A stretch of 36,517 nt of DNA from a virus, in IMG/VR virus record IMGVR_UViG_3300027829_000003, positions 1 to 36,517 of that record. One strand, written 5' to 3'. Of the stretch, positions 1 through 36,517 are shown piece after piece (the stretch's first letter is position 1; each line of letters starts with the position of its first letter). The position numbers and the translations under genes are program-made. A model generated the notes under the pieces. It was not told the DNA's origin. It saw nothing but the letters and a program-made list of their open reading frames with translations, and did no database searches.

Positions 1-168
1 AGCTCTGCGATTAAGCAGTATGCGGATAATATCATCATTTTGACCCGTATGGATAGAATAGACTCAAAAGATATCAATAGAGTTAAAATTAGAGTGTGGA
101 AAAACAGACTTTGTGGAATAGAAAATTCGTTTTTTTTGAGATATTTACCAGAAATTGACGGATATTCA
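1..168 (+). CDS. Replicative primase-helicase, C-terminal end (partial)
   Basis: Frame 1 is open from the first base to TAA at 166-168. It encodes the end of a RecA-fold hexameric helicase, with SSAIKQYADNIIILTR followed by a K-x-R-like segment (KIRVWKNR). In DnaB, T7 gp4 and Twinkle helicases the SGAI/ADxIxxL stretch follows the Walker B and H motifs and is followed by a basic arginine-finger region. The gene cut off at the right edge of the window stops just before this segment, so the two parts probably belong to one gene across a circular junction. The helicase would unwind phage DNA at the fork. The next gene starts 21 bases downstream in the same direction. Confidence 0.8.
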
Positions 169-188
169 CAGTAAAAATAAGGAAAAAT

Positions 189-485
189 ATGGTAAAAATT
201 TTAGATTACAAAGAGATTAATAGCGGAGCTTTAAAAGCTAAAGTTAATGTAGAAGATTCCGAGTCAGGACTTATATTTAATAAAGTAATGATTTTTAAAA
301 AAGACAACAATAGATGGATAAATCTTCCTCAAGAAGTTTACGAATCTAATGGAGAAAAAAAGTTTTATCGATTAGTGCATTTTATAGAGAAAGAACGGAT
401 GGAAAATTTTCAAAAATCTTTGTTTGCTGCTTTGGATACATATCTAGAAAAAAATGAAAAAAAATCTGAAAATATTCCTTTTTAA
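189..485 (+). CDS. Hypothetical protein (98 aa)
   Basis: ATG start with an AAGGA-type Shine-Dalgarno just upstream. The protein is mixed and charged, with a basic, lysine- and glutamate-rich C-terminus, and shows no membrane segment. It lies directly after the helicase end and its stop codon overlaps the start of the RusA-like gene (TAATG), so it belongs to the replication/recombination transcript. The N-terminal half (ILDYKEINSGALKAKVNV) resembles a small beta-rich fold of the kind seen in phage DNA-metabolism accessory proteins, but no family is recognised. The function is unknown. Confidence 0.7.
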   Translation: MVKILDYKEINSGALKAKVNVEDSESGLIFNKVMIFKKDNNRWINLPQEVYESNGEKKFYRLVHFIEKERMENFQKSLFAALDTYLEKNEKKSENIPF

Positions 486-829
486 TGGAATGGATATTAC
501 CCATAAAAACTATTAGTGAATTCAATAAAATGGAACATCATTTGAGAAGTTGGAAAAGACATAAAATTCAAAAAAATGAAATTGTTCTGTGGTGGATAAC
601 AGAAAGACCAGTTGTTAATATGCCTTGTACAATAAAGCTTACAAGGATATCTCCTCGCATGTTAGATGATGACAACTTACGAGGAGCTTTCAAATGGATA
701 AGAGATGCTATTGCGGATAAAATACGCCCCGGATTTGCCCCAGGGCGTGCAGATGATACAGAAGAGATGAAATGGGAATATTCCCAAAGAAAAGGAAAAC
801 CTCAAGCAATTAAGATTGAGATTGCATAG
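485..829 (+). CDS. rusA: RusA-like Holliday junction resolvase
   Basis: A 114-residue protein, the usual size of RusA (about 120). The signature is an acidic cluster DDDN (61-64) followed by R66/K70, D74 in KWIRDAI, and D90-D91 in GRADDTEEMKW, matching the RusA pattern D-x-D-N ... K ... D ... DD. A C-terminal beta strand (AIKIEIA) also fits. RusA enzymes are dimeric and cut four-way DNA junctions symmetrically; in phages they clear branched intermediates before packaging. Translation is coupled to the previous gene by a TAATG overlap. The 3' end overlaps a convergent leftward gene by about 20 bases. The family assignment rests on the motif only. Confidence 0.75.
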   Translation: MEWILPIKTISEFNKMEHHLRSWKRHKIQKNEIVLWWITERPVVNMPCTIKLTRISPRMLDDDNLRGAFKWIRDAIADKIRPGFAPGRADDTEEMKWEYSQRKGKPQAIKIEIA

Positions 830-1025
830 ATCCTTTGCAAAGCACTTGTTCTAAAATTGGCACTATTTGTTCTAGAATGCCAAGTCTTTTTTCATGATCT
901 CCTAATTTTGCATAGGTACCTTTACGAACTTTATCTAAAGATAAAGCTATTTTTTCGTTATTTTCTTCTAGCATTCTCAATTTACTTTGCTCAAATGTTT
1001 CAAAAAAATCACACTGAACTAACAT
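810..1025 (-). CDS. Small coiled-coil hypothetical protein
   Basis: Start chosen at ATG 1025 (MLVQCDFFETFEQ), which has GAGGAA 5-6 bases upstream; the frame also extends to a TTG at 1070. The protein has about 71 residues and is rich in Leu, Glu and Lys with heptad-like spacing (RMLEENNEKIALSLDKVRKG, then RLGILEQIVPILEQVL). A short coiled coil is likely and no catalytic motif is visible. It follows a 21-codon ORF with a TAA-T-ATG junction, suggesting translational coupling. Its 3' end overlaps the convergent resolvase gene. The function is unknown. Confidence 0.55.
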   Translation of the reverse strand: MLVQCDFFETFEQSKLRMLEENNEKIALSLDKVRKGTYAKLGDHEKRLGILEQIVPILEQVLCKGSMQSQS

Positions 1026-1026
1026 A

Positions 1027-1092
1027 TTATTCCTCGGGATAAACATCTTTTCCATATACTCTTCCTTCAAGACGAGAAAGTCTCGTACTCAT
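1027..1092 (-). CDS. Very small ORF (21 aa) coupled to the next gene
   Basis: ATG at 1092 is preceded by AGGT, and the frame runs 21 codons (MSTRLSRLEGRVYGKDVYPEE) to TAA. It ends one base before the ATG of the next leftward gene, and the Shine-Dalgarno of that gene (GAGGAA) lies inside this ORF. It could be a leader peptide or a real tiny protein. The 5' part contains an inverted repeat (ACGAGA/TCTCGT at about 1073-1087) that could fold in the mRNA. Confidence 0.4.
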   Translation of the reverse strand: MSTRLSRLEGRVYGKDVYPEE

Positions 1093-1099
1093 ATTTTAC

Positions 1100-1447
1100 C
1101 TATTTTCTATCTACAAACCTATTCCAGCATTGTAAGAGATAACATTCTAAATCTTTCTGTTCTTCAGGAAATAAATATTTTCTACCTCTAAAAATGCATG
1201 AGCCAATATGCTCACAAAATCTTAAAAAAACTCCAATCTTGGTTCTATTAATTTTATTTTTTGATAGGAATTTCCAATCCAATCTTAATGTATTTCCTGA
1301 ATCGATTAAATCTTTTATCTGATTGTATATTTGAAAAAATTCTTCTTTCATAAGATAAGAAGTTTTGGAAAGTTTTTTTGTCTCATAAGATTCGATAATT
1401 TTGTTTTTTAAGTGAGTATATTTATAGATAGGTATTTTTGTTTCCAT
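1100..1447 (-). CDS. Hypothetical protein (115 aa)
   Basis: ATG with a strong AAAGGAG site 8 bases upstream. It encodes a basic, aromatic, mostly alpha-helical protein with no transmembrane segment. The middle (LRLDWKFLSKNKINRTKIGVF) is compatible with a small helical DNA-binding fold, but no family is recognised. It is followed closely by the tiny ORF at 1092, so these three leftward genes are probably one transcript. The 5' side is an AT-rich stretch of about 200 bases containing a hairpin, which probably separates this unit from the membrane-protein genes further upstream. Confidence 0.65.
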   Translation of the reverse strand: METKIPIYKYTHLKNKIIESYETKKLSKTSYLMKEEFFQIYNQIKDLIDSGNTLRLDWKFLSKNKINRTKIGVFLRFCEHIGSCIFRGRKYLFPEEQKDLECYLLQCWNRFVDRK

Positions 1448-1653
1448 GTTGATTCTCCTTTTTGGGAAAAAGTATTCTTAAAAATATCCTGTTTAAATGC
1501 AACTAAACAAAAATGTTGATAGAGAATAGAAAAAGATCAATTTGTGACAAATATTGCAAAGTTTATTGAAAAATATTTATTATTTAGCAATTTACGATAG
1601 CAACTTATCTAATGTGGATGCGTCAAAAGCGCGCATCCACACTATTATTAGGA
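1448..1653. other. AT-rich intergenic region with hairpin
   Basis: No gene seen. It holds a 10-bp perfect inverted repeat, TGTGGATGCG at 1613-1622 and CGCATCCACA at 1632-1641, with a 9-base loop, just after the end of the leftward membrane-protein gene. There is no clear T-tract on the leftward strand, so it may be an RNA-end hairpin rather than an efficient intrinsic terminator. The rest presumably holds the promoter of the leftward gene at 1447; a TTGTTT, 18 bases, TATTTT arrangement on the minus strand is a weak candidate. Confidence 0.5.
1613..1641 (-). terminator. Possible terminator hairpin after leftward genes
   Basis: Ten-base-pair GC-rich stem (TGTGGATGCG/CGCATCCACA) with loop TCAAAAGCG, lying 12 bases beyond the stop of the leftward gene at 1654. 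Its position suits termination or mRNA 3'-end protection, but the U-tract is missing. Confidence 0.45.
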
Positions 1654-1971
1654 TTAGTGCCGTGTCATATCACTCACGCCGAATGAATCTATCATATCAG
1701 CAGAAATCGTTAAGAATATGTAATTTGTAACTAAAAATATTAAAGGACAAGCCAAAATAGGTATAGCTGTAAATGTAGCATAAATTATATATGTGCTCAT
1801 TAACGGAGATAGTATTTGATTCGCAAGAACTAAAATTCTAATTAAGCTATTTATTTTTTCATCTTGCAAAAATTTTATGAGATTATTAACTTTGCCAAAG
1901 TTCTGATTTTTGCTATGTAAAAATTGTGGAACGGAATCGTTATTTTTTGTAGAATTTTGTGTTGGTTGCAT
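1654..1971 (-). CDS. Small membrane protein with two transmembrane helices
   Basis: 105 residues. The N-terminal 40 residues are polar, then two strongly hydrophobic stretches follow: about 43-66 (IRILVLANQILSPLMSTYII) and 68-91 (FTAIPILACPLIFLVTNYIF), with a short polar tail. The start ATG has GAGG 6 bases upstream. This topology, a soluble N-terminal region plus a helical hairpin, is compatible with a holin or a membrane anchor, but no family motif is seen. It lies one base after the stop of the upstream leftward gene, so the two are probably co-translated and may form one membrane complex. Lysis function is only a suggestion. Confidence 0.65.
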   Translation of the reverse strand: MQPTQNSTKNNDSVPQFLHSKNQNFGKVNNLIKFLQDEKINSLIRILVLANQILSPLMSTYIIYATFTAIPILACPLIFLVTNYIFLTISADMIDSFGVSDMTRH

Positions 1972-1972
1972 T

Positions 1973-2464
1973 TTATACCTCTCGTCCCTCTTGATATTCT
2001 TGTTTTCTATTATATATAGCTTTAAAGTGATTTATAGAATTTTTCAGTTGCTGCTCTTCTTGATTATCTTTGGTTTCAGTTAATCTTTGAGAGATCGCCT
2101 CCATTTTATTCAATAATCTCGCGATTCTTTGATCAGTAATTTTTCCAGAAATAACTTTTATTTTATTTTCCTGTATCGATTCTGCAACCAAATTTTCTGC
2201 AAATATTGCTACGGGAGTAAAAATTGCTAATGCCCACCAATCTTCTTGTTGATATGATTCCATGTTAATATGTTCTTTGAAAATTTTTTTCTCTTCCACT
2301 TGTTCTCTATTTTCTTCTTCATCCATTTGTTTCAGAAATGGATACATTTCATTCTCTACAACATTGCTTGCATACATTGTATTTCCAGGAAAAAGATATT
2401 TGCTTTCCCTATTGTAGAAGAATTCTAAGTTATTTTCAGATGACAGGTACGATAGATCTATCAT
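1973..2464 (-). CDS. Hypothetical protein with a short hydrophobic segment
   Basis: 163 residues from an ATG with AAGGAG upstream. The N-terminal half is acidic. A moderately hydrophobic segment lies at about 75-92 (WWALAIFTPVAIFAENLV), and the C-terminal third is a long charged helix, probably a coiled coil (RIARLLNKMEAISQRLTETK onward). It could be a peripheral membrane protein. It is co-directional with, and one base from, the two-helix membrane protein gene, so the pair probably works together. No family is recognised. Confidence 0.6.
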   Translation of the reverse strand: MIDLSYLSSENNLEFFYNRESKYLFPGNTMYASNVVENEMYPFLKQMDEEENREQVEEKKIFKEHINMESYQQEDWWALAIFTPVAIFAENLVAESIQENKIKVISGKITDQRIARLLNKMEAISQRLTETKDNQEEQQLKNSINHFKAIYNRKQEYQEGREV

Positions 2465-2547
2465 AATTTCTCCTTAAAGTTGTTGAAGATAAAATAACTG
2501 TATGGAATATATATCCTAAATCGTCAACCATAAAGGAATTTCTACTA

Positions 2548-2718
2548 ATGAAGTTTGAAAAAGTAGATGTAAGATGCGAAAAATGTGGTAGAGGCGCTGA
2601 TGGATGGTTGTGTCGAAAATGCTTATCTTTACCTCTTAATGAATTGTTAAATTTTAAAAAAAATGATGATTTTATAGATAATATCAGCGTAGAAGAAATT
2701 CTTGACGAAGATGAATGA
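2548..2718 (+). CDS. Small zinc-ribbon-like protein (56 aa)
   Basis: A rightward ORF embedded in a leftward block. It has two CxxC pairs, RCEKCGRG and WLCRKC, spaced like a treble-clef or zinc-ribbon knuckle, and an acidic C-terminus (VEEILDEDE). ATG 2548 has AAAGGA about 11 bases upstream. The same frame stays open to 2467 without a stop or a canonical start, and the upstream codons look coding-like (DKITVWNIYPKSS), so the protein may be longer with a non-standard start or have lost its N-terminus. It may bind nucleic acid. Confidence 0.5.
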   Translation: MKFEKVDVRCEKCGRGADGWLCRKCLSLPLNELLNFKKNDDFIDNISVEEILDEDE

Positions 2719-2770
2719 TTGTCACTGAGCACATATTTTAAATATATATTTTTATTTTCTTTATTTAATT

Positions 2771-2956
2771 CTATTCTTCATCTTCTAGATTCTCTTCATC
2801 TTCTAGATTCAAGAACTCGGATATTAATAATATTAAATTTAAAAAATCGTAATGATTGATTGGGCAAGTCATGGCTTCTGGGGGTAATCTTTTATATGAT
2901 TCAGTAAGAGTTTCTAAAACCGCTTTCATGTGTTGTTTTCTTGAATTATCTGTCAA
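2771..2956 (-). CDS. Small acidic hypothetical protein
   Basis: 61 residues beginning at TTG 2956, with a good AGAGGTG Shine-Dalgarno 4 bases upstream. The start overlaps the last codons of the ribbon-helix-helix gene by 11 bases, so translation is probably coupled. The C-terminus is two perfect copies of six residues (NLEDEE). The function is unknown; its close coupling to a regulator gene suggests an accessory role in the same unit. Confidence 0.5.
   Translation of the reverse strand: MTDNSRKQHMKAVLETLTESYKRLPPEAMTCPINHYDFLNLILLISEFLNLEDEENLEDEE
2775..2810. repeat. Two perfect 18-bp tandem copies
   Basis: The unit TCTTCATCTTCTAGATTC occurs at 2775-2792 and again at 2793-2810. It encodes the repeated NLEDEE at the C-terminus of the leftward gene. 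Because 18 is a multiple of three, copy-number change would alter length without a frameshift. Confidence 0.9.
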
Positions 2957-3095
2957 TTTTCACCTCTAATTTTTGAGATAATATTTCGATAAGCCATGAT
3001 TGTAATGTTTTTCCTTCTTCATATGCTTTTAATTTTGCCAATCGATGTAGATCCACGGGTAATCTTATACAGCAGGATTTAGTAATTTTAGTCAT
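2946..3095 (-). CDS. Ribbon-helix-helix (CopG/Arc-type) DNA-binding protein
   Basis: 49 residues, the typical size of an Arc/CopG repressor. ATG 3095 has AAAGGAA upstream. The pattern is a short basic beta strand (KSCCIRLPVDLHRLAKLKA) followed by EEGKTLQSWLIEILSQKL, which fits strand-helix-turn-helix, where the strand of a dimer enters the DNA major groove. Such proteins bind short palindromes and often control their own promoter. Candidate palindromes lie upstream at 3247-3278 between this leftward unit and the rightward terminase genes. It may regulate both. The N-terminal SCCIRLP resembles the strand motif of CopG-like proteins in plasmids and phages. Confidence 0.7.
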   Translation of the reverse strand: MTKITKSCCIRLPVDLHRLAKLKAYEEGKTLQSWLIEILSQKLEVKIDR

Positions 3096-3129
3096 TTATT
3101 TCCTTTCATAAATTCGTAATTCTCTTTTT

Positions 3130-3225
3130 TCACTGATAGCAGTTTTCAGCGGTATCTATCAAAAATCCTTCTCCTATGTTAATGTCAATCATTAATCGAT
3201 ATGTTAACTCTTTGTTTGTAATCAT
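3130..3225 (-). CDS. Very small ORF (31 aa)
   Basis: ATG 3225 follows a strong AAGGAG site. It runs 31 codons (MITNKELTYRLMIDINIGEG..., ending NCYQ) to TGA. It is the first ORF of the leftward unit that includes the ribbon-helix-helix gene. The good ribosome site argues for translation. No function can be seen. Confidence 0.4.
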   Translation of the reverse strand: MITNKELTYRLMIDINIGEGFLIDTAENCYQ

Positions 3226-3246
3226 ATCAAAACTCCTTCGTTGATT

Positions 3247-3278
3247 GTTAATGATATCAATTTAACATTGCATGCAAT
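3247..3278. promoter_or_regulatory. Palindromic operator candidates between divergent genes
   Basis: The divergent spacer between the leftward regulator unit and terS holds an inverted repeat with arms GTTAA (3247-3251) and TTAAC (3262-3266) around TGATATCA. Directly after it is a perfect 12-bp palindrome, ATTGCATGCAAT (3267-3278). These are the kind of sites a ribbon-helix-helix dimer or tetramer binds. They overlap likely promoter elements for both directions (TTAACA or TTGCAT as -35 candidates). Binding by the adjacent regulator is inferred. Confidence 0.5.
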
Positions 3279-3354
3279 TTGGAATAATCACTTTTCTTCT
3301 TTTTTTTTAATTAAATTAATTTGTATAACGATAAAAAAATAAGGAAGTGTATCT

Positions 3355-3792
3355 ATGCCAGCACCTAAAGGACATCCACCATATAATAAGAATGGCGAAG
3401 GTGGTAGACCTCGAAAATTTAGCCAAGAAGATATTGAGTATCATGCCGAAGCATTACTCGAATGGATGAAGAAAAGCGATAGCATTTGGCTGAAAGATTA
3501 CTTTCTAGAACATGATATTGACCCGAAATACTTATCGCAATGGGAAGCAATCAATGAAAGGTTTGCTGAATCTTCACGCGTGGCTAAAGCATATCAAGAG
3601 AGTAGAATCTATAATAAAGCTATGACGAATACTTATAATCAGAAGATGAGTCAGTTTGCCCTTACAAATAATCATGGATGGGTTGATAAAAAAGAAACTA
3701 AATTATCTGGAGATGCCAAAAATCCTCTTGCATTTGTGCTTGAATCAGATGATGGCAACAGCAAGGACTTAGTCAATGACGGCACAAGCTGA
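3355..3792 (+). CDS. terS: Terminase small subunit
   Basis: 145 residues. It opens with the glycine/proline-rich basic arm often seen before a TerS helix-turn-helix (PAPKGHPPYNKNGEGGRPRKF). The segment SIWLKDYFLEHDIDPKYLSQW (about 42-62) looks like a DNA-recognition helix-turn-helix of the kind that classifies substrate position. The middle is helical, fitting TerS oligomerisation. TerS binds the packaging site and regulates the large subunit. The start ATG has AAGGAAG upstream, and the gene overlaps terL by 17 bases, a typical coupling. A promoter is expected in the AT-rich 130 bases upstream (TATAAC at about 3325 is a weak -10). Confidence 0.8.
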   Translation: MPAPKGHPPYNKNGEGGRPRKFSQEDIEYHAEALLEWMKKSDSIWLKDYFLEHDIDPKYLSQWEAINERFAESSRVAKAYQESRIYNKAMTNTYNQKMSQFALTNNHGWVDKKETKLSGDAKNPLAFVLESDDGNSKDLVNDGTS

Positions 3793-5290
3793 TCTAGAAA
3801 TAGCTAAGAAACGTCTTACAGATCCACGTTGGCGTATCAACAATCTATATTGGATTATCAATAAGCAAGGGAAAAAGATTAAATTTAAACTGAACTGGGC
3901 TCAAGAGCAACTGTATAAGGACATGTGGTATTGCAATGTTATCTTGAAAGCCAGGCAGCTAGGTATAAGCACATTTATTTGTTTGTTATTTCTTGACCGG
4001 TGTCTGTTCAATAGCAATATGTCTTGTGGTATCATTGCAGATACAAGAGATAATGCTGAGCACATATTCAGAAGAGTCAAATATGCATATGATAATCTTC
4101 CAGATGAAATCAAAAGTCTAATTCCCGCTGAAATTGATACTAAAAACATGATTAAGTTTGGCAATGATTCTAACTTACGTGTAGGTACTTCTTTGCGTTC
4201 TTCCACATTTCAATACTTGCACATATCAGAATTCGGTAAAATCTGCGCTCAGTATCCTGATAAAGCAGAAGAAATAGTCACGGGTTCTCTCAATACTGTT
4301 GCAGTCGGTCAGTATGTATTTATCGAATCGACAGCTGAAGGCAGGGAAGGTTATTTCTATGAAATATGCAAAAAATCACAGCAAAATAAGCAATTAAATA
4401 AACAATTATCCCCTCTTGATTTTAAGTTTCACTTTTTCCCATGGTATGGTGATCCTGATTATCGTATAGGAAACACATTTCAGCTTACCGAAGAGATGGA
4501 TTTGTATTTCAAGCAGCTTAGTAGCATAGATATTAATTTGGATTATGAGCAAAAGGCCTGGTATGTACTCAAAGAAGTTGTTCAGTTTGAAAAAATGCGA
4601 AGAGAATATCCATCGATCCCGGAAGAAGCTTGGGAAGTCTCTAACGAAGGACTGTATTACTCAAGGCAAGTGACGATGGCTCGCTCTGAGAAGCGTATTG
4701 GCTTTGTACCGCATGAGGAACTATTGCCAGTACATACAGCGTGGGACCTTGGCTACAACGATTCCACAGCTATTTGGTTCTTTCAACTCTACGGGAAAGA
4801 AATAAGACTCATAGATTACGTAGAAGGTGGCGATTCCTTACAACATTGGATAAGTATTGTTAAATCTAAACCATATTCTTATGAAAAGCATTTAGCACCT
4901 CATGATATCAAAGTGCATGAATTTACTGATGGAATGAGTCGTCTTGATACAGCTAGAAAGATGGGCATTAATTTCATTGCTGTTAGTGGAGTTAAGATCA
5001 TTCCTGGAATAGATCAAGTTAGGGCTATGTTTTCTAAATGTTGGTTTGATGAGAAAAAATGTGAGAAAGGCATTAAAGCATTAGATAATTATAAGAAAGA
5101 ATGGGACGAAAGGCATGGTTGTTGGAGATCTAGTCCCTTGCATAATTGGGCAAGTCATGGAGCAGATGCTTTTAGAACGCTTGCCACGGGCTTACACTAC
5201 ATCACAGGGGGTGAGAAGCATGAATACAATCACAATCCTAATGATTATCAAGGCAATAGATTTAGTGGTATCAATAGGAGATATATTTAA
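3776..5290 (+). CDS. terL: Terminase large subunit (packaging ATPase-nuclease)
   Basis: 504 residues, the usual length. The N-terminal ATPase has an adenine-binding-type region (WAQEQLYKDM), a terminase-style Walker A (KARQLGIST, about 58-66) and a Walker B ending in the catalytic glutamate (YLHISEF, E152). The C-terminal RNase H-like nuclease has the first acidic site in TAWDLGYNDST (about 322-332), a second in APHDIKVHEF and a third in SHGADAFRT (about 460-468). It pumps phage DNA through the portal and cuts it. The sequence is most like terminases of P22-like and related headful phages, although that is a judgement from motifs. The start overlaps terS; the stop overlaps the next gene (TAATG). 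Confidence 0.93.
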   Translation: MTAQADLEIAKKRLTDPRWRINNLYWIINKQGKKIKFKLNWAQEQLYKDMWYCNVILKARQLGISTFICLLFLDRCLFNSNMSCGIIADTRDNAEHIFRRVKYAYDNLPDEIKSLIPAEIDTKNMIKFGNDSNLRVGTSLRSSTFQYLHISEFGKICAQYPDKAEEIVTGSLNTVAVGQYVFIESTAEGREGYFYEICKKSQQNKQLNKQLSPLDFKFHFFPWYGDPDYRIGNTFQLTEEMDLYFKQLSSIDINLDYEQKAWYVLKEVVQFEKMRREYPSIPEEAWEVSNEGLYYSRQVTMARSEKRIGFVPHEELLPVHTAWDLGYNDSTAIWFFQLYGKEIRLIDYVEGGDSLQHWISIVKSKPYSYEKHLAPHDIKVHEFTDGMSRLDTARKMGINFIAVSGVKIIPGIDQVRAMFSKCWFDEKKCEKGIKALDNYKKEWDERHGCWRSSPLHNWASHGADAFRTLATGLHYITGGEKHEYNHNPNDYQGNRFSGINRRYI

Positions 5291-5520
5291 TGATCATCCA
5301 TGTTGGAAAAACAGTAAAAAAATTAATGCACACATATAAAGATGTTAAATTTGATGAAGATGGTTGGGCAGATACTACTAAATTTTTACCTATGGATTTG
5401 GATCTATGTATACTAAAATTTGAGAATAAAACTATCTTTGGTTGGTATTCTGGTAACTCTTGGGATGGCATGCGAGTAAAAGAAGGAGAAATTCCCTTGT
5501 ATTGGAAACTTAAGAATTAG
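5290..5520 (+). CDS. Hypothetical protein (76 aa)
   Basis: ATG overlaps the terL stop codon (TAATG), so it is translationally coupled to terL. The protein is soluble and rich in aromatic residues (DEDGWADTTKF, ENKTIFGWYSGNSWDGMRV). Strand-rich spacing suggests a small beta domain. It is followed by a strong terminator hairpin, so it is the last gene of the terminase transcript. No family is recognised. Confidence 0.65.
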   Translation: MIIHVGKTVKKLMHTYKDVKFDEDGWADTTKFLPMDLDLCILKFENKTIFGWYSGNSWDGMRVKEGEIPLYWKLKN

Positions 5521-5531
5521 CGATAAAAAAG

Positions 5532-5562
5532 AACCGAAGATGCTGTAACATCTTCGGTTTAT
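5532..5562 (+). terminator. Intrinsic terminator after terminase genes
   Basis: Perfect 11-bp stem AACCGAAGATG (5532-5542) and CATCTTCGGTT (5549-5559) with a six-base loop (CTGTAA), followed by TTTATAAT. The A-rich run before it could make it work in both directions. It ends the terS-terL-5290 transcript. Confidence 0.8.
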
Positions 5563-5634
5563 AATAGGTGGTTTGAACTACTCCACTCTTGATTTTACCA
5601 TATCAATTCAAAATGATTTTATGCAATTAAAAAT

Positions 5635-6444
5635 ATGAAGATATCTTATACGACTTGGGATGCCATTTTCGCTTGGTATTACTATATTTTACATGATACT
5701 AGCATGATGAAAGATAGTAAAAGAACATATATAACTGGTATGCATAAATTAATAAAGGATGGAATTATTGATTATACATCGATGATTCCGCAATTAACTC
5801 CTGATTCGTATATGAATGCCTGTTTGAAACTTAAAAATATTCCTAAGGCGAAAACGACAACAAATTTGCGCAAGACATGTTTAAAATCATTTTATAATTT
5901 CGTATCAGAACATCAATATGAGAATTATCTGAAAAATTACGGGAAACCTGCTAGAAACATTCCGACAATGCACGAGATTTCTTTTATATTATCCGCCATA
6001 GAAGAACGCCATCGCACAAAAGATTTAGACCCTGTAGAGCTATTTAAAGCGGTAGAAAGCCTTAATGAAAGAGATTCCGTTATTGTATGCACGATGATTT
6101 TTACAGGACGGACTCTTGAGGATATATTGGATTTAAGAAAAAAAGATTGTGAAAATAGAATTATAGAATTCCAAGACGGACGGGAAAATGTTCCTTTATT
6201 TATCACAAATTTTATTCAGAAAAACGCTGCAAATGGCGACACTTACGCTTTTACAACTGCAAACGGAAAGCGACTGAGAAGAACACAAGTAATTCGAAAT
6301 CTGAAGCTTGCAAGTAAATTAATGGGCCTCGATTTTGAGGTTACACCTAAAATACTTCAAGGTTATGCGATAGCGTATTTGCCATCTTCCAAGAAAGAAA
6401 ATCTTGCAAAACTTTTAGCAACGCGCAATTGTGCAATTGTTTGA
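5635..6444 (+). CDS. Tyrosine-recombinase-like protein with a degenerate catalytic domain
   Basis: 269 residues with the two-domain layout of phage integrases: an N-terminal SAM-like core-binding region (about 1-100, with YITGMHKLIKDG and LRKTCLKSFYNFV) and a C-terminal domain. Box I is clear, FTGRTLEDILDLRKKDC, with Arg159 as the first catalytic residue. Box II, normally HxLRH, reads VTPKILQGYAI and has neither His nor Arg. The usual LGH and terminal tyrosine region (LAKLLATRNCAIV) has no Tyr. Recombination activity is therefore unlikely. It could still bind DNA, for example as a regulator or packaging factor. Its place between terminase and portal is odd for an integrase. The start ATG has only a weak ribosome site. 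Confidence 0.65.
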   Translation: MKISYTTWDAIFAWYYYILHDTSMMKDSKRTYITGMHKLIKDGIIDYTSMIPQLTPDSYMNACLKLKNIPKAKTTTNLRKTCLKSFYNFVSEHQYENYLKNYGKPARNIPTMHEISFILSAIEERHRTKDLDPVELFKAVESLNERDSVIVCTMIFTGRTLEDILDLRKKDCENRIIEFQDGRENVPLFITNFIQKNAANGDTYAFTTANGKRLRRTQVIRNLKLASKLMGLDFEVTPKILQGYAIAYLPSSKKENLAKLLATRNCAIV

Positions 6445-6465
6445 TATAATAAAGATTTTATTATA
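6442..6465 (+). promoter_or_regulatory. Extended -10 promoter overlapped by an inverted repeat
   Basis: TGATATAAT (6442-6450) matches an extended -10 element (TGnTATAAT). It is contained in a perfect inverted repeat, TATAATAAA (6445-6453), GAT, TTTATTATA (6457-6465). The site lies 40-60 bases before the portal reading frame, so it is a likely portal promoter with a possible operator. No good -35 is visible, as expected for an extended -10. Confidence 0.5.
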
Positions 6466-6485
6466 CAGTTATCGATATCACCGTA

Positions 6486-8621
6486 TTGATATTGGAGGCT
6501 GTTATTTCTTTCTATTACCCCCCATGGAATAATGCATTAGAGCCGAATCAAGGCAACGTAAGACAATGGTTAGACAATTTGTATTCCAAATTTCAGCCTA
6601 TTGAGCAATCACGTTGGAATCAATCCAATATTGATACTTTATTTTATGCAGGCTCACAGACATTTGTGAACCGTTACTTTAATTTCAGCCCTACAACTAG
6701 TTATCAGCAGTATTATTTCAACATAATACAACAACCTATCAACATGATAACGGGATATGAGCGGCAACATAGAAAGAATTTCTCATATGTATCTTGTGAA
6801 GGAGCTGACCCACAGACTACAGATCAATATACAAAGCTTATTACACATGCTGCTAACATGGGGTGCATTCATGAGCAGAAATCAAAAGCTAAGGAATTAG
6901 CAGCTGTAGCCGGACTTTGTTTAGTACAACCCTATCTTGATTATTCATGGAATGATGCTGCACAAGGCGAATTAAAAGTTAAGGTATGGGAATATAACTC
7001 ATTTCTTGTCGATCCATATTTCCGCAATCCGGATATGTCAGATTGTCAATTTGTCTGGTGTCAGGAATATATTAGTAAAAAAGAAGCAGAAAATCGATTT
7101 CCGGATAAACTAGAACAAATTGCTCCAATGGCAGGAACACCACAAAGATATGGATCATTCTATTTTCTGCCAGAAAATTATAACATGGCAAGAAATGATC
7201 TAATGGTACTTTCTTACGTCTGGTATCGATGGAAAACAAAGAAAAAGCGCCTTTATTCTCATTCTCGTAATCAATTCTTTGAATTCGGTAAAGAAGCTGA
7301 TACTGATGCGATATTATATAATATACCCGACATGGAACTTGTTGAAGTGGAAACTCCTACTTGGAAACTTGCAGTTGTGCTTAATGATCAACTCATGTTT
7401 CAGGGAGATAATCCATTAGGCTTCGACGAATGTCCATTCATTCCCTATTTTTGGAACTATGAACCGCATATAAATTATTACGATTTGCGTGTTAGAAGTC
7501 TTGTTAGAACGATGAGAGATCCTCAATTTTTATATAATTACAAAGTAATCACTAATAACGATATTGCTGCAGCAACAATTAATGCAGGTTGGAAGAGAAA
7601 AGTTGGTGCTGTTGCTAATGAAGATAATTTAAAGAAATCTGGTCAGGGTTGGGATGTTTTAATCAACCAAGGTTATGAGATGACGGATGTCGAAAAGATT
7701 ATCCCTAGCGCAGTTCCGGAATCCGATTTAGCTTTAGCAGAACAAATGAGGACTTTGATCTATGAAACTTCTGGTATCAACATAGAAAATTGGTCAGGTC
7801 AGCAAGATAAACAAGTTTCTAGCCTCACAGTACTTCTTAAACAGGCTGCTAACTTGATGGTATTTCAGAAATATTTCGATCAATGGGATTTTTCAGATAA
7901 ATTACTTGGAGATCGGTTGCTTAAGGTTACACTTAACAACTGGAATGCAGAGAAAGTAAAACTATATATAGGGGAAGAACCTTCACCATACTTCTACAGC
8001 AAGATATTTTCAAATTATCAATGCATTGTTGAAGAGTCGGATTTAACACCGACACAGCAAAACTTGCAGGCCCAACAAATGATGGATATGAATCAGGCAT
8101 TTGGAAGAGAAGTATTTCCACCATCTATGATTATTCCTAAGCTAAATGTGACAGGCAAGGCAGAGATTATCGAATTCCTACAGCAACAAGAGCAAGCTTC
8201 TAGTCAACAACAGCAAGATATGCAAATGGTTCAACATGCATTAGAAGATGCAAAACTTAAGGAATTATATAGCCGTGCAACCAACAATATAGCAAGTGCA
8301 AAAGAAAGATATGGTCGTTTTGAAAGTAATATTGGACTACTTGAAGAGCGTATGGCAGAAGTTTCAAAGAATAGATCACTTTCTACAAAAGCTAAGATGG
8401 AAGCTCTAGAAAAAATGATTGATGTGATTGCTAAGTATGGTGAAATTGAAACAATGTTGAAGATAAATGACATTGATTCTTTTGACTATCAGCAACAGAA
8501 AACAGAGGAGCATGATAAAGAAAGAGCACACAAAGATGCTCAGTCAAATGAATTCATGTCAAAAATAATGGGAGAAATGGGACAAAAGAACACTTCTCAA
8601 AATATGCAACAATCTATATAA
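6486..8621 (+). CDS. Portal protein (P22-like)
   Basis: About 711 residues, close to P22 gp1 (725). The N-terminal part (QNLYSKF-like region, RWNQSNIDTLFYAGSQ, RYFNFSP, then INMITGYERQHRKNFSYV) matches the conserved start of P22-type portals, where residues of the wing and crown precede the stem. The last 150 residues are a long helical, Gln/Lys-rich barrel-like tail (QQQEQASSQQQQDMQ onward). Twelve copies form the DNA entry ring. The start is uncertain: the first in-frame candidate is TTG 6486 without a ribosome site, while GGAGG at 6494-6498 points to ATT 6504, giving a protein beginning SFYYPPWNN. The stop is directly followed by a hairpin and an HNH gene. Confidence 0.9.
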   Translation: MILEAVISFYYPPWNNALEPNQGNVRQWLDNLYSKFQPIEQSRWNQSNIDTLFYAGSQTFVNRYFNFSPTTSYQQYYFNIIQQPINMITGYERQHRKNFSYVSCEGADPQTTDQYTKLITHAANMGCIHEQKSKAKELAAVAGLCLVQPYLDYSWNDAAQGELKVKVWEYNSFLVDPYFRNPDMSDCQFVWCQEYISKKEAENRFPDKLEQIAPMAGTPQRYGSFYFLPENYNMARNDLMVLSYVWYRWKTKKKRLYSHSRNQFFEFGKEADTDAILYNIPDMELVEVETPTWKLAVVLNDQLMFQGDNPLGFDECPFIPYFWNYEPHINYYDLRVRSLVRTMRDPQFLYNYKVITNNDIAAATINAGWKRKVGAVANEDNLKKSGQGWDVLINQGYEMTDVEKIIPSAVPESDLALAEQMRTLIYETSGINIENWSGQQDKQVSSLTVLLKQAANLMVFQKYFDQWDFSDKLLGDRLLKVTLNNWNAEKVKLYIGEEPSPYFYSKIFSNYQCIVEESDLTPTQQNLQAQQMMDMNQAFGREVFPPSMIIPKLNVTGKAEIIEFLQQQEQASSQQQQDMQMVQHALEDAKLKELYSRATNNIASAKERYGRFESNIGLLEERMAEVSKNRSLSTKAKMEALEKMIDVIAKYGEIETMLKINDIDSFDYQQQKTEEHDKERAHKDAQSNEFMSKIMGEMGQKNTSQNMQQSI

Positions 8622-8645
8622 TATCAGCTTTGCAAAGGCTGATAT
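8621..8645 (+). promoter_or_regulatory. Hairpin covering the ribosome site of the HNH gene
   Basis: Perfect 8-bp stem ATATCAGC (8621-8628) and GCTGATAT (8638-8645), loop TTTGCAAAG. It begins in the portal stop codon and ends one base before the HNH start ATG. The only Shine-Dalgarno-like bases (AAGG, 8635-8638) lie in the loop and first stem base. Folding would hide them, so translation of the endonuclease is probably restricted. Confidence 0.55.
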
Positions 8646-9167
8646 ATGAAAAAATGTAAATATTGTGATAATGAATTTATTCCTAAAAAAGATGGACTAT
8701 TTTGCGATTCCAAATGTTATAGAAAATATTGGCAAAATAATTTGAAAGAAGAAAATCCAATTTTGTGGAGAAAAAGATTAGATGCACAAAGCAAAAGATC
8801 GAGAGAAAAAGTTAGAAAAAGATTGGGACTGCCTTTAGATTATCCACAAATTAATGAATCAGGAAAAGGATATAAATTAAAAGAAGGATATAAGTTCTTG
8901 TTAATGAAGGATCATCCTAATTGTGCCAAATCTGGATATGTAGCAGAGCATATTATGATAATGACTAAATTTCTTGACAGAGCACTAAATGACAAAGAAA
9001 CAGTTCATCATATAAATGGAATTCGAGATGATAATCGTATAGAAAATCTAGAATTATGGTCATATTCTCACCCTTATGGACAACGGATAGAAGATAAAAT
9101 TGAATGGTGCATTGAATTCTTACAGCAATATGGATATAAAGTGATAAAACAAGCACAAGGAATATAA
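8646..9167 (+). CDS. HNH homing endonuclease
   Basis: 173 residues. The N-terminus is a zinc knuckle with Cys4, Cys7, Cys20 and Cys24 (CKYC ... CDSKC). A basic linker follows (about 42-60). The HNH nuclease core has VHHINGIRDDNRIENLELW: His121-His122 with Asn124 and Asn130/Asn134, the pattern of HNH_3-type free-standing homing nucleases that nick or cut DNA using one metal. It is inserted between the portal gene and small virion genes, typical of a mobile endonuclease. It appears intact. Its ribosome site is within a hairpin (8621-8645), which may limit expression. It probably cuts endonuclease-free relatives near this site; the target cannot be read from the window. Confidence 0.88.
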   Translation: MKKCKYCDNEFIPKKDGLFCDSKCYRKYWQNNLKEENPILWRKRLDAQSKRSREKVRKRLGLPLDYPQINESGKGYKLKEGYKFLLMKDHPNCAKSGYVAEHIMIMTKFLDRALNDKETVHHINGIRDDNRIENLELWSYSHPYGQRIEDKIEWCIEFLQQYGYKVIKQAQGI

Positions 9168-9168
9168 G

Positions 9169-9372
9169 ATGGTGGTTCATCCAAGATATGACAGGATAGA
9201 TATTGTGGATAAAATATCACATTTAAGATCTCTAATAGCAGTTTGCAGAAATTCTTTGATTGATAGTCATAGAAAAGAAGATGGAGATCTTGCTGTAGTC
9301 ATAATGGAATTTATTGAACCTGCATTAGATGAGATGGAAGAAATGTTTGAGATAAAGGAAGAAAAAGATTAA
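9169..9372 (+). CDS. Small acidic hypothetical protein (67 aa)
   Basis: ATG one base after the HNH stop, with AAGGAA upstream in the end of the HNH gene. The sequence is helical and ends in a strongly acidic segment (DEMEEMFEIKEEKD). A middle LAVVIMEFIEPALDEME suggests an amphipathic helix. No family is recognised. It lies in the block of small genes between portal and scaffold and may be a minor head component or assembly aid. Confidence 0.6.
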   Translation: MVVHPRYDRIDIVDKISHLRSLIAVCRNSLIDSHRKEDGDLAVVIMEFIEPALDEMEEMFEIKEEKD

Positions 9373-9409
9373 ATTAAAAATAAAAATTAACGTTTTTAAA
9401 AGAGGTTTT

Positions 9410-9631
9410 ATGGCTGGACAAAGAATAGATGATCATGGTTTTTGGGCAGGGAAAAAAGGACATGCTTCGGTATTTCCTGATGGTCCGCACAAATCTAAAG
9501 AATATAGTTCAGATGGTCATATGGCTGAATTAAATCACTATGAAGATACTAGTGAGGCAATTAAAGATCAGCAAATGATGAATGAAAAAAAACAGAAAGC
9601 GCATGATAGAAAGCCTGGTCACAGAAATTAA
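9410..9631 (+). CDS. Small basic phage protein (73 aa)
   Basis: ATG with AGAGG 7 bases upstream. The sequence is hydrophilic and rich in His, Lys, Gly and Asp (QRIDDHGFWAGKKGHASVF, ending KKQKAHDRKPGHRN), probably without a stable hydrophobic core. Similar short, His/Lys-rich proteins are common near the portal and scaffold genes of environmental podophages, from general memory. It may be a virion or DNA-binding minor protein. The function is unknown. Confidence 0.65.
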   Translation: MAGQRIDDHGFWAGKKGHASVFPDGPHKSKEYSSDGHMAELNHYEDTSEAIKDQQMMNEKKQKAHDRKPGHRN

Positions 9632-9634
9632 TTT

Positions 9635-9703
9635 ATCCCTCTGATGTAATAGTAGCTTGCTTGGTTCATGCCCGAGAAGACCGGTGCAATTCCGGAATGG
9701 GAC
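9635..9703 (+). ncRNA. tRNA-like element with CAT anticodon (degenerate)
   Basis: A 69-base stretch folds partly as a tRNA. The anticodon stem is CTTGG (9660-9664) with CCGAG (9672-9676), around a seven-base loop TTCATGC with CAT at the anticodon position and T33 before it. The T arm is CCGG (9681-9684), loop TGCAATT, CCGG (9692-9695). The acceptor has only TCCC (9636-9639) with GGGA (9699-9702). The D arm is poor, although the loop AATAGTA keeps A14, AG and A21-like bases. No CCA is encoded. It may be a decayed tRNA-Met/Ile2 gene, a tRNA mimic or chance. The spacer from here to 9802 also has hairpins. Confidence 0.3.
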
Positions 9704-9715
9704 TTATTTAAATGG

Positions 9716-9765
9716 ATAAGCACTGAAATTTTGCTTATGTAATAAAGATCGTAAGTTTTCGGTCG
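9716..9765 (+). other. Two small hairpins before the next gene
   Basis: ATAAGC (9716-9721) pairs with GCTTAT (9733-9738). GATCG (about 9748-9752) can pair with CGGTC (about 9761-9765) through one G-T. They follow the tRNA-like element directly, so the 170-base spacer seems to be structured RNA rather than empty sequence. No gene is seen in it. Confidence 0.35.
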
Positions 9766-9802
9766 TTCATTTATGCTTAAATTTAAATATAAGGGATATA
9801 AA

Positions 9803-10066
9803 ATGAAATCAGGTTTTGATGATCCTATAGCAATTAAAAAGCAGAATCCTAAAGATAAACCGGCTGATAAAATGCCTGAAACTATCTGGGATTTTCGCTG
9901 TCCTCAATATGATGAGCGTTCTAGCTGTTTTGTTAATACAGGTACACATTATGGTGTAGGGCATAGACAACCAGTCGGGCGTATGGGCAATCCTAAAGAA
10001 AAAGCTTCTACATTGCCACAAGATCGTAGAAATGTTACTTCAATGGAAGTTGATGAGGTTGCTTAA
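9803..10066 (+). CDS. Small hypothetical virion-region protein (87 aa)
   Basis: The frame opens at ATG 9773, but ATG 9803 has AAGGG 8 bases upstream and is the better start (MKSGFDDPIAIKKQNP). It is soluble and Pro/Arg-rich, with a conserved-looking core WDFRCPQYDERSSCFVNTG and GVGHRQPVGR. Such proteins occur between the portal and scaffold in related phages, as recalled from general pattern. The stop codon overlaps the next start (TAATG). Function unknown; a minor structural role is possible. Confidence 0.65.
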   Translation: MKSGFDDPIAIKKQNPKDKPADKMPETIWDFRCPQYDERSSCFVNTGTHYGVGHRQPVGRMGNPKEKASTLPQDRRNVTSMEVDEVA

Positions 10067-10281
10067 TGGCACAAGCTCAACAAGCTGGAGAGCCCAATAG
10101 AAGTCAGCCGCATCCTGTCAAAAAGAATAGATTTGCTCATGTTGCAAATACAAAATATGGCATGGGGGATCATTACGGTACTGGAATTCGTGCTAAGATA
10201 GGTAAAGTTCGTCGTGATTCCGTAAATGTAAGCTCAAGCAATTCTAAAAAACTTAAAACTCCTCCTAAACAACTTGCTTAG
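10066..10281 (+). CDS. Small basic protein (71 aa)
   Basis: Starts in the stop codon of the previous gene (TAATG). A highly basic, glycine- and serine-rich protein (KKNRFAHVANTKYGMGDHYGTGIRAKIGKVRRDS) without a hydrophobic core. Its charge suggests nucleic acid contact or an unstructured virion tail peptide. It ends four bases inside the convergent leftward gene at 10278. Unknown function. Confidence 0.65.
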   Translation: MAQAQQAGEPNRSQPHPVKKNRFAHVANTKYGMGDHYGTGIRAKIGKVRRDSVNVSSSNSKKLKTPPKQLA

Positions 10282-10775
10282 TAAAGTCTATCCATTAATT
10301 TTTCTTCATCCATTTCAGCAGATATATTAATGTAAATATTTTTCATCATTTCATCACTCAAGTCATCTTCAAAAGGCATTTCTAACTGTTTTTTGTTATT
10401 TAAAAATTGTTGAATGCTCCAATTCACGAGCTCGTGTTGTGTAACATTTCCTTTCTTATATTGTCCCCACGTCTCTCTTGGGGGTAATAACCAGCATATT
10501 TCCATTTTATCCGTATTAGAGATAGCTCTAAATAGATAGGAATTTGTTTGGGCTTCTGGCTTTGATAATCTAGGCTGCCAAAACATTTTCTTTGTAATGC
10601 CATCATCAGCAGTTCTTGGATGAGCAAATAGATAGATGTATGGAGAATACTGCTGTAACCCTAATGACAATCTATTTTTTAATAAGCAATCATCAGCACC
10701 TTTGCTCAAATTTAGTGCCTGCTCTTTGTGCAAATGTAAAAGTCTGTCATGTGTTTCTAAAATATTTATCTTCAT
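10278..10775 (-). CDS. Conserved-looking hypothetical protein (165 aa)
   Basis: The only leftward gene in the head block. ATG 10775 has AAGGA upstream. A soluble mixed alpha/beta protein with the segment MEICWLLPPRETWGQYKKGNVT (about 94-115), followed by a helical acidic C-terminus. I recall a similar W-x-PPRE/GQ-type segment in other phage hypothetical proteins, but no function is known to me. It is convergent with the preceding gene and divergent from the scaffold gene, so it has its own promoter, probably near 10776-10830. Opposite orientation in a late operon suggests a moron-like or early-expressed insert. Confidence 0.65.
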   Translation of the reverse strand: MKINILETHDRLLHLHKEQALNLSKGADDCLLKNRLSLGLQQYSPYIYLFAHPRTADDGITKKMFWQPRLSKPEAQTNSYLFRAISNTDKMEICWLLPPRETWGQYKKGNVTQHELVNWSIQQFLNNKKQLEMPFEDDLSDEMMKNIYINISAEMDEEKLMDRLY

Positions 10776-10844
10776 GCATCCTTCTTGTGTGGAAATCAGA
10801 ATTTTAATATATAGATAATTAAAGTTTTATTTTAACACAATCCA

Positions 10845-10860
10845 AACGCAGTCCAGCGTT
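10845..10860 (+). promoter_or_regulatory. Leader hairpin of the scaffold gene
   Basis: AACGC (10845-10849) and GCGTT (10856-10860) form a short hairpin 18 bases before the scaffold start, in a 100-base AT-rich divergent spacer. It lies just upstream of the ribosome site (AAAGGA) and may protect or expose it. Confidence 0.35.
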
Positions 10861-10877
10861 AAGGGCAAAGGATAGAT

Positions 10878-11552
10878 ATGACATCGATAACACAAGAAAA
10901 TTCTGCACAAGAAGAACAGAAACCAAATGACAAGGAATATAACTTTCGCGCTTTAGAAGCTAAGAGAATGGAAGCCGAAAGACGCGCTATCGACGCAGAA
11001 AAGAGAGCAATGGAGGCTGAAAGAATGGCCCAGGAAGCCATTTCTAAGAAGCAACAAGGAAATGAAGAAGATGATGATGAATCTGACCCCTATGTCGATT
11101 ACAAAAAATTAAATAAGAAACTGAATAAATTTGGACAAAATACGCAGAGTGAAATCCAAAAAGCGATGGAGTTTGCTAAACAAGCGGCCAAAGATGAATT
11201 AAAACAAGAAATATGGATGGAGAATAATCCTGATTTTTATGAAGTACTTCAAAATGCGGAGAAATTTGCACAAAGAGCACCAAAATTAGCTGAAAGTATT
11301 TTGAGAATGCCTGAAGGATTTGAAAGACAAAAATTAGTTTATCAGAATATAAAAGAACTCGGATTACATAAGCCTGAACAAAAACAGACATCCATTCAAG
11401 ATAAGATTGATGCAAATAGAAGAAGTCCTTACTATCAACCGACAGGAATGAATTCTGCACCCTATGATAATGGTGGGGATTTTTCTAAAGCCGGTCAAAA
11501 AAATGCTTATGAAAAGATGCAAGAACTTAAACAAAGATTAGGTTCTAAATAA
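10878..11552 (+). CDS. Scaffold protein (coiled coil)
   Basis: 224 residues directly before the capsid gene, the usual scaffold position. Residues about 27-62 are an uninterrupted charged helix (LEAKRMEAERRAIDAEKRAM...) of almost pure Ala/Glu/Arg/Met, then an acidic patch (NEEDDDESD). The C-terminal third is basic, ending YEKMQELKQRLGSK, which is typical of a scaffold's capsid-binding helix. It would guide assembly of the procapsid and then leave. A terminator follows, so it is separated from the capsid transcript. The family is inferred from position and composition. Confidence 0.75.
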   Translation: MTSITQENSAQEEQKPNDKEYNFRALEAKRMEAERRAIDAEKRAMEAERMAQEAISKKQQGNEEDDDESDPYVDYKKLNKKLNKFGQNTQSEIQKAMEFAKQAAKDELKQEIWMENNPDFYEVLQNAEKFAQRAPKLAESILRMPEGFERQKLVYQNIKELGLHKPEQKQTSIQDKIDANRRSPYYQPTGMNSAPYDNGGDFSKAGQKNAYEKMQELKQRLGSK

Positions 11553-11590
11553 TATTTTCCATTTTTCCTCCTTTTAATTTAGTGGAAATA

Positions 11591-11616
11591 CCACGGGCTT
11601 TGTCCCGTGGGTTTTT
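11591..11616 (+). terminator. Intrinsic terminator between scaffold and capsid
   Basis: CCACGGG (11591-11597), loop CTTTGT, CCCGTGG (11604-11610), then GTTTTT. A seven-base GC-rich stem with a U-tract, a strong Rho-independent terminator. Confidence 0.9.
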
Positions 11617-11648
11617 AACATCTTCTTGTTTCAAATTAAAATCATTTT

Positions 11649-11676
11649 TTGACAAAAAAAAATAATAATATATCAT
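11649..11676 (+). promoter_or_regulatory. Sigma70-type promoter of the capsid gene
   Basis: TTGACA (11649-11654), 16 bases, TATCAT (11671-11676), directly after the terminator and 145 bases before the capsid start. The spacer is A-rich. The perfect -35 supports strong transcription by the host housekeeping sigma factor. Confidence 0.7.
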
Positions 11677-11679
11677 AAA

Positions 11680-11820
11680 GCTTTCGCACGCACAAGTGTT
11701 ATTGTGTACTCCGCGTTATTGAAGGTTCGCAACTTCTTGCCCGATATGATCGAGAATAGATGTAGTTAGGTTCGTCTACCGATCGTCATGTCAATATCAA
11801 CATTCGACCACGGAGTTGAA
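11680..11820 (+). promoter_or_regulatory. Long structured 5' leader of the capsid mRNA
   Basis: About 135 bases lie between the promoter and the capsid start. They include the hairpins CACAA/TTGTG (about 11692-11707) and GAAGGTT/AACTTC (about 11719-11734), the arms CGAT/ATCG (about 11742-11752), and several TCG-rich loops. The sequence is less AT-rich than its surroundings. The ribosome site GGAG (11812-11815) serves ATG 11821. A stability or control element for abundant capsid mRNA is a reasonable inference. Confidence 0.45.
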
Positions 11821-12180
11821 ATGTCGATTACGACTACTGGCAATTTGGGACCTTTGATTCTACAAAGTTTAGCTCCTGCTATGCTTTATGTCCCAACGCC
11901 TACAATGAATTACATTACGATATGCGACAAAGTTAGTATGCCAGCTAATGGTGGTACAACTATTCGCTTTATGCGCCCAAGAGCGCTACAACCGCCCACT
12001 GTACAGTTGGGTAACAGCGGTATAGATCCCCCTGCACAAGTGCCACAACGTGACATCATCGATGCACAAATGGCTTTCTTTGGTACTGGGTGTATCATTA
12101 ACGAACAAGTTATTCTTCAAGACCAAGAAGGTGTATTAGCTTGGATATCAGAACGCTTGGCTGTTGCCATGAGACAGGCT
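11821..12180 (+). CDS. Major capsid protein, exon 1
   Basis: 120 codons. The frame opens at ATG 11788, but ATG 11821 has GGAG 5 bases upstream and is preferred (MSITTTGNLGPLILQSLAPAM). It contains the N-arm and beginning of an HK97-fold coat protein (VSMPANGGTTIRFMRPRALQPPTVQLG), of the P22/N4-like group. It stops at TGA only because a group I intron begins at 12181; the reading continues in exon 2 at 12997. The joined protein reads ...AVAMRQA-EDLILRDYIVSAAS and has about 323 residues. It forms the icosahedral shell around the scaffold. Confidence 0.8.
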
Positions 12181-12996
12181 TGAGATAATAGGCCTGTATA
12201 AATCTGACCTGATTGACTTGGAAACCCTCACTGCCGAAGCAGGAGGGCAACAAGGGCCAAGGGTTTAATTAGTTTGCAAGGAATTAAAATGTTCAATATT
12301 TGCTTTAAGAAATCCTTTAGCATTAAGATAGCTCATCTCAATTCTAATATCTTCTCTAAGCGCGATTATTTCTGGATTAAGAGGTGTATGTGCTCCATAT
12401 CCTTTTTGCAATTCAAATGTCTTCCTAAATTCGATCATCAACTCAGCTTGTCTTTTTTTAAGAACAAGATAAGGCAAAAGTTGAGTGCAAATATCGACTA
12501 CACGATGACCTTGAATAACCCATTCATAAATCCAACGCTCATGAGTAGAATTTTTCTTAAAAATAGATCTTCGATGTTTTTTAGACTTATTGAGATTACC
12601 AAAATGTTTCTCAATCCAGTCAAAAAGTTCCTTTTTTGTATTGGAAATGTTGAGTACACCTCTAAAAGAAGGATTTTGATATCGGTTATACTTAGCAGGA
12701 TTAACACGATAAATACAAATAGATCCTTCTCCATCAACAATTCCAGCAAGATATGCAAGTTTGAGAGGATCATAAATGATCTTTTCATAAGCAATTTCAG
12801 GCATTTACATTCTCCTTTGTTATGCGCGTAGATGTTTGTATATTGTTGCATAAATCTGATTAAATGTCTAGGCTGAACGACTTAGGCGGTTAGACTCTAG
12901 AAATAGAGATGCGAAAGTCTGATCTCGGACTATATATAAAATCCGAGAGATAGGCAGAAATGACCTATCCACGCAGTAATGCGGGGTAACAGTTTG
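12181..12996 (+). mobile_element. Group I intron in the capsid gene
   Basis: The 5' splice site is marked by P1: exon bases ACAGGCT (12174-12180) pair with GGCCTGT (12191-12197), including the diagnostic T-G pair at the splice site. P5-like stems follow (CCCTC/GAGGG with inner CTGC-CGAA-GCAG; CTTGG/CCAAG). Near the 3' end are AGACT/AGTCT around CTCTA-GAAA-TAGAG (P7/P8 region), CTCGGA/TCCGAG (12924-12947), GATAGG/CCTATC (12949-12969) and CGCA-GTAA-TGCG. The 3' end is inferred at G12996 because the phase must be zero and the protein then reads RQA-EDLILRDY; G12981 or G12984 are alternatives. The intron carries a homing endonuclease on the opposite strand. Confidence 0.85.
12265..12804 (-). CDS. 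LAGLIDADG homing endonuclease (antisense in intron)
   Basis: 179 residues. It has one clear LAGLIDADG motif, AYLAGIVDGEGSI (residues about 17-29), with the catalytic Asp and Glu positions. The second half carries the family-typical ICTQLLPYLVLKKRQAELMIEF (about 124-145). A single motif implies that it works as a homodimer. ATG 12804 has AAAGGAG upstream. The gene is transcribed against the capsid gene, so it cannot be translated from capsid mRNA and needs its own promoter in the intron or downstream; a weak one may lie at 12820-12870. It spreads the intron by cutting intronless capsid genes. Confidence 0.9.
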   Translation of the reverse strand: MPEIAYEKIIYDPLKLAYLAGIVDGEGSICIYRVNPAKYNRYQNPSFRGVLNISNTKKELFDWIEKHFGNLNKSKKHRRSIFKKNSTHERWIYEWVIQGHRVVDICTQLLPYLVLKKRQAELMIEFRKTFELQKGYGAHTPLNPEIIALREDIRIEMSYLNAKGFLKANIEHFNSLQTN

Positions 12997-13608
12997 GAAG
13001 ATCTTATATTGAGAGACTATATTGTATCAGCTGCTAGTCAGCTTAATGCTGGCGGTGGTTCTAATGGTGATAATCCCACAAACTTAGGTGTGTCGGATTT
13101 CTCATTAGTAGCTACTACTCTTGATACGAATAACGCCTACAAATTCATGAGCGGTATTGAAGGTATGGATAGATTCGGTACAGGTCCTGTAAGAAGTGCA
13201 TATTTTATGCTCAGTTCTACAGAGCTTCAAACCGATTTTGATGGACTTACTGGTACAGGTTTCTTGAACCAGTGGAACTATCCAAACAATAGTTCTGCAC
13301 TTCCTTCAGAATATGGTTCTGTATTTAACATTCGTATCCTTACAAGTTCTGAAGCACCTGTAGCACGTGGTGCATCAGCTAACGGCCAAGACGTGTATTA
13401 TAACACAGTCGTGGGTAAGCAAGCGATCACACACATCAATCAGGACGGCTATAGCATGAACCTGATTTATCGTGATCCTTACTATTCTGGAATGCTTGCT
13501 CAGAACGCAACTTTGGCGGTTAAATTCGCTCAAGCACAAGCAATTACGCAAGATACAGCTATCAGAAATCTTCTCAGCACTCGGCTCTCTGCCGTTGCTG
13601 GACCATAA
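12997..13608 (+). CDS. Major capsid protein, exon 2
   Basis: About 203 codons to TAA. It begins EDLILRDYIVSAASQLNAGGGSNGDNPTNLG when joined to exon 1, which resembles the conserved helix and glycine-rich turn of P22-like coat proteins (E-D-x-L-x-R-D). It contains the P-domain and A-domain part (SGIEGMDRFGTGPVRSAYFML), ending RLSAVAGP. The frame also has an ATG at 12979 inside the intron, which is a false start. The next gene begins 13 bases later with AGGAGG. Confidence 0.8.
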   Translation, partial: EDLILRDYIVSAASQLNAGGGSNGDNPTNLGVSDFSLVATTLDTNNAYKFMSGIEGMDRFGTGPVRSAYFMLSSTELQTDFDGLTGTGFLNQWNYPNNSSALPSEYGSVFNIRILTSSEAPVARGASANGQDVYYNTVVGKQAITHINQDGYSMNLIYRDPYYSGMLAQNATLAVKFAQAQAITQDTAIRNLLSTRLSAVAGP

Positions 13609-13623
13609 AATAGGAGGTGGATG

Positions 13624-14769
13624 ATGACTGAATATAATAAAATGGCAAAAGGTAAATTCACATCAACTGGAAAAGCGCAAATGGTTACTTTGCCCTTTGT
13701 TCCGGATTTTGTCGAACTTATCAATGATACATCGATGCATGCACCTGCGAACCATGGAATCCCAAGAGCTTGGTGGGATGTTAATATGGGACAAGGATTT
13801 GCTGATTGTTTATTGTTTAACGGAACTCCAGTTTTATTGACTGGACAAGTTCAAGTAAATGGTATCAGCACATTCCAAGCAGGAACTTTGCTTCAATATG
13901 GGCCAGTATATCAACATACAGGTTCTACTGACTTTTCAATCACTGCTGCTAATCCTGCTGTAGTTACAACAACGACACCTCATGGTTTAGCGACAGGCGA
14001 TGTAGTTATTTTCCAAAACCTAGCTGAAACTTCAACGACAGGTATGCAGCAAATTGCAGGCATTCCTTTCGAAGTTACTGTAACTGGAGCTATGACATTT
14101 TCTATTAATTGGGATGCGTCTGGTACTAATTACACAGCATTTAATACATCAACATCGACGAATAATGTAGGTTCATATAAAAAAGTTCTTTATCCAAACC
14201 TATATCTTCCCGGTGTTAACTTTGTTAGCTTCATTACTACAGGAACAACGACGACTATTCAGACAACAACACAGCACAATTTTGTTGTTGGACAGGAAGT
14301 AGCGTTTAGGATTCCTTCGGTATGGGGAACAACACAGCTGAATTCATTACCAAATAATGTGATTCCTGGTTCTCCAATTTATGGATATGTTCAATCGGTT
14401 ACAGATTATTTGACTTTTGTGGTGAATATCAATTCAACAGGATATACCGCATTTAATCCTAATCAACCATTTGCTTCATATCACGGAGAAAAGTTCCCTC
14501 AAGTAGTGGCTGTAGGTGATGTGAATAGTGGTGGATTTCCATATACTGGAAATGCACTATATCCTTCGCCTACTTATTCTTATGCTACGCTCAATGATAG
14601 TACAACTATCAACGGGCCAGCAATACAGGGAGCCTATTTTAATAATACAAGACAAGGATTTATCGTTGGTGCGGGTGCTACAACAAACGATTCTGCATCG
14701 GTTCTTGTTGGAGCAGCTGAAAATGTAATATATTGGAGAGCTTATCTTCATGATTTTAGTTCACCATAA
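13624..14769 (+). CDS. Virion protein with repeated beta-domains
   Basis: About 381 residues. Two start codons adjoin (13621, 13624); ATG 13624 sits at the better distance from AGGAGG. The N-terminal 75 residues include AWWDVNMGQGFADCLLFNG. Two beta-rich modules follow: ITAANPAVVTTTTPHGLATGDVV (about 105-190) is like the ubiquitin-activating-enzyme FCCH-type repeats of phage tail proteins, and TTGTTTTIQTTTQHNFVVGQEVAFRIPS (about 200-300) recurs in the next gene. The C-terminal part (GAYFNNTRQGFIVGAGA...VIYWRAYLHD) is a separate domain. Its position after the capsid gene suggests a head decoration or tail component. Confidence 0.7.
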   Translation: MTEYNKMAKGKFTSTGKAQMVTLPFVPDFVELINDTSMHAPANHGIPRAWWDVNMGQGFADCLLFNGTPVLLTGQVQVNGISTFQAGTLLQYGPVYQHTGSTDFSITAANPAVVTTTTPHGLATGDVVIFQNLAETSTTGMQQIAGIPFEVTVTGAMTFSINWDASGTNYTAFNTSTSTNNVGSYKKVLYPNLYLPGVNFVSFITTGTTTTIQTTTQHNFVVGQEVAFRIPSVWGTTQLNSLPNNVIPGSPIYGYVQSVTDYLTFVVNINSTGYTAFNPNQPFASYHGEKFPQVVAVGDVNSGGFPYTGNALYPSPTYSYATLNDSTTINGPAIQGAYFNNTRQGFIVGAGATTNDSASVLVGAAENVIYWRAYLHDFSSP

Positions 14770-14784
14770 ATAATAATAATCAAT

Positions 14785-14815
14785 AGAGAAGAGGCAAAAC
14801 GTCTCTTCTCTTTTC
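14785..14815 (+). terminator. Intrinsic terminator
   Basis: Perfect nine-base stem AGAGAAGAG (14785-14793) and CTCTTCTCT (14803-14811), loop GCAAAACGT, then TTTTC. It follows the 14769 stop directly and precedes the ribosome site of the next gene by few bases, so readthrough is probably partial. Confidence 0.75.
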
Positions 14816-14827
14816 TGAAGGAAACCA

Positions 14828-15244
14828 ATGTCGCATCCACCGCTTATTTTCGGTCCAATTCCTCCTTACAATAATCCTCCTATTGAACCTCAAAACTTTC
14901 AACCCAGTGTATTCAATATAACAACTATTTCATTGGGTATTACTACAACGGTCACAACATCGGTCAATCATAACTATGTCATTGGGCAAGAGGTGAGACT
15001 TTTGATACCTAGCATTTACGGTCCTCAAGTGCTAAATGAACAGACAGGATTCGTTTTACAAATACCTGCTCTCAATGAAGTTGTATTAAACATTAATTCT
15101 CAAAATGTCACTGCATTCAATTTAGTTTCTTATCCCCTTCCACCCCAAATCGTAGCTGTAGGAAATATAAATACAGGTTCAGTGAATCCTAATGGTCCTA
15201 AGATATCAACTTTACTTCCAGGAAGTTTTTCAAATATTTCTTAG
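14828..15244 (+). CDS. Virion protein sharing the beta-module
   Basis: 138 residues. It is essentially one copy of the module seen in the previous gene: TTTVTTSVNHNYVIGQEVRLLIPSIYG ... VVLNINSQNVTAFN ... PQIVAVGNINTGS, aligning with residues about 205-305 of that protein. The N-terminus is proline-rich (PPLIFGPIPPYNNPPIEP), probably an extended anchor. ATG has GAAGGA upstream. This looks like a duplicated decoration or tail module split into its own gene. Confidence 0.65.
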   Translation: MSHPPLIFGPIPPYNNPPIEPQNFQPSVFNITTISLGITTTVTTSVNHNYVIGQEVRLLIPSIYGPQVLNEQTGFVLQIPALNEVVLNINSQNVTAFNLVSYPLPPQIVAVGNINTGSVNPNGPKISTLLPGSFSNIS

Positions 15245-15309
15245 TAAAACTAGAGATAAATTCTTTTTGGTGTTAATTTAAAATTTTAACTTAATACAAA
15301 GAGGTTATC

Positions 15310-15870
15310 ATGGCACGTCCGAAATCTACTCCAGAATTGGAAAAAGCAGAGCAACAATTTGATCATTTCGAAAAACAAGTGAAAGATCTTACTTTAGATA
15401 GGATGAATGCGGCTTCAAAAGAAGAAACTGAACCGCAAACAAAATTATCTCAAGCAGAAATAGAAAAAAGCAAAGATATCTATTTGAAACCGCAAAGAGC
15501 TATTTTTTCTAAGGAAAAATTCAATGAGAAATTTAGAGAAGATTATAACTTTGCTAAAGAATATGTGTGTTTCATTCCGGAACATAAAGAAGTCGCTGGA
15601 GACAACATTGAAATGTGGACAAAGCCATTTGCTGGAGTTCCTGCTGAATTTTGGAATATTCCTACAAATAAACCAGTTTGGGGTCCAAGATATGTTGCAG
15701 AGCAATTACCTAAGGCAAGATATCATAGATTAAGGACAGAAAATAATAAATTTAGCGCACAAGATAACAATGGTCAATATTTTGGAACATTAGTTGTTGA
15801 TAATATTATACAAAGACTTGATGCAATTCCTGCTCGTACAGACAGAAAATCAATTTTCATGGGTAAATAG
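15310..15870 (+). CDS. Conserved-looking virion protein (186 aa)
   Basis: ATG with GAGG 6 bases upstream. The N-terminal half is helical and charged (ELEKAEQQFDHFEKQVKDLT). The C-terminal half contains MWTKPFAGVPAEFWNIPTNKPVWGPRYVAEQLPKARY, a segment that I recall near the connector genes of environmental podophages. No enzymatic motif is visible. It lies between head decoration and connector genes, so a head-completion or tail-associated role is likely. Function not proven. Confidence 0.65.
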   Translation: MARPKSTPELEKAEQQFDHFEKQVKDLTLDRMNAASKEETEPQTKLSQAEIEKSKDIYLKPQRAIFSKEKFNEKFREDYNFAKEYVCFIPEHKEVAGDNIEMWTKPFAGVPAEFWNIPTNKPVWGPRYVAEQLPKARYHRLRTENNKFSAQDNNGQYFGTLVVDNIIQRLDAIPARTDRKSIFMGK

Positions 15871-15878
15871 GTAGTCTA

Positions 15879-15947
15879 ATGAATTTACTAGAAATTAAAT
15901 GGTTATGTAAAACATGTCATTCAGAAAAACATAGAATTTATAGGTGA
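15879..15947 (+). pseudogene. HNH endonuclease scar (22 codons)
   Basis: The stretch encodes LLEIKWLCKTCHSEKH, which matches the C-terminal tail of many phage HNH nucleases, where a WLC-xx-CH-xxx-H zinc and nuclease segment ends the protein. It begins at an ATG with AGGTAG upstream, but the HNH core is missing, so it is read as the 3' remnant of a lost gene. It is in the same frame as the connector gene and separated from it by one TGA (15945-15947). It could also be a tiny real zinc-binding ORF. Confidence 0.5.
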
Positions 15948-15950
15948 TTT

Positions 15951-17183
15951 ATCAATCTGTTACAAGATATAATAACTTACGTTCGTCGCATAATTAAAAG
16001 TCCTTCTAATGCTGTTATTTCTGATGCATTGATCATAGATTACATCAATCGATTCTGGATTATGGATGTTGATGCTAGAATTCAGCTATTTGATTTAAAA
16101 ACTCAATATCAGTTTCAGACTACTCCTGGATTTGATCAATATAATATGCCCTTGTATAATCTTCAAACAGAACTAGGTTCTCAAGCAATAAGTTATTATC
16201 CTGTTTATCAGGGGTTTCTGGACCCAGTATATGTGAATGGCATTCAAGTTCCTTTTCAGACAGATAAAACAACATTTTATAATATTTGGCCGAACATTGT
16301 TCAGCAGATGAATGTTGTCGCAGTCGGAAATAACACAAAAGGTCCTTACAATTTTACTTTCCCAATAGCACCAAACAATACAACACCATTAACGACGCCA
16401 TTTCAGTATATCCTCAGAGGTCATATTGATGTTAATGGGATTACTGCTTTTGCTACTAGTCAGGGAATATATCAAGATCCTCCTGTTGTCACATCGGTGG
16501 AAGCTTCTACAACTATTCCTGCAGTTCCTGTAACTAATGCATTTCCTCAAGTCTATATCACGACTAATGGAACGGATGGTTCTAGTATAATTGTGACAGA
16601 TAGTGGTCAATTTCTTTCTGGAAATCAAGACTTAGGTCTTTTAATGGAACAAGGCACGGCTCCTAATGGAAATTTGCCTTTAACGAATGGTCCCTTACCT
16701 AATTATAGTACTACACAGAATGTTATCAATTACTTTACAGGGCAAGTTTTTAATCTTTATTTTCCTCAGACTGTTCCTGCTGGAGTAAATATCAATGCTC
16801 AATGTTTTAATTTCCAATGTGGTCTTCCTAGAGGGGTTCTGTTCAATAACAATACTCTTACCTTCAGAAGTCCTCCAGATCAGCAATATTTGATTCAATT
16901 AGATGCTTATCTTTCACCAGCTGGATTCCTAGCAACAAACCAGGCAATTCAATTTGCATATATGTGCGAGTATATTGCTCGTGGCGCTGCTAGAAAAATA
17001 CTTTCAGATACTGGCGATGTCGAACAATTTCAATTCTATGAGCCTTTCTTCATAGAACAAGAACAACTTGTATGGAAACGCAGCCAGAGGCAGTTTACAG
17101 CCTCCAGGACGCAGACAATTTACAGCCAAGGGATAAACCAAGGCCAGTCAGGATTTAACAACTTAGGTGGTAGTACCCTCTAA
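15951..17183 (+). CDS. Head-tail connector or tail adaptor protein
   Basis: About 410 residues. The first helical segment, INLLQDIITYVRRIIKSPSNAVISD (about 1-25), and DYINRFWIMDVDARIQLFDLK (about 29-49) form a helix bundle as in gp4-type adaptor proteins of P22-like phages. The rest is beta-rich. The first canonical start (TTG 16029) would delete the conserved helix, so translation must begin earlier: AGGTG at 15942-15946 points to ATC 15951. Loss of an inserted HNH gene (see 15879) may have replaced the original start. The C-terminus is Gln/Ser-rich. It probably joins the portal to the tail. Confidence 0.7.
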   Translation: MNLLQDIITYVRRIIKSPSNAVISDALIIDYINRFWIMDVDARIQLFDLKTQYQFQTTPGFDQYNMPLYNLQTELGSQAISYYPVYQGFLDPVYVNGIQVPFQTDKTTFYNIWPNIVQQMNVVAVGNNTKGPYNFTFPIAPNNTTPLTTPFQYILRGHIDVNGITAFATSQGIYQDPPVVTSVEASTTIPAVPVTNAFPQVYITTNGTDGSSIIVTDSGQFLSGNQDLGLLMEQGTAPNGNLPLTNGPLPNYSTTQNVINYFTGQVFNLYFPQTVPAGVNINAQCFNFQCGLPRGVLFNNNTLTFRSPPDQQYLIQLDAYLSPAGFLATNQAIQFAYMCEYIARGAARKILSDTGDVEQFQFYEPFFIEQEQLVWKRSQRQFTASRTQTIYSQGINQGQSGFNNLGGSTL

Positions 17184-17284
17184 AATTATTAAATCCAGAA
17201 CATTTATTTTTAGGAACGCCGAAAGAAAACACATTAGATATGATTAGAAAACATAGAAGCCATTGGCAAAAGAAAAAGGATTAA
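17174..17284 (+). pseudogene. HNH endonuclease C-terminal remnant
   Basis: The frame from 17174 (after an in-frame TAG) to TAA 17282-17284 reads YPLKLLNPEHLFLGTPKEN followed by TLDMIRKHRSHWQKKKD. NPEHLFLGTPKEN-x4-DM is the strongly conserved end of HNH homing nucleases of the NUMOD/HNH_3 type. No start codon or core precedes it, because the connector gene ends here. It is a deletion scar of an HNH gene inserted between the connector and next tail gene. Confidence 0.75.
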
Positions 17285-17285
17285 T

Positions 17286-17882
17286 ATGAGCATTCCATAT
17301 AATTTTGGCATTCCAAATCCTCCAAATAATCCTTCCGCCGATGTTCCTCTGATGCAAATAAATGCTAATAGTATTTTCAATTTTGTTGCTATAGACCATG
17401 TAGGATTCAATACGGCAATTTCCTCAAGTGGCTATCACAATGTAATTCATTTTTCCAATCAAGCAGCAGATCCAGGAACAATTGCTGGAGTTGGTCAACT
17501 TTATACAAAAACAGTAACAGGAGATCAGAATCTTTTTTATGAAAGTGGTCTTGGAAAGATTTATCAACTTACGAATACAAATGTAACTATTTCGGCTACT
17601 GCCAATGGCGTTACTACTCTTCCAGGTGGTTTGATTCTTCAATATGGAGTCATTCCAATCATTCCTGATACTCATACCCATACATATAATTTTAATGCTA
17701 CAGCGAATAATATTACATTCCCAAATAATTGTTTTTCTATCGTTTTGAATCCAATTAGAGCAGATAACCCAGGAACTTTTGATGGCATTAATATTCATTC
17801 ATTTAATGCTGCTTCTCTTACATATCAAACAACATCCAATCTAAATGTAACTTCAGCAACATTCATTGCCATAGGAAACTGA
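17286..17882 (+). CDS. Virion protein (198 aa)
   Basis: ATG with AAGGA 5 bases upstream, in the end of the HNH remnant. Beta-rich, Asn/Thr-rich, with the pattern FNTAISSSGYHNVIHFSNQA (about 40-60) and a C-terminal C1q-like or jelly-roll rhythm (ITFPNNCFSIVLNPIRADNPG). It is tightly coupled to the next gene (TGATG). Probably a tail-associated protein; no family is named with confidence. Confidence 0.65.
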   Translation: MSIPYNFGIPNPPNNPSADVPLMQINANSIFNFVAIDHVGFNTAISSSGYHNVIHFSNQAADPGTIAGVGQLYTKTVTGDQNLFYESGLGKIYQLTNTNVTISATANGVTTLPGGLILQYGVIPIIPDTHTHTYNFNATANNITFPNNCFSIVLNPIRADNPGTFDGINIHSFNAASLTYQTTSNLNVTSATFIAIGN

Positions 17883-20800
17883 TGGGACAAAAACTTGCTG
17901 TTGGCCCATTTAATAGAGGTTTGAGAAATGATCTAACTCCATTTGCTATCGATAATGAATCATTTCCTACTCTCATCAATGCTTATCAATGGCGCGGTCG
18001 CATAAAAAGAAAACGAGGAACTCAATTTCTTTGTCAGCTTCAAAGATTTTTTAATTCATCGTCTATTTCTTATAATCCTGGTTCAACAACAATTACTTTT
18101 GATGGCTCGGGAAACGCTAATTTATTGACAGGGTTTACAACTCTTCAACCAAATTCCTCAATAGTTCCTGGATCGTTAACAATTGTTGGTTCCATAGGAC
18201 CAGTAACTTATACTGATCCTACTATAAACGGTTTTTTAACACCTACTGGGACAGGTGGTCCGAATACTATTAATTATGCTACAGGAGCTATTTTAATACC
18301 TGCACAAGCTGGAGGAACTGCAACAGCAACATTTTCATATTTTCCTACGTTACCTGTAATGGGTCTTGAAGACTTAATTCTAGAAATCAATCAATTTCCA
18401 GGAACATTAGCTTTCGATCCAGTATATTCTTATATTATAAGCACAGCTTTGCCTTATACAGCACATGATGTTAGTTTCTATAAAAATCTAGGCTCAGGAA
18501 CATATGCAGGTTATACGCAAAAAACTAATTGGACACCTGTGACATGGAATGGACAAGATTATCAACAATTTTGGACTGTGAACTATTTAGGCGCACTGTG
18601 GGCGACTAATGGTATTAATATTCCCTTTAATATTACAAATATTGGAATGCAATTTCAAAAGCCAGGAAGTGCTACATGGATAAGTGCAACTTCGATGAGT
18701 TTTGTTATTGCGGGAAGTCCTTTGGTTGTTGGTGATTTTGTTTTTGCCAATGAATTTACTTCTACCACGCCTGCAAATGCTGATGCACTTAATTTTCAAA
18801 CTGGTTTTGTGACAGTGGTTGCTGGAAATACTTATACAGTAATATTTCCAAATGCCAATATACCTAATGACACATATACTCCAGGAATTCTTCAATATCT
18901 TACAAATAGATCAGATCCAACAAAAGATTGCATAAGATGGTTTGATGGAGATCCAACGAATGGAAATTCCACAGCTCCTACCTTTATTCCTGGGAAAGGG
19001 TGGGTTAATTTTATGCCCCCGTTATCACAATTCAATTATTCAATAGCAGATCAACTTCCTGCACAATATTACCTTGTAGGTGCAAGAATAATTGTTCCAT
19101 TTAAAGATAGATTACTATTTTTTGGTCCAGTAATCCAATCATCGACAGGTTCTCCAATATATCTACAAGATACAATTATTTATAGTCAGAATGGAACGCC
19201 ATTTTACACAGTTTCTTTTTCAGGAAATTTTTTCAACCCAACAACTCCTCCAGGATTTGTTCCTATTCTTACACCATTGAATCAAACGGCAACTCCTTCA
19301 TCATTTTGGGAGGATCAGTTTGGATTTGGTGGTTTTCAATCGGCAGGAATTGACAGACCTATCACAACAGTATCAACAAATGAAGATGCTTTGATTGTCG
19401 GTTTTGATTCTAACGTCCAAACTCGCGTGATTTATTCTGGAAATGATTTAACACCATTTAACTTTTTCATAATTAATGCCGAATTAGGATCAAGCAGTAC
19501 ATTTTCTGCTGTTAATATGGATTATGGGGTCATTACACGTGGGAATAGAGGCTTTATAGTTACATCTCAAACACAAGTGGAAAGAATAGACTTGGAAATA
19601 CCAGATGAAGTGTTCGAATCAAGATTGACAAATAATGGAACGGAAAGAATTTGTGCTCAACGAGACTTCATCAATGAATGGATTTATTTCTCTTATTCTG
19701 GAGATCAGAGTTCATACAATTATCCTACACAAACCTTGCAATATAACTATAGAGACAGATCTTGGGCTGTATTTTATGAGACCTACACAACATATGGTTC
19801 TTTCAGGAAACAAACAGGATTTACATGGGCAACTGTAGGCAATATTTATTCCAGTTGGAATGCATGGGATGATCCTTGGGATGCCGGACAATCGGAATTA
19901 TTGCAACCTCAAGTCATCGGTGGAAATACTCAAGGATTTGTTTTAATTAGGGCCGTAGGTACTAGTGAAGGCACATCTTTGGCTATACAAAGCATTACAG
20001 GAAGCACAATAACTTCTCCAAACCATTGTTTAAATGATAATGATTACATTCTTATCACTGGAGCTTTAGGCTCCGTGGGAACTCAAGTAAATTTTAAAAT
20101 ATTTCAAGTTACTCAAGCCACCACAAATACTTTTGTTTTAAATCCTTATTTGACTGGTTCTCCAACGTATCTTGGATTAGGTTTGATAACAAGAATTTAT
20201 ATTCCTCAAATACAGACTAGACAGTTTCCGACATCATGGGAACTGGGAAGAAAAACACGCATAGGAGTTCAACAATATTTATTTACAACTACTTCGATTG
20301 GGCAAATCACTTTACAGGTATTCTTGAGCCAGAATGCAACTAGCGCATATAACTTTAGCCCTATTGTTCCTGATCCAGCATCTACGAATAATTCTCTTGT
20401 GTATACACAAGTACTCTACACGTGCCCTGAAAGCACAAATTTGGGTCTCATTCCTATAAGTTCAAATATGGCGAATGCTGCAAATACAAATCTTCAAATG
20501 GTGACGGCAGCACAACAGGCTCAAATTTGGCATCGGATGAATACTTCACTTATTGGAGACACTGTGCAGATAGGATTTACCCTTTCCCCAAGTCAATTTG
20601 CAACGAATAATATTGCAGGAACTCCTATTGTCATTACAAATATAACAAATGCAAATCCTTGTGTGTTGACATGTACAGCACCTTTTACAGTTAATAATAA
20701 TGAATTACTTCTGATAAATGGTGTTTTAGGCACAATTCAACTCAATGGCAATATTTATGCAGTACTTTCATCAACCATTACCACTATTACTATTGATGTT

Positions 20801-20926
20801 GATTCAACTCTCTTCGGTGTATATATGTCAGGAGGGACAGTTACTCCCGTTGCTCCAAATACATTTGCTGAGATTGAATTGCATGGATTTATTTTGGATA
20901 TTAATCCAAGTCAAATATTAGCATGA
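17882..20926 (+). CDS. Large tail protein (stabilisation/hub, 1014 aa)
   Basis: Begins GQKLAVGPFNRGLRNDLTPFAIDNESFPTLINAYQWRGRIKRKRG, the typical opening of the large tail hub or packaged-DNA stabilisation proteins of podoviruses, which line the tail tube below the portal. The middle contains beta-propeller-like repeats (GVITRGNRGFIVTSQTQVERIDLE). Two C-terminal modules resemble FCCH-type repeats (SITGSTITSPNHCLNDNDYILITG about 700-760, and TNITNANPCVLTCTAPFTVNN about 910-985). It is coupled by TGATG to the previous gene and by ATGA to the next. P22 gp10-like role is inferred from start and position. Confidence 0.7.
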   Translation: MGQKLAVGPFNRGLRNDLTPFAIDNESFPTLINAYQWRGRIKRKRGTQFLCQLQRFFNSSSISYNPGSTTITFDGSGNANLLTGFTTLQPNSSIVPGSLTIVGSIGPVTYTDPTINGFLTPTGTGGPNTINYATGAILIPAQAGGTATATFSYFPTLPVMGLEDLILEINQFPGTLAFDPVYSYIISTALPYTAHDVSFYKNLGSGTYAGYTQKTNWTPVTWNGQDYQQFWTVNYLGALWATNGINIPFNITNIGMQFQKPGSATWISATSMSFVIAGSPLVVGDFVFANEFTSTTPANADALNFQTGFVTVVAGNTYTVIFPNANIPNDTYTPGILQYLTNRSDPTKDCIRWFDGDPTNGNSTAPTFIPGKGWVNFMPPLSQFNYSIADQLPAQYYLVGARIIVPFKDRLLFFGPVIQSSTGSPIYLQDTIIYSQNGTPFYTVSFSGNFFNPTTPPGFVPILTPLNQTATPSSFWEDQFGFGGFQSAGIDRPITTVSTNEDALIVGFDSNVQTRVIYSGNDLTPFNFFIINAELGSSSTFSAVNMDYGVITRGNRGFIVTSQTQVERIDLEIPDEVFESRLTNNGTERICAQRDFINEWIYFSYSGDQSSYNYPTQTLQYNYRDRSWAVFYETYTTYGSFRKQTGFTWATVGNIYSSWNAWDDPWDAGQSELLQPQVIGGNTQGFVLIRAVGTSEGTSLAIQSITGSTITSPNHCLNDNDYILITGALGSVGTQVNFKIFQVTQATTNTFVLNPYLTGSPTYLGLGLITRIYIPQIQTRQFPTSWELGRKTRIGVQQYLFTTTSIGQITLQVFLSQNATSAYNFSPIVPDPASTNNSLVYTQVLYTCPESTNLGLIPISSNMANAANTNLQMVTAAQQAQIWHRMNTSLIGDTVQIGFTLSPSQFATNNIAGTPIVITNITNANPCVLTCTAPFTVNNNELLLINGVLGTIQLNGNIYAVLSSTITTITIDVDSTLFGVYMSGGTVTPVAPNTFAEIELHGFILDINPSQILA

Positions 20927-21399
20927 ATAATAATATTATTAATCAAGTTGCCTTTCTTCGTACAGCACGAGAATTTCCTCATGATCTAGATAAATTGACT
21001 CTTCAAATGAATAAAAGCTGGGTTGATATAGCTTCTGCTGTGAATGTTCGAACTATCGGATTATTTCCCACTGTGAGACCTGCTATTACTGGAGAAGAAT
21101 GGTTTCTTGTAAATACTGGGAAACAACAAACATTAAGGCAAGTTTATACATTCAAAACAACGGTATCTATCAATCATGGAATTAGTGTAACAGATATAAA
21201 TCAATTTACACGTTGTTGGGGATCATATACAGATAATACAAATTCTTTTGGATTGATATGGGGAACATCTTCTGCTACTACTATTCCAGGTCAAATTTCA
21301 TTTTATCTTTCCCCTACACAAATTATATTTATAGTTGATGGTGCAGCCTCTGCGATACAAAGAGGCAGAATTATTTTAGAATGGTTAAGTTCTCCTTAA
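20923..21399 (+). CDS. Tail-associated protein (158 aa)
   Basis: ATG overlaps the previous stop (ATGA). A helical N-terminus (QVAFLRTAREFPHDLDKLTLQMNKSWVDIASAVN) is followed by a beta-rich part in the style of phage virion proteins: VRTIGLFPT, EEWFLVNTGKQQTLRQVYTF and a C-terminal IQRGRIILEWLSS strand. The ordering (short N-helix then jelly-roll) is like small proteins found next to tail hub genes in many podophages. Function unknown, probably structural. Confidence 0.65.
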   Translation: MNNNIINQVAFLRTAREFPHDLDKLTLQMNKSWVDIASAVNVRTIGLFPTVRPAITGEEWFLVNTGKQQTLRQVYTFKTTVSINHGISVTDINQFTRCWGSYTDNTNSFGLIWGTSSATTIPGQISFYLSPTQIIFIVDGAASAIQRGRIILEWLSSP

Positions 21400-21437
21400 A
21401 TAAAATATTTGATATATTGTGAGAAAAAGAGGTTTAT

Positions 21438-22019
21438 ATGAATTCAATGAACGGATCACCAGGAATGGTCGGACCTACAGGAAAAACAGGAAATAAAATC
21501 CCTAAAGGATATAAAGTAGGTCAACTTCAGCAATTCACACCTGAGCAATTGGAATTGTTTCAACAATTATTTTCTCATTTAGGTCCAGAAAGTTTTCTTT
21601 CAAAATTGGCAGGAGGAGATGAGTCGTTATTTGAAAAAATGGAAGCCCCAGCATTTAGACAATTTCAAGAACAATTAGGTGGAATAGCATCTAGGTTTAG
21701 TGGAATGGGAACAGGCGGAAGGCATGGCAGCGGTTTCCAAAATACTACAAGTGCTGCTGCATCTAATTTTGCTCAAGATTTACAATCGCAACGACAAAAT
21801 TTACAAAGACAAGCTATCATGGATTTAATGAACTTAAGTAGTAATTTACTTAGTCAAAGGCCATATGAAACAGGATTATATGAAAAACAAAAGAAAAAAT
21901 CTGGATGGGGAGGTGCTATTGGTGCCGGTGTAGGTGGTTTAGGAGGATTTTTAACTGGTGGTCCTGGGGGAGCTCTTGCAGGTGCACAAGCAGGATATGG
22001 AATTGGATCTCAATTTTAA
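21438..22019 (+). CDS. Internal virion/ejection protein candidate (193 aa)
   Basis: ATG with AGAGG 7 bases upstream. The sequence is Gln/Ser-rich, with a helical middle (AAASNFAQDLQSQRQNLQRQ, then AIMDLMNLSSNLLSQ) and a glycine-rich, weakly hydrophobic C-terminus (GWGGAIGAGVGGLGGFLTGG). This pattern occurs in small ejection proteins of P22-like phages that enter or cross the membrane with the DNA. First of three consecutive genes of this type. Confidence 0.6.
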   Translation: MNSMNGSPGMVGPTGKTGNKIPKGYKVGQLQQFTPEQLELFQQLFSHLGPESFLSKLAGGDESLFEKMEAPAFRQFQEQLGGIASRFSGMGTGGRHGSGFQNTTSAAASNFAQDLQSQRQNLQRQAIMDLMNLSSNLLSQRPYETGLYEKQKKKSGWGGAIGAGVGGLGGFLTGGPGGALAGAQAGYGIGSQF

Positions 22020-22029
22020 TAGGTGAAAA

Positions 22030-23334
22030 ATGGTAACAATATTTCCAGCTGAAAAGCGAAAACCTTCATTTTCTGAAAAATTAAGTGGTGCTGTTGGTAC
22101 TGGATTAAATTATTTAAGTGAAAGAGAAAATCAAAAAAAAATAGGGCAACAACTCAAACAATTAACAGATGAAGATATTTCTGCACTTCAACCTGATATT
22201 CAAAAAGAAGTTCTTAAATATAGCTCGAAGGGCAAGCAAGAATCAGCTGAAACAGCAAGGAAATTACAAAGAGAACAAGTAGAAGATGAAATTGCAAATG
22301 AAGCTATTTTTAAATTAACAGGCCAAGATTTATCAGGTTTACCCAGAGATATGCAGAAAGCATTTGTACAACAATTTGCCAGAACTCCAGATTTTCAAAA
22401 TGTCAGACAAGCTTTAAAAAAATCAGGAGCATCTGAGGAAGATGCTGATTTATATACCTATCTTACAATAGGTGGACAAACAGCACTAGTTAAAGACCTT
22501 TTGGAAAAACAAAAAAGAGCAGGAAATATAGGACAAAAACTTCCAGGATCAACAGAAGAACAAGAATTTGTACCTTCAGAAGAAGAAATGACTAGCTCTG
22601 AAGAAAAACCTATTTCTGAAAGAAAAACAATTTACAATGAATTAGATGATTTTATAAAAAAACAAGATATTGGATTGATACCTTCAGAAAAAATAGCTAG
22701 AGGAAAAGAAAGATTTGATACAGGTTTAAAACAATATCAGGAAGCAAGTACCAAACTTCGAGGATTGTCTACTGACAAATCTAGATTAGAAATATTAGAA
22801 GATTTAAATAAAACCGATAAATTGCCAAAAGGCTTGGGTAGAATAGCTGTAGATAACGAAGGTAATTTAAGATGGCAAACTGCAGCATTAGCTTCTCCTG
22901 AAGCTCAAAGATATGTAAAAATATTAAATGAATTTTCTTCTTCAGCTAAAGATACATTTGGATCTAGGGTAACAAATTTTGATTTGTCACAATATCTTAA
23001 ACGGTTTCCTACCTTATTGAATAGCAAGGAAGGCCGTCGACAATTACTTCAGCAAATGAAAATTGTAAATGACATAAATTCTGTTTATTACAAGAATTTG
23101 AAAGATGTCTATGATAAATCTGGTGGCGTAAGAAACATAGATGCGGATGTATCTGAAAGATATGCTGAAAGATTATCTGAGAGGGAAATAAATAAACTCA
23201 CTCAGAAATTTAAAGAAATTGGAGAATTTGAAAGTAAACCAAGTGCTTTAGAATTCAAAGGAAGAAAAATCAGAGATAAAAAAACAGGTGAAGTTCTCAT
23301 AAGCGATGGAGAAAACTGGATTCCAAAGGAGTAA
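22030..23334 (+). CDS. Internal virion/ejection protein candidate (434 aa)
   Basis: ATG with AGGTGA upstream. Almost entirely helical and charged, with coiled-coil-prone segments. A block near 295-350 (SSSAKDTFGSRVTNFDLSQYLKRF, then LNSKEGRRQLLQQM) recalls conserved phage internal-protein sequences that I have seen next to tail hub genes. The C-terminus ends KGRKIRDKKTGEVLISDGENWIPK, a short beta tail. Lysine-rich and without a membrane segment. Likely ejected or internal to the head. A lytic enzyme motif is not seen. Confidence 0.65.
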   Translation: MVTIFPAEKRKPSFSEKLSGAVGTGLNYLSERENQKKIGQQLKQLTDEDISALQPDIQKEVLKYSSKGKQESAETARKLQREQVEDEIANEAIFKLTGQDLSGLPRDMQKAFVQQFARTPDFQNVRQALKKSGASEEDADLYTYLTIGGQTALVKDLLEKQKRAGNIGQKLPGSTEEQEFVPSEEEMTSSEEKPISERKTIYNELDDFIKKQDIGLIPSEKIARGKERFDTGLKQYQEASTKLRGLSTDKSRLEILEDLNKTDKLPKGLGRIAVDNEGNLRWQTAALASPEAQRYVKILNEFSSSAKDTFGSRVTNFDLSQYLKRFPTLLNSKEGRRQLLQQMKIVNDINSVYYKNLKDVYDKSGGVRNIDADVSERYAERLSEREINKLTQKFKEIGEFESKPSALEFKGRKIRDKKTGEVLISDGENWIPKE

Positions 23335-23336
23335 TT

Positions 23337-24596
23337 ATGCCTTATGAATTAATGGAAGAAGAACCAGAAAGTGGTATTTTATCTTATGGTAAAGAAGCAT
23401 TAAGACATGGAGCAAGAACTGCTTCAGATATAACTACACAGGTTATTGGATTTCCAGGAGATGTTTTTTCATTAATAAATGAATATATAGCTAAACCTAC
23501 AACAGAATTTATCACAGGAAAAGAAGGTTTACCATACGAAAAAACATTATTAGGAAAAGTTCTTCCAACAACAGAAACTCATAGAAAAGGACTTCAAGAA
23601 GCCACAGGTGAATTTCTTAAACCTCAAAATGAAGTTGAAAAATTCGTCACCAATGTTGTCGATGATGCGACTCTTTTGTTAAGTCCAACGAAAATAGCTT
23701 CAAAAGGTATAAAACTAGGAACAAATATATTTAAGAGTTTAGCCAAATCAATTGGAGCCAATCTCGCTGGAGAATCGGCAAAGGAAATTTCAGGAAGTGA
23801 AGGCGCAGGGGTAGCAACAAAAGCAGGTTCTTTATTCATGTTGTCCTTATTAGATCAAAAATCAGCAGCAAAACATGTAGCTGATTTATATAAGATTGCC
23901 GATGAGAATCTAACTTCAAATGCTAAAACAGGAGCAATAAAGTTAGATAAACAATTAAATTCACTGGAAAGATCTCTTACCAAAGATAGGCCTCGAGGAA
24001 ATTTATCTGCACCTGAAAAATTTGTCGTCGATCAAGTTGATAAAGTAAAAAATTTGATAAAAGATGGAGAAATAAGCGTTGAACAAGCTATTGCGCAGAA
24101 AAGGAGCTTAAATAAGGAATTAGCAACTCTTTACAAAGAAGTTCCAGGAAAGAAAGAACAAAGATCTGTAAAAGATTTAGCTAAACAAATCAATGGTTAC
24201 TTAAATTCCGCCATTGAAGACTATGGGAAAAAAAATCCTAGATTTTATGGACCTTACAAAAAAGCTAATGAAGCTTTTGGAACATTGGCTTCTTCAAACT
24301 GGGTTTCTAGTTGGATAGAAAATAATATAGTTCAGCATCCTGTAACCACTGGTTTAATGCATGTTCTCATGCCAGTAGGTACAGCAACAGCTACAGCAAC
24401 TTCCTTAATGGCTCCTTATCAAGCCGCAAAAATAAGTTATAGGATAGCGAAATCTCCTACATTAGCAAAAATTTATGCTAAAATTGTCAATTCTGCAGTC
24501 AAAGAAGATTCAAAAGTATTCAATAAGTATTTGAAGCAACTAGACGAAAAACTTCAAGAAGAAGAAAACGAAGATCGATATGAATTTATCGACTAA
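23337..24596 (+). CDS. Internal virion protein with hydrophobic segments (419 aa)
   Basis: ATG two bases after the previous stop, with AAAGGAG upstream. The N-terminal half includes amphipathic sequence (ASKGIKLGTNIFKSLAKSIGANLAG) and a short hydrophobic stretch (GSLFMLSLL). The C-terminal part contains VTTGLMHVLMPVGTATATATSLMAPYQAA (about 335-365), also rather hydrophobic, before a charged tail. These fit a protein that enters the cell envelope during DNA ejection. Its end overlaps the stop of the leftward gene by three bases. The family is not named. Confidence 0.6.
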   Translation: MPYELMEEEPESGILSYGKEALRHGARTASDITTQVIGFPGDVFSLINEYIAKPTTEFITGKEGLPYEKTLLGKVLPTTETHRKGLQEATGEFLKPQNEVEKFVTNVVDDATLLLSPTKIASKGIKLGTNIFKSLAKSIGANLAGESAKEISGSEGAGVATKAGSLFMLSLLDQKSAAKHVADLYKIADENLTSNAKTGAIKLDKQLNSLERSLTKDRPRGNLSAPEKFVVDQVDKVKNLIKDGEISVEQAIAQKRSLNKELATLYKEVPGKKEQRSVKDLAKQINGYLNSAIEDYGKKNPRFYGPYKKANEAFGTLASSNWVSSWIENNIVQHPVTTGLMHVLMPVGTATATATSLMAPYQAAKISYRIAKSPTLAKIYAKIVNSAVKEDSKVFNKYLKQLDEKLQEEENEDRYEFID

Positions 24597-24733
24597 AATG
24601 GAGGAAATCCATTCCACTTATTCATTTCTTCTTCTTCTTCCTTCAGAGTTACCGTATTGTAATAAAAAAGATAAATAATGACTGGTATACTCAAAATATG
24701 GCCTAAAATAATGAGTTCAAAAAATGTCCACAT
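24593..24733 (-). CDS. Small membrane protein (46 aa)
   Basis: Leftward ORF with ATG 24733 and GGAG 9 bases upstream. One strongly hydrophobic helix fills residues 3-25 (WTFFELIILGHILSIPVIIY), followed by a charged segment with five consecutive glutamates (LKEEEEEMNKW). N-out or N-in topology cannot be told. It lies one base beyond the stop of the next leftward gene and its own stop overlaps the end of the rightward gene. Third gene of a leftward trio of small membrane proteins; holin-like size. Confidence 0.55.
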   Translation of the reverse strand: MWTFFELIILGHILSIPVIIYLFYYNTVTLKEEEEEMNKWNGFPPF

Positions 24734-24734
24734 A

Positions 24735-24947
24735 TTATTTCTTCTCCGAATGATAATAAATCATATGGGCTTTGAATTCAGCATCAGCTCTTTCCATTTT
24801 TCCATGAAAATCTTTTATTTCCTGGTGAATTCCTCGTATTTCTTCTCTCATACCATTATGTAAAGAAATACTAACACCAAAAAAAGTTAGCATAATTATT
24901 AAGTTTGATCCTATGATCGTTAAAACTTGAACCCATGTTTCTGTCAT
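24735..24947 (-). CDS. Small membrane/coiled-coil protein, copy A
   Basis: 70 residues: N-terminal transmembrane helix (VQVLTIIGSNLIIMLTFFGVSI, about 6-27), then a charged coiled coil ending DFHGKMERADAEFKAHMIYYHSEKK. The C-terminal 25 residues are nearly identical to the neighbouring leftward gene, and the DNA is about 88-90% identical over about 80 bases. ATG 24947 overlaps the preceding stop (TAATG). A tandem duplication is evident. Candidate holin or membrane-assembly factor; also resembles a third protein at 32911. Confidence 0.65.
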   Translation of the reverse strand: MTETWVQVLTIIGSNLIIMLTFFGVSISLHNGMREEIRGIHQEIKDFHGKMERADAEFKAHMIYYHSEKK

Positions 24948-25027
24948 TATTTCTTCTCCGAATGATAATAAATCATATGAGTTTTGAATTCAGCATCAAT
25001 TCTTTCCATTTTTCCATGAAAGTCTTT
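24735..25027. repeat. Imperfect direct repeat from duplicated membrane genes
   Basis: About 80 bases at 24735-24815 recur at 24947-25027 with only scattered substitutions (both begin TTATTTCTTCTCCGAATGAT). The repeats are the 3' parts of the two leftward genes, 212 bases apart, so the gene was duplicated in tandem. Confidence 0.85.
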
Positions 25028-25153
25028 CATTTCTTCTTGAATAGATCTAATAATTTCTCTTATTTCTTGTTGGTCATGTCTAGCTTCTGATCTAGCCCAA
25101 ATGAAAAGAGCTAAATTCGATCCTAGTATTATTAAAATTTGTAACCATTCCAT
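24947..25153 (-). CDS. Small membrane/coiled-coil protein, copy B
   Basis: About 68 residues from ATG 25153 (MEWLQILIILGSNLALFIWARSE), chosen over the upstream ATG 25183 because it starts just before the transmembrane helix and aligns with copy A. The coiled coil ends DFHGKMERIDAEFKTHMIYYHSEKK. It is the first gene of the leftward trio. A TTGTCA element and A/T-rich -10-like sequences (TATGCT) exist in the 130 bases upstream on the minus strand, but no convincing promoter is defined. Confidence 0.65.
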   Translation of the reverse strand: MEWLQILIILGSNLALFIWARSEARHDQQEIREIIRSIQEEMKDFHGKMERIDAEFKTHMIYYHSEKK

Positions 25154-25281
25154 AATTTTCTCTTTTCCCATAAAGCATAGCATATTTTGTCTAATCGCAT
25201 AAGTCCTAATCTTTTCTTAAATTTTTCTGTATTTTTATCCTGGTAGAATTTAAATTTTAATTTGACAACAAGGAGATATTT

Positions 25282-27045
25282 ATGGGTTTTCAACCTGGGG
25301 CAAATTTATATACACAAGGTTTTGGGTCACGTCCTGAAAGTGTAGAAGTCCCACATTTAGACGTGAGGGCACCTGCAACAACGGATGTAAATTATCCATT
25401 AGGAAAATCTTGGATCGATACTGTTGCCCAAGATGCATATATCCTTGTTGGTTTAAGTTCAGCAGGGGGCACTCTTGCGGCTACCTGGGTCAATGATGCT
25501 GTCGCTGGTGGGGCCTTAAACACTTTATCAGATCAGTCAGCAGTGATAGTTAATCCTGCATCTAACAATATTCAATTGAATGGAACAGGAAGCGAAATCA
25601 CAACAACAGCAGGCGTGGGAGAAATAACCTTTTCTCTTCCTAGTACAATGGTTACGCCAGGTTCTCTTCAAGTAACAGGTTTGCTTACAGGCGATGCTGG
25701 AGCCACTTTAAATACAGCAGGAACAGCAATCAATATTGCCACTGACTCGGATACATCCGCTGTAAATATTGGTACAACTGGTATTCGGACAATAACTGTA
25801 GGAACAGATGGTTCTACATTAAATCTCGATAATGCAGCTACTCAAACCAATGCATCTGCTGTAAATATATTGAGCGGCGTAACACCAGCATCCAGCCAAA
25901 CATTAACGATTATGTCAGGTGTTGCATCTGCTGGCACACAAGCAGTAGCAATTTTAGGTGGCGCTAATACAACAGGGAGTCAAAACTTCTCTGTCTTTAA
26001 TGGTGCAATTAATGGAGCTACAGACACTATAAACTTCTTCAATGGGACAATTGCTTCAGGAACAAATGCATTCGATCTATTTTCAGGTGCTCCTTCCGGA
26101 GGAACAAATACTGTAAATATATTTGCTGGTGCTGCGACAGGCGGAACTAATGCATTCAATCTGTTCTCTAATAATGGTGCTACTCATTTGGGAACAGTTA
26201 AAATAAATACTGGAACAGGCGCTGCACATGTCTTGACTGTAGGTTCAACTGCGGCTGGGAATATGACATTTACTCAAGCCTCTGGAAGTACATTTGCTAT
26301 AGTTGGTAGTGCAGGAACGATAAATGTTGGGCATGATGCTGCTGCAAATACGATCAATCTAGGATCTACATCTGGTGGTACAATGACCATTGCGATGGCA
26401 ACTGCGATAAATGTTCAAGGTGCTGTTGGTTGTGCTATTACTATAGGAGCAACTGCACAAACTGGAAATATTGTAATTGGAACATCTTCTGCAACAAATA
26501 TAGTCACAGTAAGCAATGGAGCAGGTGCTTCTACACTTACAATGGCTGGTGGAAATGGTGGAAATACTGTTGCGATAAATGGAGGTACTGGTACCAACGT
26601 AACTCAAATTGCTCATGGAAATGCCACCAACACAGTATCTATTGCAGACGGAGCTACAGGTGTTAATACAGTTAACATTGGGACGACTAACTCTACTTCT
26701 ACTACAAATATTAAAGCTGGTTCTGGAAATGTAAACGTATCAGGGAATACAAGTTTAACTGGAAATTTAACTTTAACCACAGCAGGAAATAAACTTTTAA
26801 TTGCAGCCACAAGTTCAGCGACATGTTCTGCCGGAACTTTTGTTCTTGGTGGAGGAGCAACAACAACAGTAGCAAATAGTGCAGTAACGGCAAATTCTAT
26901 CATTTTTTTAACTACACAGACATTAGGAACAGTAGTGGTAGCATCAACACTCGCTGTAACTTCAATTGTTGCGTCTACACATTTTGTTGTTACTCCGTCT
27001 GTTAGTACAGATACATCTACGATAGCTTATTTAATTATAAATTAA
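25282..27045 (+). CDS. Tail fibre protein, beta-helical
   Basis: 587 residues, ATG with AAGGAG 7 bases upstream. The N-terminal 50-60 residues contain DVNYPLGKSWIDTVAQDAY, also found in modified form in the fibre at 27348. From about 65 onward the protein is an array of short Gly/Ala/Thr/Asn-rich repeats (AVNIGTTG, VNILSGVT, TNTVNIFAGA, TINLGSTSGG) typical of triple-stranded beta-helices and trimeric fibres. Composition is extremely rich in Thr, Ala, Gly and Asn. It is a receptor-binding or appendage protein. No cysteine-rich or catalytic site is seen. Confidence 0.8.
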   Translation: MGFQPGANLYTQGFGSRPESVEVPHLDVRAPATTDVNYPLGKSWIDTVAQDAYILVGLSSAGGTLAATWVNDAVAGGALNTLSDQSAVIVNPASNNIQLNGTGSEITTTAGVGEITFSLPSTMVTPGSLQVTGLLTGDAGATLNTAGTAINIATDSDTSAVNIGTTGIRTITVGTDGSTLNLDNAATQTNASAVNILSGVTPASSQTLTIMSGVASAGTQAVAILGGANTTGSQNFSVFNGAINGATDTINFFNGTIASGTNAFDLFSGAPSGGTNTVNIFAGAATGGTNAFNLFSNNGATHLGTVKINTGTGAAHVLTVGSTAAGNMTFTQASGSTFAIVGSAGTINVGHDAAANTINLGSTSGGTMTIAMATAINVQGAVGCAITIGATAQTGNIVIGTSSATNIVTVSNGAGASTLTMAGGNGGNTVAINGGTGTNVTQIAHGNATNTVSIADGATGVNTVNIGTTNSTSTTNIKAGSGNVNVSGNTSLTGNLTLTTAGNKLLIAATSSATCSAGTFVLGGGATTTVANSAVTANSIIFLTTQTLGTVVVASTLAVTSIVASTHFVVTPSVSTDTSTIAYLIIN

Positions 27046-27055
27046 AGAAAAACAA

Positions 27056-27271
27056 ATGATCAAACAACAAGTAATTTTGGAAGTAAAAAGAGACGAGAGA
27101 ATTTATCAATTGCATTTACCAGCAAATAGTCCTCTCGGTGAAGTTCATGACATTCTTTTTCAAATGCGTTCTTATATCGTTGAACAGATCAATGAATCTT
27201 TAAAAATTGATCAGCCTAAAGAAAATCAAAAGACTTCACAGGAAGAATCTAAAATCGAGGAAATTTCTTAA
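27056..27271 (+). CDS. Small hypothetical protein (71 aa)
   Basis: ATG 8 bases after the fibre gene, with only an A-rich weak ribosome site. It has a beta-then-helix pattern: VILEVKRDERIYQLHLPANSPLGEVHDILFQMRSYIVEQINE, then a charged tail. It may be a fibre chaperone or attachment protein because of its place between two fibres; similar short genes sit between fibre genes in phages. No family is recognised. It is coupled to the next tiny ORF by TAATG. Confidence 0.6.
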   Translation: MIKQQVILEVKRDERIYQLHLPANSPLGEVHDILFQMRSYIVEQINESLKIDQPKENQKTSQEESKIEEIS

Positions 27272-27348
27272 TGTCTTATGCATCAGGAATGGCTTGGGAA
27301 ATTTTAAAAAGTGTGAGTTGTACAATATTTTCTAGAGGCATTAATTAG
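27271..27348 (+). CDS. Very small ORF between fibre genes (25 aa)
   Basis: ATG overlaps the preceding TAA (TAATG), and its TAG overlaps the next start (TAGTG), so it links two genes with perfect overlaps. It encodes MSYASGMAWEILKSVSCTIF and five more residues. The linked overlaps suggest that it is translated, at least to carry ribosomes to the GTG start. The peptide itself has no known role. Confidence 0.45.
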   Translation: MSYASGMAWEILKSVSCTIFSRGIN

Positions 27349-28202
27349 TGCAACCATCCATCCAAGGAAATGGGCCTATCAGCAATGAATTTTATTCAAT
27401 TGCAAATGGAACATCTTCTTCTGATCCATTCATCACTGTTTTTTCTAATAGAGATCCTACTCAATATGATTTCAATTATCCTATCAAAAAAAGATGGATC
27501 AATCTTGTATTAGTCAAAGAATGGATTCTACAGAGTTTTAGTAATGTCACTAGTCAAACTCTTGCTAATTGGTTATTACTTGCTTCAGGTGGAGCGGTTG
27601 TGTCGTTTGAAGTAGATAAAGCTGTTGCACCTGGCGTTGAACCAGTGACCGCAAATGCTGGAGTAGTCAACTTTGGCGAATCATTTGCAACGCATATTCC
27701 AATCGCCACAGGTACAAATGCTGCCGGATATCTGACTGTAACTAGAGCTCTACATGAGATGGGAATCGAATTACAACTAACAGGAAGCAATCCTGCTGTA
27801 TCCACTCCTAATAATTTTGGAATAGCCCAATTCGATGCTAATCAATTTACAGTGACTAATGGTTTTGTTCAAATAACCAATTTCACTACTACGCATTATA
27901 CTGCTATTACACATAATGGAACAAATCCATCACCTTATACAGTAACGGCTATAGATGAATATATTTCTTGTGACACAACGGCTTCTACAGCTGGAACGAT
28001 AACTGTTTTGCTTCCAAATGCGCCGACGACTTTAAGAGAATTTACAATCAAAGATAGGACTGGAGGAGCATCAACAAATCATATATTTATTACTACCGTA
28101 GGTGGTGCTGTAACAATTGATGGACAAACAACGTACACTATGGCAGGAAATTATGATTCTATTAATTTATTGTTTAACGGTACTTCATATGAGATTTACT
28201 AA
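27348..28202 (+). CDS. Tail fibre/spike protein (284 aa)
   Basis: GTG start overlapping the tiny ORF's TAG, with AGAGG about 10 bases upstream. Residues about 38-60 (DPTQYDFNYPIKKRWINLV) resemble the N-terminal segment of the fibre at 25282, indicating a shared adaptor or docking domain. The middle is beta-rich. The C-terminal 90 residues (YISCDTTASTAGTITVLLPNA...NHIFITTVGGAVTIDGQTTYT) resemble the head-binding or end domain of tail fibres. It overlaps the next gene (TAATG). Confidence 0.7.
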   Translation: MQPSIQGNGPISNEFYSIANGTSSSDPFITVFSNRDPTQYDFNYPIKKRWINLVLVKEWILQSFSNVTSQTLANWLLLASGGAVVSFEVDKAVAPGVEPVTANAGVVNFGESFATHIPIATGTNAAGYLTVTRALHEMGIELQLTGSNPAVSTPNNFGIAQFDANQFTVTNGFVQITNFTTTHYTAITHNGTNPSPYTVTAIDEYISCDTTASTAGTITVLLPNAPTTLREFTIKDRTGGASTNHIFITTVGGAVTIDGQTTYTMAGNYDSINLLFNGTSYEIY

Positions 28203-29503
28203 TGGCTTATAGAAATTACAGTGTAGCCAATGGATTTATCGTCGATAAACTTGGTAATGGAGATTTCACTACTATAGCTTCTGCGCTTACTGCAGCAACT
28301 TCAGATGACACCATTTTCATTAGACCCGGAACTTATACAGAAAATCTTACTCTTGTTGTTGGAGTCAATTTGACAGCATTTGAATCTGATGCGGCAGGAG
28401 GTACTGTTATTATCAACGGAAATTGTACATTGAGCACAGCTGGCACTGTTACGATTAGTGGAATTGAACTTCAAACCAATAGTGCTAACAACATCACTGT
28501 ATCAGGTTCTGCAGCATCAATCTTAAATTTAATTAATTGCAATATAAATTGTTTAAATAACACAGGGATTTCTTTTTCTTCATCCAGCGGGAGTTCTGTA
28601 ATAAACGTAAACAATTGTACTGGAAATTTAGGAACAACAGGCATCGCTCTATTTGCACATAGTGCAGCTGGAAATTTAATTTTTACTGGGTGTAGTATTA
28701 CTAATACTGGAGCTTCTACGACAGCTTCAACTTGCTCTTCTGGATTAATAAGTTTGGTTAGTACACTCATAAAAAGCCCAATTACAACTTCATCGACAGG
28801 TGTCATTGCGACTCTACAATCAAGTATAGATCCTGGAGCATTTAATACGACTGCATTAACACATGGTGGATCTTCTGCATCCAATGTTAATTTTACTACA
28901 TTTGGAAGTGGAACAGCTTCTGCTGTATCCATAAGTACTACATTGACTATGATTAAATGTTCAATAAATTCCACAAATGCTACTGCAGTAGTTACGGGTG
29001 GTGGGACCATAAATTATCAGTCAATGACTTTTTCAAATTCAGGAACAGTAATTAATACTACTACTCAAACCAATAGCGGTACATTGATTGGTTCAAAGAA
29101 TACAGCTCCATCATCTGGATTTTTAGGACAACAAATAAGAGCTACTGTAGTTCAAGGGTCGGCATCTCCATTAATGAATAATACTGGGCTTAATGTAACT
29201 TCCATTAATTTAACTGCGGGCGTATGGGATGTAACTGGTATTATAGGATTTATTGGAACTCCTACAGGAGGAACTCAAACAAATGCCTCTGTCAATACAA
29301 CTTCAGCAACGTTAGGAATAATAGGAGATAATGCGGTTCAATCTCCAACACTTTCAACTGGTACCAGTGATTATTATCTTACAGTTCCTAGTTATCGCAT
29401 TGTCATAAGTTCCACAACTCCAGTTTATTTAGTAGCTGCAGCTCTTTTCTCAGGAGGTGCAATAAGTGCTTATGGACGTATTTCAGCTACACGTGTAGGT
29501 TAA
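28202..29503 (+). CDS. Tail spike with right-handed beta-helix and C1q-like end
   Basis: 433 residues. GDFTTIASALTAATSDDTIFIRPGTYTENLTLVVGVNLTAF (about 19-60) is the standard opening of pectate-lyase-like right-handed beta-helices. Repeated coils follow with conserved Asn/Cys rungs (LINCNINCLNNTG). The C-terminal 130 residues (GQQIRATVVQGSASPLMNN...YYLTVPSYRIVISSTTPVYLV...AYGRISATRVG) have the pattern of a C1q/TNF-like trimeric jelly roll. Likely a trimeric receptor-binding spike. Cleavage residues are not evident. Confidence 0.75.
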   Translation: MAYRNYSVANGFIVDKLGNGDFTTIASALTAATSDDTIFIRPGTYTENLTLVVGVNLTAFESDAAGGTVIINGNCTLSTAGTVTISGIELQTNSANNITVSGSAASILNLINCNINCLNNTGISFSSSSGSSVINVNNCTGNLGTTGIALFAHSAAGNLIFTGCSITNTGASTTASTCSSGLISLVSTLIKSPITTSSTGVIATLQSSIDPGAFNTTALTHGGSSASNVNFTTFGSGTASAVSISTTLTMIKCSINSTNATAVVTGGGTINYQSMTFSNSGTVINTTTQTNSGTLIGSKNTAPSSGFLGQQIRATVVQGSASPLMNNTGLNVTSINLTAGVWDVTGIIGFIGTPTGGTQTNASVNTTSATLGIIGDNAVQSPTLSTGTSDYYLTVPSYRIVISSTTPVYLVAAALFSGGAISAYGRISATRVG

Positions 29504-29649
29504 AATTGATCAATACATTTTATTTTAATATTTTCATCTAAGGTATAATGCAAATAAATGATCCATGAAAAAAATAAAATTATTAAAGACAGAGAGAACA
29601 GAATAAATTTACATTTCATATTATAAATTTACCAGCAAGAGGTTTATGC
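29504..29649 (+). promoter_or_regulatory. Intergenic region with -10 promoter element
   Basis: No gene seen. TATAAT at 29544-29549 is followed by about 100 AT-rich bases before the next gene. There is no good -35 upstream. It could start the small basic-protein unit (29650-30316). Confidence 0.4.
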
Positions 29650-29793
29650 ATGCCACTCCTTAAAGGAAAAAAGAATATAGGAAAAAACATTAAAGAAGAA
29701 GAAAAAACTCATCCTCATAAACAAGCTGTAGCTATAGCGTTAGATGTCGCCAGACGTGGTGGAGCAAAAATTCCTAAGAAGAAAGGAAAATGA
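29650..29793 (+). CDS. Small basic phage protein (47 aa)
   Basis: ATG 29650 has AGAGG about 8 bases upstream. It encodes MPLLKGKKNIGKNIKEEEKT followed by HPHKQAVAIALDVARRGGAKIPKKKGK. HPxKQAVAIAL in a basic frame is a widespread small phage and bacterial protein pattern. It ends TGA one base before the next ATG. Function unknown. First of a cluster of tiny Lys-rich genes. Confidence 0.75.
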   Translation: MPLLKGKKNIGKNIKEEEKTHPHKQAVAIALDVARRGGAKIPKKKGK

Positions 29794-29794
29794 G

Positions 29795-29977
29795 ATGCAC
29801 AAAAAAATTATGAAAAAAGCTGCAAAAGCATTGGAAAAAGACGAAAAACATTATGAAAAAGAAGCTAAGCATGCGAAGTCTAAAATAAAGAAAAAACATG
29901 AACTTATCGAGGCTAAGGAAGCTAAATTAGCTTCTAAAGATTTAAAAAAACGTGTTAAGAAAGCTCACGAATATTAA
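29795..29977 (+). CDS. Lysine-rich helical protein (60 aa)
   Basis: The frame opens at 29744 inside the previous gene, but ATG 29795 has AAGGAAA upstream and is preferred. The protein (HKKIMKKAAKALEKDEKHYE...) is a single charged helix of Lys, Glu and Ala. It may bind DNA or neutralise charge in the head. It is coupled to the previous gene. No family. Confidence 0.6.
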   Translation: MHKKIMKKAAKALEKDEKHYEKEAKHAKSKIKKKHELIEAKEAKLASKDLKKRVKKAHEY

Positions 29978-29985
29978 GATTTTTT

Positions 29986-30165
29986 ATGGTATATTCTTGT
30001 ACAGTTAGTGATGGACAGCTTTGCGATAAAGTCATTGAACTTAATTTTCAAGGATATACCGTTACTAAATCAAAATTGTTAGCAGATAGAGTTCACAAAA
30101 TTTATTATACAGTTTATGAAAAAAAGGAGAATTTATTTTATGCTAAAACATCATTCAAAACATGA
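29986..30165 (+). CDS. Small hypothetical protein (59 aa)
   Basis: ATG 29986 without a clear ribosome site, reading MVYSCTVSDGQLCDKVIELN and on to KENLFYAKTSFKT. The strand-rich pattern (VIELNFQGYTVTKSKLLADRVHKIYYTVYEKKENLFY) looks coding. The last 26 bases overlap the next gene. It could be a short beta domain with two cysteines. Confidence 0.4.
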   Translation: MVYSCTVSDGQLCDKVIELNFQGYTVTKSKLLADRVHKIYYTVYEKKENLFYAKTSFKT

Positions 30166-30316
30166 AGAAGAAGTAAAAAGTGGCGAGCATTCCCATGCAC
30201 ATCATAAAAAAATGCATGATCACCATATGTCCGAAGCTAAGAAACATGCTTCACATCTTCATAAGATGGCTAAACATAGTTCAAAAAGTCACATGAAGAA
30301 AAATTCTGGAAAATAA
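30140..30316 (+). CDS. His/Lys-rich protein (58 aa)
   Basis: ATG 30140, with AAGGAG 8 bases upstream, is preferred over ATG 30116. The sequence is about a quarter histidine and a quarter lysine (HHSKHEEEVKSGEHSHAHHK...). Low-complexity proteins like this may bind metal or nucleic acid. It overlaps the previous ORF. Unknown function. Confidence 0.55.
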   Translation: MLKHHSKHEEEVKSGEHSHAHHKKMHDHHMSEAKKHASHLHKMAKHSSKSHMKKNSGK

Positions 30317-30334
30317 TATTTTTATAGGGGAAAT

Positions 30335-30520
30335 ATGAAATTAATTCATATTGTTGGATACGTTTTCACGAGTTGTTCTGCATTACCTCAATTAGCACAA
30401 ACAATGGATGACATTGAAACTGACAATGCCATCCGTATTGAGGTTCAAAAAGAATCATTGCAGAAAAGCACTGACCTGCAAATACAGATCAGTGTCACTA
30501 ACAAAGATAAAAGTGTTTAA
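30335..30520 (+). CDS. Small protein with hydrophobic or lipoprotein-like N-terminus
   Basis: ATG with AGGGG 6 bases upstream. The N-terminus MKLIHIVGYVFTSCSALPQL has a Lys, a short hydrophobic run and a Cys, resembling a weak lipobox (VFTSC) or a short membrane helix. The rest is polar (EVQKESLQKSTDLQIQISVT). A spanin-like lipoprotein is a possibility, unproven. Its end overlaps the convergent bet gene by four bases. An inverted repeat (CACTGA/TCAGTG, about 30468-30493) lies in the last part. Confidence 0.45.
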   Translation: MKLIHIVGYVFTSCSALPQLAQTMDDIETDNAIRIEVQKESLQKSTDLQIQISVTNKDKSV

Positions 30521-31251
30521 TTAGTTGATTTATTCACCCAATTTTCGAAGGCTGTGCTAGTTTTATCTGGATCTTTGTTGAAAGCTTCGATCACTTTTCT
30601 AAAATTCCATTTCCTGGATTTCATTACTGCTAATGTGAATTCCTGGAATTTTTCTCTATTTTCCCATTGATCAAGATAAGCATTAATTTCTTCTTGCGAC
30701 AAATCTTGTTCTTTAATGTCTTCCACGATGACTTTATCTGCTTGATCCATTTCTTCCTGGGAGTAAATTCCAGACATTTCAGCTGGAAATGCTTTTCGCA
30801 AAGCCAAAGCTTCTGCGCATTTGGAAAGCTGATTGTGAGGCATTTTCTTCCAGAAATTAGTTCCTGCATTATATTCATCAAAGAAAGCTGTAGCACATAC
30901 TTCATGCCAAGAGCCATCCATTGTCATTTTTTTAACATATGAAGTAGCAGCCATAAGCTTACTATTTGCGTCATAAACATATGTCGGTTCTTTTCCTGGT
31001 GAATAACGATTAGTTCTTTCTGCAATCAATCTTAATCCATCAATTGCAGTTTGAATAGTACGTTGACCGCCTCTGGGAATGGAATAAATTTGTCGCATAA
31101 AGGGATCAAGACCTGTACGCTTACACACATGTAAGAATAATTGGAATTCATCATTGGTCGCACCTTTGCATACAGTATTTTTCAATAAATCAAGTTTATC
31201 TTGAGTAAATTCAAGTGGTATAGGTTCAATTTTTTGGATAGCGGCTGTCAT
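30517..31251 (-). CDS. bet: Bet-family single-strand annealing protein
   Basis: 244 residues, the size of lambda Bet (261). Family sequence is plain: GATNDEFQLFLHVCKRTGLDPFMRQIYSI (about 31-58), RTIQTAIDGLRLIAERTNRY (about 64-83), then YVKKMTMDGSWHEVCATAFF and LSKCAEALALRKAFPAEMSGIYS. It anneals complementary single strands, paired with a 5'-3' exonuclease, which is the gene upstream in the same operon. Supports recombination-dependent replication or end repair. ATG has AAGGAAA upstream. Confidence 0.93.
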   Translation of the reverse strand: MTAAIQKIEPIPLEFTQDKLDLLKNTVCKGATNDEFQLFLHVCKRTGLDPFMRQIYSIPRGGQRTIQTAIDGLRLIAERTNRYSPGKEPTYVYDANSKLMAATSYVKKMTMDGSWHEVCATAFFDEYNAGTNFWKKMPHNQLSKCAEALALRKAFPAEMSGIYSQEEMDQADKVIVEDIKEQDLSQEEINAYLDQWENREKFQEFTLAVMKSRKWNFRKVIEAFNKDPDKTSTAFENWVNKSTN

Positions 31252-31315
31252 AATTTCCTTGTATTAATTTTATATTTCTGATAAAGTTCGTTGGTTATCC
31301 TTAAGTTTTTTTAGG

Positions 31316-31340
31316 TGAAGGAACGGATTCCTTCATTTTA
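31316..31340 (+). terminator. Hairpin between bet and the exonuclease
   Basis: Perfect eight-base stem TGAAGGAA (31316-31323), loop CGGA, TTCCTTCA (31328-31335). On the rightward strand it is followed by TTTTATATATATT, so it may stop opposing transcription; in the leftward mRNA it is an intercistronic hairpin without a U-tract. Confidence 0.5.
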
Positions 31341-31901
31341 TATATATTCACTGATGTCAGGTATTTTTCTTTTTTTGAATGAATGTCGATATACAATTAA
31401 GTGGTGCATAAACATTTCAAAACTTTCATCATAAATATATATCTTAGGTTTTTTTCCATCTTTGTGTAACTTCACAAATTCAATTCTTGCTATGTTATAG
31501 CCCTTCAGTGAACATAAATATTTATATGCAGCCCCTTGTAAGGGCCATGTGATATTTTCATTCGCAGAGGTCTTGAGATCAACTAAAACCAAATCATTTC
31601 CATCTTGGTAAATGGCATCAATTTCACCAGTGATCAGATGTTTATCGCAATAAATCCGTTTTGGTTTTTTAATAAACTCTTTCTCTGGAAAATATTGCTT
31701 AAAGCTATTGATGTATCCTACGTGTTGATTATCGCATCCGAAATCACCTAATTGCGAAATCAAAGTATCGCAAATTTCATGAACGATGGTTCCTCTTTCA
31801 CCAGCTTTTCTCAAAATTTCAGGATCTACTTTGTAATAACCTGAAGCAAATCCAATAACTTGAGTTACTCGATCATAATCTTCAATAATATGCTGCAACA
31901 T
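31338..31901 (-). CDS. PD-(D/E)XK exonuclease, partner of Bet
   Basis: About 187 residues. The frame opens at 31967, but ATG 31901 has GGAGG 6 bases upstream and gives a natural start (MLQHIIEDYDRVTQVIGF). The nuclease core has GTIVHEICDTLI (Glu), TGEIDAIYQ (Asp) and LVLVDLKTS (Asp-x-Lys), then LQGAAYKYL, matching RecB/Cas4-like PD-(D/E)XK nucleases. Next to a Bet protein it is the functional counterpart of lambda Exo, resecting ends to make 3' single strands. It overlaps the upstream gene by 20 bases. Confidence 0.85.
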   Translation of the reverse strand: MLQHIIEDYDRVTQVIGFASGYYKVDPEILRKAGERGTIVHEICDTLISQLGDFGCDNQHVGYINSFKQYFPEKEFIKKPKRIYCDKHLITGEIDAIYQDGNDLVLVDLKTSANENITWPLQGAAYKYLCSLKGYNIARIEFVKLHKDGKKPKIYIYDESFEMFMHHLIVYRHSFKKRKIPDISEYI

Positions 31902-32172
31902 GTGATTCCTCCATTTCTTCAAATAATATGCTTTCAAATTGATCAAAATCACGTCTAATAGCAGCAAAATCCTTTTGATTTAAATTAAATTCCTGTACTA
32001 AAGTGTTGGCGTCTGGTAAATCATGTTCCCAACTATCAATAAGTAACATGATAAATTTCTCTAGGTGTAGAGGATGGATTAAGTCAGAAAGCTGTTCTAA
32101 CATCAGCTTTCTGTGCTTTTCCATTTCTTTTTCTACAAATTCTTCGTATGTTTCCATGTATGATAAATTCAT
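31882..32172 (-). CDS. Hypothetical protein of the recombination operon (96 aa)
   Basis: ATG 32172 with AGAGGA upstream. Helical, acidic protein (METYEEFVEKEMEKHRKLMLEQL, FIMLLIDSWEHDLPDANTL). It ends inside the exonuclease gene, so it is translationally coupled. It may be an accessory such as an SSB-like or Gam-like factor, but no motif supports either. Confidence 0.6.
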   Translation of the reverse strand: MNLSYMETYEEFVEKEMEKHRKLMLEQLSDLIHPLHLEKFIMLLIDSWEHDLPDANTLVQEFNLNQKDFAAIRRDFDQFESILFEEMEESHVAAYY

Positions 32173-32173
32173 T

Positions 32174-32356
32174 TTATCCTCTTATGTAATATTCAATTTC
32201 TTTAAGTTCATTGGACAATCTATAGATTTCCCAGCTATATCGTTCTAACATAATAGAAATATCTATATTAAAAAATTTATTTTCCTGCGATTGATCTATC
32301 ACTTTCTCTAATAAATTGTGTAGCTTCTGGGCTACTAGGATGGCTTCGTCTAGCAT
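32174..32356 (-). CDS. Small helical protein, first of the leftward operon (60 aa)
   Basis: ATG 32356 with AAGGAA 5 bases upstream. Helical (LVAQKLHNLLEKVIDQSQENKFF; RYSWEIYRLSNELKEIEYYI). One base separates it from the next gene. It opens the recombination operon and lies beside the divergent regulator promoter. Unknown function. Confidence 0.55.
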   Translation of the reverse strand: MLDEAILVAQKLHNLLEKVIDQSQENKFFNIDISIMLERYSWEIYRLSNELKEIEYYIRG

Positions 32357-32372
32357 AGATGTTCCTTTTGGG

Positions 32373-32401
32373 TTGATAGGTTATCTTCATTTTGATATAA
32401 T
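32373..32401 (+). promoter_or_regulatory. Near-consensus promoter of the regulator genes
   Basis: TTGATA (32373-32378), 17 bases, TATAAT (32396-32401), with TGA before the -10 (extended). The best promoter in the window. It drives the Xre pair rightward and overlaps the leader of the leftward operon, so regulation of the two directions is likely linked. Confidence 0.8.
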
Positions 32402-32411
32402 ACCATAATCG

Positions 32412-32425
32412 TAACAGATGTGTTA
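32412..32425. promoter_or_regulatory. Operator-like palindrome after the promoter
   Basis: TAACA (32412-32416), GATG, TGTTA (32421-32425): a 5-bp inverted repeat with a four-base spacer, about +4 to +17 from the expected start of the rightward transcript. Well placed for autoregulation by one of the two downstream Xre proteins. Confidence 0.5.
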
Positions 32426-32452
32426 TTTAAAATCAAACAAAAATGTGAGGAT

Positions 32453-32659
32453 ATGAGATTAAAAGAATATATAAACAAGTTCGAAGTCACTGGTGCTGAG
32501 CTAGCTAGAGCTACGAAAGTATCTGCCATGACAATATCAAGAATTATAAATGGATATGTTCCATCATTAGAGATAGCAGCTAAAATCGAAGATGCAACCT
32601 TTGGAAAAGTCAGAATGCGTGATATGTTACCTAATAAGGAGGAAGAAAATGGAAATTAA
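32453..32659 (+). CDS. Xre-type helix-turn-helix regulator 1
   Basis: 68 residues from ATG 32453 (MRLKEYINKFEVTGAELARA), chosen because the sibling gene starts in the same way. The frame opens at GTG 32420 within the operator. The helix-turn-helix is GAELARATKVSAMTISRIINGYVPSLEIAAKIE (about 14-46), a Cro/CI-like fold without an extra oligomerisation or protease domain. Probable repressor that binds the 32412 palindrome. Paralogous to the next gene. Confidence 0.85.
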   Translation: MRLKEYINKFEVTGAELARATKVSAMTISRIINGYVPSLEIAAKIEDATFGKVRMRDMLPNKEEENGN

Positions 32660-32716
32660 AAAAGAATGACTTAAATATAACAATGATGACATTCGTGACT
32701 TAGACTAGAGGAAAGC

Positions 32717-32890
32717 ATGACACTAAGAGATTATCTATTTCATAATAGAATGAGCGTAAAACAATTCAGTGAAACTTTGGATTACAGTCGAACTCATCTT
32801 TCTGGGATAATACATGGAAAGCTGAAACCGAGTAAAAGACTTGCAAAAGCCATTGAGAAGGCCACAAATGGCGAAGTTACAGCTGAATAA
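32717..32890 (+). CDS. Xre-type helix-turn-helix regulator 2
   Basis: 57 residues (MTLRDYLFHNRMSVKQFSET, with the recognition part LDYSRTHLSGIIHGKLKPSKRLAKAIEKAT). The start has AGAGGA upstream. Same length and layout as the preceding regulator, so the two came from a duplication. It may be a Cro-like partner of the first in a switch. Confidence 0.8.
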   Translation: MTLRDYLFHNRMSVKQFSETLDYSRTHLSGIIHGKLKPSKRLAKAIEKATNGEVTAE

Positions 32891-32910
32891 TTACTAAAAG
32901 GAGAATAAAA

Positions 32911-33201
32911 ATGGACTGGGCAATGGTTTGGACAATTATAGGGGTTAACATTGCTGTAACAGCACTTATGGGAGGGTTTATGTTATGGGCTTTTAGTAAG
33001 TTGGACAATGACATAAAAGCTCAAAATACCAAACTTGACAACGACATTAAATCAATATCAACGGATTTAAAGAATGATATGAGATCTCAAGAAGAACGAT
33101 TAAATGCTCAGCTAAATGCTCAGAATGCAAGAACGGATCAACTTTATCAAATGTTCATTGATCTTCTCAAAGAACAGAAATCATCCAGAGCTAACTTTTA
33201 A
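32911..33201 (+). CDS. Membrane protein with coiled-coil tail (96 aa)
   Basis: ATG with AAAGGAG upstream. N-terminal transmembrane segment MVWTIIGVNIAVTALMGGFMLWAF (about 5-28), then a long polar coiled coil with near-repeats (KLDNDIKAQNTKLDNDIKSI) to SSRANF. Topology and the N-terminal WTIIGxN resemble the two leftward proteins at 24735-25153, so a third relative. Holin, superinfection-exclusion or membrane-scaffold roles are all possible. Downstream of the regulators in the same direction. Confidence 0.65.
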   Translation: MDWAMVWTIIGVNIAVTALMGGFMLWAFSKLDNDIKAQNTKLDNDIKSISTDLKNDMRSQEERLNAQLNAQNARTDQLYQMFIDLLKEQKSSRANF

Positions 33202-33319
33202 AGAACTTAAATTTATTCAATATTCTACTGAAAACAGACTTTCTATAGTAGAAACAGTCCTAAAATGTAATGGATGAGCTATTCATGTGAACGAATAAAA
33301 AGCAGAATAATCACAAAAA

Positions 33320-33343
33320 GCGTGCTAGTTAATCCTAGCATGC
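33320..33343 (+). terminator. Hairpin after the membrane-protein gene
   Basis: GCGTGCTAG (33320-33328), loop TTAATC, CTAGCATGC (33335-33343): nine pairs with one G-T. A weak U-tract follows (TGATTTAAT). Its stem bases (TAGCATGC) recur in the hairpin region at 34484-34523. Confidence 0.55.
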
Positions 33344-33388
33344 TGATTTAATAAGTTAAAAAGTCAGATAAAGGTGAAATTTATGGAA

Positions 33389-33523
33389 TTATTGACAGAT
33401 TAAACTAAAAATGCAGTTCATAAAGATCAAAATCCATATAAATATTCCCATCCATAAAAAAAATATTTTAGGTTTGAAATAAAGAACCATCCATTCGTAA
33501 ATTTCTTTGAAAACATCTAGCAT
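33389..33523 (-). CDS. Very small membrane protein (44 aa)
   Basis: ATG 33523 with a strong AAAGGAG site 6 bases upstream; ends TAA. MLDVFKEIYEWMVLYFKPKI leads into a 20-residue hydrophobic helix (FFLWMGIFIWILIFMNCIFS). Single-span protein with a basic or amphipathic N-terminus. Isolated leftward gene in a rightward region. Possibly a membrane-active lysis or exclusion protein. Confidence 0.5.
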   Translation of the reverse strand: MLDVFKEIYEWMVLYFKPKIFFLWMGIFIWILIFMNCIFSLICQ

Positions 33524-33583
33524 AAAATCTCCTTTATAATAACCATACAAAAAAATTTAAAATTTTCTAGGATAAAATTTTTA

Positions 33584-33612
33584 TTGTAATGAGTTGTAGA
33601 AAAAATTATATA
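33584..33612 (+). promoter_or_regulatory. Possible promoter of 33636
   Basis: TTGTAA (33584-33589), 17 bases, TATATA (33607-33612), 24 bases before the next rightward gene. Moderate match only. Confidence 0.35.
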
Positions 33613-33635
33613 TTTTTTAAACCAAAAGAATTTCT

Positions 33636-33929
33636 ATGAATTATGAATATCCCCCTTACATGTATTTAGAACAGGTATTGAATCATTGTCCAAAAGCAGC
33701 TTTTCTTTATTGGAAACTTTGGAGAGAACGAGATGTATTAAACAATGTAAAAATTCCTAAAGATGAAATTCCAGAACTATATGGCTTCACAAAACGCAGA
33801 TTTGATTACGATATAATGCTTCTGATGAATGAAGGACTAATATCCAACAAAATGATATGCGATGAGGAAATAATTTTAGAGCTTGTGGGTTGGGATCAGA
33901 TGGACACAGAAGGTGATTTATTATGCTAA
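33636..33929 (+). CDS. Winged-helix-like hypothetical protein (97 aa)
   Basis: Start ATG after a weak site. Contains YMYLEQVLNHCPKAAFLYWKLWRERD and IPKDEIPELYGFTKRRFDYDIMLLMNEGLI, which has the rhythm of a DNA-binding winged helix as in phage replication initiators. Ends DTEGDLLC and overlaps the next gene by seven bases. No catalytic residues. It could regulate or assist the replication genes downstream. Confidence 0.6.
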   Translation: MNYEYPPYMYLEQVLNHCPKAAFLYWKLWRERDVLNNVKIPKDEIPELYGFTKRRFDYDIMLLMNEGLISNKMICDEEIILELVGWDQMDTEGDLLC

Positions 33930-34225
33930 CATATAAAATATGCCAAGAATGTATTCAAACTCTTGAGAATTACGGATTTCCTGTGTTTGATACTTATATG
34001 AAAATAATTTTTTCTTATGTAGAAAAAAAAAAATTTTTCTATCTAACGTGTAATTGTTCTGAATGTTTTTCTAGCCTACAAATACTCGAATTTCTCGAAA
34101 AAAAAAATTATGTAATTTCTTTAGAAACTGATGAAGGCTTATTTTTGAAACCTTTAGGAATTAAATTTATAGAAGATGGCACTTATCAAGTTTGTTTTCA
34201 TTCAGAAGAAAGTTGCTTTGGATGA
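33923..34225 (+). CDS. Hypothetical protein with Cys-rich segments (100 aa)
   Basis: Overlaps the previous gene. It contains ICQECIQTLENYGFPVFDTYMK, CNCSECFSSLQILEFLEKKNY and FLKPLGIKFIEDGTYQVCFHS. The first and second Cys groups may bind a metal. Two A-tracts (11 at 34023-34033 and 10 at 34098-34107) lie in the gene and make it frameshift-prone. I have seen similarly patterned genes near replication genes, but give no family. Confidence 0.6.
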   Translation: MLTYKICQECIQTLENYGFPVFDTYMKIIFSYVEKKKFFYLTCNCSECFSSLQILEFLEKKNYVISLETDEGLFLKPLGIKFIEDGTYQVCFHSEESCFG

Positions 34226-34238
34226 TAACAAAAATAAA

Positions 34239-34275
34239 AACCACTTAATCAAAATTTAAGTTTTAAATGGTTTTC
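34239..34275 (+). terminator. Possible terminator
   Basis: AACCACTTAA (34239-34248) pairs with TTAAATGGTT (34263-34272) apart from one mismatch, loop of 14, followed by TTTT. It ends the 33636-34225 unit before the replication genes. Confidence 0.5.
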
Positions 34276-34580
34276 GAGATCCTGCTACCTCATTTGGTAG
34301 ATGAATTAAACAACCCTCCCTTTCTATTTTAGTCTTTTATTAGTTTCTATGCAATGAGATTAATCACTCGTAGAGAATATGATGACAATAAATAACGAAT
34401 TAAGTAAAGTGTGCGCAAAAAAGAAAACCCGAGCTTGTAACTCGGGTATTCGGAGCTCCGCCAAGAAGTATTTCTGGAATCTTGGCATGCTAAAGAACCA
34501 TGATAATCAAATCATAGCATGCCCTCTAATTTCACCCAACACTTTTCTGGTTGATCTCGAAAAATTTAACGAGGTGACCA
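34276..34580. other. Hairpin-rich region before the replication genes
   Basis: About 300 bases with no gene of confidence. It holds CTACC/GGTAG (about 34290-34305), CCCGAG/CTCGGG (34428-34446), the palindrome CGGAGCTCCG (34451-34460), GCCAAGA/TCTTGGC (34460-34486), and GGCATGCTA/TAGCATGCC (34484-34523) with inner ATGAT/ATCAT. A 69-codon frame runs through it (34379-34588) but is judged unlikely to be a gene. Candidate replication origin, leader RNA or attenuator of the replication operon. Confidence 0.5.
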
Positions 34581-35315
34581 ATGTCTGAACGATTTATAAA
34601 ATTTATCCCTTCTGAAAAAACTGAATGGCTCATCAAGAAAAATTCTTATGCCTTCTGTCTTTTATGTTTAATTGCTTCTAGAGCTAGGAGATATTCTGGG
34701 CATCTTGATGGCTTGGAAATAGGAGAAGCTCATATCGGCAATTGGAAATCATATGGAATGAGTCAGCAAAATTACCGAACAGCAAAGGATCTCCTTTGTA
34801 AACTAAATATTATTAAAATAATCGAGACAAACAGAAATCGCAAAAATCCAACGACTGGAGTAACGACCTTAGGTACAAAAGTAAAGCTTTTAAATTCAGA
34901 TATTTGGGATATAAATATAGAATCAGCTAACGACTCATCTAACGATGACCTAACGACTCCCCAACGACGAACAAGAAAGAAAGAAAGAAAGAAAGAAGAA
35001 GAGCAAGCTAGCTGTGCGATTTTTTTCGATCGAGTTTCATCCAGTTTCGTCGGCATCACTCAAAAAGACCGCGATGCATGGCAAGTCGCATTTCCGCATG
35101 TCAACCTAGATCGCGAGTTTCTTATCATGCGATCATGGCTTCTTTCAGAGAAAGGGCAAGAACGCAAAGGAACGCGTCAATTCATCGATAAATGGATTAG
35201 CCAGGCTCATACCACTACCTTACCAAAGATAATTCAACCTGAGTCAAAAGAATGCGAAATAGACCCATTCGTGAAAGCAAAGGTAAAGGAAAGATTCTAT
35301 GAAAACGCAATTTGA
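34581..35315 (+). CDS. Replication-initiation-type protein, winged helix (244 aa)
   Basis: ATG with GAGGTGA upstream. Residues 1-85 (FIKFIPSEKTEWLIKKNSYAFCLL...GWKSYG-like WKSYGMSQQNYRTAKDLLCKLNIIKII) match the winged-helix N-domain of phage replication proteins (DnaD/RepA-like). A low-complexity basic linker (about 131-142, TRKKERKKEEEQ), encoded by six AAGA repeats, precedes a C-terminal domain (QKDRDAWQVAFPHVNLDREF onward), which may load the helicase. It overlaps the primase-helicase gene by 17 bases. It probably binds the upstream hairpin region and recruits that enzyme. The specific family is uncertain. Confidence 0.65.
   Translation: MSERFIKFIPSEKTEWLIKKNSYAFCLLCLIASRARRYSGHLDGLEIGEAHIGNWKSYGMSQQNYRTAKDLLCKLNIIKIIETNRNRKNPTTGVTTLGTKVKLLNSDIWDINIESANDSSNDDLTTPQRRTRKKERKKEEEQASCAIFFDRVSSSFVGITQKDRDAWQVAFPHVNLDREFLIMRSWLLSEKGQERKGTRQFIDKWISQAHTTTLPKIIQPESKECEIDPFVKAKVKERFYENAI
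34973..34996. repeat. Six AAGA tetranucleotide repeats in a coding linker
   Basis: Six consecutive AAGA units inside the replication protein gene. A gain or loss of one unit would shift the frame, but the linker itself is flexible. Confidence 0.85.
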
Positions 35316-36517
35316 TCATTTTTTTACACAAGATGCATTGGATTCCGATGGACGAGTTTACTTATGCGATCGAGGATTACACATTCCGGTTTGTCAAAAG
35401 GCAGGAATAGGAAGCGCCGAAGGAAAGATTTATTTTGCATATAGGCACAATGGAGAGATTGTCCGTACAAAATACAGATCCATGAAGGATAAAAAAGACA
35501 CGAAATTCAATTACATCGCGGAAAAAGAAAGGGAAACATTCAGGATGCCCTTTTTTAACCAGCAAACTTGGCCTACAAACGATTATCTTATCATAACCGA
35601 AGGAGAGTTTGACTGTATTGCATTATTGCAACTGACGGGCTGTAATGTGGTTTCTTTGCCAAATGGTGCAACTTCTTTGGAATCTACATTTCGAAACCAT
35701 TACGAATATCTTCAGCAATTCAAAGTAATTTATCTTTGCATGGACATGGATGAAGCAGGAGATAAAGCGGCAAAAAAAGCGATGTCCTTGATTAGTCCTG
35801 GAAAATACAGGCGATTGATTCTTCCCTGCAAAGATGCAAATGAATGGATCATGAAAAACCCAGAAGTAGAACTTGTAGATTTACAAATGCTGATGTTGAA
35901 TGCTCAATCCATTCAAGATAAATCTTTTACTGATATTAGAGAACTGGACGATGATGTTTACAACGAAATACGTTTAGGTGCTTCTACAGGTTGGAGTAAG
36001 TTAGATGAAATTTTAGGTGGTCTGAGAGTTGGTGAAGTAACTGTCATTTCAGCTGATACTGGAAGCGGAAAATCTACATTTTGCATCAATCTTCTTTATA
36101 ACTTAGCAAGTCAATTTGAAGGTGTTTGGATAAATAGCTATGAAATGCATTATAAAATTGTCTCAAGAAAACTAGCCAGTTTTGTTTTAAAGAAGAAAAT
36201 GAAATTCGAAAAGTTCAAAGAGCAAGACAAATCAATTTATCTTGATTGGTTATCAAAGCATCGATGTTTTATCAATAAAAGCACCTCAAAAGTGGATTTA
36301 CAAAGCCTTCGAAAGCAATTTGAGATAGCTTCTTATGCTTATGATATTAAATATATTTTCATTGATCATTTAGACTACATTCACTCAGCAGGTAAAAAAA
36401 ATACTTTACTAGAAAATATCGATGATTCTATGAGAGAACTGCATTCTTTAGCGATGGAATTCAATGTCTCAGTGATCCTTGTAGTACATCCTAAACAAAT
36501 ACAAAATGCATCTCAAG
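35299..36517 (+). CDS. Primase-helicase, N-terminal 406 residues (cut by window end)
   Basis: ATG 35299 overlaps the previous gene. An RNA-polymerase/primase part (about 1-90, LCDRGLHIPVCQKAGIGS...) precedes a TOPRIM domain: ITEGEFDCIALL (about 99-110) and the metal site MDMDEAGDKAA (about 149-159). The RecA-fold helicase follows with Walker A ADTGSGKST (about 253-261), Walker B YIFIDHLDYI and the H motif region VVHPKQ at the end. No zinc-binding domain is seen at the N-terminus. The gene resembles Twinkle or T7 gp4 enzymes that prime and unwind DNA. The end, in the first base of a codon, joins in sense with 1-168 after a short gap. Confidence 0.9.
   Translation, partial: MKTQFDHFFTQDALDSDGRVYLCDRGLHIPVCQKAGIGSAEGKIYFAYRHNGEIVRTKYRSMKDKKDTKFNYIAEKERETFRMPFFNQQTWPTNDYLIITEGEFDCIALLQLTGCNVVSLPNGATSLESTFRNHYEYLQQFKVIYLCMDMDEAGDKAAKKAMSLISPGKYRRLILPCKDANEWIMKNPEVELVDLQMLMLNAQSIQDKSFTDIRELDDDVYNEIRLGASTGWSKLDEILGGLRVGEVTVISADTGSGKSTFCINLLYNLASQFEGVWINSYEMHYKIVSRKLASFVLKKKMKFEKFKEQDKSIYLDWLSKHRCFINKSTSKVDLQSLRKQFEIASYAYDIKYIFIDHLDYIHSAGKKNTLLENIDDSMRELHSLAMEFNVSVILVVHPKQIQNASQ

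Follow-up and report, generated by a model that had tools for sequence, protein, structure and literature searches.

The window, as we call the whole stretch of viral DNA analysed here (36,517 nt, IMG/VR record IMGVR_UViG_3300027829_000003), contains a gene for the major capsid protein (MCP; 11788-13608, + strand) that carries an insert of 816 nt. The insert lies between codon 131 (GCT, ending at 12180) and codon 132 (GAA, starting at 12997), and its first codon is TGA, so that the unspliced capsid frame is closed immediately (...MRQA-stop). In the 80 best relatives of the viral collection (83-95% identity) the junction is uninterrupted in 80 of 80 cases and reads GCN|GAR, an exact empty site from which it follows that precise removal of the insert restores a normal capsid protein. 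The window record holds a single capsid-gene match. The features of the locus are listed below (among the helices, P1, P6a, P8, P9.1 and P9.2 were assigned from the sequence, the others as stated).

11788-12180, + strand: capsid exon 1, codons 1-131, which in the best 80 relatives runs straight into exon 2
12174-12180, + strand: 5' strand of P1, ACAGGCU, in the exon and including the U preceding the 5' splice site
12181-12996, + strand: predicted group I intron, 816 nt, first codon TGA, last nucleotide G
12191-12197, + strand: internal guide GGCCUGU, the 3' strand of P1
12203-12209, + strand: 5' strand of P3, UCUGACC, 7/7 pairs with 12888-12894
12217-12220, + strand: 5' strand of P4, CUUG, partner 12251-12254 (100% paired, double changes in 3/4 pairs)
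12225-12227, + strand: 5' strand of P5, CCC, partner 12245-12247 (covariation)
12255-12258, + strand: 5' strand of P6, GGCC, partner GGCU at 12871-12874 (100% paired, double changes in 3/4 pairs)
12264-12272, + strand: 5' strand of P6a, UUUAAUUAG, partner CUGAUUAAA at 12856-12864
12265-12804, - strand: LAGLIDADG homing endonuclease gene, 179 aa, single motif LAYLAGIVDGEGS, I-CreI/I-MsoI type
12879-12883, + strand: 5' strand of P7, GACUU, partner AAGUC at 12915-12919 (99.5% paired, double changes in 3/5 pairs)
12888-12894, + strand: 3' strand of P3, GGUUAGA (shuffled-partner comparison)
12895-12908, + strand: P8 hairpin, CUCUA-GAAA-UAGAG
12924-12947, + strand: P9 hairpin, CUCGGA...UCCGAG (five outer pairs 100% paired, double changes in 4/5)
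12949-12969, + strand: P9.1 hairpin, GAUAGG...CCUAUC
12972-12983, + strand: P9.2 hairpin, CGCA...UGCG
12997-13608, + strand: capsid exon 2, codons 132-334; this 3' half of the protein matches the major-head-protein family phrog_1357 (E 8.6e-12)

A first-pass annotation of this DNA had described the capsid gene as split by a group I intron running from T12181 to G12996, boundaries that proved essentially correct when the splice junction was compared with the relatives. Its P1 also stands as given there, the exon sequence ACAGGCU pairing with GGCCUGU with a U.G pair at the splice site. Both hallmarks of group I introns are present (the U12180.G12191 pair within P1 and the terminal G12996). The loop of P6a is occupied by the endonuclease gene, and a hairpin CUGC-CGAA-GCAG is found between the two P5 strands, where relatives have an in-frame GCU GCA UAA. 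On the 3' side of P9.2 a GGGGUAACAGUUUG-type tail precedes the 3' splice site, GUAACAG being conserved in the intron family; P10 of the window intron is weak (AUAAUA against the 3' exon GAAGAU).

The core was assessed in an alignment of 38 sequences, made up of the ends of the window intron and 37 ORF-less family members taken from relatives. Standard pairs occupy 99.2% of the cells of P4, P5, P6, P7 and P9, with double changes in 15/21 pairs, as compared with at most 43% paired when the partners were slid by 1-3 columns. For P3, the mean is 6.87 of 7 positions paired versus 4.90 with the partners shuffled among the introns (n=38). The P3/P7 pseudoknot is accompanied by P4-P6 and P8, the last visible directly at 12895-12908. 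A profile trained without the window detects the window intron at its two ends (E 1.4e-18 and E 7.7e-13), and a profile containing the window matches the introns of the mycobacteriophages Baka (E 1.3e-5) and, weakly, LittleE (E 0.0024). On the other hand, the Rfam model Intron_gpI (RF00028), whose failure to match had been named in the first-pass annotation as grounds for rejecting a group I intron, does not recognize the window intron at any threshold tried (neither the gathering threshold nor E<=10), which taken literally is that very outcome. The same model likewise fails on ORF-less members of the family in L090-L092 and L097, and scores 79 bits on a capsid intron in L083. Since the window-free profile and covariation find the core, and since ORF-less members are missed as well, the Rfam miss reflects a limit of sensitivity, and a match to RF00028 cannot be taken as defining. 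With the empty site in 80/80 relatives and the covarying P3-P9 core, we regard it as very probable that the window carries a group I intron in its capsid gene together with an antisense endonuclease gene. The intron would be expected to splice and, given its endonuclease, to home.

The minus-strand reading frame encodes a 179-aa protein with a single LAGLIDADG motif, its relatives being of the homodimer type. Its match to Pfam LAGLIDADG_1 is weak (E 0.0094), while it matches phrog_5046 with E 2.7e-23 and the I-MsoI/I-CreI structure chains with E 1.2e-10 (phmmer); this bears out the antisense LAGLIDADG gene reported originally. The Shine-Dalgarno sequence ascribed to it is found as well, AAGGAG (+ strand 12812-12817) lying 7 nt 5' of the ATG. 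Seven close relatives of the endonuclease (81-90% identity) are all located inside introns of the same capsid gene (7/7). It had further been suggested that transcription of the endonuclease gene, or its RNA, collides or pairs with the capsid pre-mRNA and thereby regulates splicing. This possibility is in keeping with the antisense orientation of the gene in every site-131/133 copy of the endonuclease family examined, but we consider it highly improbable. In fact, introns of the same family that are ORF-less or smaller occur at the identical site (202 nt in L092, 366 nt in L090), which implies that the intron is independent of the endonuclease gene; promoter-like sites are seen only at chance frequency; among the endonuclease genes of neighbouring capsid introns both orientations are represented, that of the L091 insert at aa 115 being in sense; and the LittleE capsid intron, of the same layout, splices efficiently (PMC3706429). 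Control of splicing by transcriptional collision is therefore unsupported.

The antisense location itself, presented at the outset as exceptional, is so only in part. An antisense LAGLIDADG gene within a phage capsid intron is already known from LittleE: its capsid intron is 819 bp long with a bottom-strand LAGLIDADG gene, and splicing was established by RT-PCR and N-terminal sequencing (PMC3706429). The same source describes a tail-gene intron of Baka and Optimus, with splicing in Baka verified by RT-PCR, so that LittleE and Baka/Optimus resemble the window in having group I-type introns in virion genes (PMC3706429). A second precedent is offered by nuclear rDNA group I introns of Didymium, in which the endonuclease gene is antisense to the ribozyme; these differ from the window intron in residing in protist rRNA genes, in encoding a His-Cys endonuclease and in carrying it as an insertion in P9 (PMC9548176).

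Inserts in the relatives were mapped by a splice-aware dynamic programme aligning the capsid protein with the assembled DNA of each relative. This yielded 48 distinct intron-bearing capsid genes with 1-6 inserts each, at 29 positions in all; 65 full-length intron-less capsid genes served as the comparison set. Beyond capsid genes, the intron profile matched only two portal genes (L013 and L011), LittleE, Baka and the end of one contig (L184). Judging by these matches, the window intron belongs to a family that is found mostly in the capsid gene of its phage group. Capsid codon 101 is occupied in L083 (3825-4087, - strand) and in L153 by an intron of 1.26-1.27 kb, the L083 copy being the one that scores 79 bits. 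As for the portal genes, that of L011 is intron-bearing, and in that of L013 (430-707) a full group I intron is preceded, at a distance of about 43 nt, by a 30-nt core-less insert; this insert lies near the N-terminus and reads EQA-stop, with no Ala-Ala. An apparent 339-nt insert in L033, in the gene corresponding to the one at position 16029, was rejected as an intron since it encodes an in-frame protein domain; the homologs of 16029-17183 in L033 and L006 both have this domain insertion, after residue 52.

Many of the intron-bearing capsid genes contain a second kind of insert. We identified 33 core-less capsid inserts, 28 of them of 30-93 nt and 5, all at codon 115, of 946-976 nt. Each of these mini-introns starts after a U, ends in G and has a guide complementary to both exons (P1/P10). 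The P3-P8 elements are absent from the minis, which consist of P1 and a short tail; lacking a catalytic core, they are classed here only as group I-type substrates, not as group I introns. The guide is paired at 11.8 of 12 positions, versus 8.5 for shuffled inserts. At site 99, the 5-mer of the 3' exon varies (ACAGG, ACUGG, ACGGG, ACCGG) and the guide changes to match each variant, one of the eleven minis at this site (L146) mispairing at its last position. Most minis disrupt the reading frame and all bring in an in-frame stop. The capsid gene is nevertheless under strong purifying selection (pN/pS of 0.105, 0.061 and 0.147 for codons before, between and after the minis), and each of 16/16 records tested has one capsid match, which argues that the minis must be removed. 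Frameshift, assembly error and pseudogene formation were rejected as their origin in view of these single matches and pN/pS values and of the recurrence of minis at fixed sites in independent metagenomes.

A different way of coping with such an insert is known from gene 60 of phage T4, in which the ribosome bypasses a short insert within the gene; this insert is associated with MobA and forms a hairpin at the codon preceding it. The 30-93-nt inserts are of similar size, their hairpin takes in the last exon codon and they contain an in-frame stop, yet bypassing has very little probability in our estimate. The minis are without matching take-off and landing codons: for sites 99 and 115 the take-off codon is GGU, yet the final triplet is a Gly codon in 0/22 cases, and the inserts of L092/L093 would need take-off at GUU and landing at AUU or AUC. 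Moreover, the minis have a P10 pairing with the 3' exon, which covaries and is not needed for bypassing, and only excision restores the full protein.

The question of what removes the minis is addressed by their position. All of them (33/33) are immediately followed by a full intron, with an inner exon of 24-102 nt in between. Of the 35 genes in which codons 103-134 hold a full intron, 31 have a mini partner, versus 0/65 full-length intron-less genes (Fisher p 9e-24, with genes counted irrespective of shared ancestry and homing). This association suggests that it is probably the core of the following intron that removes each mini. Removal by other means, be it any capsid intron acting in trans or a host activity of another kind, is possible, if doubtful: it would agree with the lack of a pairing signal between the mini tail and the downstream core (16.6 versus 16.2 when swapped), but the location of a full group I intron directly after 33/33 capsid minis and the one portal mini (24-102 nt) speaks against it. 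Excision by the neighbouring core would resemble the engineered spliceozymes and trans excision-splicing ribozymes, in which pairing of the P1/P10 type likewise directs a group I core to cut out a short internal stretch (PMC4094466). In the engineered systems the guide is on the ribozyme, whereas here the natural mini carries it and the adjacent intron would serve as the ribozyme.

The five long inserts at codon 115 (L091, L107, L122, L155 and L176) illustrate a further variant. The 953-nt insert of L091, the one examined in detail, has a sense LAGLIDADG-like gene in the P1 loop, the guide and short ends of a mini, and no core; on this structure we classify it as a core-less intron that is mobile. 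L107, L122, L155 and L176 are similar to it in length and read-through tail, and a mini-type guide is found near the 3' end in 4/5 of the group, L091 included.

A second regularity emerged when the capsid frame was extended, without splicing, into each insert. (A full intron is called shielded when it lies directly after a mini.) This frame ends in Ala-Ala-stop in 31 of the 33 core-less inserts (the remaining two ending in AVA and LVA), in 37 of 41 full introns that lie beyond codon 50 without a preceding mini, in 3 of 33 shielded full introns and in none of 14 full introns situated no further than codon 50, all counts being irrespective of shared ancestry and homing. No Ala-Ala-stop occurs in the alternative frames. 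Examples are EYALLAAA-stop, CLAA-stop, YALGLAA-stop and ERLAA-stop for core-less inserts and LIDLELLAA-stop for a full intron. The short site-99 minis complete the tail in the downstream exon, in the shifted frame, in 7/7 cases (QAA-stop included), as compared with 1/68 intron-less genes and 0/4 long site-99 minis, which have an Ala-Ala-stop of their own. When all viral contigs were scanned for exact matches to the P5 motif as a DNA pattern, 17 contigs were returned. Fifteen of them fall outside the earlier set and all read LAA-stop in an open frame; a capsid match is detectable in 14 of these 15, down to 27% identity, and the remaining one (L184) ends at the contig edge. The other two (L097 and that of L085 (= L181)) read FLAA-stop in frame, at codon 174.

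The four exceptions among unshielded full introns are the window (MRQA-stop), L082, the codon-133 intron of L153 and the codon-101 intron of L083 (VSA-stop). The first three have neither an Ala-Ala tail nor a mini; for the window intron, this is likely explained by recent arrival through homing. The published phage introns share the ending in part. It is present in the cultured phages LittleE and Baka: unspliced, the LittleE capsid frame (L197:1346-1375) reads WNSVATAAA-stop and the Baka tail frame (L198, near 18217) reads LSDDLAAAAA-stop, while T4 nrdB (YVSFA-stop), T4 td (VFLG-stop) and the Tuc2009 capsid gene (codon 55; PAWS-stop) have no Ala-Ala, so that the rule is not universal among phage introns. 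In the report on LittleE and Baka/Optimus, one intron per gene and no core-less minis are described, and the Ala-Ala endings receive no mention in the available portion (PMC3706429). A search of the open-access literature found no paper on degron-coding phage introns.

A C-terminal Ala-Ala carboxylate is the main determinant of ClpXP degradation in tmRNA/ssrA tagging (PMC7652416), and the endings observed in the relatives, which include YALLAAA, LAA, IAA, MAA and VAA, look like an encoded ssrA-type degron. Whereas tmRNA appends its tag, the tail here is part of the intron sequence, and ordinary translation runs into it. Degradation of the Ala-Ala-tailed capsid fragments is what we infer from this likeness. 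Alternatively, Ala-Ala-stop could be a side effect of RNA structure, for instance of the hairpin CUGC-AUAA-GCAG or of the guide GUGCAGC, with no role as a degron. RNA structure is indeed a partial confounder, as in some full introns Ala-Ala-stop falls in the loop of this very hairpin; GCU GCA UAA lies within the P5 hairpin in many full introns, and LittleE and Baka have GCUGC-GUAA-GCAGC. However, the ending is found alike in the P5 loop, in P6, in the mini P1 loop and in the mini tail; its codons vary and all three stops are used; the short site-99 minis complete it in the exon (7/7 versus 1/68 and 0/4); and it is missing where the frame closes early or the intron is near the N-terminus. We therefore regard a purely structural origin as unlikely.

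Translation in bacteria begins before introns are spliced, and introns in genes for self-assembling proteins should consequently yield damaging fragments. In the scheme that we propose for the capsid pre-mRNA, the 5' splice site would be set by P1 and the exons joined by the P3-P9 core, restoring RQA-EDL. The endonuclease would be translated from a transcript of its own on the opposite strand and would cut intron-less capsid alleles, the repair of which would copy the intron in. Ribosomes trailing RNA polymerase would enter the intron before a ribozyme exists. In the relatives, the unspliced capsid frame would then run to an ssrA-like ...Ala-Ala, committing the truncated fragment to ClpXP-type proteolysis; where a full intron closes the frame without such a tag, the upstream 30-93-nt mini (P1, P10 and terminal G) would supply the Ala-Ala. 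If its removal needs the downstream core, a mini would be lost only from messages with a folded ribozyme. Overall, we hold with moderate confidence that the capsid introns of this phage group are wired to quality control, the Ala-Ala ending acting as a degron and the upstream mini, excised by the next ribozyme, as a folding checkpoint. If so, the puzzle of damaging fragments would find a direct solution in a degron encoded by the intron, which could also explain how up to six introns per capsid gene are tolerated. To our knowledge, trans splicing by group I cores has so far been seen only in engineered systems; if a neighbouring ribozyme does splice core-less introns, this would represent a natural step from self-splicing towards trans splicing.

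Elsewhere in the window, a free-standing HNH endonuclease gene (8646-9167, + strand; HNH_3, E 1.4e-7) is found downstream of a 711-aa ORF (6486-8621), and the gene directly 3' of the capsid gene (13621-14769, + strand) encodes a protein with an E1_FCCH-like domain (Pfam E 2.3e-10). In one relative (L084:4206-4353, - strand), two adjacent tRNA genes are located just upstream of the capsid gene.
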